This document shows positions 1 to 64,000 of a stretch of DNA of 64,000 nt, in pieces (the first letter of the stretch is position 1; each line of letters opens with the position of its first letter). This DNA comes from Gammaproteobacteria bacterium (GTDB lineage: Bacteria > Pseudomonadota > Gammaproteobacteria > Steroidobacterales > Steroidobacteraceae), in the NCBI GenBank assembly GCA_025359205.1, contig JANYHD010000018.1, positions 1-64,000 on the forward strand, written 5' to 3'. Below the pieces are notes generated by a model. The model was not told the origin of the DNA and searched no databases. It worked only from the letters and a program-made list of their open reading frames with translations. A program made the translations under genes and the position numbers.

Positions 1-1087
1 TGAACTGATAATGACCGGCAACGTCATCGCTGGAATCGACGATGCCCGCGTGCATCGCGGGCTCAAGACCGGTGAGTATCTCCGGTACACTTTCCTCCGC
101 CGCAGCCGCTAACTCTTGAGCGGTGAACTGCCGCCCATAGACGGCAGCGATGCCGAGCAGAGTGTTACATCGGGCCGACAGACGTGTAAGGCGGCGGGCA
201 ATTGTCTCACGCACGCCAGCGGGAATTTTCGATAGCACTGCAGTGATCGTGTTGTCCGGGCTCTCGTCCAGCAAGACCTTGATCAATTCGGTAGCGAAAA
301 GTGGATTTCCGTCGGTGCGTTGACAGATGGTGCCGATCACAGAGTCAGGTAGCGCCGTGCCGCACATGAATTCCGCGAGTTTTCCGATAGCGTCCTGCGA
401 AAGCCCAGCCAAATGAACGCGCTCGACATCGGCATCGCGGCTCAGGCCCCCGAGCATGGTCAGTAAAGGTGTGTTCTTCTGCACCTCCCCATCGCGGAAA
501 GTGCCCGCGAGCAACAGCCGACCGCGAGTTAATTCCTGGGTTGTGAACTCGAGAAGGGCTAACGATAGGGAATCCGCCCAGTGCAGGTTGTCGAAAATCA
601 ATGTTAGGGGGACCTGTTGGGCCGCCTTGAGAAGAAACTGACCGATAGCATCAAAGGTGCGAAAGCGTGCGGCGCTCGCATCGCTCATCACAGACGGCAT
701 CGGCTGAATTGCCTGGGAACTCTCTACCAGTTCCGGTAACAGAGCCGCGATGTCGTTCGCGGCGCTGCCCATGATGAGGCGTACCTCATCGGGTGATGAG
801 GCCGCTACGTAGGCGCGCAGAATTTGTATCCATGGCCAATAAGGTGGGCTGCCCGCTTCCTCCCGGCAGCGCCCCCAGAGTACGAGTGCACCGTGATCTT
901 CGGCTATTTCGGCAAGCGCCTCGGCGCACCGGGTCTTGCCGATACCGGGCTCACCGGATACTAGTACGAGCTGCCGTCGCCCTGAGAGCGCACGGCCAAA
1001 GGCTGCACGAAACGCTTCGAGCTCGCGCCTCCGGCCGACTATGGTTCGGGGCGCGTTGCCGTCTTCGTCCCGGATGGATGCACTCAC
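1..1087 (-). CDS. AAA/STAND-type ATPase of a large regulator, C-terminal part missing (left edge)
   Basis: An open frame of 362 codons runs off the left edge without a stop. A P-loop (GEPGIGKT) lies about 30 residues after the start, and a Walker-B-like stretch (LIFDNLHWAD) about 115 residues further. The following helical part is typical of the ATPase module of MalT/LuxR-like and adenylate-cyclase-linked regulators. A GTG at 1087 is taken as start: an in-frame stop lies about 75 bases upstream with no ATG between, and GAGGT is just before it. So the protein begins directly with the ATPase, with no DNA-binding domain ahead of it. A C-terminal HTH or repeat domain may lie outside the window. 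Partner genes are unknown. Confidence 0.8.
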   Translation of the reverse strand, partial: MSASIRDEDGNAPRTIVGRRRELEAFRAAFGRALSGRRQLVLVSGEPGIGKTRCAEALAEIAEDHGALVLWGRCREEAGSPPYWPWIQILRAYVAASSPDEVRLIMGSAANDIAALLPELVESSQAIQPMPSVMSDASAARFRTFDAIGQFLLKAAQQVPLTLIFDNLHWADSLSLALLEFTTQELTRGRLLLAGTFRDGEVQKNTPLLTMLGGLSRDADVERVHLAGLSQDAIGKLAEFMCGTALPDSVIGTICQRTDGNPLFATELIKVLLDESPDNTITAVLSKIPAGVRETIARRLTRLSARCNTLLGIAAVYGRQFTAQELAAAAEESVPEILTGLEPAMHAGIVDSSDDVAGHYQF

Positions 1088-1525
1088 GACCTCGCGATCA
1101 TACCTGTGGCCTGCATGCCGGGAGTCACCAGAAATGGTGACCAGTCGATGGCGGTCTCGGCGCGACTGACGACGCTAAGCCGTGGGGTTGGGTGGTTAAA
1201 GCGCGCTCGGGTCGTATTCGAGCCGACGCCGCGCCGAAGCACTCGGCGGTGCGCCAGCAGATTGATCAACTCACTAATGACGATATGGCCATCGTCTCAG
1301 GGCCCCGGTGAATGGCCGCTCCCGCCAATCTACTCCTTTGGAGCAACCCATCGGTCTCAGAAGGGTCGAGAAAGCGGACCCGGCGGCGTGACTGTCTCAA
1401 TTCGGCCACAACCGGTCGTCCAGAGGACCCATCGAGCCTGCCCATAGAGGACACCCGGGAGCTCCATCGTGAGCAAACCGGTCTAGTCCAACTCTGTTCT
1501 GTCCGGATATCGGGAACGTGGTCAA
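1088..1525. other. Intergenic region with no convincing gene
   Basis: Short overlapping frames on both strands show no recognisable domain, no good ribosome site and no agreement in codon use. A minus-strand frame ending at 1084 overlaps the GTG of the ATPase gene by four bases (GTGA). It shows no known motif, so it is not called. Confidence 0.5.
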
Positions 1526-2272
1526 CTACGGCATATCACCCGGCTCGGCGAAGGCGTCGGGGCCAGAAGTGCTGTCCGAGGCCGTGAATGGTGCCGTCAG
1601 CTTCTCGCAGATTTGCGCGTTTGCCGATGGCGGACCTTCGATTCCGACAGGATTGGCGGCCGCAAGCTGCATGCGCGCCGCCCATTGCTGCGCCCGGTGA
1701 ATAGTCAAGAGTACAACCCAGTGCTGATAACGCACCTCGCCAAGCAGTATTGCGAGATCGTGGGCTTCGAGCGGCGAGAACTGCTTCAGCCCCTGGATGA
1801 ATCGCATCTTCGACCAGATGATTTCTTCCTGACTCTGTGCGGCGCGGAACTGTTCCGTCGTGAAATACAAATTGCCGAGAATGCGCTGTTCCTCGCCCGA
1901 GAAAAGACTCGCCCGGCCCGCCTGGGCATTGGCCTCCCATCGCAGGCTGGTGATCTTTGCATGCGGCAGAACACCTAGATGATGAACAAGGGGTGTGGCC
2001 GCGCCGGCTCTCGCTAGCTGAAGCAGATCGTCTAGCTCGGCGAGCCGGCGCCTGATGCAGGGTTCGCGTTGCTCGCGCTGCTTGATCCAGAATAGATTTT
2101 CGCGCACCTCCGCTTTGATGGACTCCCGCGCCTCGCCCGCGATCCGCCTTTCGTGAATTGATACGATCAGCTGCTCGAGCGTGAGCGCAATCAAAATGCC
2201 GAGCACGATAACGCCGACCTCGTTAAACAAGGCGCGCCAGCCGTGCAGCGGTTTAGGCAAATGAATATGCAT
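1526..2272 (-). CDS. Membrane-anchored protein of unknown function (DUF6090-like)
   Basis: A 248-residue protein. The start at 2272 has a clear ribosome site (GAGGGGA, 6 bases before ATG); upstream in-frame ATGs lack this. Residues about 14-35 form one transmembrane helix (GVIVLGILIALTLEQLI). A charged, largely helical region follows. This layout, with a helix near the N-terminus next to EVGVIVLGI, resembles small membrane proteins of unknown role common in Xanthomonadales and sphingomonads. No catalytic motif is visible. It lies alone between the left-edge ATPase gene and the decayed msrA copy. Confidence 0.75.
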   Translation of the reverse strand: MHIHLPKPLHGWRALFNEVGVIVLGILIALTLEQLIVSIHERRIAGEARESIKAEVRENLFWIKQREQREPCIRRRLAELDDLLQLARAGAATPLVHHLGVLPHAKITSLRWEANAQAGRASLFSGEEQRILGNLYFTTEQFRAAQSQEEIIWSKMRFIQGLKQFSPLEAHDLAILLGEVRYQHWVVLLTIHRAQQWAARMQLAAANPVGIEGPPSANAQICEKLTAPFTASDSTSGPDAFAEPGDMP

Positions 2273-2460
2273 AAGAGATCCCCTCGCCGGGACAATCGTA
2301 CTAGATTGGATCAGCGAGAATATGCTGGCGCGACAAGACCCGTGCGCAGACGCCGTTGACGCCGGATCGAGATTGGTCGCAACGCACAACATTGCGAGCG
2401 CCACCGGCGCAGGAACACGCCTAGACGGTTGAGCGGCGCGACTCGGGCGCGGCGCTTCCC

Positions 2461-2730
2461 CGCGGACTATCCCGAACCGCGGTCGACAGTAGACTTCCGG
2501 TAGACGTCGGCGCGGAACACAACCTGTATTTCTCCGCAGGAATTCGCTGGCTCTCGAGCTGACTCGCTGCTAACCACCTCACTTCCCGCCGGAACCCTCG
2601 TTGTAGCTTCGCTTACGCCTTCTCGCCCACCTGTGACTCCGCGAGTTTGAAGGGACCTCCGCATCCCCCTATCCCGCAGTACCCGTTCGGATTCTTCGCC
2701 AGATATAGCTGGTGATAGTACGCCCGATGC
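2461..2730. repeat. Diverged repeat copy A (msrA 3' end plus downstream flank)
   Basis: This stretch matches 3624-3871 over its whole length with scattered substitutions and a few small indels. Both begin with CGCGGACTATCCC and share CCGCGGTCGAC, GGAACCCTCG and CTTACGCCTTCTC-like blocks. The match covers the last 30 or so codons of msrA and about 150 bases past its stop, so DNA including non-coding flank was duplicated. The NTF2-like gene lies between the copies. Confidence 0.8.
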
Positions 2731-2747
2731 CCGGAAACGCCGCAGAA
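2613..2747 (-). pseudogene. Fragment of a second methionine sulfoxide reductase A gene
   Basis: In the reverse frame the sequence reads [14 protein letters not shown], then GIGGCGGPFKLAE and SQVGEKA before TAA. This is nearly the same as the C-terminus of the intact MsrA at 3765 ([34 protein letters not shown]). An in-frame TAA at 2748-2750 closes the frame upstream after 44 codons, and there is no start codon or catalytic GCFWG region. It is therefore a 5'-truncated remnant. The reading frame and both C-terminal cysteines survive, so the decay may be recent or the stretch may be under selection. Confidence 0.8.
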
Positions 2748-2909
2748 TTAGCGCGGCCTCGCCGTGGCGCCTTCCGGCTCGGTCGATTTCCGGCAGACTT
2801 CGTTGTCGATCTACCAGTAGACCAAAACAGACCTCAGACGGGCTGCAGACTGCCGTCTGCTTGTTGCCCCGATACCATCTTCGCCCTTTCCACCCGGAAC
2901 AGCCGCCAA

Positions 2910-3398
2910 TCAGAGTTTCTCGATCTTGCCCACCCGGATGTCTTTTACGAGCCAATGCCCATGCACCCGCGCAAGCTTCATGTCGGAGAATGAGTGCGCG
3001 CCGACCGCACTATTGTCCACATCCATCCACAGGCATTCGAAGTAGAGCGACGCCTTGTCACCGTCAACCTCTGCGTGCATGCGCATCGCGGGCGTGTAGC
3101 CGATCCAGTGATGATCGGGACGAAACGGGCCGCTGACTTCCGCCCAGTAGCGGCGCACCTCAGCCTTGCCGCTATAGACTTTGTTGTCGTGTGCGGTGTC
3201 AGTGAGCACCGCATCGTCGGCGTAGATGCTCATCATGAGATCCAGGCTCTTTTCGGGTAGCACGCTTCCGGCGGTGTGGAACGTCACCTCGACGTTGCGC
3301 ACCACGAGCACGTCCGCCGGCGGGCCGCGGTCGCCCTGCGATTCTGCCAGCGCCGGCATGGCTAGTATGAGACCAAGCATCAGGAAGTGATTTTTCAC
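2910..3398 (-). CDS. Secreted NTF2/SnoaL-like protein
   Basis: A 162-residue protein with a signal peptide of about 20 residues ending near ALAES. The remainder has the size and pattern of the NTF2-like cone fold (SnoaL-like, DUF4440 group): LMMSIYADDAVL, a central YSGKAEVRRYW and strands ending in GHWLVKDIRVGK. The GTG start at 3398 is chosen because GGAGA precedes it by 7 bases; a longer frame reaching 3548 would put 50 unlikely residues before the signal peptide. The protein probably acts in the periplasm, but the fold covers enzymes and binding proteins, so no substrate can be given. It sits between the two msrA-derived repeats. Confidence 0.8.
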   Translation of the reverse strand: MKNHFLMLGLILAMPALAESQGDRGPPADVLVVRNVEVTFHTAGSVLPEKSLDLMMSIYADDAVLTDTAHDNKVYSGKAEVRRYWAEVSGPFRPDHHWIGYTPAMRMHAEVDGDKASLYFECLWMDVDNSAVGAHSFSDMKLARVHGHWLVKDIRVGKIEKL

Positions 3399-3623
3399 CA
3401 GGTTTCTCCAACCGTACGCGCACCACGCCGGTGCCTGAGGTACCGGCAAGGGTAACGCCGCGCTGCGCGTCGGACAAGCGATCTGCCGTGATTTCGGTGT
3501 GATCCGCGATTCTCGCATCGCAGCCCCTACCAGCGACGCCGTTCGCACGCGTTCGCCAAATAGCTCCCGCTCCGCTTCTGTGATAATTGGATCGCGGAGG
3601 ACAACCCTTTCTATTCCCTTCGC

Positions 3624-3871
3624 CGCGGACTATCCCAAACCGCGGTCGACGGTAGACGTCAGCGCCGGTCACACACTGGATTTTACTGCAGAAATAGGCG
3701 GGACCTTCGGTTTGGACACCGCTAACCGCGTGACTTCCTGAAGGAACCCTCGGTGAAGTTTCGCCTACGCCTTCTCCCCCACTTGTAACTCCGCAATTTT
3801 GAAGGGCACCCCACACCCTCCAATCCCGCAGTACCCATTAGGATTCTTCGCGAGGTACTGCTGGTGGTAAT
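3624..3871. repeat. Diverged repeat copy B (intact msrA 3' end plus flank)
   Basis: This is the partner of 2461-2730. It covers the last codons of the functional msrA (stop at 3765-3767) and about 140 bases downstream of it, reaching toward the NTF2-like gene's promoter side. See copy A for the shared blocks. Confidence 0.8.
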
Positions 3872-4367
3872 CCTCGGCGTAGTAGAACGTCGGCGCATCC
3901 GCGATCTCAGTGGTGATGCGGCCGCGGCCAGCCGCCTCCAGAGCGGCGGCATAATGGCGACGGCTCTCCTCCGCGGCGGCCCGTTGCGCGGCATTGAAGC
4001 AATAGATGGCCGAGCGGTACTGCGTGCCGACATCGTTGCCCTGGCGCATGCCCTGCGTGGGGTCGTGCGTTTCCCAGAACACGCGCAACAGTTGTTCATA
4101 GGAGGTCTGGTTTGGGTCGTACACCACAAACGCCACTTCGGCGTGACCCGTGCGACCCGTGCACACCAGCCGGTAGTCGGGATCCGCAGTCGCGCCACCG
4201 GCATAACCCACCGCTGTGGTGTAGACGCCGGGGAGTTGCCAGAACAATCGTTCGACGCCCCAGAAGCAGCCCATCGCGAACATCGCCTGTTCGAGGCCGG
4301 CCGGGAATGGGGCGCGGATGGTGCGCCCGTTCACGAAATGGTTCGTGGCGCTGATTGAGTCTTTCAC
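3765..4367 (-). CDS. msrA: Peptide methionine sulfoxide reductase MsrA
   Basis: Reduces methionine-S-sulfoxide in proteins, with thioredoxin as usual reductant. The 200-residue protein carries the catalytic GCFWG motif (Cys34) followed by [12 protein letters not shown] and closely resembles the E. coli enzyme. Resolving cysteines are expected in the tail, where GYCGIGGCG offers Cys180 and Cys185. The GTG start at 4367 has GGAGGA five bases upstream, better than the ATG at 4421. The C-terminus ([14 protein letters not shown]) is longer than in E. coli. A truncated copy of this gene lies at 2613-2747. The gene is divergent from the small ORF at 4430. Confidence 0.95.
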
Positions 4368-4429
4368 GTCTTCCTCCGCCTGTTTGTCGCTAGAATAACC
4401 GTCTGCAAAAATCTGGGACAACCTCGGTC

Positions 4430-4696
4430 ATGGGCATCTCCAATCCACACAACCTCAATCGCGCCCCAACCATTGAACCGCGCCCCTACGGGCTGCGGGT
4501 AAGCCTGCGCGCGCTCGACCCCTTTGCCCGGCTGTGCGGCGCCGACTGGCAGCGCACGCATTGGTACACCAGCGCTGCCGAACGGGACGCCGCCATCTCA
4601 GAAATGAGCCGCAAGCACGAATATTCAAGGCCCGGCGACCGTCCCGCACTCGTATTCACCAAGGTCGAGAACCTCGCCGCCAGCCGCGGCCTCTAA
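4430..4696 (+). CDS. Small conserved protein of unknown function
   Basis: An 88-residue soluble protein rich in Arg and Pro, with ADWQRTHWY and RKHEYSRPGDRPALVF stretches. There is no signal peptide or membrane helix. It is divergent from msrA, with about 60 bases between the two starts, and ends 20 bases before the convergent patatin gene. The regular amino-acid composition and the absence of a competing frame support coding. The ribosome site is weak. Function is unknown. Confidence 0.65.
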   Translation: MGISNPHNLNRAPTIEPRPYGLRVSLRALDPFARLCGADWQRTHWYTSAAERDAAISEMSRKHEYSRPGDRPALVFTKVENLAASRGL

Positions 4697-4716
4697 AGGC
4701 CCTGGCGCCAGTTCAC

Positions 4717-6996
4717 CTAGAAACTGCGCCCCAGGAACAGGTAAAAGGCGGTCGTGCCGCCTTCGTCGTAACCCACTGCCAGGTACGCCGGGCCGATATA
4801 CGTATCGGCGCCGAAGAACAGCGAAACATCATTTCGGGCTGTTCCAACACTTATTTCGCTGCGGCTGGTCCAGACGTTACCCAGTTCGTATGAAATCCCG
4901 GCGTAGGCCGGGACGTTCAGCACCCCCTCGCCGCCGTGACCAACGCTGCGCAGATACAGCAGCCGCGCGATGGCATAGTGAGGTCCGGCGAGCGACTGCG
5001 CCGTAGTACCGGAGAGGTTCAGGAACCCACCCAGCGGGAAATAGGCGCGCACGTTAGTGTCGCTCCCGCCGACCGTGCTGCCGCCTGACAGCCAGGCCAC
5101 CGCCGTGTTCTTGCCGCGCGACCAGGCCGCGCGCCAGTCAAAGGTGAACAGGTCGGAGCCGGCGGCGCCACGTCCCGAGTCTTCCGCGCGCAGTGCCAGC
5201 GTCAGCGCCTCGCCGCTGCGCGGGAAGGTGGTGCTGTCGAGGCGGTCGTAGTTGAAACGCACGAAGCCCGCGTGCGTATGAAAACTCACTTCCGGAACGG
5301 CGAAATCCCCAAGCCGCACCGCGGTGGTGCCGCGCGTGTCGAGCACTCCACCGCGCAGCTCACCCCAGTTGCCGAATTCGCGGCCCACGTCCAGCCCGTA
5401 CTCGAAGCTGCGCACGCGGAATTCGCCGATCGTCTGCCCGCCCAGCAACTGCGGCACGTTGTGCGCCTCGGCCTGCAGGTGCGGCGCGATGAAATAGCGC
5501 TGCAGTGGCGACAGCGGCTGGTAGAACTCCGCAGCCACGCGCGGCGAGGCGCCCACCTGCAGGTCGAGCACGGCCTCGGCGCCGAGCGGGTTGAGCTCGG
5601 TGAAGGAGATGCGTCCAGCCGCGTTGAAGGTGCTGTCGCCGGCAAAGTCATCTTCGAGCGAGAGGCCGAGGCGCAGGTAGTTCGGTCCCCAGGAATTGCG
5701 GCGCGCGGTGAAGACCAGCCCGGTGGCGCCCTGCGGCGTGCGTGTCACGCGGTAATCGAGCAGCTCGAGGTTGCCCTGGCCATAGAGTGCCTTGATGCGC
5801 CGGGCAATCTCATCGGGATCGACGGGCTTGGCCAGCTGGTCGGCGAATGCCGCGTTCAGCAGCCGCTCGTAGCGGTGCGAATCAGGGTCAACAGAAATGA
5901 ACTGCACCGTGGGCAGCGGGGCAGCGACCGGCGCCGCAGCGGGCGTATTCCCGCCGGAGGCAGCATGTTCCTGCGGCGCCTGCGCGGCCGCTGCGAGCGT
6001 GGCGAGGCGTGGCTGTAGCTCGCGTGCCGCGGTGACGCCCGCCGCGACCGCGGCGGCCACGCCGTTAAAATCATAGGATGTCCGCTGACCCAGCGCCGGT
6101 TCCACCAGCACGTCGCTTGGGGCCAGCGTGCCGAGCTGGCGCTCGACGTCGCGCCGCACGAGGATGGCGAGCGCCTGGTTGGAAACACTGGTCAGTGAGT
6201 TGAGGTGATCGCGCGTCTGCAGCGGGAAGCCGGCATCGACCACGATCAGCACGTCCACGCCCAGGGATCGCGCCACATCGATGGGCAGATTCTCGGTCAA
6301 CCCGCCATCGACCAGCAAGCGCCCGTCGCGCTCTACTGGCGCGAATAAGCCCGGGGCCGACATGCTGGCGCGCAGCGCCGTGGTGAGATCGCCCGAGTCC
6401 ATGACGACGTTCGCGCCGGTCTCGAGGTCTGTGGCCACGGCGCGGAATGGGATCGGCAGCTGGTCGAAATTCGTGACGGTCGCCACCGGGAGCGTAGCGC
6501 GGCGGATCAGTTCGGTCAGCTTCTCGCCTTGCACCAGGCCGGCTGGAATCTGCAGCTTTCGTCCCTGAACGCCGAGCGGAAAATTGACGAGGAAATCGTG
6601 TTCCTCCTGCTTGCGCCGGAAACCCAGCTCGGCGCGCGGCGGCCGGTCACGGAACGCGTCCTGCCAATCGACCGAGGCCAGCAGGCGTTCGATATCGCGG
6701 CCTGACATGCCGCTGGCGTAGAGACCCCCGATCACGGCGCCCATGCTGGTGCCTGCGATCGCGTCCACGTGCAGATGCAGTTCGTCGAGTACCTCGAGCA
6801 CGCCCGCGTGCGCCATGCCGCGCGCGCCGCCGCCGGAGAGGACGAGACCTATCCGCGGACGTCGATTCTGGTGATGGGCGAACTGGCTATCGGCGGCCGG
6901 CGTGTCGTTAGCCGCCGCTTCGGCGGCCGGCGGTGCGCCGGCATAGGCAGCACCCGCCAGCAACAGTCCGCCGAGGAAGAGTGCCGTCAAGCGCAT
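4717..6996 (-). CDS. Patatin-like phospholipase fused to an outer-membrane barrel (PlpD-like)
   Basis: A 759-residue protein in three parts. A signal peptide ends near residue 20. A patatin domain at about 48-330 has the oxyanion loop SGGGARG (54-60), nucleophile GTSMG (Ser84) and DGG (Asp230), the Ser-Asp dyad of these lipid acyl hydrolases. A POTRA-like linker and a 16-strand-type Omp85/BamA barrel at about 370-759 end in the aromatic C-terminal residues LGRSF. This is the layout of PlpD, a type Vd autotransporter that moves its lipase to the cell surface. Residues 330-365 are a low-complexity Ala/Pro linker. It is likely monocistronic. Confidence 0.9.
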   Translation of the reverse strand: MRLTALFLGGLLLAGAAYAGAPPAAEAAANDTPAADSQFAHHQNRRPRIGLVLSGGGARGMAHAGVLEVLDELHLHVDAIAGTSMGAVIGGLYASGMSGRDIERLLASVDWQDAFRDRPPRAELGFRRKQEEHDFLVNFPLGVQGRKLQIPAGLVQGEKLTELIRRATLPVATVTNFDQLPIPFRAVATDLETGANVVMDSGDLTTALRASMSAPGLFAPVERDGRLLVDGGLTENLPIDVARSLGVDVLIVVDAGFPLQTRDHLNSLTSVSNQALAILVRRDVERQLGTLAPSDVLVEPALGQRTSYDFNGVAAAVAAGVTAARELQPRLATLAAAAQAPQEHAASGGNTPAAAPVAAPLPTVQFISVDPDSHRYERLLNAAFADQLAKPVDPDEIARRIKALYGQGNLELLDYRVTRTPQGATGLVFTARRNSWGPNYLRLGLSLEDDFAGDSTFNAAGRISFTELNPLGAEAVLDLQVGASPRVAAEFYQPLSPLQRYFIAPHLQAEAHNVPQLLGGQTIGEFRVRSFEYGLDVGREFGNWGELRGGVLDTRGTTAVRLGDFAVPEVSFHTHAGFVRFNYDRLDSTTFPRSGEALTLALRAEDSGRGAAGSDLFTFDWRAAWSRGKNTAVAWLSGGSTVGGSDTNVRAYFPLGGFLNLSGTTAQSLAGPHYAIARLLYLRSVGHGGEGVLNVPAYAGISYELGNVWTSRSEISVGTARNDVSLFFGADTYIGPAYLAVGYDEGGTTAFYLFLGRSF

Positions 6997-7045
6997 AGGC
7001 TTCGCATACTACCATGCGTGCCGAGCTCATCCTCCCTTCGCGGGC

Positions 7046-7876
7046 CTAGCTTACGCGCATGCGCCGCGGATCGAAGCGAGGCGGCGGGAAACTCGGCGCC
7101 AGCGCACGCAGCGTTGCCGCCATGATCTGCGCGACGGCCAGATCTCGCAGCCACTTGGAGTCGGCCGGCACCACGTACCAGGGCGCCCATGGCGTGTTGC
7201 AGCGTCCCAGCATGTCGCCAAAGGCTCTGCTGTAGGCCGGCCACTGCGCGCGCTTGCGCAGATCCTGCGGGTCGAACTTCCACTGCTTGCGCGGGTCGTG
7301 GATGCGCTCCTCGAAGCGGCGCCGCTGCTCGGCGCGGCTGATGTGCAGGAAGATCTTGACGACCTGGATATCGCTCTGGACCAGCATGCGTTCGAACTCG
7401 TTGATGTGGCGGTAGCGCGCCTGCCAGACCCGCCGTGGCACCAGGCTGTCGACGCGCGCGATGAGCACTTCCTCGTAATGCGAGCGGTTGAATACCGTGA
7501 TCTCGCCGCGCGGCGGAGCATGCTGGTGCACGCGCCACAGGTAGTCATGGCGCTGTTCCTCGGCGCTCGGCGCCTTGAAGGCGCGCACCGTGCAGCCCTG
7601 CGGATTGAAGGCCGAAAATACGTGGCGGATCGTGCTGTCCTTGCCGCCGCCATCGATGGCCTGCAGCACCACCAGCACACCGCTCCGTCCCTCGGCATAC
7701 AGGCGGTACTGGAGCTCGCCGAGTTCCGCGGCCAGCAACGCGGTCGCCGCGCGCGCCCGGGTCTCGTCCCAGCCGTGCGTATGTCGCGCTGCGGAGTTAT
7801 GCAGGACGACGCGCTTGCCGCCGCGCACGCGGAGCTTGCGCGGCAGGTCGGTGCGCACCCGGTTCGATGGTTTCAT
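7046..7876 (-). CDS. PPK2-family polyphosphate kinase
   Basis: Transfers phosphate between polyphosphate and nucleotides. The 276-residue protein has a P-loop-like DGGGKDS at 75-81 and FNRSHYEEV at 129-137, both hallmarks of PPK2, and a lid-type region with RRRFEERI. It is a single-domain form; whether it prefers ADP, GDP or AMP cannot be told. The ATG at 7876 is chosen because the longer frame to 7945 adds an Arg-rich run with no ribosome site. It is divergent from icd with 122 bases between. A CHAD protein, another polyphosphate-linked family, is at 50253. Confidence 0.9.
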   Translation of the reverse strand: MKPSNRVRTDLPRKLRVRGGKRVVLHNSAARHTHGWDETRARAATALLAAELGELQYRLYAEGRSGVLVVLQAIDGGGKDSTIRHVFSAFNPQGCTVRAFKAPSAEEQRHDYLWRVHQHAPPRGEITVFNRSHYEEVLIARVDSLVPRRVWQARYRHINEFERMLVQSDIQVVKIFLHISRAEQRRRFEERIHDPRKQWKFDPQDLRKRAQWPAYSRAFGDMLGRCNTPWAPWYVVPADSKWLRDLAVAQIMAATLRALAPSFPPPRFDPRRMRVS

Positions 7877-7998
7877 GAGCGCGAGTGTGCCGCAGTTCGC
7901 AACCGCTACGCCAGCGCCCGGCCGACGCCGGCGGCGGCCATGCATGTGTTAGCATTTCCGCCTCGTCCAACTGCCTACCGCGGGAAGCACGCACACCC

Positions 7999-9306
7999 AT
8001 GACCATGCCCTCCACTGCCAAGCCTACGCCGCCACCTGGCGGCCAAAAGATCAGCCTCAGCGGCACGCGGCTCGCCGTGCCCGACCGGCCCATCATCCCC
8101 TTCATCGAGGGCGACGGTACCGGCCGCGATATCTGGCGCGCCAGCGTGCGGGTGTTCGACGCCGCGGTAGCCAAGGCCTACGGCGGTAAGCGCAAACTCG
8201 AATGGATGGAGGTCTACGCGGGCGAGAAGAGCCACCAGGCCTTCAATAGCTGGCTGCCCGACGAGACCGTCGCCGCCTGCCGCGAGTACCTGGTGTCGAT
8301 CAAGGGACCGCTGACCACGCCGGTTGGTGGCGGCATCCGCTCGCTGAACGTGGCGCTGCGCCAGATGCTCGACCTGTACGTGTGCCTGCGCCCGGTGCGC
8401 TGGTTCAAGGGCGTGCCCTCGCCGGTCAAGGCGCCGGAAAAAGTCGACATGGTGATCTTCCGCGAGAACACCGAAGACCTGTATTCGGGCATCGAGTTCG
8501 AGGAAGGCACTGACGACAACCGCAAGTTCCTGGCCTTTCTCAAGGACAATTTTCCGAAGCACTACGGCAAGATCCGCTTTCCGTCCAGTTCCGGCATCGG
8601 CATCAAGAACGTGTCACGCGAAGGCACTGAGCGGCTGTTCCGGTCCGCGGTGGAATACGCGATCGCCAATCAGCGGCGCAGCGTGACCATCGTCCACAAG
8701 GGCAATATCCTCAAGTTTACGGAAGGATCGTTCCGCAGCTGGGCCTACGCACTGGCAGAGCGCGAATTCGGCGGCCAGGTTTACACCTGGCTGCAGTGGG
8801 AGCGCACCAAGGCGGCGCACGGCGAGGCGGCCGCGAACGCCGAGCAGGCTGCCGCGCTCAAGTCCGGCAAGATCCTCATCAAGGACGCGATCGCCGATAT
8901 CACGCTGCAGCAGGTGTTGACGCGTGCCGAAGAATTCGACGTGGTGGCCACGCTCAATCTCAACGGCGACTATCTCTCCGACGCGCTGGCCGCGCAGGTG
9001 GGCGGCATTGGCATCGCACCCGGGGCCAACATCAACTACCTCACGGGACACGCCGTGTTCGAGGCCACGCACGGCACGGCGCCAAAGTACGCCGATCTCG
9101 ACCAGGTGAATCCGGGTTCGGTGATTCTGTCGGGAGAGATGATGCTGCGCTACCTGGGCTGGACCGAAGCGGCCGACGCCATCATCAATGCGATGGACAA
9201 GACCATCGGGCAGAAGACCGTCACCTATGATTTCGCGCGCATGATGCCCGGTTCGAAGCAGGTGAAGTGCAGCGAATTCGGCGACGCGCTGATCGCGAAC
9301 CTGTAG
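7999..9306 (+). CDS. icd: NADP-dependent isocitrate dehydrogenase
   Basis: Converts isocitrate to 2-oxoglutarate and CO2 in the TCA cycle, in the cytoplasm. The 435-residue protein is the homodimeric E. coli type. It has the substrate and regulatory loop [13 protein letters not shown], with Ser115 equivalent to the serine phosphorylated by AceK, the [12 protein letters not shown] segment, and [10 protein letters not shown], whose Lys-Tyr pair marks NADP specificity. Two in-frame ATGs (7999 and 8005) are possible; both lie about 10 bases after GGGAAG. An upstream frame to 7885 is rejected. The gene is monocistronic or read through into the LysE gene, 52 bases downstream. Confidence 0.95.
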
Positions 9307-9358
9307 TCCGGGCTATCGCTTCCACACGACTGCAGCGCGCATGACGAGAGAGCTGGTC

Positions 9359-9982
9359 ATGCTGGCATTCCTCGCCAAGGGCCTGGTGCTCGGCTTTTCC
9401 ATTGCCGCGCCGGTCGGTCCGATCGGCCTGCTGTGCATCCGGCGCTCGCTCAGTTCCGGGCGGCTGGCCGGACTCGCGACCGGCATGGGCGCCGCCACGG
9501 CTGACGCCTGCTACGGTGCCGTCGCAGCTTTCGGCCTGACCCGGGTCACCTCGTTCATGGTCGGCGAGCGCACCTGGCTGACGCTGGTGGGCGGCTTGTT
9601 CCTGTGCTGGCTGGGCGCGCGCATCATGCGCACGCATCCGGACCTGTCCGCGGCGCGCCGGCCCGACTCCTGGGCACACGGCGCGTATCTGGGCGCACTG
9701 GTCATCACGCTCACCAACCCGCTGACCATCCTGGCGTTCCTGGGCGCATTTGCCGGCCTCGGCCTGGCCGTCGCACGCGACTATCTCGCGGCCACCGTGA
9801 TCGTGGCCGGCGTGTTCGTGGGATCGGGCATCTGGTGGCTGCTGCTGAGCAGCTTTGCCGCGCGGATGCGCGATCGCTTTGATCCGCGCTGGCTGCAGCG
9901 CGTAAACTGGGCCTCGGGGGCGTTGCTCATCATAGTAGGACTGGGCGCGCTGCTGAGCCTGCGACGCTGGATCATTCAGTAA
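9359..9982 (+). CDS. LysE/RhtB-family amino-acid exporter
   Basis: A 207-residue inner-membrane protein with about six hydrophobic segments. The N-terminus MLAFLAKGLVLGFSIAAPVG has the GPIG loop that is typical of LysE/RhtB exporters. The ATG at 9359 has GAGAG upstream and starts directly at the family's usual first residue; the ATG at 9341 adds six residues without a ribosome site. Substrate (basic amino acid, homoserine, threonine or other) cannot be read from sequence. Confidence 0.85.
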   Translation: MLAFLAKGLVLGFSIAAPVGPIGLLCIRRSLSSGRLAGLATGMGAATADACYGAVAAFGLTRVTSFMVGERTWLTLVGGLFLCWLGARIMRTHPDLSAARRPDSWAHGAYLGALVITLTNPLTILAFLGAFAGLGLAVARDYLAATVIVAGVFVGSGIWWLLLSSFAARMRDRFDPRWLQRVNWASGALLIIVGLGALLSLRRWIIQ

Positions 9983-10007
9983 CAACACTAATAATGAGAG
10001 GGCGTTC

Positions 10008-10691
10008 ATGAAGACCTTCATAGCCGAGTTCATCGGCACATTCATTCTTGTACTGTTTGCGTGTGGAACCGCCGTCATCGCGGGTTCGCAGGTCGGAGTA
10101 CTGGGCATTGCCCTCGCCTTCGGGCTGGCGCTGATCGCGGCAGCCTACGGAATCGGCGCAATTTCCGGCTGTCATATCAATCCGGCGGTGAGCCTGGGCG
10201 TGCTGGTCGCCGGGCGCATGAGCGCTACGCAGTTTGCGGGCTACGTGGTGGCGCAGTGCCTCGGAGCCATTGTTGCGGCCTACGTGCTCGCGCATATCGC
10301 GAGCGGCGCAATTGCCGGCTACGACGTTGCCACCAGCGGACTCGCGCACAACGGCTGGGGCGCGGGCTACGGTGGTGGTTATGGCGAAGGCGCAGCCTTC
10401 CTGTTCGAAGTGGTCGCGACCTTCATCTTCGTGCTGGTGATACTGGGCGCGACCGGCAAGGGCTCGCATCCGGCGATGGCTGGGCTCGCGATCGGCCTCA
10501 CGCTGACGGTCATCCACCTGGTCGGCATCCGCATCACGGGCACTTCAGTCAACCCGGCGCGCTCGCTCGGCCCGGCGCTGGTCGTCGGCGGCCAGGCGCT
10601 GTCGCAGCTGTGGCTGTTCATCGTGGCGCCACTGATCGGCGGCGCGGCCGCAGGCCTGCTCGCGCGCTTAGGGCTAACGCAACCGGATTGA
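10008..10691 (+). CDS. aqpZ: Aquaporin Z
   Basis: A 227-residue MIP-family water channel with six transmembrane helices. Both NPA boxes are present (GCHINPAVSLG and GTSVNPARSLGPAL). The selectivity-filter residues fit the water-specific type: His-Leu in TVIHLVGI and the Arg after the second NPA. A good ribosome site (GAGAGGG) lies 6-7 bases before the ATG. There are 25 bases between it and the LysE-type exporter, so cotranscription is possible. It converges on the PLP lyase gene at 10722. Confidence 0.95.
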   Translation: MKTFIAEFIGTFILVLFACGTAVIAGSQVGVLGIALAFGLALIAAAYGIGAISGCHINPAVSLGVLVAGRMSATQFAGYVVAQCLGAIVAAYVLAHIASGAIAGYDVATSGLAHNGWGAGYGGGYGEGAAFLFEVVATFIFVLVILGATGKGSHPAMAGLAIGLTLTVIHLVGIRITGTSVNPARSLGPALVVGGQALSQLWLFIVAPLIGGAAAGLLARLGLTQPD

Positions 10692-10721
10692 GGCAGCGGG
10701 CGGCCACCCGCCACCCCTGGT

Positions 10722-11888
10722 TCAGGCCCGTTGCAGGGCCTGCGCCAGGTCGGCGAGCAGATCGTCGATGCTCTCGAGGCCCACCGACAGTCGCGCGGTG
10801 CCCGCACCAATTCCTGCGAGGCGGCGCTGTCCTGCGTCAAGGTCGCGCGCGCCCAGCAGCTGCGAGGGCAGCACCAGCGAATCCGTGGCGCCCAGGCTCG
10901 CCGCCATGGCGAAAAGTTCGAGTGATTCGGCAACGCGTGCCGCGGCCTCGGCACCGCCGCGCAGGTCGAAGCTGAGCACCGCGCCGAAATCGCTCATCTG
11001 CGCGCGCGCCAGCGCATGCCCCGGGTGCGAGGGCAATCCCGGGTAATGCACGGCCGCGACCGCCGGATGCGTCGCCAGGAACCCGGCCACGCGTTGCGCG
11101 TTCGCGCTTTCTTCGCGATAGCGCAATAGATAAGTCTTCAGGCCACGCTGCACCAGGAACGCGGCGTGCGGATCGAGCGCATTGCCCAGCGCGTTGAAGT
11201 CCGGACGCATTTTCGCGATGAGTTCCGCGCCGCCGATCACCGCGCCGCCCATGACATCGCCGTGCCCCGCCGCGAACTTGGTGAGGCTGTGCAGGTACAG
11301 GTCGACGTCATACTGGCCGTGCTGGTGCGGCCCAGCCAAGGTGTTGTCCATGACCGTCAGCGCGCCATGCGCGCGCGCCAGGCGCGTGATTGCGGCGATA
11401 TCGGCGATACGCAACATGGGATTGGTGGGGCTCTCGAACATCACCAGCCGGGTCGGCGTGCCCGCCAACACGCGCTCGATCCCGGCGAGGTCGGTGACGG
11501 AAAGCAACGTGTGCGTGACGCCGAACTTGCCCAGCAGCCGCCGGATCAACATGCGCGTCGGCGTGTACAGTTCGACGAAGCACAGCACGTGATCGCCCTG
11601 CTTCACCAGCGACAGCAGCGTGCTGGAGAGCACCCCGACGCCGGAGGCGGTCACCAGGCAATCATCCCGCCCCTGCAATTGCGCCAGCGTGAGCTCGAGC
11701 TGGCGCGCATTTGGGTTCGAGGAGCGCTGGTAGTTATAGCCGGGCGCGTCTCCCCGCCAGTTGCGCACGGTCTCCTCGACCGTGTCAAACTCGAACTTGA
11801 CGCTCTGGTAGATCGGCGTGACGACCGGTCGATTGCCGGGCGGCAACTCAGTCTCGGGCGGATGGTTGAGGCGCGTGAACTTGTCCAT
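10722..11888 (-). CDS. Cys/Met-metabolism PLP-dependent enzyme (cystathionine gamma-lyase/synthase family)
   Basis: A 388-residue fold-type I enzyme with PLP lysine Lys204 in SLTKFAAGH, the phosphate loop ASGVGVLSS near 81-89 and FESPTNPMLR. It may act as a gamma-lyase, gamma-synthase or C-S beta-lyase; the lysine motif SLTKFAAGH differs from the usual STKY-type sequence. The ATG at 11888 overlaps the stop of the upstream aminotransferase by one base (TGATG), so the two are translationally coupled. It is the last gene of the minus-strand run behind the Pot transporter. With its partner it may recycle methionine-derived compounds linked to polyamine synthesis; this is inference. Confidence 0.85.
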   Translation of the reverse strand: MDKFTRLNHPPETELPPGNRPVVTPIYQSVKFEFDTVEETVRNWRGDAPGYNYQRSSNPNARQLELTLAQLQGRDDCLVTASGVGVLSSTLLSLVKQGDHVLCFVELYTPTRMLIRRLLGKFGVTHTLLSVTDLAGIERVLAGTPTRLVMFESPTNPMLRIADIAAITRLARAHGALTVMDNTLAGPHQHGQYDVDLYLHSLTKFAAGHGDVMGGAVIGGAELIAKMRPDFNALGNALDPHAAFLVQRGLKTYLLRYREESANAQRVAGFLATHPAVAAVHYPGLPSHPGHALARAQMSDFGAVLSFDLRGGAEAAARVAESLELFAMAASLGATDSLVLPSQLLGARDLDAGQRRLAGIGAGTARLSVGLESIDDLLADLAQALQRA

Positions 11889-13069
11889 CAGCGCATTGTA
11901 CCGCGAGCCTGCGCCCACTGGCGCAGCCGCAGCGCGCCCTCAGCCAATGTCTCGTCGCGCTTGGCGAAGCACAGCCGCAGCAGCTTCATGGGCGGCGGCT
12001 CGCGGTAGAACACCGACAACGGAATGGTCGCCACGCCGGCCTCGTCGATCAGCGCGGCTGAAAGTTCGACGTCACTGCGGGTATCCAGGTCAGCATAGTC
12101 GGCCAGCTGAAAATAGGATCCGCTCGAGCGCGGCAAGCGCAGTCCGGTCCCTTCCAGCAGCGCAGCGAAGCGATCGCGCTTGGCCTGGAAGAAATCCGCC
12201 AGGTCCGCGCCGGTGTCCGGCCGCTCGCGCAGGTAGCCGGCAATCGCGTGCTGCAGGCAGGTCGCGATCGTAAAGGTGTTGTACTGGTGCACCTTGCGGA
12301 GCTCCCCGGTCAGCGCCGGCGGCGCCACGGCGTAGCCGATACGCAGGCCCGTGGCATGCAATGTCTTGCCAAAGGAATAGACCGCAACACTGCGCTCGCG
12401 CAGTTCGGCATGTGCGAGCACGCTCTCATGCCGCGCACCGTCGTAGACCATGTGCTCGTAGACCTCGTCGGAGAGCACCAGGCAATTGCGCCCGCGCAGG
12501 AGCGCAGCCAGTTCGTTTAGATCCTCGCCATCGAGGCAGCTGCAGGCCGGGTTCTGCGGCGAATTGATGATGACCAGGCGCGTGCGCTCGTTCAGCGCGG
12601 TGCGCACGCGCTCCCAGTCGGGGCGAAAGCGCGGCGGCGCCATCGGCACATGCACGCAGCGCGCCCCCGCCAGGCGCACCGCCGGGTCGTAGGAATCGTA
12701 GGCCGGATCGAATACCAGTACTTCATCGCCGGCGCCGGCCAGCGCCTGGATCGCGGAAAAGATCGCCTCAGTTGCGCCCAGCGTTACGGTGATCTCGCTG
12801 CCCGCGTCCACCTCTATGCCATGAAGGCGCCGGATTTTCGCGGCGATCTGCTCGAGCAATGCGGGCACACCGGGCATCGGCGCGTACTGGTTGTGGCCCG
12901 CGGCCATCGCCTGCTGCACCAGCTCGGTCAGGCGGCCATCAATCGGGTAGTCGGGGAAGCCCTGGCCGAGATTGACGGCGCCACTCTCGGCGGCGCGCCG
13001 CGACATCACCGTGAACACGGTGGTGCCTACGTCGGGAAGCTTGCCCGGACGGGCGTGCGACTCAGTCAC
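11888..13069 (-). CDS. PLP-dependent aminotransferase (YbdL/methionine-aminotransferase-like)
   Basis: A 393-residue class I aminotransferase with PLP lysine Lys235 in YSFGKTLHATGLRIGY and a domain order like the methionine/kynurenine aminotransferases (YbdL, KAT). The motif after the substrate loop reads NSPQNPACSCL, where most relatives have NPTG or NPSG; the Cys-Ser-Cys is unusual. It overlaps potI by eight bases upstream and couples to the PLP lyase downstream. Placement behind an uptake system suggests it acts on an imported amino compound or on methionine/2-oxo-4-methylthiobutanoate. Substrate unproved. Confidence 0.85.
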   Translation of the reverse strand: MTESHARPGKLPDVGTTVFTVMSRRAAESGAVNLGQGFPDYPIDGRLTELVQQAMAAGHNQYAPMPGVPALLEQIAAKIRRLHGIEVDAGSEITVTLGATEAIFSAIQALAGAGDEVLVFDPAYDSYDPAVRLAGARCVHVPMAPPRFRPDWERVRTALNERTRLVIINSPQNPACSCLDGEDLNELAALLRGRNCLVLSDEVYEHMVYDGARHESVLAHAELRERSVAVYSFGKTLHATGLRIGYAVAPPALTGELRKVHQYNTFTIATCLQHAIAGYLRERPDTGADLADFFQAKRDRFAALLEGTGLRLPRSSGSYFQLADYADLDTRSDVELSAALIDEAGVATIPLSVFYREPPPMKLLRLCFAKRDETLAEGALRLRQWAQARGTMR

Positions 13070-13907
13070 TGGCGGCGAGCTGCATCTCGCGTGCGCGGCG
13101 CTTCTCCTGGCGCTGCATCACGATGGCCGACAGCACCACCCCGGTCGCCACGATCAGCACCATGATGGTCGCCAGCGCATTGACGTCCGGGCTCACGCCC
13201 AGGCGCACCTTGGAGAAGATCACCATCGGCAGCGTGGTCGAACTCGGCCCGGCCACGAACTGCGAGATCACCACGTCGTCCCACGACAGCGTAAAGGCGA
13301 GCAGCCAGCCAGAGACGATGGCCGGCATGATCAGCGGCAGCGTGATGCGCCAGAACACCTTGGCCGGGCGCGCACCCAGGTCCATTGCGGCTTCCTCCAG
13401 CGAATCATCAAAATTGGCGAGCCGCGACTGGATGATTACGGTGACGTAGGCCATGGAAAAGGTGACATGCGCGATGGTGATCGTGGTCACGCCGCGCCCC
13501 GCCGGCCAGCCGATGAGCTGTTCCATGGAAACGAACAGCAGCAGCATCGCCAGTCCCGTGATCACCTCGGGCATGACCAGCGGCGCAGTGGTCATGGCGG
13601 CCAGGATCGTCCGCCCGCGAAAGCGCCCAAAGCGCGCCAGCACCAGGCCCGCGAGCGTGCCGAGCACCACCGAGATGCAGGCATTCATGGTCGCGATCTT
13701 GATCGACAGCCACGCGGCACCCATGATCCGGCCGTTGTGGAACAGCAGGCCGTACCACTTGAGCGTCGGCGAGTTGGCGTGGTCCCACACCGTCACCAGC
13801 TTTGAATAATTGAACGAGTAGAACATCATCGACAGGATCGGGACGTACAGGAACGCGAAGCCGAAGGCCAGCATCGTCGGCACGAAGAATTTGCGCCCGC
13901 CGATCAT
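13062..13907 (-). CDS. potI: Putrescine ABC transporter permease PotI
   Basis: A 281-residue inner-membrane permease with six hydrophobic segments and the EAA loop (LEEAAMDLGARPAKVFWRI) that docks on the ATPase. Sequence and order match PotI of the PotFGHI putrescine importer. The start overlaps the potH stop by four bases (ATGA). The C-terminus is basic (QRQEKRRAREM). Together with PotH it forms the channel. Confidence 0.92.
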   Translation of the reverse strand: MIGGRKFFVPTMLAFGFAFLYVPILSMMFYSFNYSKLVTVWDHANSPTLKWYGLLFHNGRIMGAAWLSIKIATMNACISVVLGTLAGLVLARFGRFRGRTILAAMTTAPLVMPEVITGLAMLLLFVSMEQLIGWPAGRGVTTITIAHVTFSMAYVTVIIQSRLANFDDSLEEAAMDLGARPAKVFWRITLPLIMPAIVSGWLLAFTLSWDDVVISQFVAGPSSTTLPMVIFSKVRLGVSPDVNALATIMVLIVATGVVLSAIVMQRQEKRRAREMQLAASD

Positions 13908-14935
13908 TTGTGGGCGAGCTCACGGTTCTGGTAGCGCTGGAAGATCATGATCGGCACCACCAGCAGGATCAGCATGGCAATCGCCACGGCGCTCGCCACC
14001 GGCCAATCGCGATTCTCAAAGAACTCATCCGACAGCACGCGACCGATCATCAACTGGTCGGTGCGGCCCAGGAGCGAGGGAATGACGTACTCGCCCACCG
14101 CCGGAATGAATACCAGCAGCGATCCAGCCACAATTCCCGGCATGGACAGCGGCAGCGTGATGCGCATAAAGGCCTTCCAGGGACGCGAACCCAGGTCGGC
14201 CGCGGCCTCGAGCAGCGTGCGGTCGTGTTTCTCGAGATTGGAATACAGCGGCAGAATCATGAACGGCAGGTAGGAATACACGATACCGATGTACACCGCG
14301 AAATCGGTCTGCATCATCGTGATCGGTTCGTGGATCACGCCCAGCCACACCAGGATGTTGTTGATGACGCCATTGCTCTTGAGCAGGCCGATCCAGGCAT
14401 AGACGCGCAGCAGGAACGAAGTCCAGAACGGCAAAATGATCAGCATCAGGTAGATGTTGCGCCGGGTGGTGCTGGCGCGCGCGATGCCATAAGCCATGGG
14501 GTAACCCAGCAGCAGGCAGAAAAAGGTCGACACCGCCGCAACCTTGACCGAGTAAAGGTAGGAACTGACGTACAGCGTGTCCGTGAACAGGTAGTTGTAG
14601 TTGGCGAGGTGCAATCGCAGCTGCAGCACCTTGTCGTCCGTCCAGCCCCACAACTCCTCGTAGGGCGGAATGGCCAGCACCGACTGCGAGAACGAGATGC
14701 CGAACACGATGATGAACGGCACCATGAAAAACAGTACCAGCCAGGCCATGGGCACGGCCGTCACCAGCGGCTTGCCGATCCAGTGATCGCGCACGTAGGC
14801 CGACCAGCGCGCGGGCCGCAAGCGGTGGAACAGCTGCCAGAGTGGCTCCCAGGGCCGCGTCAGGAGCGAGCCGGGCGCGCGCTTGCCCGAGCCCTTGGAG
14901 GCCGAGCGCCAGCGGCGGCCGTTGGACCCGCTCAT
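13904..14935 (-). CDS. potH: Putrescine ABC transporter permease PotH
   Basis: A 343-residue permease with a long basic N-terminal tail of about 60 residues, then six transmembrane helices. The EAA loop (LLEAAADLGSRPWKAFMRI) sits in the C-terminal half. It ends in the four-base overlap with potI and starts two bases after the potG stop, consistent with one operon. The cytoplasmic N-terminal tail is longer than usual in E. coli PotH. Confidence 0.92.
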   Translation of the reverse strand: MSGSNGRRWRSASKGSGKRAPGSLLTRPWEPLWQLFHRLRPARWSAYVRDHWIGKPLVTAVPMAWLVLFFMVPFIIVFGISFSQSVLAIPPYEELWGWTDDKVLQLRLHLANYNYLFTDTLYVSSYLYSVKVAAVSTFFCLLLGYPMAYGIARASTTRRNIYLMLIILPFWTSFLLRVYAWIGLLKSNGVINNILVWLGVIHEPITMMQTDFAVYIGIVYSYLPFMILPLYSNLEKHDRTLLEAAADLGSRPWKAFMRITLPLSMPGIVAGSLLVFIPAVGEYVIPSLLGRTDQLMIGRVLSDEFFENRDWPVASAVAIAMLILLVVPIMIFQRYQNRELAHK

Positions 14936-14937
14936 CG

Positions 14938-16074
14938 TCAGCCCATTCCGACCACGGGACTCGAGGCGTCCCAGGACAGATAGACCGCTTCGTCCCAGAC
15001 AAACTGTTCCTCGGGTTTGCGGGTGCGGTTGGCCTGCGTGACGCGCACCTGGCGCCCAGAATCGAGCTTCACCAGGAACACGGTCATGTCCCCCAAGTAG
15101 GCGATGTCGTGGATCGTGCCGTGTGCCCAGTTGTCGGAGCTCGCCGGGCGCTCGCGCTCAAGCACGATCTTCTCCGGCCGCACCGCCACCCAGCACAGGG
15201 CGAGCGGCGGCGCGCTCATGCCGTGATCGACATAAACCGGGGCATTGAGCTCCTCGCACTTCACACGCACGTGGTCCTGTTCATCCTCGGTGAGCTGTCC
15301 CTCGAACAGGTTCACCGAGCCGATGAAATCAGCCACGAAGCGCGAGGCGGGAAACTCGTAGATCTGCCGCGGCGTGCCCACCTGCACGATCTCGCCGCGG
15401 TTCATCACGCCGACGCGCGAGGACAGTGTCATGGCCTCTTCCTGATCATGCGTGACGACCACGAAGGTGACGCCGAGCTTCTCCTGGATGCTGAGCAGTT
15501 CGAATTGCGTGTGCTCGCGGAGCTTGCGGTCCAGAGCGCCGAGCGGCTCATCGAGCAGCAGCAGCTTTGGGCGCTTGACCAGCGCGCGCGCCAGTGCCAC
15601 GCGCTGACGCTGGCCGCCCGATAGCTGATGCGGCTTGCGCTTGGCGTATTCACCCAGCTTGACGATGTCGAGTATTTCCGCGACGCGCCGATTGATCTCT
15701 TCGCGCTTGATCTTCTCCTGCTCGAGGCCGAAGGCCACGTTGCCAGCCACGCTCATGTGCGGAAACAGCGCGTAGGACTGGAACATCATGTTGACCGGGC
15801 GCTCGTAGGGCGGGATGCCGGCCATGTCCTGGCCATCGATGTACACCGCACCGGAACTCGGCTGCTCGAAACCCGCCAGCATGCGCAGCAGGGTCGTCTT
15901 GCCGCAGCCCGACCCCCCCAGCAGGCAGAAGATCTCGCCCTTGAAGACCTTCAGCGTGACGTTGTTGACGGCGACAAAGGTGCCGAAGCGCTTGGTGACG
16001 TTCTCGACGCGGATGTAGGCCTGCGCGTGCGGATCAAGCCACGGCTCGGGCGTCTTGGTGCGTGTCTCAGCCAT
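14938..16074 (-). CDS. potG: Putrescine ABC transporter ATPase PotG
   Basis: A 378-residue ABC ATPase that powers putrescine import. Walker A is GGSGCGKTT (53-61), the ABC signature LSGGQRQRVALARAL lies near 150, and the Walker B LLLLDEPLGALD follows. The C-terminal TOBE-type regulatory domain ends in LSWDASSPVVGMG. It is eight bases downstream of potF and tightly packed with potH. Confidence 0.95.
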   Translation of the reverse strand: MAETRTKTPEPWLDPHAQAYIRVENVTKRFGTFVAVNNVTLKVFKGEIFCLLGGSGCGKTTLLRMLAGFEQPSSGAVYIDGQDMAGIPPYERPVNMMFQSYALFPHMSVAGNVAFGLEQEKIKREEINRRVAEILDIVKLGEYAKRKPHQLSGGQRQRVALARALVKRPKLLLLDEPLGALDRKLREHTQFELLSIQEKLGVTFVVVTHDQEEAMTLSSRVGVMNRGEIVQVGTPRQIYEFPASRFVADFIGSVNLFEGQLTEDEQDHVRVKCEELNAPVYVDHGMSAPPLALCWVAVRPEKIVLERERPASSDNWAHGTIHDIAYLGDMTVFLVKLDSGRQVRVTQANRTRKPEEQFVWDEAVYLSWDASSPVVGMG

Positions 16075-16081
16075 ACTCTTC

Positions 16082-17251
16082 TCAGCGACCGGATTTGAAA
16101 CGGGTCCACATGCGGGTCAGCAGCCGCATGTACGGCTGCGAGCGGGGCAGGTTCGCCACCAGGTGCTCCTTGGCTTCCGGCCCCGGGAAAATGCCGCGGT
16201 CGTTGAGCACCACAGGATCGATAAGCGGATAGGCCGCGGCATTGCTCGAGGCAAAGTGCACGGCGCTGGAATTCTTTGCCGACACGTCCGCCTTCATCAG
16301 GTAGTTGATGAACAGGTGCGCGTTGTTCGGGTGCACGGCGTCGGCGGGAACCGCCAGCATATCAAAGAACATGACCGCTCCTTCCTTCGGAATGAGGTAC
16401 TTGACGTTGTTGCCGTTCTTCGCTTCGCGGGCGCGCAGGCCCGCCTGGCCGACATCACCGCTCCAGCCCAGCGCCAGGCAGATCTCGCCGTTGGCGAGGT
16501 CTTCAATGTACTTGGAGGAATTGACGTAGCGCACGTATGGGCGCATCGCCATCAATACCTTCTCCGCCGCCGCGAGGTCTTCCGGCTTCTCGCTGTTGGC
16601 CGGGAGCCCCAGGTACACGAACACCGTGTTGATGATTTCCTCTGGCTCGTCCAGCACGCTCACGCCGCAGCTCTTGAAGTGCTTGATGACGGCGGGATCG
16701 TAGAACATGCGGAAGCTGTCGACTGGCGCGTCCGGCAACGCGGCTCGGATCTTGTCGACGTTGTAGCCCACGCCTGAGGTGCCCCAGAAGTAATTCACGG
16801 CGTACTGCATGCCGGGGTCGAGCGGCTCGAAACGCCGCGCAATGTCCGGGTCGACATTCTTGAGATTGGGAATGCGCGATTTGTCGAGTTTCTGGAACAC
16901 CCCGGCCTTGATCTGCAGCGCCATGAAATTGGCCGAGGGCACGACGACGTCGTAGCCGGTCTGGCCAGCCAGCAGCTTGGTCTGCAGCACGGCGTTGGAA
17001 TCGAAGACGTCGTAGTTGACCTTAATGCCGTATTCCTTCTCGAAGGCCGGCACCACGTCGGGCGAGATGTAGTCGGACCAGTTGTAGACGTTGAGCACCT
17101 GCTCGGCGTCGGTGAGTCCGGGTACGGCGGCGTGCGTCGCCTTGCCAAGGGAGTTGCCTGCCGGCGCTGAGCCCTGCTTGGCGCCGCCGCAGGCGGCCAG
17201 CAGCACGCCGGCCAGCGCCACGATCACATGGCGGCCGCGAACAGCAATCAT
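16082..17251 (-). CDS. potF: Periplasmic putrescine-binding protein PotF (lipoprotein form)
   Basis: A 389-residue solute-binding protein that delivers putrescine or spermidine to PotGHI. The N-terminus has a lipoprotein signal ending in LLAAC, so it is probably membrane-anchored rather than free as in E. coli. Family signatures include LNVYNWSDYI and YDVVVPSANFM. It follows the glutamine-synthetase-like gene by 72 bases on the same strand, so the catabolic and uptake genes may share a transcript. Confidence 0.92.
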   Translation of the reverse strand: MIAVRGRHVIVALAGVLLAACGGAKQGSAPAGNSLGKATHAAVPGLTDAEQVLNVYNWSDYISPDVVPAFEKEYGIKVNYDVFDSNAVLQTKLLAGQTGYDVVVPSANFMALQIKAGVFQKLDKSRIPNLKNVDPDIARRFEPLDPGMQYAVNYFWGTSGVGYNVDKIRAALPDAPVDSFRMFYDPAVIKHFKSCGVSVLDEPEEIINTVFVYLGLPANSEKPEDLAAAEKVLMAMRPYVRYVNSSKYIEDLANGEICLALGWSGDVGQAGLRAREAKNGNNVKYLIPKEGAVMFFDMLAVPADAVHPNNAHLFINYLMKADVSAKNSSAVHFASSNAAAYPLIDPVVLNDRGIFPGPEAKEHLVANLPRSQPYMRLLTRMWTRFKSGR

Positions 17252-17323
17252 GAGGTCTTCCCTGGCGACACTTCGGCATTCATATTAACGCACTCCCCCG
17301 CCGCAGCCACTGCGCCCCGACCG

Positions 17324-18664
17324 CTAGACGTTGAGCAGCAGGTGCTCGCGTTCCCAGGAACTGATCACCTGCAGGAACACCTCGTACTCGGCCTGCTTGA
17401 CGATGGAATAAGCCGCCACGAATGGCAGGCCCAGCAGGTTCACCAGCGGCTGGCTGTCCTTGAGGCGCCGCAGCGCATCGTCGAGCGAGCGCGGCAGGTC
17501 CCAGGGCAGGTCGTGGGCGCTGCCCGTGATCGGTTCGCTCGGCTGCAGATTCTGCACCATGCCGAGGTAGCCGCACGCGAGCGAACCGGCGATGGCGATG
17601 TACGGGTTCGCATCGGCGCCGCCCAGGCGGTTCTCCACGCGCCGCGCCTCCGGATCGGACACCGGCACGCGCAGGCCCGCGGTGCGGTTGTCGTAGCCCC
17701 ATTGCACGTTGATGGGCGCCAGCGAGGAGCGCGCGATGCGACGGTAGGAGTTCACGTTGGGCGCAAACAGGCTCATCGCCGCAGGCAGGTAGCGCTGGAG
17801 CCCGGCGATGTGCGAGAAGAACAGCGCTGAAGGCGTGCCGTCCGCATTGCTGAAAATATTCTCCTTCGTCTTGGTGTCGACCACGCTCTGGTGGATGTGC
17901 ATGGCGCTGCCCGGCTCCTTGGCGTGCGGCTTGGCCATGAACGTCGCGTACATCTTGTGGCGCAGCGCCGCTTCGCGCGCAGTGCGCTTAAAGAGAAAGG
18001 CCTGGTCGGCGAGCGCCAGCGGATCGCCATGCAGTAGGTTGATCTCCATCTGCGCCGGCCCATCCTCGTGGATGAGCGTGTCGATCTCGATGTCCTGCGC
18101 CTCGCAGAAGGCGTACATGTCGTCGAACAGCGGATCGAACTCGTTGACCGCCGCGATGCTGTAGGACTGCCGGCCAGGTTCCGCGCGACCGGAACGGCCG
18201 ATCGGGGGCTTGAGCTGGTAGTCGGCGTCGATGTTGGGTTCGACCAGGTAGAACTCGAGCTCCGGTGCAATCACCGGCTCCCAGCCGCGCTCTGCGTACA
18301 AGTGCAGCACGTGCTGCAGCAGCTGGCGCGGCGCCATCGTCACGCGCCGTCCGTCGGAATAGAAGCAGTCGTGGATGACCTGCGCGGTGGGCTCGGCCGC
18401 CCACGGCACCACGCGCACCGTCTTCGGGTCAGCCTTGAGCACGATGTCGATTTCGGCTGGACTCATGGCCGAGCTCGTATCGCTCGGATAATCGCCCGTG
18501 ACCGTCTGCAGGAAAATGCTTTCGGGCAACCGCATGCCGGCGTCCTCGGCAAATTTCTCCGCCGGCATCAGCTTGCCGCGGGCGATGCCCGCCATGTCCG
18601 GAATGATGGCCTCGACTTCGGAAATGCCGTGGTCGCGAAAGAATTGTTGTATTTCATTGGCCAT
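17324..18664 (-). CDS. puuA: Gamma-glutamylputrescine synthetase (PuuA/PauA), first copy
   Basis: Joins L-glutamate to a polyamine amine group using ATP, the first step of the Puu pathway. The 446-residue protein has the glutamine-synthetase catalytic fold. Metal ligands lie in APELEFYL (Glu135, Glu137), a later Glu in AQMEIN, and PGSAMHIHQS (251-260); Arg in PNVNSYRR and GADANPYIA also fit. It lacks the adenylylation tyrosine loop of true GlnA. It starts three bases after puuD ends, and potF follows. A second ligase at 19683 is quite different in sequence. Confidence 0.88.
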   Translation of the reverse strand: MANEIQQFFRDHGISEVEAIIPDMAGIARGKLMPAEKFAEDAGMRLPESIFLQTVTGDYPSDTSSAMSPAEIDIVLKADPKTVRVVPWAAEPTAQVIHDCFYSDGRRVTMAPRQLLQHVLHLYAERGWEPVIAPELEFYLVEPNIDADYQLKPPIGRSGRAEPGRQSYSIAAVNEFDPLFDDMYAFCEAQDIEIDTLIHEDGPAQMEINLLHGDPLALADQAFLFKRTAREAALRHKMYATFMAKPHAKEPGSAMHIHQSVVDTKTKENIFSNADGTPSALFFSHIAGLQRYLPAAMSLFAPNVNSYRRIARSSLAPINVQWGYDNRTAGLRVPVSDPEARRVENRLGGADANPYIAIAGSLACGYLGMVQNLQPSEPITGSAHDLPWDLPRSLDDALRRLKDSQPLVNLLGLPFVAAYSIVKQAEYEVFLQVISSWEREHLLLNV

Positions 18665-18667
18665 AAA

Positions 18668-19426
18668 TCACCTTGCTAGCATGTGTTCCCGGCAGGCCGC
18701 GCCGAACTCGGCAAACAGCGCCAGCGAGAACTTGTTGTCCTGCACCCGCCATTCGGGGTGCCATTGCACGGCGAGCGCAAAACTGCGCGCGCCCGTAACG
18801 CGAAAGGCCTCGATCACGCCGTCAGGCGCGCGTGCTTCCACAGTAAGGCCGGGCCCCAGCTCGCGCACGCCCTGGCCGTGCAGCGAATTGACGGTCACGC
18901 GCGCGGCGCCGCCGGCCAGGCGCTGCAGCAGCCCGCCCGGCTCGAGCACGACTTCGTGGGCCGCGCCGTATTGCCGCTCGAGCGGCTGTTCCTTGTCTTC
19001 GCGATGATCGATGTGGCCAGGTACTTCGTGGAGCTTCTGCCACAGCGTGCCGCCGAAGGCGACGTTCATCTCCTGGAAGCCGCGGCAGATTCCGAGCACC
19101 GGCACGCCCGCGGCCACGGCGCGCGGAATCAGCGGCAGCGTGGTCTCGTCGCGGTGCGGGTCATGCAGCGTGCCCGCTTCGCTTGGCTCGCCGCTATAGC
19201 GGTGCGGTTCGACGTTCGACGGACTGCCCGTGAACAGCAGGCCATGGAGCGATTCGAGCAGGCTCGCGTCCTGCAGCTCGCGCCCCAGCGCCGGCACGAT
19301 CACCGGGATGGCGCCGGCGGCATCGAGCGCAGCCGTGACATATTTCTCGCCGGCCAGATGGTATGGCTGCGGTCCCAGCATGCGCCGGTCCGCAGGTATA
19401 CCGATCAAAGGGCGTCTGGCAGACAT
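18668..19426 (-). CDS. puuD: Gamma-glutamyl-GABA hydrolase PuuD
   Basis: Cleaves gamma-glutamyl-GABA to glutamate and GABA. The 252-residue class I glutamine-amidotransferase-like protein has nucleophile Cys114 in GICRGFQE and the His-Glu pair in WHPEW (His223, Glu225). It is followed closely by puuA. A 256-base spacer separates it from the second ligase gene, so this may be where a promoter for puuD-puuA-potFGHI lies. Confidence 0.9.
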   Translation of the reverse strand: MSARRPLIGIPADRRMLGPQPYHLAGEKYVTAALDAAGAIPVIVPALGRELQDASLLESLHGLLFTGSPSNVEPHRYSGEPSEAGTLHDPHRDETTLPLIPRAVAAGVPVLGICRGFQEMNVAFGGTLWQKLHEVPGHIDHREDKEQPLERQYGAAHEVVLEPGGLLQRLAGGAARVTVNSLHGQGVRELGPGLTVEARAPDGVIEAFRVTGARSFALAVQWHPEWRVQDNKFSLALFAEFGAACREHMLAR

Positions 19427-19682
19427 GAAACGGACTCCGGCGCCCTAGCCGTCCAGGCAGGTAGGAAGTCGCCGACAGGGAACGAGAACGCAGCCATTAG
19501 AGCATAGGGCCACGCTGCAAGTCCTTGGAAGAAGCACAGATATCACCGATTATTGCGTAGCATCAATCACGGCTAATCCTTTGTTTCTACACCGACTTTT
19601 ATGACTCCCGCGTTGCAACAATTCAAGCGGCGGCGAACCGATTCCGCTTGCCAGGAGCGCGTGGCTCAGGCATACGCGCGGC
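19427..19682. promoter_or_regulatory. Spacer upstream of puuD, probable promoter region
   Basis: A 256-base stretch between puuA-type gene two and puuD, noticeably richer in A+T in its middle (about 19540-19620) than the genes around it. No sigma-54 box was found here. A 12-base direct repeat (GGCTCAGGCATA) occurs at 19663-19674 and 19680-19691, the second copy covering the stop of the upstream gene. Confidence 0.4.
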
Positions 19683-21050
19683 TCAGGCATAGAAGTCGTG
19701 CTCCCGGCTGAACACCTCTTCGATCAGGTCGCCGTATTCCCCGCGCTTGACCTGGCCATAGAGCCGCAGGAACCGCACCGGCAGGTATTTCGCCAGCAAC
19801 TCCGACTTCTCGAGGCGGTCCAGCGCCACCATCAGGTCACCCGGGAAATCGTCATCGCCTCCGTCTGCGGCGCGCCCGTCCACCGCCGCACCGGGCTCGA
19901 GGCCATGGGTAATGCCGTGCAGGAGCGAGGCGAGGATCGCGGCCACCGTCAGGTGCGGACTGGCGTCGGCGCCGGCAACCCGGTGCTCGATGCGGCGCGC
20001 CTCGCCATCGCCTGGTGGAATGCGAAACGCGACGCTGCGGTTGTTGTGCCCCCAGTCGCGCGTGGTCGGCACGAACTTGCCAAGGTACCGGCGCTGGGCG
20101 TTGAAGTTCGGCGCGTACAGCGCCATCGAGTCGTACATGAGCGATTGCATGCCCGCGACCCCTTGCCGCAGCAAGGCATCGCCGCCCGCCGCGCCAAAGC
20201 GGTTGCGGCCCTTTTCGTCGACGATGCTCACGTGCACGTGCAATCCGCTGCCCGGCTGCGACGCGAAGGGTTTCGCCATGAAGGTCGCATCCATGCCGAG
20301 CGAACGCGCCACGCCCTTGACCAGGCGCTTGAGCAGCACGGCCTGGTCAGCCGCCTGCAACGGGTCGGCGACGTGGCGCAGGTTGACTTCGAACTGGCCG
20401 ATGCCGTACTCCGCCACCGAGCCGCACACCGGCAGCTGCTGCGCGAGCGCCGCGGCGTCGACGCGATTGAGGAACTCGCCCTGGTCCTCGACTACTTCGA
20501 GCGAGAGATTCCCGGCGCGGCGCGGCGCGCTGCGCCCCGGGAGTGAGCCGACGCTGATGCGCCCATCGGCGGCGCGGCGCGGGTCGATCAGGTAGAACTC
20601 GAGTTCGCAGGCCACGACCGGATGAATTCCCGCGGCGCGGCAGCGCTCGACCACGTCCGCAAGGAGCATGCGCGGGTCGAACCACAGGTTGGCCGATTCA
20701 GCCATGGTCACCATGTGGCAGACCGCCTGCGCCGTGGGAATCTTGGCCCACGGCACGCGCTGCAGGTATCCCCTGATGGGCTTGGCGATGCCGTCGGGAT
20801 CACCGTCCGATTTGCCGAGCCCGCCAGCGTTGTGACCCATGCCGCGGCAATCGGCCACGGGCGCACAGGCCGAAAACATCACGCCGTCCTGGTAGAGCTT
20901 GTCGGCGTCGGCGGCCGGCAGACGCTTGCCGGCGGTGTTGCCGTTGATGTCGATGACGAACGCGTCGATGAACTGGATGTCCGGATGTTCGGCCCGGAAT
21001 GCCTGCCATTCGCTTAGCGGAGCGGTTTGACCTGTTTTGTGTTCATGCAT
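19683..21050 (-). CDS. Glutamine-synthetase-like polyamine ligase, second copy (PauA family)
   Basis: A 455-residue glutamine-synthetase-fold protein with ACELEFYLID and QPGSGLHVHVS carrying metal and substrate ligands, and GADASPHLT near the end. It is only distantly similar to the copy at 17324, so it is an old paralogue and not a recent duplicate. Pseudomonas has several such PauA enzymes for different amines. Here it directly follows puuB (about 25 bases), so it may serve diaminopropane, spermidine or another amine. The last codons (Tyr-Ala-stop) sit in a 17-base-period direct repeat. Confidence 0.85.
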   Translation of the reverse strand: MHEHKTGQTAPLSEWQAFRAEHPDIQFIDAFVIDINGNTAGKRLPAADADKLYQDGVMFSACAPVADCRGMGHNAGGLGKSDGDPDGIAKPIRGYLQRVPWAKIPTAQAVCHMVTMAESANLWFDPRMLLADVVERCRAAGIHPVVACELEFYLIDPRRAADGRISVGSLPGRSAPRRAGNLSLEVVEDQGEFLNRVDAAALAQQLPVCGSVAEYGIGQFEVNLRHVADPLQAADQAVLLKRLVKGVARSLGMDATFMAKPFASQPGSGLHVHVSIVDEKGRNRFGAAGGDALLRQGVAGMQSLMYDSMALYAPNFNAQRRYLGKFVPTTRDWGHNNRSVAFRIPPGDGEARRIEHRVAGADASPHLTVAAILASLLHGITHGLEPGAAVDGRAADGGDDDFPGDLMVALDRLEKSELLAKYLPVRFLRLYGQVKRGEYGDLIEEVFSREHDFYA

Positions 21051-21075
21051 GATTACCTCACTACAGTTGCAGCCC

Positions 21076-22386
21076 TCAGAGGCGATCCCTGAGGGCGTAA
21101 TAAAGCATCGCCGCGACCAGCGTCGGCCAGCGCAGCAGCGGCCCGCCTGGAAACGGCGGCACCGGCACGCGCCCGAGCAGTTCTAAGGCTTCGCGCTCCC
21201 CGCAGAGCGCATCCGCCACCGCCTTGCCGGTGTAGGGTGCGAGCAGCACCCCGAGGCCGGAAAAGCCGCTGGCGTTGATGAGCCCCGGTTCGAGCTCGCG
21301 CACGCAGGGCATGCGGGTCGGCGTAATGCCGAGCGTGCCGCCCCAGGCGTACTCGTAGCGCACCTCCGCCAGCTGCGGAAAGATCTTGAGGATGTGGGGC
21401 CGCACGAAGGCAGCAATGTCGCGCGGAAAGCGGTAGCTGTAGTTCTCGCCGCCGCCAAACAACAGGCGGTGATCGGGTGTGATCCGGAAGTAATTGACCA
21501 CGAAGCGCGAATCCGAAACTGCCGCGCCGTTGCTGATCAGCCGCCGCGCTGCCGCTTCGCCCAGTGGCTCAGTGACCGCGATGAAATTGTTGATCGGCAT
21601 CACCCGCCGCTCGACCTCGGGCGCAAGCTGGCGCAGGTAACCGTTGCAGGCGAGCACCACGCACCTGGCGCTGAGCTCGCTCTGACTCGTGAGCACGCGC
21701 CAGCCCTCGCCGACGCGATTCAGCCCCGCGACTTCCACGCCCTCATGCAGGCGCGCGCCGTGGCTGACCGCGGCCCGCGCGATGCCGAGCGCAAAGTTCA
21801 GCGCGTGCAAGTGGCCGGAACGGGCGTCGAAACTGCCGCTGTGATAATCGCGGGTCGCGACCATGCTCGCGACCTCGTCACGCGCGACGTAGCGGATGTG
21901 CTCGTAGCCGTAGGCTGAGCGCATGTGCTCCACGTGACGGCGGGTATCTTCGCCGTAGCGCGCACGATGGTCGGCATGCAAATGGCCGAGACGCAGGTCG
22001 CAGTCAATCTGGTAGGTGTCAATCAGCCAGTCGAGATGCGCACGGGCGCCAAGCGCATAGTCCCAAAGGCGCCGCGCATCGGCCTGGCCGACCTGCGCCT
22101 CGAGCCATTCCTGCTCGCGCCGCATGCCGACGTGAAGCTGGCCGCCATTGCGTCCCGAGGCACCCCAGCCCAGTCGTGATTGCTCGAGCAGCACCACGTC
22201 GACGCCCCGGCGCGCGAGGTGCAGCGCCGTCGACAGTCCCGCGTAGCCGCCGCCTACTACGCAGACATCGCAGCGCCCCGTACCTTCAAACGGTGCAACT
22301 GCGACCTTTTCACGTACCGTCGCCGCGTAGTAGGAAGGCGCGTGCGCGGCGCTCGGCAGCAGGACGGCAGGTGTTCGATGCCGCAT
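21076..22386 (-). CDS. puuB: Gamma-glutamylputrescine oxidase PuuB (FAD-dependent)
   Basis: A 436-residue DAO-type flavoprotein that oxidises gamma-glutamylputrescine to the aldehyde. The FAD-binding VVGGGYAGLSTALHLARRG lies near residue 43, and a GRNGGQ motif follows, typical of PuuB and related oxidases. The C-terminal GFSGLGVLLAPYTGKAVA is the second flavin-contact region. It begins one base after the spermidine dehydrogenase gene ends. Confidence 0.88.
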   Translation of the reverse strand: MRHRTPAVLLPSAAHAPSYYAATVREKVAVAPFEGTGRCDVCVVGGGYAGLSTALHLARRGVDVVLLEQSRLGWGASGRNGGQLHVGMRREQEWLEAQVGQADARRLWDYALGARAHLDWLIDTYQIDCDLRLGHLHADHRARYGEDTRRHVEHMRSAYGYEHIRYVARDEVASMVATRDYHSGSFDARSGHLHALNFALGIARAAVSHGARLHEGVEVAGLNRVGEGWRVLTSQSELSARCVVLACNGYLRQLAPEVERRVMPINNFIAVTEPLGEAAARRLISNGAAVSDSRFVVNYFRITPDHRLLFGGGENYSYRFPRDIAAFVRPHILKIFPQLAEVRYEYAWGGTLGITPTRMPCVRELEPGLINASGFSGLGVLLAPYTGKAVADALCGEREALELLGRVPVPPFPGGPLLRWPTLVAAMLYYALRDRL

Positions 22387-22387
22387 G

Positions 22388-24346
22388 TCATACCCCGGCT
22401 GTGCTGCCGAGCAATTCGTCGACGGCGCGGCGCGCCTGGTCGATCGCTACGTCGGTGTAGGCGCCACCGCCAGCATCAGAATTGGCGATTGTGATGCGGC
22501 CAAAACGCGCGCGACCGAGCACCTGTGGTTGCTGCGCCTCCGGCAGCTCGGGCTCCCACAGCGAGTTGTGCTCTGGTGCGTAGCCGTGCGGCCAGCGGTT
22601 CACCGTGATCGCCGTGATGTCGACGGCCGGATCGAACCCGCCCCCGGCCAGCATCCGGCCGAGTTGGTCACGGATGTTGCGCTCGAAGACTTCGAAGGGC
22701 GTCGCCAGCAGCTCGGCCCGCCCGGCGCGGTTCTGGTCATGCTCGGACAACCCCGGCTTGCAGGGCGTCTTGGTCATCCACACCAGCGTCGGCTCGTCCG
22801 CCGATCGGGGGCTGCGGTAATTACCGATATCGACCCTGGCATTGATGCGCGCCGAGGTGTGATAGCAGCCGGGCGCGCTGATCCACGACACACCGAGCTT
22901 GTCGAAGGCGCGCGCATTGCGGATCGCGACGCTGGTGTAGACCAGCGGCGTCTTCACCAGCGCGTGCAGCGCCTGCTTCTGCTGTTCGGGCAGTTCCGGC
23001 GCGAGGTACGGGATGATCATGTTGTAGCAGGCGAGTACGCAGTTGCGTGCGCGTACCGTGTACGCACGGCCATCCCTGATATAGGTGACGCGCGCGCCGC
23101 GCGCAGTCTCGGGTGCAGCATAGTTGACGACGCGGACCGCGGTGCTGCTCAAGCGTACGCGTACCGGCTCGTCGGCGCGGTCGAGGCGCGCGTAATCGAC
23201 TCGTGCCGTGACCAGCTCCTCGATCGTCACGCCTGGAACGGCTGCCGGAATTAACCAGCGCACGAGGCCACGCGCGATGGTCGCGTTGCCATCCGGAAAA
23301 TGGAGCCGCACCGAACCGCCGGTATCGGCATAACCTGCCGGCGTGAAGCCCATGCCCGGGATCGAGCCCGGCTCCAGCTTGAGTCCGGCGAAACCGTCCA
23401 TGCCGAGGCCCCAGCAATCGAGTGCTGCAACGGCATCGATCCCCACGCCCCACTCGCCCTGGGTACGCGCCTGGCACGCCGCCAGCACCTGCGGATCAAC
23501 CTTCACGAGCTCGCGCAGGTAATCGCGGTAGCTCATCTTCATCAGCTGCTGCTTCTTTTGCAGTGAGCTCAAGGCCGGCAGGTAGTCCTGCGTGCTCGTG
23601 GCAAGGCGTTCGTAGTCACGCTTTGCAGCCGCTGACAGCGGCGCCTGCGCCAGGAACTCGCGCCACGGCTTGTGGCGATAGCCGACCGCCAGGTGATCAG
23701 CGCCGAAGGTCTCGCGATCGAAGAACACCGCCCGCCGCCCGGAATCCTCGAGGCGGTAAAAATCCGGGTCCTGCGCTTGCATCACCGCCGCGAGCGCCGC
23801 GGCATCGATGCCGATCGCCTTGAGCAGGCCGTCGGCCGCGGCGCTGTACGGGCGCGGACTGTCGATCATCAAGGTGCCGCCGTTCAGCAGTCGCAACTGG
23901 CCATCGAGTTCGAACTCATTGCGCTTGGCATGCCCGCCGAAGTCGTCGTGGTTGTCGAGCACGAGGATGCGCGCCTTGGGCTGCGCGCTGCGATAGAAGT
24001 GCGCAGCCGCAAGCCCGCTGATGCCGGCGCCTCCTACGACGAGGTCGAACTCTTCGCCAAGGTCGACAGGATCGCTCTTAAGCGTCCCGTCACGCAACGC
24101 GTGTGCATTCTCGAAGGAACCGGGATGGCTGCCGCGCAGGCCGGTGAGACTCGGCGGGTAGTAGCCCGGACGGTCCTGCGCCGCCGCCGGCAATTGCGGA
24201 CCACTTTGCCCGCAGCCCGGCAACCACGCGGCGGCGAGCAAACCTGCACCGCCCACGGCGGCGCCCTGCACGAAATCGCGCCAGGTAATCGCGCGATCCA
24301 TGCCCAGCTCGCGATCGGACGGACGACCGTTACGACTGCGCGTCAT
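22388..24346 (-). CDS. spdH: Spermidine dehydrogenase-like flavoprotein
   Basis: A 652-residue FAD amine oxidoreductase. The dinucleotide motif VGGAGISGLAAAHF is at 104-117, and the long size with PGYYPPSLTGLRGSHPGSFE before it fits SpdH of Pseudomonas aeruginosa. That enzyme splits spermidine into 1,3-diaminopropane and 4-aminobutanal. The N-terminus looks like an export signal ending in a lipobox-like LPGC, but the motif reads ITWRDF where relatives carry ITRRDF. One arginine of the Tat pair is therefore lost. The gene lies 79 bases after the TonB-dependent receptor and immediately before puuB. Confidence 0.78.
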   Translation of the reverse strand: MTRSRNGRPSDRELGMDRAITWRDFVQGAAVGGAGLLAAAWLPGCGQSGPQLPAAAQDRPGYYPPSLTGLRGSHPGSFENAHALRDGTLKSDPVDLGEEFDLVVGGAGISGLAAAHFYRSAQPKARILVLDNHDDFGGHAKRNEFELDGQLRLLNGGTLMIDSPRPYSAAADGLLKAIGIDAAALAAVMQAQDPDFYRLEDSGRRAVFFDRETFGADHLAVGYRHKPWREFLAQAPLSAAAKRDYERLATSTQDYLPALSSLQKKQQLMKMSYRDYLRELVKVDPQVLAACQARTQGEWGVGIDAVAALDCWGLGMDGFAGLKLEPGSIPGMGFTPAGYADTGGSVRLHFPDGNATIARGLVRWLIPAAVPGVTIEELVTARVDYARLDRADEPVRVRLSSTAVRVVNYAAPETARGARVTYIRDGRAYTVRARNCVLACYNMIIPYLAPELPEQQKQALHALVKTPLVYTSVAIRNARAFDKLGVSWISAPGCYHTSARINARVDIGNYRSPRSADEPTLVWMTKTPCKPGLSEHDQNRAGRAELLATPFEVFERNIRDQLGRMLAGGGFDPAVDITAITVNRWPHGYAPEHNSLWEPELPEAQQPQVLGRARFGRITIANSDAGGGAYTDVAIDQARRAVDELLGSTAGV

Positions 24347-24385
24347 TGAGTACTACTCCGAACTGCCGGCTGCGGGCCGGTCTGC

Positions 24386-24417
24386 CCCCGGGCCACGCCG
24401 CAGGGCGTGACCCGGGG
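24386..24417. terminator. Strong hairpin between the TonB receptor and spdH
   Basis: A 14-bp stem (CCCCGGGCCACGCC pairing with GGCGTGACCCGGGG, one G-T pair) with a four-base loop. No T-run follows on the minus strand. It lies just after the receptor gene stop at 24426. It may be a terminator that needs a factor, a partial attenuator, or a processing/stability element at the 3' end of the receptor message. Confidence 0.55.
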
Positions 24418-24425
24418 TTGCCGCG

Positions 24426-26945
24426 CTATTTGCGGTAGGTGAAGCTCAGGCCGAAGGTACGCGGCCGGTAGGTGTAGTTGCGTTGGACTGTGTTCTGCGC
24501 ATCGACGGGCGAGGTCGGGTCACCTGGAACGATCGTGAAATCGTAATTTGTGACCACGTGCGTATCGGTCAGATTCTCGACGAACGCCGCCACCTGCCAC
24601 TCGCCCAGCGTCGCGCCACCACGAAGCGTCATAAAGTTGGTCGCCGGCAGCGCATAGTTGGCGGCGTTGGCCTGGCCCGTGGCGAGGTCCTGCGACGCGC
24701 TGAGCCATTTCGGAGCGCCGCTGTACTCGTAGTCGAGACGTACGAAGGAATCCCTGCTGAAGGCGCTGAATTTGTACTCAAGACCAACCGACCCGGTGAA
24801 CGGCGCATTGGGCTGGCCGCCCTGACCCGAGATGGCGTCGCCGCTGGCGACGATCGGCTTCACCAGCGGGTTTTGGGAGATCCGCGAATCCTGCGTATAG
24901 CGGGCGTCGGTATAACCGCCAGACAGCTCCATCGTGAAATGATCGGTCACCGCTACGTCAGCCTGCACGTCGATACCCTTCGCCGTAGCCTCGCCCAGAT
25001 TGGCGATGAATGAGATCTGGCAGACCGGCGGCACCACGGTCTGCTGAATGTTTTGCCACTTGATGTAGTAGATGCTGCTGGCAAGTTTGAAGCGATTGTT
25101 GAAGTTGTTCTTCGCTCCCACCTCATAGCTGTTTACGGTGTCCGAGTCGAAAGTGGGCGGGGCGCCATTGGGCAGGTCGAGGTGCTGCGCATCGAAATCC
25201 GTCGCGCAGGCGACGATCGGCAGCGGGTTATTGCCACCACCCGGGCGGAAGCCCTTGGCGTAGGTGAAGTAGTACATGTCGCTCGGGTCGGCCTGGAACT
25301 GCACGCTGAGCTTTGGCGTGAATGAATTCTCCGACCGCCCACTGGTACGTGAGGCGTTCACGTCATAGATCTGAGGCCCGCCCGTCAGTGAATCGAAGTT
25401 GAATTTCATCTGCGCATAGCGCGCGCCGAGCGTCAGCTTCGTGCGGTCCGTCAGCTTGTAGCTGCCCTCACCGAACCAGGCGAGCTGCTCGTCCTTGGCA
25501 TGCGTATGCAGGAAGTAGGAGTCGGTCGGATAGCCTGGGTCGTAGCCGATGCCAAAATAATCCAGGATATAGTCGTTCGGCGTAGCGCCGGCCCCGAGCG
25601 AATTGCCGGTGTCGGTGTATATCGCCTGCAGGAACTGGCCGAGCTGCGGGTCGTGAATCTGCTCGAGGTATTCCTGCTTGTTGACGCTGTAGAACAGGCC
25701 CGTCGTCCAGGTCAGCTTGGCGTTGTCGTCCACCGACTGCAGGCGGATTTCCTGGGTGAAGTTACGCTGGCTATTGTCCACAGTTGCGGGTGAGCGATAG
25801 CCAATCGCCCCCGGACCGCCGGGCGGGTTATACGCCGGATCGTTCAGGTGCATTCCGGTCCCGTCGAGGAACAGCACAGGCAGGGCGAAGGCAAAGAAAT
25901 TCTGGTAGAAGCCCAGGTTGTAGAGCGTGCCGTCGTAACCCGTCAGGTCGTCGCGATGGTAATAGGAGGTGTTCGAGATCACGTGCACCTTGTCGAAGTC
26001 AGCCTCGATCTTGAGCGAGGGCAGGTAGAATTTGTCGGGCGAATAGCGCTGCGTCGGGTTGGCGCTCACGAAGTGGTGGCTGGACGGATTCGAGTACAGC
26101 GTCCAGTAGTTGTCGACGTCGTTCCGCTTCTCTTCCTGGTAATAGAAACTCGGCGTCACGGTCCAATTGCCATTCGGAGCCCAGATCGCGGCCAGTCTCA
26201 GTAGCGTCGTCTCATTGTGATTGGCGCGCTTGTCTTCCGTTGCGCCTGTGTCCGGATTGATGCGGTCGATCCAACCGCCATCCTTGCGGTACCAGGCCGA
26301 GATGCGTGCGCCGAAGGTGCCATCGATCAGCGGGCCGCCGGCCGCAATGCCCGCCTCGTAGCTTGGGTCGCCGCCCTGGGTAATGGAGACCTCGCTGCGG
26401 CTGTAGATGCTGGTCTTGTGGAGGCTTGGCTGTGCCGTGATATAGCGCACCGTGCCACCCATCGAGCCGGCACCGAACAGCGTGCCCTGCGGACCGCGCA
26501 GCACTTCCACGCGATCGATGTCGAAGGACTTCGGCAGCGCCTCGTCCGGATTGAAGGCCAGCGCGCGCATCTGGATTGGCGTGTCATCGATGTAGATGCC
26601 GGTTGTGCCCGCGCCGCCGCTCGAGGCGATGCCGCGGATTGAAATGTTGTTGGTGCCGGTGTTGTCAACCTTGATGCCCGGCGTGAAGCGCGCGACGTCC
26701 TGGATGTCCTTGATGCCGCGCAGGTCGAGGCCTTCCTGCGTGATCGCCGTGACGCTGACCGCGACCTTGCTGAGTGATTCCTCGCGGCGCGTCGCCGTGA
26801 CGACGACTTCCTCAAGCGGTGAAGCGGCCGCTGTGTTGTCGGCCCCGGGCGCGCTGCGCGCGGCCGTCGGGTGAATTGCGATTGACAGGATTCCGGCGAT
26901 CGCCGCCGTCAATACGAACCTTGGCGAGTTGGCTGTTTCACGCAT
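24426..26945 (-). CDS. TonB-dependent outer-membrane receptor (polyamine region)
   Basis: An 839-residue outer-membrane active transporter. A signal peptide of about 30 residues is followed by the TonB box EEVVVTATRRE, the plug with VEVLRGPQGTLFGAGSMGG, and a 22-strand barrel ending in aromatic FGLSFTYRK. The ATG at 26945 has AGGGGA close upstream. It is upstream of spdH on the same strand. The substrate is unknown; position suggests a polyamine or polyamine-containing compound, but this class also handles siderophores and sugars. A hairpin separates it from spdH. Confidence 0.85.
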   Translation of the reverse strand: MRETANSPRFVLTAAIAGILSIAIHPTAARSAPGADNTAAASPLEEVVVTATRREESLSKVAVSVTAITQEGLDLRGIKDIQDVARFTPGIKVDNTGTNNISIRGIASSGGAGTTGIYIDDTPIQMRALAFNPDEALPKSFDIDRVEVLRGPQGTLFGAGSMGGTVRYITAQPSLHKTSIYSRSEVSITQGGDPSYEAGIAAGGPLIDGTFGARISAWYRKDGGWIDRINPDTGATEDKRANHNETTLLRLAAIWAPNGNWTVTPSFYYQEEKRNDVDNYWTLYSNPSSHHFVSANPTQRYSPDKFYLPSLKIEADFDKVHVISNTSYYHRDDLTGYDGTLYNLGFYQNFFAFALPVLFLDGTGMHLNDPAYNPPGGPGAIGYRSPATVDNSQRNFTQEIRLQSVDDNAKLTWTTGLFYSVNKQEYLEQIHDPQLGQFLQAIYTDTGNSLGAGATPNDYILDYFGIGYDPGYPTDSYFLHTHAKDEQLAWFGEGSYKLTDRTKLTLGARYAQMKFNFDSLTGGPQIYDVNASRTSGRSENSFTPKLSVQFQADPSDMYYFTYAKGFRPGGGNNPLPIVACATDFDAQHLDLPNGAPPTFDSDTVNSYEVGAKNNFNNRFKLASSIYYIKWQNIQQTVVPPVCQISFIANLGEATAKGIDVQADVAVTDHFTMELSGGYTDARYTQDSRISQNPLVKPIVASGDAISGQGGQPNAPFTGSVGLEYKFSAFSRDSFVRLDYEYSGAPKWLSASQDLATGQANAANYALPATNFMTLRGGATLGEWQVAAFVENLTDTHVVTNYDFTIVPGDPTSPVDAQNTVQRNYTYRPRTFGLSFTYRK

Positions 26946-27176
26946 GATGTCCCCTTGTGGCTGATTGCGCGCACCCTTCAGTAGAACTGAAGTTCCCTGG
27001 GGGCAGGCCAAGCCACCATAACCTTGTGGCGAAATGAACGCAATTTACGGCCAGCAGCGGCGCCAGAGTTGCGTTTCTACAACAGGAGGTGTAGTCGGGC
27101 CTGACCGTGGCCGCTCCGCCGGGGCGGCCACGGTGCCTAAGGCCTCTTTGAGATAAGGGGACGAATCGGCGTGTGT
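26946..27176. promoter_or_regulatory. Promoter region of the TonB receptor, with a hairpin at its distal end
   Basis: A 231-base non-coding stretch. It contains an 11-bp perfect stem (ACCGTGGCCGC pairing with GCGGCCACGGT) at 27104-27134, in the place expected for a terminator of the upstream barrel-protein gene. No clear sigma-70 or sigma-54 pair could be assigned. Confidence 0.5.
27104..27134 (-). terminator. Hairpin after the outer-membrane protein gene
   Basis: Perfect 11-bp inverted repeat with a nine-base loop, about 45 bases after the stop at 27177. No T-run follows on the minus strand, so intrinsic termination is uncertain. Confidence 0.5.
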
Positions 27177-27752
27177 TTAGAATCTCCACACCAGTCCAAT
27201 GGCGGCCTGGTCGACGGTGTAGTCGTAGCCGAGATTGTTGCCATTGGCGAGCCGCACCCATTCAACATTGAGCCTGGTATTTCCGGACAGGTCGAAATCC
27301 GCGCCGAGTCCGTACGAGAAGCCACTGTCGTGCGCGTCGATGAGTCCGAAATCGCGTTTGTAATCGACGCTGGCGACACCGCCCAACCCATACAACGAGA
27401 ATCCAGGCGACAGCGGCAACGACCCCTTCAGATAACCGGCGTACATGGAATTGACGTTCACGCCATAGGTGTTGGTTTCCGAACGGCCCAGGCCCACGCC
27501 AATGCGGCCCTCGAGCGCCAGGTTCGGGCTCAGCGCAGCGCCGAGCACGAACATGCCGGTTGCGGGAGTGATCGTGTCGAGGCCCTCTTCGTTGTAACGG
27601 AGCTGACCGAAACTTACGCCCGCATAAGCGCCGGAGTCGTAACCCCGGCCATAGTTGCGGCCGCGCCCGTAGTCGCCGCGCCAGTCGCCGTCGTGGGCCG
27701 CCGCAGTGCCGACCGCCAAGGCGCAGATCAATAGAGGTATCGTCCGATTCAT
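27177..27752 (-). CDS. Small outer-membrane beta-barrel protein
   Basis: A 191-residue protein with a signal peptide ending near TAAAHD. A Gly/Arg/Tyr-rich stretch (DYGRGRNYGRGYDSG) leads into a predicted eight-stranded barrel with alternating hydrophobic residues and a terminal Phe (GLVWRF). It is of the OmpA/OmpW-like small-barrel type. The ATG at 27752 has AGGAG eight bases upstream. Its promoter side carries repeated CTGAAC motifs. Confidence 0.8.
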   Translation of the reverse strand: MNRTIPLLICALAVGTAAAHDGDWRGDYGRGRNYGRGYDSGAYAGVSFGQLRYNEEGLDTITPATGMFVLGAALSPNLALEGRIGVGLGRSETNTYGVNVNSMYAGYLKGSLPLSPGFSLYGLGGVASVDYKRDFGLIDAHDSGFSYGLGADFDLSGNTRLNVEWVRLANGNNLGYDYTVDQAAIGLVWRF

Positions 27753-27769
27753 TACCGCCACTCCTGTTG

Positions 27770-27829
27770 CTGAACTGGAATCGAGTCTGGGCCGCGGGCG
27801 CTGAACCCGGACTGAACTGGGCTGTTCAG
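27770..27829. promoter_or_regulatory. Cluster of CTGAAC repeats in a divergent promoter
   Basis: CTGAAC occurs at 27770-27775, 27801-27806 and 27812-27817, with the inverted GTTCAG at 27824-27829. The two middle copies are 11 bases apart, about one helical turn, as often seen for OmpR-type response-regulator sites. The cluster is just upstream of the barrel-protein gene and shared with the divergent lipoprotein gene. Confidence 0.4.
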
Positions 27830-27923
27830 CGGTGGTTCATGTGTACGCCGCGCACAGTTTACGAGCCCGCTCGTTGCTCGGGTTCGGCGGGCGGCATATA
27901 AGAACTCTCAATTCGGAGGCGTT

Positions 27924-28139
27924 ATGTACCGCAACTGCATTGCCCTGATCGCCGCGCTGTCCTTGTCCGCCTGTGGCCTCGCCGAGACCGCCGCCACCGG
28001 CGCCACGGTGGTTCAATCCGAGGCCGAGGCTGCGAAGCAGGCGCACCAGACCGAGCAGCAGGTCCAGCAGCAGGTCGATGCCGCGCAGCAGGTGGACGCG
28101 GAACAGCGCCGTCGCGCCGAGGACAACGGCGCCAACTAA
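27924..28139 (+). CDS. Small lipoprotein with a helical, Gln-rich tail
   Basis: A 71-residue protein with a lipoprotein signal ending in LSAC (Cys17). The rest is a hydrophilic heptad-like helix rich in Gln and Ala (HQTEQQVQQQVDAAQQV), reminiscent of small coiled-coil envelope lipoproteins. CGGAGG lies four bases before the ATG. It ends 13 bases before the convergent rlmKL gene. Confidence 0.75.
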   Translation: MYRNCIALIAALSLSACGLAETAATGATVVQSEAEAAKQAHQTEQQVQQQVDAAQQVDAEQRRRAEDNGAN

Positions 28140-28152
28140 AGTGTGAACGGCC

Positions 28153-30323
<2,171 letters not shown>

Positions 30324-30327
<4 letters not shown>

Positions 30328-31823
30328 GCCAGGTCGATCCAGGTGGTCTTCAGTTCGGTGTACTTGTCGAAGGCGTGGAGTGACTTGTCGCGCCCGGTGC
30401 CTGACTGCTTGTAGCCACCGAAGGGCACGGTGATGTCGTCCGCGTCGTAGCAGTTGATGTACACCACGCCGGCACGCAGCGCGCGCGCGGCGCGGTGGGC
30501 GGTGGTGATATCACGTGTCCAGATGGCGGCCGCCAGCCCGTAGACGACGCCGTTGCCAATGCGGATCGCTTCATCCAGGTCGCGAAAACTCATGGTGGCC
30601 AGCACCGGACCGAAGATTTCCTCGCGCGCGATGCGCATGTCGGAGCGCACGTCCGCGAACACGGTCGGCTCGACGTAGCAGCCGCCGCTCGCCTGGCGCA
30701 CGCGCGCTCCGCCAACCGCCACCGCGGCGCCCTCGCTCCGGCCCGTGGCGATGTATTCCATGACGCGCTGAGTCTGCGGCTCGTCGACCAGCGCACCGAG
30801 GCGCGTCGCCGCATCGAGCGGATCACCGGGCGGCATGGCGCGCGCGATGGCCGTGATTTCCTCCAGCAGCGCATCGCGGATGCTCTCCTGCACCAGCAGT
30901 CGCGAGCCCGCCGAGCACATCTCCCCCTGGTTGAAGAAGATCGCGCCAGCGGCGGCGCGCGCGGCGCGCTTGAGATCCGGGTAATCGGCCATGACGATGT
31001 TCGGACTCTTGCCGCCGCATTCGAGCGACACGCGCTTGAGGTTCGACTGCGCGCCGTACTGGGCGATGAGCTTGCCGGTGGCGGTCGAACCGGTAAAGGC
31101 GATTGCGTCCACGTCCATGTGCAGCGCCAGCGCCTTGCCAGCGGTGTGCCCGAAGCCGGGCACGACGCTGAACACGCCCGGCGGCACGCCGGCTTCGAGC
31201 GCGAGCTCGGCCAGGCGCAGCGCGCTGAGCGGCGATTTCTCGGAGGGCTTGAGCACGAGTGAATTGCCTGCCGCCAGCACCGGCGCGATCTTCCAGGCCG
31301 CCATGATCATGGGGAAATTCCACGGCACGATGGCGCCGACCACGCCCACCGGCTCGCGCGTAATCAGTGCCAGCGCATCGGGCGCGGTGGGCGCGATCTC
31401 GCCATAGATCTTGTCGATCGCCTCGCCGTACCAGCGCAGGCAGCGGGCGGTGGCCGGCACGTCGACGGCCAGCGCATCGCTGATGGGCTTGCCCATGTCG
31501 AGCGTCTCGAGCAGCGCCAGCTCTTCGCTCGCGGCCTCGACCAGCCCGGCAAAGCTCTGCAGCACGCGTTTGCGCGCCGCCGGCGCCTGGCGCACCCAGT
31601 CGCCACGCTCGAAGGTCGTGCGCGCCGCGGACACCGCGGCGTCGATATCGGCCGTGTCGCCGGCCGCCACCAGCGCGAGCTGCCGCCCGTCGATCGGGCT
31701 CAGCGAAGGAAAAGTCGCACCGTTCTGCGCGGCCACGCGCCGGCCGTTGATCAGGGCCTCACCACGCATCTGCAGGGCGCGGGCACGAGCGTGCCAATCG
31801 ATTCCTTCGTACCTGCCGGACAT
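30324..31823 (-). CDS. puuC: Aldehyde dehydrogenase PuuC-type
   Basis: A 499-residue NAD(P)-dependent aldehyde dehydrogenase with catalytic Cys303 in NQGEMCSAGSR, general-base Glu268 in ECGGKSPN and the FTGSTATGK nucleotide loop. It is closest in style to PuuC, which oxidises gamma-glutamyl-gamma-aminobutyraldehyde; such enzymes also take 3-aminopropanal and 4-aminobutanal. It is divergent from the omega-aminotransferase gene with a 56-base shared promoter, and translationally coupled to rlmKL. Confidence 0.88.
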
Positions 31824-31879
31824 GATTATTCTCGCCTGCTCATGGTGGGGAGCCGCTGTTTATTCTATCCTTGCGCGCT

Positions 31880-33190
31880 ATGAACACCGATCTTTCCTCC
31901 TTCTGGATGCCCTTTACGCCGAACCGCCAGTTTCGCGCCGCGCCGCGCATGCTGGTCAAGGCCTCGGGGATGTATTACGAGAGTGACGACGGCCGCCGCA
32001 TCCTGGACGGTTCGGCCGGACTGTGGTGCGTGAACGCGGGCCATGCGCGCACCGAGATCCGCGACGCAGTCGCGCGGCAGCTCGAGACGCTCGACTTTGC
32101 GCCCACCTTCAACATGGGACACCCGCTGCCCTTCGAACTCGCCGCACGCCTGCGCTCGCACGCGCCCGCGGGCCTGGAACAGGTGTTCTTCACCAATTCC
32201 GGCTCCGAGGCGGCCGACTCGGCCCTCAAGATCGTGCTCGCCTATCACCGCCTGCGCGGCGAGCCGGAGCGCAACGTGCTCATCGGCCGCGAACGCGCCT
32301 ACCACGGCGTCGGCTTCGGGGGCATGTCGGTCGGCGGCATTCCAAAGAACCGCGAGGCCTGGCAGGGCTCGCTCCTGCCGCACGTCGCGCACTTGCGCGA
32401 CACGCATGACCTGGCGCGCAACGCCTTCACGCGCGGCGTGCCCGCGCAGGGCGTGGAGTTTGCCGATGATCTCGAGCGGCTGATCCGCGAGCATGGCGTG
32501 AAGCGCATCGCCGGCGTGATCGTCGAGCCAATCGCCGGCTCGACCGGCGTGTTGGTGCCGCCGCGCGGCTACCTCGAGCGGCTGCGCGAGATCTGCACGC
32601 GCCACGGCCTGCTGCTGATCTTCGACGAGGTGATCACGGGCTTCGGGCGCACCGGCGACTGGTTCGCGAGCCAGCAGTTCAAAGTCACCCCTGACCTACT
32701 GACTATGGCCAAGGGCATCACCAATGGCGCCGTACCGATGGGCGCGGTGTTCGTGCATCGCGATATACACGCGACTTTCATGAACGGCCCCCAGGCCGAC
32801 ATCGACCTGTACCACGGCTACACCTACAGCGGCCACCCGGTGGCTTGCGCTGCGGCGCTCGCAACGCTCGCCATTTATGAACGTGAAGGGTTGCCGCAGC
32901 GCGCCGCCGAACTTGCGCCCTACTGGGAAGAGCGTGCGCATTCGCTGCGCGGCTTGCCCGGGTTGATCGACATCCGCAACTACGGGATGGTCGCCGCCGT
33001 TGAGTTTGCCGCCGAAGCAGGCCGCAGCCCGACCCGCGCGTACGAGGTGTTCTGCAGCTGCTTCACTCGCGGCCTGCTGGCGCGGCTCACCGGCAACGTG
33101 CTGGCTTTCTCGCCGCCACTCACGGTGAGCCGCGCCGAGATCGACCAGCTTTACACCATCCTCGCCGAGGCGATCCGCGCCACGCCCTGA
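31880..33190 (+). CDS. Omega-amino acid:pyruvate aminotransferase (class III)
   Basis: A 436-residue PLP enzyme with PLP lysine Lys278 in TMAKGITNGA and FDEVITGFGRTG (Asp249). It matches the beta-alanine:pyruvate (omega-amino acid:pyruvate) transaminase group, including the N-terminal FWMPFTPNRQF. Such enzymes take beta-alanine, GABA or putrescine as amino donors. With PuuC opposite, it could deaminate beta-alanine formed from 1,3-diaminopropane, or GABA. The ATG at 31880 is preferred over the TTG at 31871. Confidence 0.85.
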   Translation: MNTDLSSFWMPFTPNRQFRAAPRMLVKASGMYYESDDGRRILDGSAGLWCVNAGHARTEIRDAVARQLETLDFAPTFNMGHPLPFELAARLRSHAPAGLEQVFFTNSGSEAADSALKIVLAYHRLRGEPERNVLIGRERAYHGVGFGGMSVGGIPKNREAWQGSLLPHVAHLRDTHDLARNAFTRGVPAQGVEFADDLERLIREHGVKRIAGVIVEPIAGSTGVLVPPRGYLERLREICTRHGLLLIFDEVITGFGRTGDWFASQQFKVTPDLLTMAKGITNGAVPMGAVFVHRDIHATFMNGPQADIDLYHGYTYSGHPVACAAALATLAIYEREGLPQRAAELAPYWEERAHSLRGLPGLIDIRNYGMVAAVEFAAEAGRSPTRAYEVFCSCFTRGLLARLTGNVLAFSPPLTVSRAEIDQLYTILAEAIRATP

Positions 33191-33210
33191 TTGCAAGCCG
33201 CGCGGCCAGT

Positions 33211-33248
33211 TTGGTGCAGCACGCGCGCGCGCGCTTGCCGTATTGGTG
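33211..33248 (+). promoter_or_regulatory. Two NtrC-like half-sites
   Basis: TTGGTGCA occurs twice, 30 bases apart, about 145-180 bases before the sigma-54 promoter. TGGTGCA is the right half of the NtrC site (TGCACCA-N3-TGGTGCA). The left halves are poor (2-3 of 7 matching), so these are half-sites only. Confidence 0.35.
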
Positions 33249-33392
33249 CATGGCGCCGGCGCAACACATAGCCAGGTCCGCGAGCAACCACATTAGCAGA
33301 GATTGCTAAGTGATTGGTTATTCATAGAAAGACCTCTGCCCGGCATCGTCCCGGCAACGCTCGTCCTGATCCCGGGTCCTTTCACAAGCGGC

Positions 33393-33408
33393 TGGCACGC
33401 GACGTGCT
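33393..33408 (+). promoter_or_regulatory. Sigma-54 (RpoN) promoter of the porin gene
   Basis: TGGCACGCGACGTGCT matches TGGCACG-N4-TTGCW with one mismatch and the correct GG-to-GC spacing. It is on the coding strand of the porin, 104 bases before its ATG. Confidence 0.7.
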
Positions 33409-33511
33409 TCCAGTGTTTGCGTGGAGCACTGCCGATGTGCCCGCGGCTGCGGGGCGTATCGCTCCGCGATGCACTCAATCCAACCAGTCCCAACGAGGGA
33501 GATTGTTCAAA

Positions 33512-34600
33512 ATGTTAACGTCTGGAAAAACCGCCGTGACGATGTCGCTGATCCTGGCGACGGCCGCGGCCGGTACGGCCTATGCGGACGAACCGGCCAA
33601 ACCTGCAGCCGCTTCATTGTCCGATGTGCTGGATGCCTCGGGGATCGCGGCGACCGGTTACGCTGATGCCACTTTCTCGTATGGCAATCACTCCGCGGCG
33701 CTCCTGCCCGACACCAGTGCGGTCAACACCTTCGCCCTGAACCAGGTTGCGCTCACGATTTCCAAGCTCCCCAGCTCGGGCTTTGGCGTCTTGGTGAACC
33801 TGGTCGATGGCACCGAGGCCGGCACCGGTCTCTATGCGCCCAGCTACAGCTACGCCGGCAACGTCAACAGCTCCACCAAACTCGACGTGCTGCAGGCCTA
33901 CGCGCAATACGCCAGCGGCAAGGTCACCGTGCTGATGGGCAAGTTCGTGACGCTCGCCGGCGCCGAAGTGGCGGCCCCCACGGGCAATACCAACGTTTCG
34001 CGCTCGCTGCTGTTCTGGTACTCCGAACCGATCAACCACACGGGCGTGCGGGTCGTGTACGCGGCCACCGACAAGGCCAGCTTCACTTTCGGCGCCAACA
34101 ATGGCTGGAATACGGAAACCAGCACGGGATCGGGCAAGACCGTGGAGCTGGGTTTCAGCCTGACTCCTTCAAAGGCCTTTGCGCTGGCTGGCGCCGCCTA
34201 CTATGGCGACACAGACGTCGCAGCGGGCCTCGGCAAGAAGACGCTGGCAGATCTCGTGGCCACCTGGACTGCCAGCCCCTCGCTGACGGTGATCGGCAAC
34301 TTCGACTGGAACAAGCAGGAAATCACCAACGGCACTTCGTTCAGCTGGTGGGCGGCGGCGGGTTACCTGAACTACACCTTCAGTGATACCTGGCACACTT
34401 CGTTCCGCCTCGAGTACCTGGACGACCAGGACGGCGCCATCAATGGCACGAAGCAGAAACTGAAGGAAGGCACGCTGACCTTCGGCTACGCGCCGGCGAA
34501 GCACTACGAGTTCCGCGTCGAAGGCCGCTACGACAAATCGGACCAGGCCGGCTCAACCGACATCACGCAGGGCTGGCTGCAGGCGCTCTACAAGTTCTGA
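33512..34600 (+). CDS. Outer-membrane porin (BBP2/OmpL-like family)
   Basis: A 362-residue barrel with signal peptide ending at AYADE (about residue 25). The repeats of alternating hydrophobic residues and the terminal Phe (ALYKF) fit the putative beta-barrel porin-2 family. GAGGGAG is ten bases before the ATG; the frame continues upstream but lacks a signal peptide there. The gene has its own sigma-54 promoter and an intrinsic terminator. It probably admits small nitrogen-containing or other solutes; that is inferred from the promoter type and from the polyamine genes next to it. Confidence 0.82.
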   Translation: MLTSGKTAVTMSLILATAAAGTAYADEPAKPAAASLSDVLDASGIAATGYADATFSYGNHSAALLPDTSAVNTFALNQVALTISKLPSSGFGVLVNLVDGTEAGTGLYAPSYSYAGNVNSSTKLDVLQAYAQYASGKVTVLMGKFVTLAGAEVAAPTGNTNVSRSLLFWYSEPINHTGVRVVYAATDKASFTFGANNGWNTETSTGSGKTVELGFSLTPSKAFALAGAAYYGDTDVAAGLGKKTLADLVATWTASPSLTVIGNFDWNKQEITNGTSFSWWAAAGYLNYTFSDTWHTSFRLEYLDDQDGAINGTKQKLKEGTLTFGYAPAKHYEFRVEGRYDKSDQAGSTDITQGWLQALYKF

Positions 34601-34618
34601 ACGCAAAGTTCCTGGTTG

Positions 34619-34659
34619 ACGGGGCCCCGGTACAGTGAATATTCGGGGCCCCGTTTTTT
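34619..34659 (+). terminator. Intrinsic terminator after the porin gene
   Basis: ACGGGGCCCCG pairs with CGGGGCCCCGT around a 14-base loop, then six T. It is 18 bases after the porin stop and its T-run overlaps the stop codon of the convergent cupin gene, so it may serve both sides. Confidence 0.85.
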
Positions 34660-34999
34660 ATTCGTAGATCGCGTAGACCTTGCGGCAGGGCTCGATCACT
34701 TCCCAGGTGCCGCGAAACCCGCTCGGAATGACGAAGCTGTCGCCGGCGCGGTACAGCTTTGAGCGTCCGGCCTCGTCGGTGAGCCGCACCGACCCCGCGA
34801 GCAGGTGGCACAGTTCGTACTCCGTGTAGTTCACGCGCCAGGCACCGGTGCCGGAGGCCCATTCACCGACGTGAAAGCGGCCGTCGCCCGAGGACAGCAC
34901 GTTCCAGAGTTGCTGGCGCGGATTGCCGGCCACCAGGTTGGCCGCGGCCGGGGCGCTCTCCTCGCCCTTGCCCAGGGCCTTGAAGTCCTTTATTTCCAA
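34658..34999 (-). CDS. Single-domain cupin (Cupin_3/DUF861)
   Basis: A 113-residue cupin: strands with the G(X)5 turn near YELCHLLAGSVRLTD and a second conserved region GDSFVIPSGFRGTWEV. The fold group includes ureidoglycine aminohydrolase-like proteins. It is close in pattern to each half of the bicupin at 36412. It is the only minus-strand gene of this small cluster. Metal ligands cannot be assigned with confidence. Confidence 0.8.
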   Translation of the reverse strand: MEIKDFKALGKGEESAPAAANLVAGNPRQQLWNVLSSGDGRFHVGEWASGTGAWRVNYTEYELCHLLAGSVRLTDEAGRSKLYRAGDSFVIPSGFRGTWEVIEPCRKVYAIYE

Positions 35000-35114
35000 G
35001 CTGCACCCCCACTCTGCCCGTCGATTGCACTAGCGTAGCAGGATTGCCGCACGCGGCTCCCGTTCGACGCGCCCCGCACCGCCGTGCTCAAATACGCCAT
35101 GGAGCCTGCCTGAA

Positions 35115-36419
35115 ATGACCCCCAGCCATTCACGCACGATCGCCTTCTTCCCGGAAGCCGCTTATGGCCCGGCGCTGAATTCAGTGGGCATCGCCCAGGC
35201 CGTGACCCGCCTCGGTCACAGGGCCGTGTTCCTATCGGACCCGGGCTTCGTCGATGTCTATCGCGGCTACGGTTTCGACACGCATCCGGTGAATCTCTCC
35301 GAACCCATGCCGCCCGAGCAGATGGCGCGCTTCTGGGAGGATTTCATCAATGGCCACCTGCCCAACTTCTACAAGTCGGCCTACGACCAGATCGACAACT
35401 ACGTGAAGGAATGCTGGGCCGCGATCGTCGACAGCGCGCGCTACGCGCAGCGCGACCTGCCGGGCGTGCTCTCGCAGATCCGGCCCGACCTGATCTGCGT
35501 CGACAATGTGATCCTCTTTCCGGCCATCAAGCAGCACGGCGCGCCCTGGGTGCGCATCGTCTCGTGCTCGGAAAATGAAATCGAGGACCCGGCGATACCG
35601 CCGCACCTATCGGGTTGCGGCGAGGACGACCGGGCCTGCCATGCGCGTTTTCGCGCGCACTTCAACGAAGTGATCGCCCCGCTCCACGCGAGCTTCAACC
35701 AGTTCCTCGTGGCGCAGGGCGAGCGGCCCTACCCGCTGGGCCAGTTCTTCGAGACCTCGCCCTACCTGAACCTGTTGCTGTACCCGGAGTCCGTGCGCTT
35801 CAATCGCTCGCGGCCGCTCCCACCGGCGCAGTTCCAGTACCTCGAAGGCTGCGTGCGCCAGGAAAAGTCCTACACCGTGCCGCGCTTCGCAGCGCACGAC
35901 AACGCGCCGCTCCTGTACCTGTCCTTCGGAAGCCTGGGCGCGGGCGATGTCACGCTGCTCAAGCGACTGATTGCGGCACTCGCTCGCCTGCCCTACCGCT
36001 CGCTCGTCAACGTCGGCGGCTACAAGGATCAATACACCGAGCTACCGCCCAACGTGATCATCGAGAGCTGGTTCCCGCAGCCGTCGGTGATCCCGCAGGT
36101 CGATGTGGTCATCCACCACGGCGGCAACAATTCATTCACGGAGTGCCTGCTGTTCGGCAAGCCCGCCATCATCATGCCCTTCGCCTGGGACGGCCACGAC
36201 AACGCCACGCGTGTCCAGGAGACCGGGCACGGCTTCCGGCTGAATCGCGCCGACTGGACCGAAGCGGAGCTGGCCGCGCGCATCGACTCCTGCCTGCATG
36301 ATCCGGCGCTGCGCGCCCGAGTCGAGACAACCAGTGCGCGCATGCGTGCGCAGGATGGTCCCGCCAGGGCCGCGCAACTGCTGGCGGGACTGCTCACGCA
36401 GGAGCGCCAGCGTGCCTGA
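35115..36419 (+). CDS. MGT-family (GT1-like) glycosyltransferase
   Basis: A 434-residue enzyme with the GT-B fold typical of macrolide/UDP-sugar glycosyltransferases. The donor-site region is visible at about 340-365: WFPQPSVIPQVDVVIHHGG, then a FTECLLFGKP segment and MPFAWDGHDNA. Acceptor and sugar donor are unknown. The last codons overlap the start of the bicupin gene by eight bases, so the two are made together. Confidence 0.82.
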   Translation: MTPSHSRTIAFFPEAAYGPALNSVGIAQAVTRLGHRAVFLSDPGFVDVYRGYGFDTHPVNLSEPMPPEQMARFWEDFINGHLPNFYKSAYDQIDNYVKECWAAIVDSARYAQRDLPGVLSQIRPDLICVDNVILFPAIKQHGAPWVRIVSCSENEIEDPAIPPHLSGCGEDDRACHARFRAHFNEVIAPLHASFNQFLVAQGERPYPLGQFFETSPYLNLLLYPESVRFNRSRPLPPAQFQYLEGCVRQEKSYTVPRFAAHDNAPLLYLSFGSLGAGDVTLLKRLIAALARLPYRSLVNVGGYKDQYTELPPNVIIESWFPQPSVIPQVDVVIHHGGNNSFTECLLFGKPAIIMPFAWDGHDNATRVQETGHGFRLNRADWTEAELAARIDSCLHDPALRARVETTSARMRAQDGPARAAQLLAGLLTQERQRA

Positions 36420-37179
36420 AGGTACCTCCTCCGCACCGCACCTGGCGAATGCTTCAACACGCACCGATGTGGTGTCCTGGGGCGCGCAACCCGAGGCACT
36501 TGCGGGCAACTCACAATCCAGCGGGCGCGTGCTGTACAAGGGCCCGGGCGGGCAACCTGAATCGGGGCTGTGGATCTGCACGCCGGGCCGCTGGCGGCTG
36601 GCGATCCCACGCGATGAATTGTGCTACTTCGTTGCCGGCCGCGCCGATTACCTCCACGACAATGGCGAGCGGGTCGCGATCGCACCGCATACCTTGGTGC
36701 TGTTTCCGGCGGGCTGGACCGGCGAGTGCACGGTGCACGAGACCCTGCGCAACACCTACATGCTGACCGCGGCCACCAGCGATGCGGCCGGCGCGGACCC
36801 CGCCCTCGCAGACACGGGCCACGGCGCGTTACCGATGGCAGCGCCGAGCCTGCTCGAGCCACTTGCACAGACCAACCTGGTCGACTGGGGCCTTATTCCG
36901 ACGATGCTTGAGGGAGCCTCGCACGCATCGGGGAAGCTCCTCTACAAGGGGTCGCAGGGGCGCTCCGAGAGCGGCATCTGGCGTTGCACTCCCGGACGCT
37001 GGGCCTGCCACGTGACCCGCGACGAGTACTGTCACTTCCTGGCCGGCCGCAGCACCTACGTGCACGAGAGCGGCGAAGTCATCGAGATCGCACCGGACAC
37101 CGTGGCCTACTTTCCGCAGGGCTGGCGCGGTGTGTGCACGGTCCACGAGACTGTCACCAAGGTGTACATGATCCACTGA
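36412..37179 (+). CDS. Bicupin protein with two tandem Cupin_3 domains
   Basis: A 255-residue soluble protein made of two matching units (about 38-118 and 174-254). Each reads LYKG, then a CTPGRW segment, DE-C-F-AGR, IAP-T and CTVHET, so it arose by internal duplication. The GTG start at 36412 has AGGAG seven bases upstream and overlaps the glycosyltransferase stop. Each half keeps the small-side-chain positions of the DUF861 cupins. Together with the single cupin at 34658 this gives three related domains within 2.5 kb. Function unknown; binding or modifying a sugar adduct made by the neighbour is a guess. Confidence 0.8.
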   Translation: MPEGTSSAPHLANASTRTDVVSWGAQPEALAGNSQSSGRVLYKGPGGQPESGLWICTPGRWRLAIPRDELCYFVAGRADYLHDNGERVAIAPHTLVLFPAGWTGECTVHETLRNTYMLTAATSDAAGADPALADTGHGALPMAAPSLLEPLAQTNLVDWGLIPTMLEGASHASGKLLYKGSQGRSESGIWRCTPGRWACHVTRDEYCHFLAGRSTYVHESGEVIEIAPDTVAYFPQGWRGVCTVHETVTKVYMIH

Positions 37180-37307
37180 GCGGCGGATGTTTATTGTGAA
37201 GTTCAGGCGCCAAGACGCTGATTTCATGAGTCTGTCATCTAACTGACATCTGCGCTTCATGCAGCTGGCCGAAGCTGGAGCCGCCTTCCAAGCGGAGTCA
37301 GCAGCAC

Positions 37308-38102
37308 ATGGCCCCAGCGCATCTCCCCCAGCTCCAGGTACGCACCGCGTTCCTGTCGGACATCCACCTCGGCGCGCGCGAGTGCCGCGCCGAACTGGTG
37401 CTCGACTTCCTGCACCGCGTGCACATGCAGGAGTTGTACCTGGTGGGCGACATCGTCGACGTGTGGAGTCTGCGACGTAGCTTCTACTGGCCGCAGATCC
37501 ACAACAATGTGCTGCGCACGATCCTCGGCAAGGCCAAGCACGGCACCCGCGTGATCTACGTGCCGGGCAACCACGACGAGGAATTCCGCGACCTCGACGC
37601 CGCGGTGTTCGGCAACCTGGAAGTGCATCGCGAGTACGTACACACGACGGCCTCAGGCCGTCGCATGCTGGTGGCGCACGGCGACGAGTTCGACGCCAAT
37701 GTGAAGTTCAGCCGTTGGCTGGCGGCGCTGGGCTCGGGCATGTACGACGTGAGCCTGGCACTGAATCGTGTCGTCAACCGCGTGCGCCGCGCGGCCGGTT
37801 TTCCCTACTGGTCGCTGGCCAGTTACCTGAAATCAAAGGTCGGCAGCGCCGGCCAGTACGTGCGGTTGTTCGAGGAAGCCGCCGCGCACGCCGCGCTGCG
37901 CCGCGGGCTCGATGGCATCATCTGCGGGCACATCCATCGGCCCGCCAATCGCGAGCTGCATGGCGTGCGTTACTGCAATACCGGCGACTGGGTGGAGAAC
38001 TGCTCGGCGCTCATCGAGGACCGGAGCGGCGAATTGCGGCTGTGGCAGCTCGCCGACTGGGCTCAGGAAGCGCCCGCCGGGCGGCTCGCAACCGCCGCCT
38101 GA
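37308..38102 (+). CDS. UDP-2,3-diacylglucosamine diphosphatase-like phosphoesterase (LpxH family)
   Basis: A 264-residue metallophosphoesterase with SDIHLG at 17-22, GDIVDVW, GNHDEEF and HGDEFD, then GHIHRP, the standard calcineurin-like metal sites. This fits LpxH-type enzymes that cut UDP-diacylglucosamine in lipid A synthesis. The 3' end overlaps the convergent metalloprotease gene by 40 bases. Confidence 0.82.
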   Translation: MAPAHLPQLQVRTAFLSDIHLGARECRAELVLDFLHRVHMQELYLVGDIVDVWSLRRSFYWPQIHNNVLRTILGKAKHGTRVIYVPGNHDEEFRDLDAAVFGNLEVHREYVHTTASGRRMLVAHGDEFDANVKFSRWLAALGSGMYDVSLALNRVVNRVRRAAGFPYWSLASYLKSKVGSAGQYVRLFEEAAAHAALRRGLDGIICGHIHRPANRELHGVRYCNTGDWVENCSALIEDRSGELRLWQLADWAQEAPAGRLATAA

Positions 38103-39505
38103 GCGCCACGGCGCACGAGTAAACACAGGCCCAGCGCGCCCAGCGACAGCCAGTCGAGTGCGCCGCCGCCCCCGCCGCCGGGCGCGGCGCCGGTCGAGCC
38201 GCCACTGCCGCTGCCGCCTCCACCACTGGTCGCGGCGGCGACGGTGATCGACACGACGGCGTTATTGGAACTCACCAGCGCGTCGCTTGCCTTGAAGCTG
38301 AATTGATCCGCGCCGGTATAGCCCGCATTCGGCGTGTACACGACCTGCGCACCGTTGACGACACCGAGCGTGCCGTGCGTGGGCAGTGCGACGATCGCAT
38401 AGGTCAGCACGTCGGCGTCGCCATCGCTGGCCATCATGGTGATTGTAGTCGCCGTGTCGGTGGTGACATTGACGCTCGAGGCCGTGGCGTTGACGCCATC
38501 GGGGCAGCGATTGCCGGTCCAGCCCATGTCGTAGAGCGCGCAGGTCGTCAAGTCGGTGTGGTTGCCCGTGGTCGAACTGTAGCGCGGCTCCATCAGCAGG
38601 TCCGGCGTCGCGGTGCTGTCCCAGTGCGAAACCGACGAACTCGCATCAAAGGTCGCCGGAGCATTCAGCTTGAGGTGTCCTGCTGTGCTGACCCCAGCGC
38701 TGAGGCGCGCGAGGTTGGCATTGACGTGCGCTCCGTTCCACACCAGCTCGGAATTGCCGCCCGGCACCTGGCTGGTGGCAGACTGTACGCGCTGCGCGGC
38801 GGTCAGTGCCGGCCAGTACATATTGAGCGCTTCCTCGTAGGTGAACTGCTCGAAGACGCCCAGATAGACCTGCTGGTTTGAAGAGTCGGTGACGCCGGCG
38901 CCAGTCTGGTCGACGATTGAGACGAAGCCCAGGCCGTGCCCCAGTTCGTGCAGCACGACGCCAAGCAGGTCGGCGATGTAGCTTTTGCCGTCGTTGTGGC
39001 CCGTCAGCTTGTGATCGAAGCCATAGTAGAAATAGGCCCCGCCCAGGCAGGTGGAATCGCCGTTCACTTTGCTGTTGAATTGTGCGCTGATGGCGTGCTT
39101 GCCGCCCTGGTTCACCCCCGACAGGGCGTCGGCGAGTGCACCCGGATAGAACACCTTCGGGAACGGTGCGCCCGGAAAATCCCGGAACAGCCACATCGGG
39201 CCTGCCGAGCCCAGCACGCCCGTATTGGCGCTGCAGGTCAGGGGATCAAAACTGGCTTCGACGACGATAGCCTGGGTGCTGGTGATCAGCTGCCCCCACA
39301 AGCGCGCGGCCTCGGTGAATACGTTGAGACGCGCCTGACCGAGGGTGGTGGCGTTGTTGCCGCCGATGGGAGTAAACGGCGTCGGGTCGTTGAAACCCTC
39401 GCCAGCAGCATCCATCACCTGGATGGTGATCGTGGCTGCGGGCGCAGCGCTGGAGGCCAACCACCCCAGCGTGGCCAGCAGGATGCCAATCCCGGCGCGC
39501 CTCAC
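38063..39505 (-). CDS. Secreted zinc metalloprotease-like protein with GlyGly-CTERM anchor
   Basis: A 480-residue protein. A signal peptide ends near APAAT. The catalytic zincin motif HELGHGLGF lies at about 186-194, then a Big_9/cadherin-like repeat (about 350-430, SDGDADVLTYAIV to VVSITV). A Gly/Ser-rich linker leads to GGGGGGALDWLSLGALGLCL and basic VRRG at the end, the GlyGly-CTERM sorting signal cut by rhombosortase and linked to type II secretion. The GTG start at 39505 has AGGAG eight bases upstream and overlaps the upstream lipoprotein stop by four bases. Confidence 0.85.
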   Translation of the reverse strand: MRRAGIGILLATLGWLASSAAPAATITIQVMDAAGEGFNDPTPFTPIGGNNATTLGQARLNVFTEAARLWGQLITSTQAIVVEASFDPLTCSANTGVLGSAGPMWLFRDFPGAPFPKVFYPGALADALSGVNQGGKHAISAQFNSKVNGDSTCLGGAYFYYGFDHKLTGHNDGKSYIADLLGVVLHELGHGLGFVSIVDQTGAGVTDSSNQQVYLGVFEQFTYEEALNMYWPALTAAQRVQSATSQVPGGNSELVWNGAHVNANLARLSAGVSTAGHLKLNAPATFDASSSVSHWDSTATPDLLMEPRYSSTTGNHTDLTTCALYDMGWTGNRCPDGVNATASSVNVTTDTATTITMMASDGDADVLTYAIVALPTHGTLGVVNGAQVVYTPNAGYTGADQFSFKASDALVSSNNAVVSITVAAATSGGGGSGSGGSTGAAPGGGGGGALDWLSLGALGLCLLVRRGAQAAVASRPAGAS

Positions 39506-39864
39506 GGCCGCGGCTCCTTGCCAGGCGGGCACTGGGTGGTGAAGCTGCCATCCGGCAGGCGGCAGGCCACGATGGTGTGGTAATACTGCTGCGCTACCTT
39601 GATGCCGACCGTGCCGTCTGGGAGTCGCAGGACTTCGGGGGTGGCGGGCTGCATGCGGGTGCCGGCGCCGAACGCCGCACGCTCGGCGGCCACGGCGGAC
39701 TCCGTGGCGCCGGGCAGATCGACGCGCTGCGCGGCACGCGCATGCACGGGAGCTATTGCAGCCGGGGGCTGTGCCGGAGCAACTTCAGTGCGCGCGGAAC
39801 ACCCTGCCAGCTGTAGTCCGGCGGCCGCCAGGAGCAGGAACTGGCACTGGATTCGGCTGGACAT
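39502..39864 (-). CDS. Small lipoprotein coupled to the metalloprotease
   Basis: A 120-residue protein with a lipoprotein signal ending in LAGC. The tail carries a pair of cysteines (CRLPDGSFTTQC). The ATG at 39864 has GGAGG six bases upstream; longer starts add a non-signal N-terminus. The GTGA overlap with the protease gene suggests joint production. It could be a chaperone or inhibitor, unproved. Confidence 0.7.
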   Translation of the reverse strand: MSSRIQCQFLLLAAAGLQLAGCSARTEVAPAQPPAAIAPVHARAAQRVDLPGATESAVAAERAAFGAGTRMQPATPEVLRLPDGTVGIKVAQQYYHTIVACRLPDGSFTTQCPPGKEPRP

Positions 39865-39996
39865 CGGTGCCTCCGCGCGGGCGCTTTCCATGCAGGAATC
39901 CTATCGACAGGCAAGCCGTGGACGCGTGATCAGGTTGGACTATCCGCGAATTGGCGCAACAATTCGCCAATCGGCGACGCCGGCCGGCCTGACAAT

Positions 39997-40497
39997 ATGT
40001 CAATCATGAAGAAACTACTCATTGTCTACCAGTCGCTCACCGGTGGCGCGGCCCAAATGGCCGAGGCGGCAGCGGCCGGGGCTACCGCTGTGGAAGGGAT
40101 CAGCGTGCAACTCGTGGCCGCGCCCGCCGCCGGGCCACAGGACCTGCTCGAGGCCGATGGCTACTTGTTTGTTTGCCCGGAGAACCTGGCGGCCATCGCC
40201 GGCCTGATGAAGGACTTCTTCGACCGCTCTTATTATCCAGTGCTCGATCGGCTGAACGGCCGCCCCTATGCCACGCTGATCTGCGCCGGGAGTGACGGCA
40301 GCAACGCAGCACGCCAGCTCGAACGCATCGCCACCGGCTGGCGGCTGCGGGAGATCGCGCCGCCGCTGATCGTCTGCACGCATGCGCAGACGCCCGAGGA
40401 AATCCTGCGGCCCAAGCAGGTCAGCGCCGTTGAACTGGCGCGCTGCGAGGAAATCGGCGCGACCATCGCCTCCGGCCTGGCGCTCGGGATCTACTGA
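39997..40497 (+). CDS. Flavodoxin-like/NAD(P)H-dependent FMN-binding protein
   Basis: A 166-residue protein with KLLIVYQSLTGGAAQMAEA at the N-terminus, the FMN-phosphate loop, and LFVCPENLAAIAGLMKDFFD, typical of flavodoxin_2-like reductases. Cytoplasmic, with no signal. The start may be the ATG at 39997 or 40006. About 75 bases separate it from the GH30 gene. Confidence 0.75.
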   Translation: MSIMKKLLIVYQSLTGGAAQMAEAAAAGATAVEGISVQLVAAPAAGPQDLLEADGYLFVCPENLAAIAGLMKDFFDRSYYPVLDRLNGRPYATLICAGSDGSNAARQLERIATGWRLREIAPPLIVCTHAQTPEEILRPKQVSAVELARCEEIGATIASGLALGIY

Positions 40498-40572
40498 TCG
40501 CATTGTGCCGGCGCTGCAGCGCATATGGCATCATCGGCCGCGCCTGGCCGTGCAATTGTTGGAGATTGCGTC

Positions 40573-42072
40573 ATGAAGCAAGGTATTTCGCGCCGCGACA
40601 CCCTGAAGGGACTCGCGCTCGGCGCCGGCGGCCTGTTGGCCGCGCGCGCGGGCAGCGCCACGGCGGCAAATGCGGCCGGACATGCGGTGACTGCTGCAAA
40701 GCTCGCAGCAATCACCCATTCGCTGCCGGCGCCGGTGCCGCACGCGATTCGCAGTTTCCTCACCAGCCAGGAGGGAGAACGCCGGCTCGCGGTGCAGGAA
40801 CCCTTGCAGGCGGCCCCCGCAAATGACGAGCTGGCTACGCTCTGGGTCGATAGCACGCGCCGCTTCCAGACGCTGCTCGGCTTTGGCGGCGCCTTCACCG
40901 AATCCGCCGCCGTCACCTGGCAGAAACTGAGTAGCGCGAAGCGCGAGGAAGTGCTGCGCGCCTACTTCGCCGACGGCGAGGGCCACGGCTATGCCATGTG
41001 CCGCGTGCACATGAACAGCTGCGATTTCTCGCTCGGCAACTACGCGCACGTGGAGACGCCGGGTGATACCGAGCTCAAGAGTTTCAGCATCGCGCGCGAC
41101 CGCCAGTCACTTGTACCCTTCATCAAGGCCGCGCAGCGCGTCGCGCAGCATCCGATCAGGATCCTGGCCTCGCCGTGGAGTCCGCCGGCCTGGATGAAGA
41201 GCAATGGCGAGATGAACCACGGCGGCACGCTGCTGCCTCAGTACCGCCAGGCCTGGGCGCGCTGCTACGTACGTTTCATCCAGGCCTACGCGGCCGAGGG
41301 CATCCCGATCTGGGGCGTGTCGGTGCAGAACGAACCGATGGCTGTGCAAAGCTGGGATTCATGCACCTACACGGCCGAAGCCGAACGCGATTTCGTGCGC
41401 GATCACCTCGGCCCCGAACTGGAGGCGGCTGGCCTGGGCGCTGTGAACATCATCATCTGGGATCACAACCGCGACCTGATGGTCGAACGCGCCAATGTCG
41501 TATACGCGGATCCGGCCGCGGCCCGCTACGTCTGGGGCGCGGGTTTCCACTGGTACGTGGAAGACAATTTCGACCATGTGCAGCAGGTCCATGATGCCTG
41601 GCCGGACAAGCACCTGTTGTTCACCGAGGGTTGCCAGGAAGAAGGCCCGCACCTGGGTTCATGGGACCTGGGCGAGCGCTATGCGCGTTCGATGATCAAC
41701 GATCTCAACCGCTGGACCGAGGGCTGGATGGACTGGAACCTGGTGCTGGACCTGCAGGGCGGCCCCAATCACGTCGGCAACTACTGCAGTGCGCCGATCA
41801 TTCTCGACACCGCGGGCGACAAGCTGCTGCCACAGAGCTCCTACTATTACATGGGTCATTTCGCGCGCTTCATCAGGCCCGGGGCCAGGCGCATCCTGTG
41901 CGCGGCTTCGCTCCAGGAATTGGAGACCACCGCCTTCGTGAACACCGACGGAACGATTGCCGTCGTGGCCATGAACCGCACCCACAAACCGCAGAGTTTC
42001 GTGATGCGGATCGACGGTGGCCGCTGGATGGCTGAACTGCCGGCGCGTTCGATCGCGACCTACCTCGCCTAG
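40573..42072 (+). CDS. GH30 family glycoside hydrolase (glucosylceramidase-like), Tat-exported
   Basis: A 499-residue retaining glycosidase. The N-terminus has the twin-arginine motif SRRDTLKG followed by a hydrophobic segment and an Ala-rich cut region. The catalytic acid/base is Glu254 in VQNEPMA and the nucleophile Glu352 in LFTEGCQEE; GFGGAFTESAA is the family's early signature. It fits subfamily 1 (beta-glucosylceramidase and xylosidase/glucosidase). A frame from 40525 adds 16 residues before the Tat motif and is not used; GGAGA sits about 10 bases before the ATG. Confidence 0.85.
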   Translation: MKQGISRRDTLKGLALGAGGLLAARAGSATAANAAGHAVTAAKLAAITHSLPAPVPHAIRSFLTSQEGERRLAVQEPLQAAPANDELATLWVDSTRRFQTLLGFGGAFTESAAVTWQKLSSAKREEVLRAYFADGEGHGYAMCRVHMNSCDFSLGNYAHVETPGDTELKSFSIARDRQSLVPFIKAAQRVAQHPIRILASPWSPPAWMKSNGEMNHGGTLLPQYRQAWARCYVRFIQAYAAEGIPIWGVSVQNEPMAVQSWDSCTYTAEAERDFVRDHLGPELEAAGLGAVNIIIWDHNRDLMVERANVVYADPAAARYVWGAGFHWYVEDNFDHVQQVHDAWPDKHLLFTEGCQEEGPHLGSWDLGERYARSMINDLNRWTEGWMDWNLVLDLQGGPNHVGNYCSAPIILDTAGDKLLPQSSYYYMGHFARFIRPGARRILCAASLQELETTAFVNTDGTIAVVAMNRTHKPQSFVMRIDGGRWMAELPARSIATYLA

Positions 42073-42159
42073 GGTCCGCTCACACACGGGTACGCATTGC
42101 TACGGATGCCCGGGACGGCCAGCATCGGCGATCCTGCACAGGCAGTAGCCTGGCACGCC

Positions 42160-42615
42160 ATGCATCCCTATCCACATGTTTACCTCGTCGATGCCAGTGG
42201 CCAAGCGGGCGGCCCGGTCGCGGTCGCATCGGTCGGTTTGCCTGACATCGAGACGGCTCCGCCGCCGCAATTTGACGGGCCGGGCGGCGCCTGGTCGCCG
42301 GAAACTCTGCTGTGCGCTGCAGTTGCCGATTGCTTCATCCTGAGTTTTCGCGCGTACGCCCGCGCTGCCCGTTTCGAGTGGTCGCGGCTCGAATGCCGCG
42401 TCGAAGGGACGCTCGAGCGTGTCGAACGGGTCCCGCAGTTCACCCATTTCAAGACGAGTGCGTCATTGTCAGTGCCGCCGGATGCCGACAGCACCAAGGC
42501 CCACAAGCTCCTCGAACAGGCCGAGCAGGGCTGCCTGATCGCGAATTCGCTGCGCGGCGCACGCACGCTCGAGGCGCGGGTGCTGTTGCAGCAGGCGGCC
42601 GCCCCGGCTCAGTGA
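42160..42615 (+). CDS. OsmC/Ohr-family peroxide-reducing protein
   Basis: A 151-residue OsmC-fold protein with two cysteines in place: Cys58 in AVADCFILSF and Cys124 in AEQGCLIANS. These are the peroxidatic and resolving cysteines of organic hydroperoxide reductases. The ATG at 42160 is preferred over an upstream one at 42097 since homology begins there. It ends 22 bases before the convergent serine hydrolase gene. Confidence 0.85.
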   Translation: MHPYPHVYLVDASGQAGGPVAVASVGLPDIETAPPPQFDGPGGAWSPETLLCAAVADCFILSFRAYARAARFEWSRLECRVEGTLERVERVPQFTHFKTSASLSVPPDADSTKAHKLLEQAEQGCLIANSLRGARTLEARVLLQQAAAPAQ

Positions 42616-42637
42616 GGCCAGGAGTCGCGCCGGGCGT

Positions 42638-43807
42638 TCATCGCAAAGCGTCGCGAATCGCGCGCACCGCGGCGAGCGCCGTGCGCGTGCGGGTCGGGTT
42701 CACGAATTCCGGCCAGCTCGAGACCTTCACGGCCACGAACTCGGCATCGGGATCCATGTAGATGAGCTGGCCGAACACGCCGCGCGCCAGCAGCACGCGA
42801 CGTCCGGCCTCCTCCAGCCAGAACTGGTTGCGGTAAGCGCCGTGCGGCAGCACCTCGCGATAGGCGCCGGTGAAGATGTCCGGGTTGCCGTTGCGCGTCT
42901 GGCGCAGCCACCCAGCAGGCACCAGCTCGCGGCCCCGCGCCTCGCCATCCGTCGCGTACAGCAGGCCAAAGCGCGCCAGGTCACGCAGCGTGGCGTTGAA
43001 TCCGCCGCAGGCGCAGGCAAAACCGGCCGGGTCCACCGTGAAGCACGCGTCCTCCGCAGCGCCCATGGGTATCCATAGTTCTCGACTAACGAGTTCGGCC
43101 AGCCGCAGGCCTGCGACGCGCTCGAGCACGAAGCCCAACACGTCGGTCTCGATGGAGCGGTAGCTGAAATCCCGTCCGTGTGGTCCGCGCGATTGCTGCA
43201 GCGTGAGAATAAGCTCCCACATGCACTCCGGCCAGTCCGGGTTGCGGCGCGTTTTCCAGCCGGCGGCCACGTCCATCCTGGCGCAATGTGAATCTGGCGC
43301 CGTGTAATTCTCGTCCCACAGCACGCCACTGGTCATATCGAGCACCTGCTGGATGGTGGCACCGCGGTAAGCCGTGGCCGCGAGCTCCGGCAGGTAGTGG
43401 GTGATCAGCGCGTCCAGCTGCAGCTCGCGGCGACCGGCGAGGATTCCAAGCGCCGTGGCTGTGATTGACTTCGACACCGACTGCACCAGGTGCAGGCTGT
43501 GCTCATTCATGCCATTGAAGTACTGCTCGGCCACAAGCGTGCCACGGTGCACGATGCAGAAGCCATCGGTGTAGCTCGAATCAAGAAAGTCCCTGACGCT
43601 CGAGCTGCGGCCGTCGATCTCGAATTGCATCGTTCCGATGTCCTGCAAGGCTCGTGGCCACGCATGTGGCGTGGCACTGCGCCGCACCTGCGCCGTGGGC
43701 ACCAGCTCGCGCACGCGCTGGAAGGTGCGCCGGTTCCAGGGTTCGCGGTCCCAGTCATCGTGCGGCAGGACCGTGCGGCTCAGAATCTCCTTGGCCGTCG
43801 TATGCAT
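42638..43807 (-). CDS. Serine hydrolase, beta-lactamase class C-like
   Basis: A 389-residue penicillin-binding-type esterase/peptidase with SVSK (Ser110-Lys113) as the SxxK catalytic motif and a YRS near 200 in place of YxN. There is no signal peptide, so it acts in the cytoplasm. The ATG at 43807 follows the decarboxylase stop by one base, so the two are coupled; substrate unknown. A decarboxylase partner suggests an aminoacyl or aromatic-amine-linked ester or amide as substrate, which is inference. Confidence 0.85.
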   Translation of the reverse strand: MHTTAKEILSRTVLPHDDWDREPWNRRTFQRVRELVPTAQVRRSATPHAWPRALQDIGTMQFEIDGRSSSVRDFLDSSYTDGFCIVHRGTLVAEQYFNGMNEHSLHLVQSVSKSITATALGILAGRRELQLDALITHYLPELAATAYRGATIQQVLDMTSGVLWDENYTAPDSHCARMDVAAGWKTRRNPDWPECMWELILTLQQSRGPHGRDFSYRSIETDVLGFVLERVAGLRLAELVSRELWIPMGAAEDACFTVDPAGFACACGGFNATLRDLARFGLLYATDGEARGRELVPAGWLRQTRNGNPDIFTGAYREVLPHGAYRNQFWLEEAGRRVLLARGVFGQLIYMDPDAEFVAVKVSSWPEFVNPTRTRTALAAVRAIRDALR

Positions 43808-43808
43808 T

Positions 43809-45248
43809 TCAAACACTGGCCGCGGAGGCGGCAGCGGCCGCACACATGGACTGCCACAGTTCCGCGACGTGCCGCGCTTGCGTCGATTCGATGCCAATCG
43901 ACACACGCACGATCCAGCGCCCATCGACCACGGCCGGCGTGAGGTAGGCCGCGCCCGAATCATTGATCGCCTGTGCCCAGCGCCGCGTGTGCCCATCGAG
44001 CGCATCGGCGCTGAGTCCGGGCGGCTCGTGTCGTACGCAGACCGTCTGCAGCGTAACCGGCGCGATGCGCCGCCACGGCCGCGTGCCATCGACTTGGGCC
44101 GCGAGCCATTGTGCGTTGGCCAGGTCACGCCGCAACCGCGCGCGAATCGCCGCCACGCCCTGCTCGCGCAGGGTCACCCAGATCTTGAGCGCACGAAAGC
44201 GCCGCCCCAATGCGATGCCCCAGTCGCGATAGTTGCGCACCTGCGCATCCAGCGGCGTCTGCAGGTAACTCGGGTTCGTCGACATCACGCGCACCAGATG
44301 TTCGGGATCGCGCACCAGGTAAAGCGTGCAGTCGAAGGCGACGGTCATCCACTTGTGCGGGTTGACCACGACCGAATCGGCGCCCTCGACCCCGGCCCAA
44401 TGCTGGCGGCACTCGGGCAGCAGCATCGCCGTGCCGCCCATCGCCGCATCGACATGCAGCCAGAGACTTTCACGGCGCGCGATCGCGGCGATCGCATCGA
44501 TTGGATCCATGGCGGTGGTCGCCGTCGTGCCGCTGGTGGCCACCACCACACAGGGACGGAAGCCTGCCGCGCGGTCCGCCGCGATGGCGGCTTCGAGCGC
44601 CGGCACCAGCATCCGGAAATCCGCATCCAGCGGAAGCGAGCGCACGAATTGCCGCCCAAATCCGGCGAGCAGCGCGGCTTTTTCGACGGAGCTGTGGGCC
44701 TGCGCCGAGGTGTAGACCACCAGCGGCGCTCCGCCATCCTGCAGGCCCGCGCGGCTGGCGCCGTAATTCGTCGCGCGCTCACGCGCAGACACCAGGGCGA
44801 GAAAGGTGGCGACCGAAGCCGTGTCCTGGATGACGCCGCTGAACGAAGAGGGCAGGCCCAGCAGGTCGCGCAGCCAGTCGCACATGACCTGCTCGAGCTC
44901 GGTCAACGCCGGGCTCGCCTGCCAGTTCAGGCCTATTACGCCCAGGCCGGTACTCATCATGTCGCCGAGCACCGAGGCGAGCGAGGCGCCGGAAGGGAAA
45001 TAGCCGAAGAAACGCGGATGCTGCCAATGCGTGATGCCCGGCATGATCAAGTCATCCAGGTCGCGCATGATTTCGTCGAACGCGTGGGCCTGCTCGGGCG
45101 CGGCCGCGGGCAAGCGCGCAACCAGTTCGCCCGGCTTGAGGCGCGACTGCACGGGCAACGAACCGGCGGCGAGCCGCTCGCGATAGCTGGCGATCCATTC
45201 CACCAGCTCGTGTCCGGCGCGGCGGAATTCGTCGGGCGTCACTTGCAT
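43809..45248 (-). CDS. Aromatic L-amino acid decarboxylase-type PLP enzyme (group II)
   Basis: A 479-residue decarboxylase with PLP lysine Lys299 in NPHKWM, His185 in SSVEKA's preceding HSS and the GITHWQHPRFFGYFPSG region, all typical of the aromatic-amino-acid/tyrosine/tryptophan decarboxylase family. The ATG at 45248 has GGAGG three bases upstream. It overlaps the downstream serine hydrolase gene's ribosome region. Substrate (Tyr, Trp, Dopa) cannot be told. Confidence 0.85.
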   Translation of the reverse strand: MQVTPDEFRRAGHELVEWIASYRERLAAGSLPVQSRLKPGELVARLPAAAPEQAHAFDEIMRDLDDLIMPGITHWQHPRFFGYFPSGASLASVLGDMMSTGLGVIGLNWQASPALTELEQVMCDWLRDLLGLPSSFSGVIQDTASVATFLALVSARERATNYGASRAGLQDGGAPLVVYTSAQAHSSVEKAALLAGFGRQFVRSLPLDADFRMLVPALEAAIAADRAAGFRPCVVVATSGTTATTAMDPIDAIAAIARRESLWLHVDAAMGGTAMLLPECRQHWAGVEGADSVVVNPHKWMTVAFDCTLYLVRDPEHLVRVMSTNPSYLQTPLDAQVRNYRDWGIALGRRFRALKIWVTLREQGVAAIRARLRRDLANAQWLAAQVDGTRPWRRIAPVTLQTVCVRHEPPGLSADALDGHTRRWAQAINDSGAAYLTPAVVDGRWIVRVSIGIESTQARHVAELWQSMCAAAAASAASV

Positions 45249-45372
45249 TGCCTCCGGGGCGTGTCCAGCTTCCCGCACCATGGTCGCATTTTGCGTCCTC
45301 GTACGGAAACCCCTGCGACCCTCGTTTGCCAATACACGCCGGCCAGGCCGTTGTCGAGGCCATGCCCCGCCG

Positions 45373-46830
45373 CTAGGCCGGCAGTTCGCGCAGCGGAATG
45401 CCCAGCGCCAGCGCCACGCCCTCGCCGTAGGCGGGATCCGCGTTGCGGCAATGGCCAATGTGCCGCAGCTGGATTTCGCGCGGCGCTGCGCCGATTGACC
45501 GCGCGGTGTTCTCGAACAGGGCCTGCCGCTGCGCTGCGCTCATGAGCCGGAACAGCGCCGCCGGTTGCGAGTAGTAGTCCCCGTCGACGCGATGGTCCCA
45601 ACGGTCGGCGGCGCCATCGATGGCCAGTGGCGGCTCGCGGAAATCCGGCTGTTCCTGCCACTGCCCAACGCTGTTGGGCTCATAGCCCGGCGTGCTGCCG
45701 AAGTTGCCGTCGACGCGCATTGCGCCGTCCCGGTGATAGCTGTGCACCGGACAGCGTGGCGCGTTCACCGGAATGCTGTGGTGATTGACGCCGAGGCGGT
45801 AACGCTGGGCGTCGCCGTAGGAGAACAGGCGCGCCTGCAGCATCTTGTCGGGCGAGAAGCCGATGCCCGGCACGACGTTGGCCGGATTAAATGCCGACTG
45901 TTCGACTTCGGCATGAAAGTTCTCCGGATTGCGGTTCAGCTCCATGATGCCGACATCGATCAGCGGGTAGTCGCTGTGCGGCCAGACCTTGGTGAGGTCG
46001 AAGGGGTTATAGGGCACGCGCGCAGCTTCAGCCTCGGGCATGACCTGCACGGCCAGCCGCCACTTCGGGAAATCGCGCGCTTCAATGCTCGCGTACAGAT
46101 CAGCCTGATGGCTCTCGCGATCATTGCCGATCAGCGTGGCAGCCTCGGCGTCGCTCAGGTTCCTGATGCCCTGGAGCGACCTGAAGTGGAACTTGACCCA
46201 GAAGCGCTGCTGCTGCGCATTGATGAAGCTGAAAGTGTGCGAGCCGAAACCGTGCATGTGCCGGTAACTGGCCGGAATGCCACGCTCGCTCATCACGATG
46301 GTGATCTGGTGCAGCGCCTCAGGCAGCGAGGTCCAGAAGTCCCAGTTGTTCCTGGCGCTGCGCAGGTTGGTGTGCGGGTCGCGCTTCACGGCATGATTCA
46401 GGTCCGGGAACTTCAACGGGTCGCGCAGGAAGAACACCGGCGTGTTGTTGCCGACCAGGTCCCAGTTGCCCTCCTCGGTGTAGAACTTGACGGCGAAGCC
46501 CCGGATATCGCGTTCGGCGTCCGCTGCGCCGCGCTCGCCAGCCACCGTGGTAAAACGGGCGAACAGTTCGGTCTGCTTGCCGACCCCGGCAAAGATCCTT
46601 GCGCGGGTGTAGCGCGTGATGTCGTTGGTCACGGTAAAAGTGCCGTAGGCCCCGGAGCCCTTGGCATGCATGCGCCGCTCTGGAATCACTTCGCGATGAA
46701 AATGCGCGAGCTTCTCGAGCAGCCACAGGTCCTGCAGCAGCGCCGGGCCACGCGGCCCAGCGGTCATGGTGTTCTGGTTGTCCGCCACGGGCGCGCCAGC
46801 GGCGGTCGTCAGTCTGGTCTCGTTGCTCAT
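45373..46830 (-). CDS. katA: Catalase (KatA-type, clade 3)
   Basis: Heme catalase of 485 residues that converts hydrogen peroxide to water and oxygen. The distal His55 lies in [12 protein letters not shown], and the heme-tyrosine region is [15 protein letters not shown]. Subunit length and sequence fit small-subunit NADPH-binding catalases. The ATG at 46830 has AAGGAG about ten bases upstream. An OxyR-like site is about 85-100 bases before the start. Confidence 0.95.
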
Positions 46831-47041
46831 GTGCTGCCTGCTCCTTGGATGATCGATGTGGCCACTGTGCATACCGGTCTTTCATAGATCCAATGAATTA
46901 ACCTGATCACAACGATAGTTTTTGTCTATATCATGAGCTGCCCTGCGCCCGCTGTACCGGCGCCACATTTGGGCCTGCTAACGTGGCTGGCGCCGGTATA
47001 ATCACCGTTCCGTCGTTCCTCTAAAGTCAGGCATCTTCCCC
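46831..47041. promoter_or_regulatory. Divergent promoter region of katA and the DUF349 gene
   Basis: A 211-base spacer that carries the OxyR-like motif at 46915-46929. No other clear box was found. Confidence 0.5.
46915..46929 (-). promoter_or_regulatory. OxyR-like operator upstream of katA
   Basis: ATAGTTTTTGTCTAT has the OxyR half-operator layout ATAG-N7-CTAT. It lies about 85-100 bases before the katA start. Only one half-operator is clear; the second half expected at seven bases distance was not found. Confidence 0.45.
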
Positions 47042-49528
47042 ATGCGGTTCAAGCAGCTGTTGCCGCCGCTTCCGTCCTCTGCGCGCCCGGCGGCCGAGCC
47101 TGCTTCGGTGAGCGCGGATCCCATCCGCGCGCTAGAGACGGCCCCACTCGCCCAGCTGCTGGCCACGGCCGAAGGCCAGGGGGGTGATGCGCTGCGCGCC
47201 GCGGCCGTACACCGCGTGGCACAACTCGTCGACGCCGGCCAGATCGACTTTGGCAACCACCTGCAGTCGGCAGCGGGCGCGACAGCCGCGGCCAGGGCCG
47301 CGCTGCTGGCCGTGGCCGCGCTATGCAAGGAGGGCGCGCATCTGGAGCGGCTGGTCGGCTCGATCGCCGACCCACAGGAACTGGCGGCGCTGGCTGTCGA
47401 GGGGAGTTCCACGCGCATCCGCCAGCAGGCCGCACAGCGCATCGACGACGCCGACGAAATCGACCGACTACTCAGGCAGGTGCGCGACCGGGATAAGAGT
47501 GTCTATCGGATATTGAAGGCGAAGCACGACGCACGGCGCGCCGAGCAGGAACGCAAGACGCAGTTCGAGAGCGACATGGTTGCCGCCTGTGTGTCGCTGG
47601 AGCGCTTCAGTAAGCACTTATATGACGCGCTCTACGTGCCCTCCTTCGAACACTTCGAGGCGCGCTGGCGCGCGCTCCAAGCGCAGGCGCCAGCCGAGCT
47701 GCGGGAACGCGCCCGCGTCGCGATCGACCGCTGCCTCGAGGTCATCGCCAGCCAGGTGCGCGAGCGGATGCAGCAAGCCGACTTGGCTGCGCAGGATGCG
47801 GCGCGCCGCGCTGCCCGCGAGGTCGCCATCGCCGCTGCCGCCGCAACCGAGCTGGAGCGCGAAACCGCTGCGGCGCAGACGGCCGCGGAAGCAGACCGGC
47901 GGCACATCGAAGAGCAGCGCGAACGCGAGCAGCGGGCGGCGGCCGAAGCGTTGGCCGCGCGCCAGATTGGCAACCTCATCGCCAAGGCACACGGCGCCCT
48001 GCGCGCCGGGCACACCGGGCCCGCCGCTGGCATTCGACGTGCCCTCGAGACAAAGCTGGTGGCTGCGCCAGCATTGCCGCCCGCGCTGGTCAGGCGAGTG
48101 CAGTCGCTGGACGCGAAACTCACTGAGCTCAAGGAATGGAAGGACTACGCGGCGGCACCGAAGCGTGCCGAGCTCATTGCGGAAATGGAATCGCTGGTCG
48201 GCTCTTCGGAGCCGCCGCCCGCACTGGCTGGGAAAATCCGGGACCTGCGTGCGCAATGGAAAACCATCAGCAAGGGCATCGTCAGCGAGTCACAGGAGGA
48301 GTGGGAGCGATTTGACCGTGCCGCGGAATCGGCCTACCAGCCCTGCCGTGAATACTTCGAGGCGCAGGCCAAGGTGCGCGCCGACAACGTGGAGCGGCGC
48401 CGCAGCGTCCTGCAGCGGCTGGTGGCGTTCGAGGGCATACAGGACGGCGAACATGCTGACTGGCGCCTGATCGCGCAGGTGCTGCGCGAGGCGCGGCAGG
48501 AGTGGTACGGCATCTCGCCGGTGAACCGCGCCGCCCTCAGGCCGATCGAGGCGGAATTCGAGGCTGCGCTCGGGCGCCTGCAGGCGCGACTCGGGGCCTG
48601 GTACGCGCAGAACGTCGCGGCGAAGCAGGCGCTGATCGAGCAGGCACAGGCGCTGCTTGCGGCGGAAGATCCGCGCGCTACTCTCGATGCGCTTCGCTCA
48701 CTGCAGCAACAGTGGAAGGGCGTGGGCCCGACGCCGCGTGGGCAAGAGCAGTCCCTGTGGAATGCCTTTCGCAAGCATGGCGACGCGGCCTACCAGCAGC
48801 AGCAGCAGGCTGGTGCGCAACAGCTGGCCGGCCTCGAGGCCGCGAAAACGCGCGCCGTGGCGCTGTGCGAGAGCATTGAGCAACTCGCCACGCTGACGGG
48901 ACCGGCTCTGCACGAGGGCGCGCAATCCTTGCCGCAGTGGCGCGCAGAGTTCGAGTCACTGGGGGAGTTGCCGCGCTCCGATCAGCGCAGGGTCTACGAC
49001 CGGTATGAGCGCGCGCTGCGACGCTGCCAGGCCGCGCTCGCTGACCAGCGCCGGCGCGATGCCGGGCAATCGGTGGACAATTTGCTGGAAGCTGCGCGAC
49101 TCATATATGCGTATGGCTGGGCCGCGTCGCGGAGTGCTCCCGCGCCCGAGGCGGAAGCGCTGCGGCAGGCGGCCGAGATATTCATCGCCAGCGTCCAGCA
49201 ATGGCCCAAGGGCGGCGCCCAGGCGCTGAAGGCGGTCTGGGAGAAGACCGCGGCAGCGGCTCAGGCCGATGCGGCTGGCGATGAAAAGCGCCTGCGCACC
49301 TTGTGCATCAGGGCCGAGATTTTTTCCAGGCTGGAGACGCCGCCGGAAGACCAGGCCTTGCGCCGCGAATACCAGCTGCAGCGGCTGGTGCAGGCCATGG
49401 GGCACCCGCAGGAGCCGGATCCCAACGAACTCGATGCGCTAAGCCTGGAATGGATCCGTATCGGACCTATTGAGGGCGCGACTTACGATGCGCTGCTCCA
49501 GCGCTTGCTGCGCTGCCGGCGCCACTGA
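47042..49528 (+). CDS. Large DUF349-repeat protein
   Basis: An 828-residue, helix-rich, Glu/Arg-rich protein with repeated DUF349-like units (regions such as WERFDRAAESAYQPCREYF and QQWKGVGPTPRG) and an Ala/Glu/Arg coiled-coil section near 230-310. No signal or membrane helix. DUF349 proteins have been linked to ribosome or stress functions in some bacteria, but no role is established here. The 3' end overlaps the convergent dsbA gene by 62 bases. Confidence 0.85.
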   Translation: MRFKQLLPPLPSSARPAAEPASVSADPIRALETAPLAQLLATAEGQGGDALRAAAVHRVAQLVDAGQIDFGNHLQSAAGATAAARAALLAVAALCKEGAHLERLVGSIADPQELAALAVEGSSTRIRQQAAQRIDDADEIDRLLRQVRDRDKSVYRILKAKHDARRAEQERKTQFESDMVAACVSLERFSKHLYDALYVPSFEHFEARWRALQAQAPAELRERARVAIDRCLEVIASQVRERMQQADLAAQDAARRAAREVAIAAAAATELERETAAAQTAAEADRRHIEEQREREQRAAAEALAARQIGNLIAKAHGALRAGHTGPAAGIRRALETKLVAAPALPPALVRRVQSLDAKLTELKEWKDYAAAPKRAELIAEMESLVGSSEPPPALAGKIRDLRAQWKTISKGIVSESQEEWERFDRAAESAYQPCREYFEAQAKVRADNVERRRSVLQRLVAFEGIQDGEHADWRLIAQVLREARQEWYGISPVNRAALRPIEAEFEAALGRLQARLGAWYAQNVAAKQALIEQAQALLAAEDPRATLDALRSLQQQWKGVGPTPRGQEQSLWNAFRKHGDAAYQQQQQAGAQQLAGLEAAKTRAVALCESIEQLATLTGPALHEGAQSLPQWRAEFESLGELPRSDQRRVYDRYERALRRCQAALADQRRRDAGQSVDNLLEAARLIYAYGWAASRSAPAPEAEALRQAAEIFIASVQQWPKGGAQALKAVWEKTAAAAQADAAGDEKRLRTLCIRAEIFSRLETPPEDQALRREYQLQRLVQAMGHPQEPDPNELDALSLEWIRIGPIEGATYDALLQRLLRCRRH

Positions 49529-50231
49529 CAGCCGGTTTCCGGTTAGCCGGCTTCCGGCCATTGGATTCCTTCGCAACCAGCCACTTTGCCAGCGCGATGA
49601 ACTGCTCGCCGCTGCCGGCGGAGACCGGAGTCAGGCGGTACTTGCCATTGATGATGAGCGTGGGCGTGGAATCTGCCCTGTAGGCGATGATCTGGGCGTC
49701 CGCCTCACGCATCTTCGCATCGACGCTGAAAGAATGCGCCGCATCGAGAAATGCGCCGGGCTTGAGCTTTGCGGCCTGTTCGTAGTAACGGGCCACGTCT
49801 GCAAGACTCGGCAGCGGGGATTTCAGGCGCATGCCACCGGCATCCATGGTGGCCAGTTCGCCGCTCTTCCACACGGCATCGTATATGCGATCGTGCAGCC
49901 GGTCGGCGATGCCGAGCGCGCTGGCAGCGAAGTACGCACGCTGGAATACCTTCCAGTCTTCCTCCGGATGCCATGCGGCCGGCAGGAACCGCCACTGCAC
50001 ACCGGTCGGCAATGCGGCCTTGAGCTGATCAATGACTGGATTGAAATGGTTGCAGGCGGGGCAAGCGTAGGAAAACACCTCGACCAACTCGACCTTGCCG
50101 CCCGCGACCGACGTTGGCTGTGGCGGGTCAACGAGAAAATACTGTGCTCCCTCGGTCCACACCGGCTCGGCCTGTGCGGCGCCAGCCGCCACCAGCAACA
50201 CGGCCATCAAGATCGGGACTGTGCGCATCAT
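49467..50231 (-). CDS. dsbA: Thiol:disulfide interchange protein DsbA-like
   Basis: A 254-residue periplasmic oxidoreductase with signal peptide ending near AAQAE and the catalytic CPAC motif (Cys57-Cys60) of DsbA. The region near PTLIING holds the cis-Pro loop (STPTLI). The C-terminal tail is unusually long and low-complexity (ASAGAAHRKSRPQ) and lies in the overlap with the DUF349 gene. It is the last gene of a four-gene minus-strand run. Confidence 0.88.
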   Translation of the reverse strand: MMRTVPILMAVLLVAAGAAQAEPVWTEGAQYFLVDPPQPTSVAGGKVELVEVFSYACPACNHFNPVIDQLKAALPTGVQWRFLPAAWHPEEDWKVFQRAYFAASALGIADRLHDRIYDAVWKSGELATMDAGGMRLKSPLPSLADVARYYEQAAKLKPGAFLDAAHSFSVDAKMREADAQIIAYRADSTPTLIINGKYRLTPVSAGSGEQFIALAKWLVAKESNGRKPANRKPAVSGAGSAASAGAAHRKSRPQ

Positions 50232-50252
50232 CGTCCTATCCTTCCGCAATCC

Positions 50253-51116
50253 TTATTTCGCCACAATAACATCACGGCCTGCCATCGCAAGCGCCCGTTC
50301 GAAGCGGCGCCCGCGCTCGTGCTCAAGCTTGCGCCGGGCAACTGCCAGCGCGCGCCGGTGCCTGGGATGATGGCGCGCATAGCGCTTCAATTCCCGCCAC
50401 AGCAGTTCCAGATCGGTGATGGCACCGAACTCCCTTTGCAGGCGGCGCATCTTCCTTAGCTCAACCGGCCGCGCGACGGCACCCAGCGAGCCCGCCAATT
50501 CCAGCTGGTAGCGGTAGACCTTGATCGCAACCCGCGCACGGTGCAACGCGTTCATGTCACCAGTCTCGATGCGTTGGCAGGCAGCGCGCGTGGCCCGCTG
50601 GCTGCGATCGAGGCATGCGCTCATGGCACCACGTGTCTGCGGCACCGGCAACCGTCGCTGCGCGAGGCGAATGATCCTGCGGCAGGTCTTGCGTGGCCGC
50701 ACGGTCGCGAGCGAATTCGTCGTGCGCCGCCGGTGGCGCCCGATCGCCTCGTTCATTTCCTCCAGCATGGCCTGCAGGACGCGACTCCGGCCCCGCACCT
50801 GCCGCAGGTGCACGCGCGTCGCCTGCAGATCCCGCAGCCGTGCGCACTTTCTGAAGGGCTTGCGCAGTTCGCGCACGAAGCCGCGCCATTGTCCGCCGGG
50901 CGCGAGCGCAGCGGCGAATTCCACGAGCGCAAGCAACCGCCGGGTGGCAATGCGCAGTTCATGGATGTCAGCCTGGCTGGCCGTGCGCGCTGCGGCCATG
51001 GCACGCTGATACCGGTCCGTCTCGGTGCGCAACGCGGCCATCCATGCGCCGTCGCCCGCTCCGTCGGCGGCGCGCGCAGCGCGAGCGCACGTGTTCAGGG
51101 CCCGCCTTCCAACCAC
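50253..51116 (-). CDS. CHAD-domain protein
   Basis: A 287-residue, very Arg/His-rich helical protein with the conserved histidine alpha-helical domain pattern (HELRIATRRLLALVEF, RVAIKVYRYQLE). CHAD proteins bind polyphosphate. Its start (GTG 51116) overlaps the oxidoreductase gene by 22 bases; a later ATG at 51041 is possible. A PPK2 polyphosphate kinase lies at 7046. Confidence 0.82.
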   Translation of the reverse strand: MVGRRALNTCARAARAADGAGDGAWMAALRTETDRYQRAMAAARTASQADIHELRIATRRLLALVEFAAALAPGGQWRGFVRELRKPFRKCARLRDLQATRVHLRQVRGRSRVLQAMLEEMNEAIGRHRRRTTNSLATVRPRKTCRRIIRLAQRRLPVPQTRGAMSACLDRSQRATRAACQRIETGDMNALHRARVAIKVYRYQLELAGSLGAVARPVELRKMRRLQREFGAITDLELLWRELKRYARHHPRHRRALAVARRKLEHERGRRFERALAMAGRDVIVAK

Positions 51117-52135
51117 ACGCGCGCACCCCGCTGGCTGCTTTGCCGTGCGGCTTCGATGACCCGCAACACCTGGCGGGCCTGCGCCGCTCCCACTGGTGGT
51201 GGGTCAGCATTCTCGACGGCCCGGCGCACGGTTCGGTAGTACTCCGTCCACCGACCACGCTCCGGCGCCACGACGCTGCCGCGCCCCGTGGCGCCGTCGA
51301 TGACGTGCCCGCCGACGCCCTGCGCATGCAGACCAAATGCCTCATCCGTCGGCCTGATCCCCGCCCGCGATTGCTCTTCCTGCGGATCGACGGACTCGCT
51401 GGTGTAGCTGCCCAGTTCGCCGTGCACGCGATAACGCGGACCCGGCACCGCCGCGAGTGAATCCACGCCCAGCACGATCCGCATGCGTCCCTTGCCCATG
51501 CGCAATTCAAAAGCGTCATCGACCGTGGCGCCTGCGCGCTGCGTGTATATGTCGGCCTGCAGCCAGTCGGGCATGCCAAACAGCACCAGCGCCTGGTCGA
51601 TCAGGTGCGTGCCGAGGTCGAACAGCACGCCGCCGCCATGCAACGCACTCTCGCGCCATCGATCCGGCACCTTGGGTCGGTAGCGATTCCAGCGCGCCTC
51701 GAAGCTGTGTACGGCTCCCAGCGTGGCTTCGTCCAGCACCCGCCTCAGGGTGAGGAAATCACTGTCCCAGCGACGATTGTGGAACGCGCTCAACGTGACC
51801 GACGATGCACTGGCCGCCTGGATCAGCCGATCCGCGCCCGCGCTGGAAAGGGCCATCGGCTTGTCCACGACCACGTGCTTGCCGGCCGCCAGCGCGGCCA
51901 GCGCCTGCGCTTCGTGCAGGTCATTGGGCGTCGCGATCACGACCAGGTCCAGGCGCGGCTGTGAAAGCAAGGCGCCAAGATCTGGGAGCAGGCTGGCCCC
52001 AGGCAGCGCCGCGCTGACCGCTTCACGCTGCCGCGACACGACGCCCACGATTTCCATGCCGCTGGCGAGGATCAGCGGCGCATGGAACACGCGGCCCGCG
52101 AGGCCAAAACCCACAAGCCCGACTGCGACGGTCAC
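51095..52135 (-). CDS. Gfo/Idh/MocA-family oxidoreductase
   Basis: A 346-residue NAD(P)-dependent sugar or polyol oxidoreductase. The Rossmann start VAVGLVGFGLAGRVFHAP and VVVDKPMALS (the EKP-like lysine) are clear. Starts with GTG, nine bases after the metallo-hydrolase gene. Substrate unknown. Confidence 0.85.
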   Translation of the reverse strand: MTVAVGLVGFGLAGRVFHAPLILASGMEIVGVVSRQREAVSAALPGASLLPDLGALLSQPRLDLVVIATPNDLHEAQALAALAAGKHVVVDKPMALSSAGADRLIQAASASSVTLSAFHNRRWDSDFLTLRRVLDEATLGAVHSFEARWNRYRPKVPDRWRESALHGGGVLFDLGTHLIDQALVLFGMPDWLQADIYTQRAGATVDDAFELRMGKGRMRIVLGVDSLAAVPGPRYRVHGELGSYTSESVDPQEEQSRAGIRPTDEAFGLHAQGVGGHVIDGATGRGSVVAPERGRWTEYYRTVRRAVENADPPPVGAAQARQVLRVIEAARQSSQRGARVWLEGGP

Positions 52136-52144
52136 GCTACGGCC

Positions 52145-53275
52145 CTAGTCCATCGGCCACGGCATGGCCTTCGGCAATGAGAGCGTGGGCAGGGCAATGT
52201 GACGCCCGGATGCCGTGATGCCGTCCGCGACGCGCCACCATGGAATCGCCGCTTCCGCATGCGCGGGTTCGACGGGCTCGCCCAGGCGTGGCATGACCAG
52301 CTGCGCGCCCGCTTTCGGTGCGAGTTCCAGCAGCGTTTCGGCGGGCTGGTCCCACGCGTGCATGGCAAGGCTGAAGGTGCCCCAGTGCACGGGCAGGAAC
52401 GGGCCACCGCCGAGCATGGCCAGCGCCGCAAGCGCGTTTTCAGGCCCCAAATGGATGTCGCCCCAGGCCGGATGAAACGCGCCCACTTCCAGCATCACGA
52501 GATCAAACGGGCCCAGCCGCGCGCGGATCGTCTGGTATTCCGTAGTGAGGCCGGTGTCGCCACTGAAGAACACGGCGTGGCGAGGCGAGCGGATCACCAT
52601 CGAAGACCACAGCGTCGCATTGCGATCGTTGAGGCTGCGCCCGGAGAAGTGCTGCGATGGCGCGGCGGTCACGCTGAGGTCAGTACCGGGCAGGCGATGC
52701 GATTCCCACCAATCCAGCTCGACGACGCGTTCGGGGTGCACGCCCCATGCCTCGAGGTGTGCGCCGACACCGAGCGAGGTCACGAACGGCACATCGCGCT
52801 TGCGCAGCTCGCGGATCGTCGGATAGTCGAGGTGGTCGTAGTGATCGTGCGAAACCACCACCAGGTCCACCGGCGGCAGCTCCCGCAGCGCTATCGGCAC
52901 CGGCTGGAAGCGTTTCGGGCCGGCGAAACGCGCCGGCGACGCGCGCGGCCCCCACACCGGATCCGTCAGCACGCGCAGACCGTCAATCTCGATGAGCACC
53001 GTGGAATGACCGAGCCACGTCGCGCGCAACCCCGTGGCAGGTGCACGCCGCCAGGCATCAAGCGGATTCAGCGAGGGCAACGGCGCACGCGGCACGCGCC
53101 GCTCGCCGCCACAGATGAATTCAGCCAGGGTCGGCATCGGCACGGCGGCATTTCGCAGACCCGGCATGATCGGGTGCAGGTTGCGGAAACGATCCCCTGC
53201 CCAGGCAAGCGCAGCGCTGATGCGCTCGAGTCGTGCGCCCTGCGGTCTTTTACCCAGCGATCTCATCCCCGGCAT
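52145..53275 (-). CDS. Metallo-beta-lactamase-fold hydrolase (UlaG/NAPE-PLD-like)
   Basis: A 376-residue hydrolase with SHDHYDHLD (142-150), the zinc motif, and TGLTTEYQTI region later. The size and the HSTVLIEIDG segment resemble NAPE-PLD/UlaG-like phosphodiesterases. First gene of the run MBL, oxidoreductase, CHAD, DsbA. Confidence 0.82.
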   Translation of the reverse strand: MPGMRSLGKRPQGARLERISAALAWAGDRFRNLHPIMPGLRNAAVPMPTLAEFICGGERRVPRAPLPSLNPLDAWRRAPATGLRATWLGHSTVLIEIDGLRVLTDPVWGPRASPARFAGPKRFQPVPIALRELPPVDLVVVSHDHYDHLDYPTIRELRKRDVPFVTSLGVGAHLEAWGVHPERVVELDWWESHRLPGTDLSVTAAPSQHFSGRSLNDRNATLWSSMVIRSPRHAVFFSGDTGLTTEYQTIRARLGPFDLVMLEVGAFHPAWGDIHLGPENALAALAMLGGGPFLPVHWGTFSLAMHAWDQPAETLLELAPKAGAQLVMPRLGEPVEPAHAEAAIPWWRVADGITASGRHIALPTLSLPKAMPWPMD

Positions 53276-53347
53276 CTTAGCAAGGGTTGCAGGCCGCCGG
53301 GGACGCCACGCCGCCGCCTGCAGCGTGGCTTCCCTGGTTCCGCAGTG

Positions 53348-53671
53348 TCAGAGCTTCTCGAGCGGCTCGACGGAAATCGACAGTACCTTGCCCGAGGCGC
53401 TCAGCGTGCACGTCGCCCGCGCAATCGTTTCCCTGGTGCGCGTGCTGACCGCGGTCATTTGCAGCTCGCTGGGCTCGCCCAGCAGATTGTCGATGCCGTA
53501 GAAACTCGTTGCCTTGAGCCTGGGTGCCGGCTTCTCGGGCGTGGCGAGCGATGCGATGAAGGCTTCGGCGCAGGCTTGCGCGGCGGTACGCTCTGGGCGC
53601 GCCGCCTGCGAAAGCGTAGGTAACAATGAGATCGCCAATGCGGCCAGGGCCGCGGCTTTTCTGTTGCTCAT
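53348..53671 (-). CDS. Small secreted protein of unknown function
   Basis: A 107-residue protein with a signal peptide ending near LSQAA and two cysteines (ACAEAF, ATCTLS). The ATG at 53671 gives the signal peptide; a longer frame to 53779 adds 36 residues before it. It is downstream of the LysR gene by 104 bases on the same strand. Confidence 0.6.
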   Translation of the reverse strand: MSNRKAAALAALAISLLPTLSQAARPERTAAQACAEAFIASLATPEKPAPRLKATSFYGIDNLLGEPSELQMTAVSTRTRETIARATCTLSASGKVLSISVEPLEKL

Positions 53672-53775
53672 GTTGGTGTCAGCTCCAATGAGTAGTGGGG
53701 AAGTAGCCGGCTTGAAACTAGCCGCTGCCGCGAGCCGCGACAAATGATCAGTTTTCCCGGGAGCCTGAATCCTGC

Positions 53776-54690
53776 TCACCGCCGCAGCGCCGCCGCGGCC
53801 GGCCTGAACTCCGCCTCCAGCCAGTCGAGCAGCTCGCGCACGGCGCTGCGGCGCGCATCCGCGGTGCGCGCCACGGCGTAGTAACTCTCGCCGGCACCAA
53901 TCTCGTGCGCGAACACGCGCGTGAGCCGGCCGGCGGCAAAGCGCGCCTCGGTCAGCGGCGCCGCCACGAGTGCGAATCCGACGCCGCGCTCGGCAGCGTC
54001 AACCACGGCCGACATCGTGTCGAAACGGATCTGCTGGCGCGGCTGGAGTGGTGTCAGCCCGGCTGCCAGCGCCCAGCGATCCCACAGGTCCGCGCGCCGC
54101 GCGTGGACGATCAGGGACTCGGCCGCGAGATCGGCATAGTCGCGCACACCGGATTCGCGCAGCAACGAGGGCGAGCAGGCCGGAACGAAAGTCTGGGCGA
54201 ACAGCGCGCGCGCGTACAGTCCCGGCCATTGACCCGGACCCAGCGTGACCGACACATCCGTCTCTGCCTCGTGCGGCTCCGGCGGTGCGGAGCGCGTCGC
54301 GATCTGCAGGTCAGTGTCCGGGTGTGCTGCACTGAACGCAGCCAGGCGCGGCAGCAACAGCTCCTGCGCAAAGAACGGCGGCACCTGCAGGCGCAGCACC
54401 ACCCTAGCGCGCTGTTCGCGCAGCCCCGCGGTGGCCGCCTCCAGCGTTGCGAACGCCGGGTCAATCTGCCCCAGCAGCCGCGCGCCCTGCTCGGTCAGCG
54501 ATAGGGAGCGTGGGCCGCGCTTAAACAGTGCAGCGCCCAGCTGTTTCTCCAGGCCCCGCACCTGGTGGCTGACCGCAGAAGGCGTAAGGCACAGCTCAGC
54601 GGCCGCGGCCGCAAAGCTGCCGCGGTGGGCTGCGATCTGGAAGGTCTTCAGAAACTTCAGTGAGGTCGCGGGCAAAGCGCGGGGATCCAT
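53776..54690 (-). CDS. LysR-family regulator (GcvA-like)
   Basis: A 304-residue transcription regulator. The N-terminal HTH (LKFLKTFQIAAHRGSFAAAA, SAVSHQVRGLEKQLG) is followed by a substrate-binding domain. It is last in the sugar run, 44 bases after the isomerase gene, so it may control or report on the sugar locus. Confidence 0.9.
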   Translation of the reverse strand: MDPRALPATSLKFLKTFQIAAHRGSFAAAAAELCLTPSAVSHQVRGLEKQLGAALFKRGPRSLSLTEQGARLLGQIDPAFATLEAATAGLREQRARVVLRLQVPPFFAQELLLPRLAAFSAAHPDTDLQIATRSAPPEPHEAETDVSVTLGPGQWPGLYARALFAQTFVPACSPSLLRESGVRDYADLAAESLIVHARRADLWDRWALAAGLTPLQPRQQIRFDTMSAVVDAAERGVGFALVAAPLTEARFAAGRLTRVFAHEIGAGESYYAVARTADARRSAVRELLDWLEAEFRPAAAALRR

Positions 54691-54734
54691 TCAAGGAAAG
54701 ACCCCACATCCGAGCAAGCCTCATGCCACCCGTA

Positions 54735-55910
54735 TCAGGCGTGCTCGAGAGCCGCGCCAAGCTCGCCTATGGCGCAAACCAGGTGATACAACGTACTCGC
54801 GGGTGCAGGTTCGTGCACCAGCTCGCCTGCGACGCTGACCCGGTCCCACCACAGGCCAGGCACATCGCCGCGCAGGTATCGAGACAGCGCTGCAAGAGCC
54901 TGCAGGGCCATCACTGTGTATTCCTGTCGCCCTGTAAATCTGGCCATGGCGAGCGCGGCCTTGAGTCGCTCGGTCTGCGCCCATAGCCGCGCCGTGCCAT
55001 CACAGGGGATGAATTGTTCATTCAGCGCCATGACCGCAAGGCCGTTCCGGATGCCATGCTGCTCGCCCACCTGCACCAGGCGCGCGGCCGCCGCGCCAGC
55101 CGCACGGCTGCGCGCACCACGCCAGCGCAACAACAACCAGGCCCACTCGTATTGGTGACCGGGCTCCACATGAGCCGCCACGCTGTCGGCAGGCGCTTCC
55201 CAGCTACCACCCGTTCGCTCGAACAGCGCTCCGGTCCCGGCGTCGATCAATCGGTCCAACGCCAGCGCCACAATTTCCTCGGCGAGTGCGCGCCATGATT
55301 CCTCGCCGCTGACTGCCATCCAGTTCTGTGCCGCCTCGAGCAGGTGCATGTGGGGGTTCGGCAGCAGCAGACTGCCGGCGCCGAGTTCGGCGAACCCCGC
55401 TCCAGGGTGCGTGAAATTCTGCGCTATAGCGAGACGCAGTGCATGCGCGGCCGCATCAAGATCGGACACCGGGCCGAGAAAACGGCGCGTCTCCGCCAGC
55501 GCCAGCAGCACGAAGGCCTGATCGTACAACAGCGCACGTTCATCGAGCACCGCACCGTCAGCGGCCACCAGCGTCCGGTACAACCCATCCGCACGCCGGT
55601 AATGCCTGAAGAAATATTCCCAGCCGCGCTCGACCAGCCGCGCCGCATCGCCCTGCCATCCAAGGCCCGTCGCACGCGCGAAGGCATAAATCTGCCGGAC
55701 CTGGACGCGCGCCCGGCGCGGCTCGCCAGCGAGCGGGCCTTCCGGCCCCAGGAGTTCGTGAAATCCGCCGTGGACCTCGTCTACGCCGCGGCTGGCCCAC
55801 AGTGGACACGCCACGTGTGCAAGCCAATGACGGAGCCACGCATTGTGGGCGTGCAGCTGCCCGGCGTCAGTGAGCCCAGCCGTGGCGTCAGTGCGCAAGG
55901 CTGGGCGCAT
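54735..55910 (-). CDS. AGE-family sugar isomerase/epimerase
   Basis: A 391-residue (alpha/alpha)6-barrel enzyme of the N-acylglucosamine 2-epimerase/mannose isomerase family; HVEPGHQYEWAW and RLWAQTERLKAAL fit the catalytic His regions. It overlaps the permease gene by 23 bases. Next to a fructokinase-like ROK enzyme, a mannose-to-fructose isomerase role is the simplest guess. Confidence 0.82.
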   Translation of the reverse strand: MRPALRTDATAGLTDAGQLHAHNAWLRHWLAHVACPLWASRGVDEVHGGFHELLGPEGPLAGEPRRARVQVRQIYAFARATGLGWQGDAARLVERGWEYFFRHYRRADGLYRTLVAADGAVLDERALLYDQAFVLLALAETRRFLGPVSDLDAAAHALRLAIAQNFTHPGAGFAELGAGSLLLPNPHMHLLEAAQNWMAVSGEESWRALAEEIVALALDRLIDAGTGALFERTGGSWEAPADSVAAHVEPGHQYEWAWLLLRWRGARSRAAGAAAARLVQVGEQHGIRNGLAVMALNEQFIPCDGTARLWAQTERLKAALAMARFTGRQEYTVMALQALAALSRYLRGDVPGLWWDRVSVAGELVHEPAPASTLYHLVCAIGELGAALEHA

Positions 55911-57198
55911 CCACCGGCTTTCCCGCCGCGCGTGCCCGCGCTGCCGCGACGCCGAATACAGCGATGCAGGCGTAGGCCAGCATCGGCACGAAATAGGCGG
56001 CACGCAGGCCATCCAGGTCGGCTATGTGCCCGACGATCAGCGGCAGCACCGCGCCACCGACGATGGCCATGCACAGCAGGCCGGAGGTCGCGGCATTGGA
56101 GGCCGTGGAGCGCTCCAGCGTCAGCGTGAAGATCACCGGGAACATGATCGAATTGAAGCAGCCGATCGACAGCGCCGCCCAGCCCGCAGCGGCGCCCGGA
56201 GTCTGGCTGACCGCCAGGCACAGGATCGCAGCGATCGCCGCAACGACACCGAGCAGGAGTCCGGCGCGCACCCGCGTCATCAACAACAAACTGCCGACGA
56301 AGCGGCCAATCATCGCGCCGCCCCAATAGAAACTCACGAACTTCCCGGCGCGCTCAAGTGCCACGCCGAAGACATCGTCCCGGTGCAGGAAGTTGGTCAG
56401 CGTGCTGCCAATAGATACTTCGGCACCGACATACAGGAATATCGCCAGCGCACCGAGCAGCGCCCAACGCGAGCGCAGCGCGAGCGCCACACCGGCTGCG
56501 CCAGCACTGACCAGGTTGGCGTTTTCGCCCGGAGCCGCACGGGTCAGGCGATCGCGTACCGACCAGATGAACAGGGCTAGCAGACCGATCATCGCGGCGA
56601 TCACCAGGAACGCAAAGTCGATGTGTCGCAGCGACTCCGTGCGCTGCTGCACGGTCACCGCGCCACCGGCCGTTACGGCGAACATGCCGCCCGCGAGCAG
56701 CACCGAGGACACAAGGTACGGTGCGATGGCCGTGCCGAGCGAGTTTAAGGCCTGCGAGAGCGTCAGCCGAAAGTGCGAGCGCTCCGGCCTGCCCAGCAGC
56801 GCCGCCAGCGGATTGGCCGCGACCTGCAGAATCGTGATGCCGCTGGCGATGATGAACATAGCCAGCAATACAATGGCAAAGGTATCGACGTGCGTCGCCA
56901 GCGGCATGCACAGGCAACCCGCCACCATGATGGCCAGCGCCGTGACGATCGCGCGTGGGTAGCCGAGGCGCGCCACCAGCGCCGCCGCGGGCAGGGAGAT
57001 GACGCCGTAGGCCATGAAGAACGCAAACTGCGTCAGCATGACCTCCGCGTAGCTCAGTTTGTAGATCGCCTTCAGCGTCGCGATCAGCGGATCTACCGTG
57101 ACGGTAATGAAGCCCCAGGCGAAAAACAGCGTCGTGATCGACGCGAACGCTGCGCCCAGGCCGTTGGCCTGCGCATCGGTAACTGGTCGTTGCGTCAT
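55888..57198 (-). CDS. FHS-family sugar:H+ symporter (MFS)
   Basis: A 436-residue transporter with about 12 transmembrane segments, related to FucP/GluP/NagP. A longer frame to 57531 lacks a membrane N-terminus and overlaps the kinase gene, so the ATG at 57198 is used; it overlaps the kinase stop by four bases (ATGA). Confidence 0.88.
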   Translation of the reverse strand: MTQRPVTDAQANGLGAAFASITTLFFAWGFITVTVDPLIATLKAIYKLSYAEVMLTQFAFFMAYGVISLPAAALVARLGYPRAIVTALAIMVAGCLCMPLATHVDTFAIVLLAMFIIASGITILQVAANPLAALLGRPERSHFRLTLSQALNSLGTAIAPYLVSSVLLAGGMFAVTAGGAVTVQQRTESLRHIDFAFLVIAAMIGLLALFIWSVRDRLTRAAPGENANLVSAGAAGVALALRSRWALLGALAIFLYVGAEVSIGSTLTNFLHRDDVFGVALERAGKFVSFYWGGAMIGRFVGSLLLMTRVRAGLLLGVVAAIAAILCLAVSQTPGAAAGWAALSIGCFNSIMFPVIFTLTLERSTASNAATSGLLCMAIVGGAVLPLIVGHIADLDGLRAAYFVPMLAYACIAVFGVAAARARAAGKPVDAPSLAH

Positions 57199-58112
57199 TT
57201 GCCCGTGCTCTCCATCGCCTGTTTGTGGGTATCGATTGCCACCGCCAGCGCGCCCAGCGGACCCGCGTCCGCGGCAAGTCCCGGCGGCACGATGAAGTCC
57301 TCGAGACTCTCGTTTACTTCCGCGATGTCGAGGTAGCCATTGAGGCTTGCACGCAGGCAGCGCCGGATTTCTGGAAACAGGTGCGCACGGTGGCTGAGTA
57401 CGCCACCGCCCATCAGGATGCGTTGTGGCGCGACCGACACGACCAGCAGGTGTGACAGCTGGCCCAGCGCATGTGCGACGAGTGACCAGACCGGACTCTC
57501 CGGCGGCAGATCCACCGCAACGACTCCGCAACGGGCCTCGATCGCGGGACCCGAGGCCAGGCCCTCGACGCAGGGGCCGTGAAAGCTGCAGTGCCCCGGC
57601 CAGTCGTCGCCAGGCGCGCGCGCAATGCGCGCGTGGCCGAGTTCAGGGTGATGAGCACCGATCAGCGGACGACCGTCGTGGATCAGCCCAACGCCCACGC
57701 CGGTGCCGACCGTGACATAGGCGAAGTCGCTCAGTCCGTGCCCCGCGCCCCACCGCCCCTCCGCCAGCGCCGCGCCGATCACGTCGGTCGTGATGCCGAC
57801 CGGCACCGCAAAGCGTTGCGTGAAATACGAGGCGAGGTCGGTGTGCGCCCAGTTCTGCTTCGGTGTCATGCCGATGCGCCCGAAGCTGCGCGAGCCGGCA
57901 CGCAGATCGAGTGGACCGAAGCTGGCAATGCCGATGGCCGCCAGCGGCTCGGCCCCGGAATTCCAGCGCGCCAGGATTTCAGCGATCTGCGCCAGCGTGG
58001 CGGGCGGATCGCGGGTCGGCAACTGTTCGCGCGCGCGTATGTCTTCGGGCCCGCTGCCGAGGATGCAGATGCACTTGGTGCCGCCCAACTCTACGCCAGC
58101 GTAAATGGCCAT
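57195..58112 (-). CDS. ROK-family sugar kinase (fructokinase-like)
   Basis: A 305-residue kinase with the ATP-binding ELGGTK at 8-13 and the zinc-type HPELGHARIA with CSFHGPCVEG, the pattern of bacterial fructokinases (ScrK/GmuE group). Phosphorylates fructose or a related hexose. It starts 12 bases after the halogenase gene. Confidence 0.85.
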   Translation of the reverse strand: MAIYAGVELGGTKCICILGSGPEDIRAREQLPTRDPPATLAQIAEILARWNSGAEPLAAIGIASFGPLDLRAGSRSFGRIGMTPKQNWAHTDLASYFTQRFAVPVGITTDVIGAALAEGRWGAGHGLSDFAYVTVGTGVGVGLIHDGRPLIGAHHPELGHARIARAPGDDWPGHCSFHGPCVEGLASGPAIEARCGVVAVDLPPESPVWSLVAHALGQLSHLLVVSVAPQRILMGGGVLSHRAHLFPEIRRCLRASLNGYLDIAEVNESLEDFIVPPGLAADAGPLGALAVAIDTHKQAMESTGK

Positions 58113-58124
58113 GCCGCGCTGCAG

Positions 58125-59675
58125 TCAGCCCACGGAAAGGCGCCGGGCGCCAGGGCTGAAGTGGCTGTCATGTGAGGGTGCGGTCCTGGCTGATGCACTG
58201 ACCGCAGCCGCCACCGAAGCCAATGCGCTTTTTAGCTGGCCAGGCTGCATGAGGTCGACCAGAGGGTCATGGCTCTTCGGTACGACGCCCATGCCCTCAA
58301 GAATGTAGAACCAGCTCAGATCCGTGAACAGATCGCCGGCCTGCTGGCGAATCCGTCCGGTTTCCCGATACAGCTCGATACGCTGCGACAGGCTGTCAGG
58401 AATCGGCATGCTGCGGCAGTGCTGCCAGAACGGCGTATCACCGCGGCGAGTCAGGCAGTAGTGCAGGATGATGAAGTCGCGAATGCGTTCCATCTCGTTG
58501 ATCAGCTCGCCGTTGTAGGCAGCGATGTTGCTCTGGCTGAAGCTCCGGTCCGGGAAGTAATCGAGCAGCTTGTAGACGCCGCTCATGACCAGGTGGATGC
58601 TGGTCGACTCCAGGGGTTCAAGAAATCCGGACGCCAGGCCCAGGGCCACGCAATTGCGATTCCAGAACTGCTTGCGGCGGCCGGCCACGAAGCGAATGAT
58701 CCGCGGATCGGTCAGGGTCTTGTCGCCAACCGAGCTCAGCAGATCGTCGAGCGCCTCCGTATCGCCCAGGTAAGCGCTGGAGTAGACGTAGCCGTTGCCA
58801 TTGCGGTGCTGCAACGGAATGCGCCAGCGCCAGCCTGCGGCCCGCGCGAACGATTCCGTATACGGCGGTCGGGTAGACCGCAGTTCAGTCTGCACTGCGA
58901 CCGCGCGGTCACAGGGCAGATACTCGCGCCAGTCGACGTAGCCTGTCTGCAGGGTCTTTTCAATGAGCAGGCCATTGAAGCCGCTGCAGTCAATGTAGAG
59001 ATCGGCCCTGAGCCGCGACCCATCGGCATGGATGAGTTCATCCAGGAAACCGTCCGCGCGTTGCGTGGCCGATTTGACGGCTTTCTGTACGCAGCTGACG
59101 CCCAGGCGCTCGGCAAAGGCGCGCAGGTATTTCGCAACCAGGCCCGCGTCGAAATGCAGCGCGTAACGCAGGCCCGTCACCGGTCCGCCAGATTTCTGAT
59201 CCGGAAAGCGGAACCGGCCCTGATCGCCTAAGGTCGCGCACAGGCTGAAGTCGCTGACCGCGAGCGCAATCCCTTCAGACCTGGCCTTGTGCCAATAGTG
59301 ATGGAACGGTCGCAGGCCGATCGTTTCGCCGAAGGTACCGAACGGATGCCAGTAACTATGGCCGGGATCGCGCCAGTCCGTAAACTTGATGCCCAGCTTG
59401 AACGTCGAGCGCGTGTGTTGAACGAAGTCGGCTTCGTTGATCGAGAGAAATCTCAGCAGCTCGATGATCGGCGGAATGGTCGCTTCGCCAACGCCGACCG
59501 TGCCAATGTCAGGGGACTCGATGACGGTTATCGCGCAGCCCGAACCACCGAGCGCGCGCGCCAGGATGCTCGCCGCGATCCAGCCGGCGGTGCCGCCGCC
59601 CAGGATGGCAATGCTTTCTATTCGCCCGTCCGCCCGGTCACCCGCGCCGGCCGCAGCTGCAGTAGTGCTTGGCAT
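58125..59675 (-). CDS. Flavin-dependent halogenase (tryptophan halogenase family)
   Basis: A 516-residue FAD enzyme. The family marks are all present: GGGTAGW near 26-32, GVGEATIP at 61-68, the catalytic lysine in TFKLGIKF (Lys93, equivalent to Lys79 of RebH/PrnA), WRWRIPLQHR in place of WxWxIP, and FLEPLESTSIHLV carrying the second conserved Glu. It should halogenate an indole or tryptophan-like molecule. No tryptophan or antibiotic genes are near; the neighbours are a TonB receptor and sugar genes. Such halogenases next to sugar loci occur in Xanthomonas and Caulobacter with unknown physiological substrates. Confidence 0.88.
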   Translation of the reverse strand: MPSTTAAAAGAGDRADGRIESIAILGGGTAGWIAASILARALGGSGCAITVIESPDIGTVGVGEATIPPIIELLRFLSINEADFVQHTRSTFKLGIKFTDWRDPGHSYWHPFGTFGETIGLRPFHHYWHKARSEGIALAVSDFSLCATLGDQGRFRFPDQKSGGPVTGLRYALHFDAGLVAKYLRAFAERLGVSCVQKAVKSATQRADGFLDELIHADGSRLRADLYIDCSGFNGLLIEKTLQTGYVDWREYLPCDRAVAVQTELRSTRPPYTESFARAAGWRWRIPLQHRNGNGYVYSSAYLGDTEALDDLLSSVGDKTLTDPRIIRFVAGRRKQFWNRNCVALGLASGFLEPLESTSIHLVMSGVYKLLDYFPDRSFSQSNIAAYNGELINEMERIRDFIILHYCLTRRGDTPFWQHCRSMPIPDSLSQRIELYRETGRIRQQAGDLFTDLSWFYILEGMGVVPKSHDPLVDLMQPGQLKSALASVAAAVSASARTAPSHDSHFSPGARRLSVG

Positions 59676-59690
59676 GGCGGTTCTAGGATG

Positions 59691-59718
59691 AGGGTGGCGC
59701 GGTGCGCGCCGCCACCCT
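59691..59718. terminator. Hairpin between the TonB receptor and the halogenase
   Basis: AGGGTGGCG pairs with CGCCACCCT around a ten-base loop, in the 68-base gap between the two genes. No T-run follows on the minus strand. It may reduce halogenase transcription relative to the receptor. Confidence 0.5.
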
Positions 59719-59743
59719 AATTGTCATGAAACCGCTCGAACGA

Positions 59744-62700
59744 TTACAGCTTGCCCTTGATACCGAAGAACAACCGGCGACCGGTGTCGTCGTAGGTGAA
59801 GGGCAGATTGTCCCACTGCACGTAGGTGTGCTGCTTGGCATTGGTCAAGTTTACTACTGACAGCAACAGGCCAATGTGACTGTTGAAGTTGTAGCCAACC
59901 TGCCCATCCAGCTGGCCAAAGGGCGCGGAGTACACCGGGTACACGACCTGATTGCCATGTATGTCCTGGAATGACCAGGTCGAGCCGACCAGCGAGTCAT
60001 TCACGGCCCTGCTGCGCCAGGCGTATGCCGCGCGCGCCGAGAAGCCCGCGTGTTCATAGTAAGCCTGCAGGTTGATGGAGTCCTTGGATACGCCGGGAAT
60101 AGCCAGATGCTTGGCAAAATCCGTGTCCAGATCGGTCTCGGAATTCGAACGCGTGTAGTTCGCGGCAATGCCTACACCGCTGTCCCATGAGTACTGAACG
60201 CCGAATTCGCCGCCGTAGATCTTGCCCTTGCCGCCGTTGACAGGCGTGGTCACCGGGCCGACCGTGCCGCCGAAATCGTCATTGACCAGCGTGGGTATCT
60301 GCGCCGTAGTCACGAAATTGTCGACCGCCTTGTAGAAGAAGCCGACGCTGATCAGGCTGTTTCGTGACAGGTAGTCCTCCCAGGACATATTGAACTGGGA
60401 GGCGCGGAACGGATCAAGGTTCGCGTTGCCAGAGCCGCCATTCACGAAGAAGAACCGGGCCCCATTGGGACCATCAGCGCCGCGGGTGAAGTTGTAGGAA
60501 TTGCCAAGACCCAGCTGCGCCAGGTTCTGCGGGGCCACCACGCGCGCAGCACCGAAACGAAACTTTTGCGATTCAGTGGCATTCAACACGAAGTTGAAGG
60601 ACGGCAGCACGTCGACGTAGCTGCGCGATTTCTCGAATGACAAGTCGTTGTTGTACACGCCGTTCCAGTTCGACGTTCCCTGGAAAGTTCTCAGCGGGGC
60701 CGCCTGGCCGCCATCCACCGTCAGGTCGGTCTTGACCACGCGGATGCCGAAGTTGGCGTGATAAACGTCACTGGTACCGCCCGCGTCACCCATCACATAG
60801 AAGGACGAGGTCTTTTCGTGCACCTGGTAGGAGCTGATGCGATCGACAAAGAAGGCTTCAGTGTTGTTCGGAACGCCGGCCTGGCTCCACAGCGTGTTGA
60901 GATACGTCGACGGATTGGTCATCCCGCCGGCCACCGGATCCTTAACCGAAATGGTGCCGACGGCGAAGCTGTTGTAGTACTTCACCAGTTCAGCATTGGT
61001 CAGCGCCGTCGAGTAAGGAATGGTCGCGTAGCCCGGATCGGAGTAGTAGATCCAGCTGCCGGAATTCGGGTCAACCGTGGCCGACCCGTTGGGGTTGTGA
61101 TTGCAGCAGTTGCCGGCGTAGGTGCCCGCGCCCACGCCACCGATACCGTAGGAACCCGATCCATCGATCAGGTATCGGCCGAAGGTCTGGTCGACGTCAC
61201 GCTTGGCAAAACGCAGACCGGCGGTCACCGAAACGATGTCGTTCATCTTGAAGTTCAGGTTGCCCTTCAAGGCGACATTCTTTTCGTCGGTCAGGTTCGC
61301 CCAGGCCCAGTTGGACTTGAACAGCGTATACGCCGGATTGGAGAGCAGGTTGGTGTAGCCGTTGTTGTCGGCAAAATTGGCCGTGGGCAGCCCGGAGTTG
61401 CCGCCGTTAGTCCAGCCGAAGGAATAACCGTGGTTGCCGTTATTGCAGGCAGCGCCGTAGTTGTTGCAGCCGGGCGCCGTGGGCATGATCGAACCGGTGC
61501 CGCCGAAGGCGCCGTAGAACCCGTGCTCGACGTCGGCCTGGTCGGCCTCCAGGTCAGAGGTGGCCTTGGCATAAGCCACGCCGACATCGCCCGTCAGCGG
61601 GCCGCTGCCACCGAAATTGGTCGAAACCTGGAAGTTGTTGGACTTCGAAATGTTGTGCTGGTACAGCGTGGCGGTCTCCAGGCCATTGGCCATGAAGGTC
61701 GCCGACTGCACGACGCCGTTTCCATCGATCGAGTAGGACTTGGTCGGGTCTATGCCTGGGAAACTCGCGGCCGTGGTGGCCGAATTGTTGGCACCGCCAC
61801 CGTTGAAACCCACTTTCGAAGAGTAGGTGATGCTTTCGTCATCTTCCCGCACGAAGAAATATTCGGCGCGGGTGGTGATGTCATTGGTCCATTTCCATTC
61901 GGCGCCCAGGGTAGCGCCGGTGGTTTTCACGTGTTGCAGGATATCGCTGAAATATCCGAACTGGGGATCGATGTAGGTCTGCCCGTTAGGCAGCGTGCTC
62001 AGCGTGCTGGCCGACGGACTGCCCACGTAGGAGCCGTCCTGCGCGGTGTTCGTGACCAGCCAGCCGGCGCGATTCTGATCCTGGAACTGCTTATCGTGGG
62101 TCTTCTGGTCGTCATACGACACGCTGCCGGTAATGGCAAAGTCGTCGCTGAATTTGAAGCCGGCGACCAAAGCTGCCTGCGGCGTTGCGCCACCCTCGGC
62201 GTCGGTCGCCTTGGTTGCCCGGGCGTTGCCACCGATGCTGAATCCCATCGGCTGCGCGAGCGGTGAACGGGTCTTCAGATCCACGATGCCGCCAAGCCCG
62301 CCTTCGCGATTCTGCGCCGTGGGGTTCTTGATGACGTCGATGCCGCCGAGTTCCTCACTGGGAATGCCTTCCAGCGATGCGTATTGAATGTTGCCGCCGT
62401 TGCCGCCACCTGATCCTTCACCCGAGACGTAGAATTCCTTGCCGGTCAGGAACACTTCACCGTTCAGCGTGATGAGGTTGTTGCCAAGGCCGTCAATGAG
62501 CACCTTCGTGCCCTTGCCGCCGGCACGATTGATCTGGACGCCCGGGAGTCGCTGCAATGACTCGGAGACGTTCTGATCCGGCATCTTGCCAATGTCTTCC
62601 GGAGCGATGGATTCAATGGGCTGATTCGACGCGCGCTTGCGCGCCAGGGCGCTCTCGAGAGAGGCGCGGAAGCCCGTGACGATCACTTCTTCGAGATCAG

Positions 62701-62854
62701 CGGCGGGCTTGGCCGCAGTCGCAGCCGGCGCTGCCTGCGCCTGCGCGGCGCCCGGCATGGCGAAGCAAAACGCTTCCATTGAAATGGCCGCCACCAGGGC
62801 GGCATTGGTGGCGCGCGACGAGCGTCGCGCGCGCTTTACTCTGCGATGAGACAT
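59744..62854 (-). CDS. TonB-dependent receptor of the Xanthomonas/Caulobacter type
   Basis: A 1036-residue outer-membrane receptor. The signal peptide ends near AQAQAAP, the TonB box is EEVIVTGFRASLESALARKR, and the plug holds ENLPGVQI-type and IDGLGNN segments. The barrel ends in LFFGIKGKL. The N-terminal run GFRASLESALA is the mark of the TonB-Xanth-Caul family, generally tied to plant glycans. The promoter region holds LacI-type operators. The receptor and the sugar genes downstream are likely one regulon. Confidence 0.9.
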   Translation of the reverse strand: MSHRRVKRARRSSRATNAALVAAISMEAFCFAMPGAAQAQAAPAATAAKPAADLEEVIVTGFRASLESALARKRASNQPIESIAPEDIGKMPDQNVSESLQRLPGVQINRAGGKGTKVLIDGLGNNLITLNGEVFLTGKEFYVSGEGSGGGNGGNIQYASLEGIPSEELGGIDVIKNPTAQNREGGLGGIVDLKTRSPLAQPMGFSIGGNARATKATDAEGGATPQAALVAGFKFSDDFAITGSVSYDDQKTHDKQFQDQNRAGWLVTNTAQDGSYVGSPSASTLSTLPNGQTYIDPQFGYFSDILQHVKTTGATLGAEWKWTNDITTRAEYFFVREDDESITYSSKVGFNGGGANNSATTAASFPGIDPTKSYSIDGNGVVQSATFMANGLETATLYQHNISKSNNFQVSTNFGGSGPLTGDVGVAYAKATSDLEADQADVEHGFYGAFGGTGSIMPTAPGCNNYGAACNNGNHGYSFGWTNGGNSGLPTANFADNNGYTNLLSNPAYTLFKSNWAWANLTDEKNVALKGNLNFKMNDIVSVTAGLRFAKRDVDQTFGRYLIDGSGSYGIGGVGAGTYAGNCCNHNPNGSATVDPNSGSWIYYSDPGYATIPYSTALTNAELVKYYNSFAVGTISVKDPVAGGMTNPSTYLNTLWSQAGVPNNTEAFFVDRISSYQVHEKTSSFYVMGDAGGTSDVYHANFGIRVVKTDLTVDGGQAAPLRTFQGTSNWNGVYNNDLSFEKSRSYVDVLPSFNFVLNATESQKFRFGAARVVAPQNLAQLGLGNSYNFTRGADGPNGARFFFVNGGSGNANLDPFRASQFNMSWEDYLSRNSLISVGFFYKAVDNFVTTAQIPTLVNDDFGGTVGPVTTPVNGGKGKIYGGEFGVQYSWDSGVGIAANYTRSNSETDLDTDFAKHLAIPGVSKDSINLQAYYEHAGFSARAAYAWRSRAVNDSLVGSTWSFQDIHGNQVVYPVYSAPFGQLDGQVGYNFNSHIGLLLSVVNLTNAKQHTYVQWDNLPFTYDDTGRRLFFGIKGKL

Positions 62855-62934
62855 GAGACTGACCCCCCGAATTTTGTTGCTCTGCTCTGACAGTCGGCCG
62901 TTGCCGCCGTCTGCGCAGAACGATATTTCGAAAA

Positions 62935-62946
62935 GACAGCGCTGTC
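62935..62946. promoter_or_regulatory. LacI-type operator 1
   Basis: GACAGCGCTGTC is a perfect 12-base palindrome with a central CG, about 80 bases before the TonB receptor start. It has the look of LacI/GalR-family sites. Confidence 0.6.
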
Positions 62947-63164
62947 AATTCTTTTCCAACTGACTTCGGCTGCTCGGCCACGAGCGCAGGCAAAACAATT
63001 CCTGTGATGGTCGGGAGCAAGCAACCCGACGGAGTCGTGAATTGCAATTAGCTTGTTTTTAACCGGCTGTAAGCGTATTCATTGACGGACACCCGAGACC
63101 GCCGACCAGCCGGGAGGGTCGCAGAAACCGCTTTCATAGGTCAGGGTGATGGGTTTATTATGAT

Positions 63165-63178
63165 TGTCAGCGCTGCCA
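63165..63178. promoter_or_regulatory. LacI-type operator 2
   Basis: TGTCAGCGCTGCCA shares the CAGCGCTG core with operator 1 and is imperfect at one pair of positions. It lies 25 bases before the LamG gene start. Confidence 0.6.
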
Positions 63179-63202
63179 TAATTAATAGAACGGAGGGGCG
63201 TC

Positions 63203-64000
63203 ATGAAACCAATTGTGCAGTGCGTGCAGGCGTCGCGCCACGCGCGTGGACTGGTGTCGGCACTGCTGCTGCTGGCTGTCGCCGCTGTGGCGAGCGCGGA
63301 AGTTGCCGATTCGCGGCAGAATTTCGGGCCGTATAACGCCGTGTTCCTCGCCGGCGGAGTGGGCATGAGCCGTCCGCTCGCTCCTGACAGTGCGCTCCTG
63401 CGCGCCAACGCGACCTGGTCGCTCAGTGGCTGGCTGCGGCTCGACCGGAGTGACGGTGGGCCGCTGCTACTGGCGGCAATTGGCGATGCCAGGGTGACGG
63501 ACTGCCGTTGCCTGCTGGTCGACGGAGGACATCTGCAATTGCGTGTCGGCGCCAGCGACGTCCTGTCGGCGCCGCAGGACCTGGGACGAGGTGCGTGGCA
63601 TTTCATCGCCGCCACCTACGACGGACACACGGCGCGCCTGTACATCGACGGTACAGAGTCCGCGGCGCAGGCCGCAAACACGGGCACCGCCACCGCAGTG
63701 CTGCGCATCGCACCCGAATCCGCGGATGATCCCGCTGGCACGCACCATTTCGGTGGCGCGATCAGCGGCTTCGCCCTCGACGGCCAGGCGCTGGATGCGG
63801 GCGCGGTGCGTTCGCGCTACGCGGCGCGTCCCGACTTCGGGCTGATCGCATTCCACCACGTTGGCGTCGGCTGGCCGTGGCAGGAACACGCGTGGCGCGG
63901 ATTGCTCGAACCGCAACCGGCCTGGACATTGCCACATGGCAAGGCGCCCTACGACTCGCCGGCCATCGCGCCCGGCACCGCGGCCGCAGTGCATGCATCG
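63203..64000 (+). CDS. Secreted protein with an N-terminal LamG domain, partial (right edge)
   Basis: Begins with ATG after GGAGGGG; 266 codons are visible with no stop. A signal peptide (LLLLAVAAVASAE) is followed by a LamG-like jelly-roll domain at about 65-205 (WSLSGWLRLD, HFIAATYDGHTARLYIDG). The stretch after it, WPWQEHAWRGLLEPQP, starts the next domain, probably a glycoside hydrolase, but it is cut by the edge. It opposes the TonB receptor and shares operators with it. Confidence 0.75.
   Translation, partial: MKPIVQCVQASRHARGLVSALLLLAVAAVASAEVADSRQNFGPYNAVFLAGGVGMSRPLAPDSALLRANATWSLSGWLRLDRSDGGPLLLAAIGDARVTDCRCLLVDGGHLQLRVGASDVLSAPQDLGRGAWHFIAATYDGHTARLYIDGTESAAQAANTGTATAVLRIAPESADDPAGTHHFGGAISGFALDGQALDAGAVRSRYAARPDFGLIAFHHVGVGWPWQEHAWRGLLEPQPAWTLPHGKAPYDSPAIAPGTAAAVHAS

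Follow-up and report, generated by a model that had tools for sequence, protein, structure and literature searches.

A flavin-dependent halogenase gene between receptor and kinase genes of a sugar-use locus in a Steroidobacteraceae genome

Flavin-dependent halogenases consume FADH2, O2 and a halide, and the active halogen is relayed by a lysine. The best known are the tryptophan halogenases, such as RebH, PrnA and BorH. Two solved enzymes, BrvH (6frl, from Brevundimonas BAL3) and Xcc4156 (6y1w, from Xanthomonas campestris), have native substrates that their authors call unknown in the text available to us, as did the first-pass annotation for sugar-locus halogenases; the same text reports that free tryptophan is not acted on and suggests a peptide substrate (PMC7336383, PMC5945002). 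Xcc4156 has an open pocket with short loops (PMC7336383). A second halogenase gene adjoins brvH, and the terms "TonB", "operon" and "carbohydrate" do not occur in the available text of the BrvH paper, its cluster figure apart (PMC5945002). TonB-dependent sugar loci, which combine a receptor, an inner-membrane permease and catabolic enzymes, have been described in Xanthomonas and Shewanella, including a Shewanella mannoside set of manP, omp-Man, manI and manK; "halogenase" appears in neither main text, supplements apart (PMC1790865, PMC2996990, available text). A further comparison is QhpG, whose fold resembles that of FAD halogenases and which, according to the part of the report available, hydroxylates peptidyl tryptophan in the cytoplasm before export (PMC7876137). 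Among the matches listed in the open-access halogenase literature, we found no link of BrvH-like enzymes to receptor or sugar loci.

Here we analyzed a window of 64,000 nucleotides of a Steroidobacteraceae genome. Open reading frames and profile searches confirmed that six genes, for a receptor, a halogenase, a ROK kinase, a sugar permease, an AGE isomerase and a LysR regulator, lie on the minus strand between 53776 and 62854, and the locus resembles the Xanthomonas and Shewanella loci in its receptor, permease and catabolic enzymes. Its features are as follows.

53776-54690, minus strand: LysR regulator, GcvA-like but below the GcvA model cut-off (profile searches)
54735 to about 55910, minus strand: AGE-family sugar 2-epimerase/isomerase (PF07221), read as a mannose isomerase
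55888-57198, minus strand: MFS sugar permease of the glucose/galactose (GluP) group (TIGR01272), ManP-like
57195-58112, minus strand: ROK sugar kinase (PF00480), fructokinase-like
58125-59675, minus strand: flavin-dependent halogenase (PF04820), 516 aa, BrvH/Xcc4156 type, catalytic residues intact
59676-59743, minus strand: intergenic stretch between the receptor and halogenase genes, with a G+C-rich hairpin that lacks a T-run (z = -2.34; 2 of 200 shuffles fold equally well)
59744-62854, minus strand: TonB-dependent receptor of the Xanthomonas-Caulobacter (TIGR01782) type, 1036 aa; PF07715, PF00593 and TIGR01782 above cut-offs
62935-62947, minus strand: candidate LacI-type palindrome TGACAGCGCTGTC, 81 bp upstream of the receptor gene
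63203-64000, plus strand: 5' part of a LamG-GH2 glycosidase gene that runs divergently (full gene L015:3204-6710, 1168 aa)

The receptor and halogenase genes are separated by 68 bp and the halogenase and kinase genes by 12 bp. The claim that the genes overlap from the kinase on was only partly right: the kinase and permease frames overlap by 4 bp and the permease and isomerase frames by 23 bp if the isomerase starts at the ATG at 55910, which we chose over alternatives at 56012, 56003 and 55898, but a 44 bp gap separates the isomerase from the LysR gene, whose stop shares 4 bp with a small ORF (53348-53779). The genes of the operon are presumably co-transcribed. Modest evidence points to 62935-62947 as a putative LacI-type site: the 12-mer was found once against 0.12 expected, with at least one occurrence in 11 of 100 shuffles, the 13-mer pattern occurs twice in the genome and its reversed control once, and such a palindrome is also present upstream of the receptor gene in a related locus, L027.

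The halogenase scored 591 bits against PF04820 (cut-off 21), and alignment columns revealed GGGTAGW, GEATIP, FKLGIKF with the lysine, GWRWRIP and EPLEST with the glutamate, so that the earlier claim of a full set of family residues (FAD motif, WxWxIP, Lys and Glu) held. We take this lysine and glutamate, which RebH, PrnA and BorH share, to be the catalytic pair. The halide site was placed as in the available text on BrvH (PMC5945002). The nearest solved relatives were 6frl (479 bits), 9luq and 6y1w (448 bits), and all three align with the window enzyme without gaps at the tryptophan-binding region. Unlike the tryptophan halogenases, the window enzyme lacks a counterpart to 14 BorH residues of the tryptophan loop, and the alignment did not reveal the C-terminal loop that marks halogenases of free tryptophan; it also lies outside a natural-product cluster. 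The short segment is shared by 113 of 149 full-length sequences, the window enzyme included, and the other 36 have 3-7 residues more. Its closest sequence relations, together with the short loops, assign the enzyme to the open-pocket BrvH/Xcc4156 group, and it is apparently intact catalytically. Further traits of that group are a preference for bromide and action on indole but not on tryptophan.

The same 149 relatives, audited by alignment columns, bear on whether the enzyme halogenates at all in the cell or acts instead as a flavin monooxygenase, redox sensor or structural partner, which we consider improbable. Seven relatives fail the check for GE, Lys and Glu although their reading frames are fully open; one of the seven is the halogenase of the matching mannose-type locus L103 (Lys to Ser, Glu to Ala). 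The window enzyme has weak similarity to QhpG and LodB. However, 144 of the 149 retain the lysine and 142 the glutamate, the window copy is intact, and all but one of the seven exceptions share their locus with a normal copy. The QhpG NCBIfam model gave only 32.8 bits against a cut-off of 240, which places the enzyme outside that family, and the LodB match fell far below its cut-off, other flavoenzyme models scoring about as well.

For the sugar genes, the permease scored 218.9 bits with the GluP model TIGR01272 (cut-off 202.55), which assigns it to the GGP type. The isomerase matched PF07221 with 208 bits, and its nearest solved relatives were a cellobiose 2-epimerase (best, 61 bits) and N-acylglucosamine 2-epimerases, low scores that amount to a family-level match. 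The best solved relatives of the kinase, 3ohr and 1xc3, are annotated as putative fructokinases (233 bits), and its score with the ScrK model was 199 bits, below the cut-off of 400. Beyond the window, divergent GH2 and GH3 glycosidase genes extend the locus; the GH2 enzyme, whose relative in L027 is 73% identical, has an exo-beta-D-glucosaminidase and beta-mannosidases as its best solved relatives. The view of the first-pass annotation that this is a sugar-use locus is supported, and mannoside use best fits the gene set; as the AGE and GH2 matches are remote, the sugar may instead be glucosamine or a different one. A profile scan of the neighbors, including the flanking stretch L015, found no natural-product gene, in line with the earlier remark that the neighbors are sugar genes.

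The gene-order search proposed earlier was carried out, and the order receptor, halogenase, ROK kinase recurs in L027, L182 and L189, where the halogenase and kinase frames overlap by 1-4 bp; L103 retains halogenase, ROK kinase, permease and AGE genes. By tblastn the permease was present in L182 and L103 and not found in L189 and L027, where the translation reads as a NagC/Mlc-like ROK regulator, which would occupy its place. The LysR gene, listed in the earlier gene set, is present at the window locus, but had no match in the L027 or L189 loci and in L182 lies about 7 kb from the AGE gene; it is probably outside the conserved cassette. We also considered whether the halogenase tracks the mannose enzymes. 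A search of 296 genomes sampled from the order turned up AGE enzymes in 29, our own included (32 match rows), and we viewed 22 of these rows (20 stretches, the window and L103), setting aside ten lower-scoring ones. A halogenase was seen in six, a receptor in six and both in five (window, L182, L184, L187 and L189); L191 had the receptor only, L103 a halogenase only, with its motifs lost, and 15 had neither, some of these stretches being short. In L179, halogenases occur about 10 kb beyond the viewed stretch. With 15 of 22 loci lacking both genes, this candidate was rejected.

All 12 PF04820 proteins above cut-off in the genome are encoded in loci that together hold eight TonB receptors, none of them more than 500 bp from a halogenase gene, out of 28 PF00593 matches. 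A rough model that scatters genes at random puts one of 1.5 kb no further than 500 bp from a receptor gene with p of about 0.05, and 4e-11 for eight. We counted 61 adjacent pairs, 8 of them in our genome, 28 in named genomes and 25 in other relatives. In 55 of these the halogenase gene is directly downstream of the receptor gene on the same strand, with a median gap of 110 bp. Halogenase and receptor distances were correlated (r 0.600 against a shuffled mean of 0.468 over all genomes; 0.506 against 0.011 in the seven genomes with several pairs), and none of 5000 shuffles, which re-deal partners within each genome only, reached the observed value in either set. Receptor and halogenase partners thus appear to be inherited together, a match that may only reflect inheritance of the whole locus. 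A chance neighborhood, or hitch-hiking without function, is largely refuted by this genome-wide placement far above random, the matched distances, and a gene order kept in four genomes with the short overlaps noted above; the halogenase is, it is true, missing beside 21 related receptors (in 20 stretches, chosen because no halogenase was seen there) and, with the receptor, from most viewed AGE loci, and we regard this reading as highly improbable.

The window locus exemplifies a wide receptor-halogenase pattern, and named genera with halogenase loci include Caulobacter, Sphingomonas and Gilvimarinus. No receptor was detected in 7 of the 42 loci from named Proteobacteria, in 8 of the 45 from our genome and other relatives (some stretches being short) or in any of 13 halogenase loci of Verrucomicrobia and Planctomycetes; in L052, L074 and L093 a MalK-type ABC sugar-transporter ATPase gene stands beside the halogenase in place of the receptor. 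That such enzymes are often placed behind sugar-uptake receptors suggests that they may serve nutrient uptake, not antibiotic making.

Sugar genes near the halogenases of our genome differ from locus to locus: GH2 and GH3 at the window, GH1, GH3 and the "putative glucoamylase" PF10091 in L009, GH35 in L010, a GH51-type enzyme in L011, GH1 in L012, GH13 and a GH27-type enzyme in L013 and a PTS sugar transporter in L014. With so varied a set, the halogenases are unlikely to share a substrate specific to any single sugar. Were the target an aromatic aglycone or a phenolic decoration of the imported glycan, as the assays proposed earlier imply, the GH2 and GH3 glycosidases would make sense and bulky aromatics could enter the open pocket, but relatives also sit in starch-type (GH13) and galactoside (GH27-type) loci, where aromatic aglycones are unexpected, and we judge this reading quite improbable.

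The spread of copies over loci for many sugars in one genome could also mean that a diffusible halogenated indole or phenol is produced for defense or signaling when sugar is present, with a copy in every sugar locus letting any glycan act as the trigger. The palindrome upstream of the window receptor and the existence of receptor-less halogenase loci fit this idea, as does the acceptance of free indole in vitro by BrvH and Xcc4156 in the available text (PMC5945002, PMC7336383), which however describes BrvH activity on indole as low (PMC5945002). Moreover, one diffusible product needs neither the tandem sets of 2-4 halogenases found in single loci nor matched partner distances. Of eight PF01212 matches in the genome, the best fits threonine-aldolase/GntG models and not tryptophanase, which counts against an indole source and so far fits the earlier remark that no indole pathway is seen. 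We consider such a diffusible product rather unlikely.

The window receptor scored 486 bits with TIGR01782 (cut-off 310) and is 66% identical to the L027 and L182 receptors. A single conserved receptor tryptophan was rejected as the substrate: no tryptophan column separates 62 halogenase-adjacent from 21 other receptors. A broad receptor HMM made from this alignment misses the L009 and L034 receptors, which a narrow HMM finds; the counts of pairs and of receptor-less loci above combine the two. As to companion genes, the sole SapC gene of the genome lies inside a halogenase locus, as do two of its three Cupin_8 (JmjC-like) genes, the third being 4.3 kb from a halogenase gene; the one PF01613 flavin reductase is HpaC-like but below the HpaC cut-off.

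The locus is thus very likely a sugar uptake and use operon in which the gene of a dedicated, apparently intact halogenase follows that of the outer-membrane receptor and precedes that of the sugar kinase. The receptor would take up a glycan from which the GH2 and GH3 glycosidases would free a sugar, probably of the mannose type; the permease would import it, the AGE enzyme would convert mannose to fructose, and the ROK kinase would yield fructose-6-phosphate. A general flavin reductase would supply FADH2, which with O2 and halide would give the active halogen species, and the catalytic lysine would hand the halogen to the indole-like ring of some bulky substrate. We tentatively propose a bulky aromatic target, perhaps protein-bound tryptophan, and the likeliest would be a tryptophan in a peptide or protein of the uptake system, neither the sugar nor free tryptophan. 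The open pocket, the companion genes and the weak likeness to QhpG favor this; the lack of a tryptophan column specific to halogenase-adjacent receptors and the halogenase loci without a receptor speak against it. Taken together, architecture, pathway and halogenase mechanism form our best overall explanation, to which we give somewhat less than an even chance. More speculatively, and we hold this to be unlikely, open-pocket halogenases of many Proteobacteria, sometimes with JmjC-type Cupin_8 and SapC proteins, may halogenate or hydroxylate aromatic residues of an uptake-locus protein or peptide before export and so tune or license uptake. If true, this would be physiological protein halogenation by bacterial flavin halogenases outside natural-product making. 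The search for the substrates of BrvH and Xcc4156 shifts from natural-product chemistry to nutrient uptake: the genome evidence offers a partner, the upstream receptor, a likely inducer, the sugar of the locus, and companion oxygenases, and the substrate question can be put to the test in any culturable relative that carries a locus of this kind.

The first-pass annotation had listed a receptor, a halogenase, a ROK kinase, a permease, an AGE isomerase and a LysR gene on one strand, and this gene list was borne out, on the minus strand. The genes of the locus, and those of its surroundings beyond the window, are as follows.

Genes of the halogenase locus and its surroundings
59744-62854, minus strand, TonB receptor
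58125-59675, minus strand, halogenase
57195-58112, minus strand, ROK kinase
55888-57198, minus strand, MFS permease
54735-~55910, minus strand, AGE isomerase (start codon uncertain)
53776-54690, minus strand, LysR gene
beyond the window, plus strand, LamG-GH2 glycosidase
beyond the window, plus strand, GH3
beyond the window, minus strand, SSF symporter
beyond the window, plus strand, LacI regulator
beyond the window, minus strand, Sugar_tr permease

The kinase and permease genes overlap by 4 bp, and LysR begins 44 bp past the isomerase. A small ORF (53348-53779, minus strand) overlaps the LysR stop by 4 bp and has no Pfam or NCBIfam match. Between receptor and halogenase (59676-59743) lies a G+C-rich hairpin without a T-run, which perhaps sets unequal expression. 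A LacI-type palindrome was found 81 bp upstream of the receptor. This evidence is modest, because 11 of 100 window shuffles also hold such a palindrome and its 13-mer pattern occurs at two places in the genome, the second within another halogenase gene. The 12-mer occurred somewhere in 20 of 191 loci; in L027, L047, L051, L053, L054, L058 and L115 it lay at most ~230 bp upstream of the called start of the receptor.

The permease exceeds the GluP cut-off, the nearest relatives of the kinase are putative fructokinases, the AGE protein gives a family-level match only, and GH2 is closest to an exo-beta-glucosaminidase and beta-mannosidases. A comparable Shewanella mannoside set, as presented in PMC2996990, comprises manP, manI, manK and an outer-membrane receptor. 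On sequence grounds we read the window locus as a putative mannoside-use locus, with a chitosan-type sugar as the alternative.

The window order of receptor, halogenase, kinase and AGE was kept in relatives' loci L027, from a metagenome-assembled genome (receptor 66%, halogenase 66%, kinase 52%, AGE 47%, with a divergent GH2 at 73%), L182 (66, 63, 52 and 51%, with the permease at 55% before AGE) and L189 (54, 61, 55 and 45%). The permease was absent from the search results in the L027 and L189 stretches, where a regulator-like ROK protein lies between kinase and AGE. L088 retains receptor, halogenase and GH2, and halogenase, receptor and AGE recur in a different order in L184 and L187. L103, a mannose-type locus, retains halogenase-kinase-permease-AGE; no TonB receptor was detected within 17 kb, and its halogenase-like protein (L103:7512-9053, minus strand), a full-length open frame, has lost the GE residues, the catalytic Lys and the catalytic Glu. 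This single case fits a receptor-tied function, without proving it.

All 12 PF04820 proteins above the cut-off in the source genome, which has 28 PF00593 matches, sit in loci with eight receptors. Glycosidases of types GH1, GH2, GH3, GH13, GH27, GH35 and GH51 surround seven of these; for the eighth, in the C1 locus (L014), a PTS sugar transporter takes their place, with EIIA-HPr-EI and EIICB proteins (L014:20-4325, plus strand) immediately upstream of a receptor-halogenase-Cupin_8 set. Among 55 loci from named genomes, 42 were proteobacterial judged by title; the receptor was in the stretch in 35 of these and within 500 bp in 30. For the source genome and further relatives, a receptor was present in 37 of 45 stretches holding a full halogenase. 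Since the loci were selected by halogenase, all these counts measure the share of halogenases accompanied by a receptor and not the reverse; many receptors stand without a halogenase. The L055 stretch was too short to judge. No receptor was detected in any of 13 Verrucomicrobia/Planctomycetes loci (L067-L073, L075, L077-L081), nor within the stretches L052, L074 and L093, where a MalK-type ABC sugar-transporter ATPase gene directly adjoins the halogenase.

Among pairs at most 500 bp apart (n = 61; 8 from the source genome, 28 from named genomes, 25 from further relatives), the halogenase immediately followed the receptor on the same strand in 55 (median gap 110 bp); it lay upstream in one and on the opposite strand in five. 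Receptor and halogenase distance matrices were correlated (r 0.59), and none of 5000 shuffles exchanging partners within each genome only attained the observed value. This shows that the pairs are inherited as pairs; contact between partners is not implied. In the halogenase literature searched, we have not seen this variant, a sugar operon containing a paired halogenase, described. Halogenase-sugar neighbourhoods of this kind may already have been noticed elsewhere.

The genome's only SapC gene and two of its three Cupin_8 genes lie inside halogenase-receptor loci, and the third Cupin_8 gene has a halogenase at a distance of 4.3 kb. Protein hydroxylation is an activity known from Cupin_8/JmjC proteins. 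The companion genes are as follows.

Companion genes in the source genome
L012:9100-10832 and L014:9005-10033, Cupin_8 (JmjC-like) and SapC genes within halogenase-receptor loci
L013:4126-4836 and L013:11181-12665, DUF6445 and a TPR protein carrying a 2OG-Fe(II) oxygenase domain, both within a starch-type halogenase locus

In alignment columns the window halogenase has the complete set of catalytic motifs; its closest solved relatives are BrvH, 9luq and Xcc4156, and it joins the BrvH/Xcc4156 group as a new member. Unlike the tryptophan 6-halogenase BorH, it lacks 14 Trp-binding-region residues. The BrvH and Xcc4156 papers (PMC5945002, PMC7336383) describe an open pocket and no action on free Trp, and their authors call the native substrates unknown and suggest a peptide. 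Elsewhere, halogenase-like copies missing at least one of the GE, Lys and Glu residues adjoin intact ones (L102:11902-13437, L041:6048-7481, L099:7618-9153, L109:7164-9254, L072:10499-11989, L078:10464-11849); because Trp halogenases form dimers in crystals, as described in PMC7336383, these are possible pseudoenzyme partners.

Since enzymes of this type belong to loci for many sugars, with MFS, PTS and ABC uptake alike, a substrate determined by one sugar is unlikely. A diffusible aromatic product, or a protein- or peptide-bound aromatic, remain as options. We favour the bound aromatic tentatively, with confidence well short of even, because of the open pocket, the receptor pairing, the companion oxygenases and the precedent of QhpG, for which PMC7876137 describes a protein-bound Trp as substrate. 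The negative receptor-Trp test and the halogenase loci without receptors count against the bound aromatic. Given the ABC-type loci, the target, if a protein, need not be the receptor.
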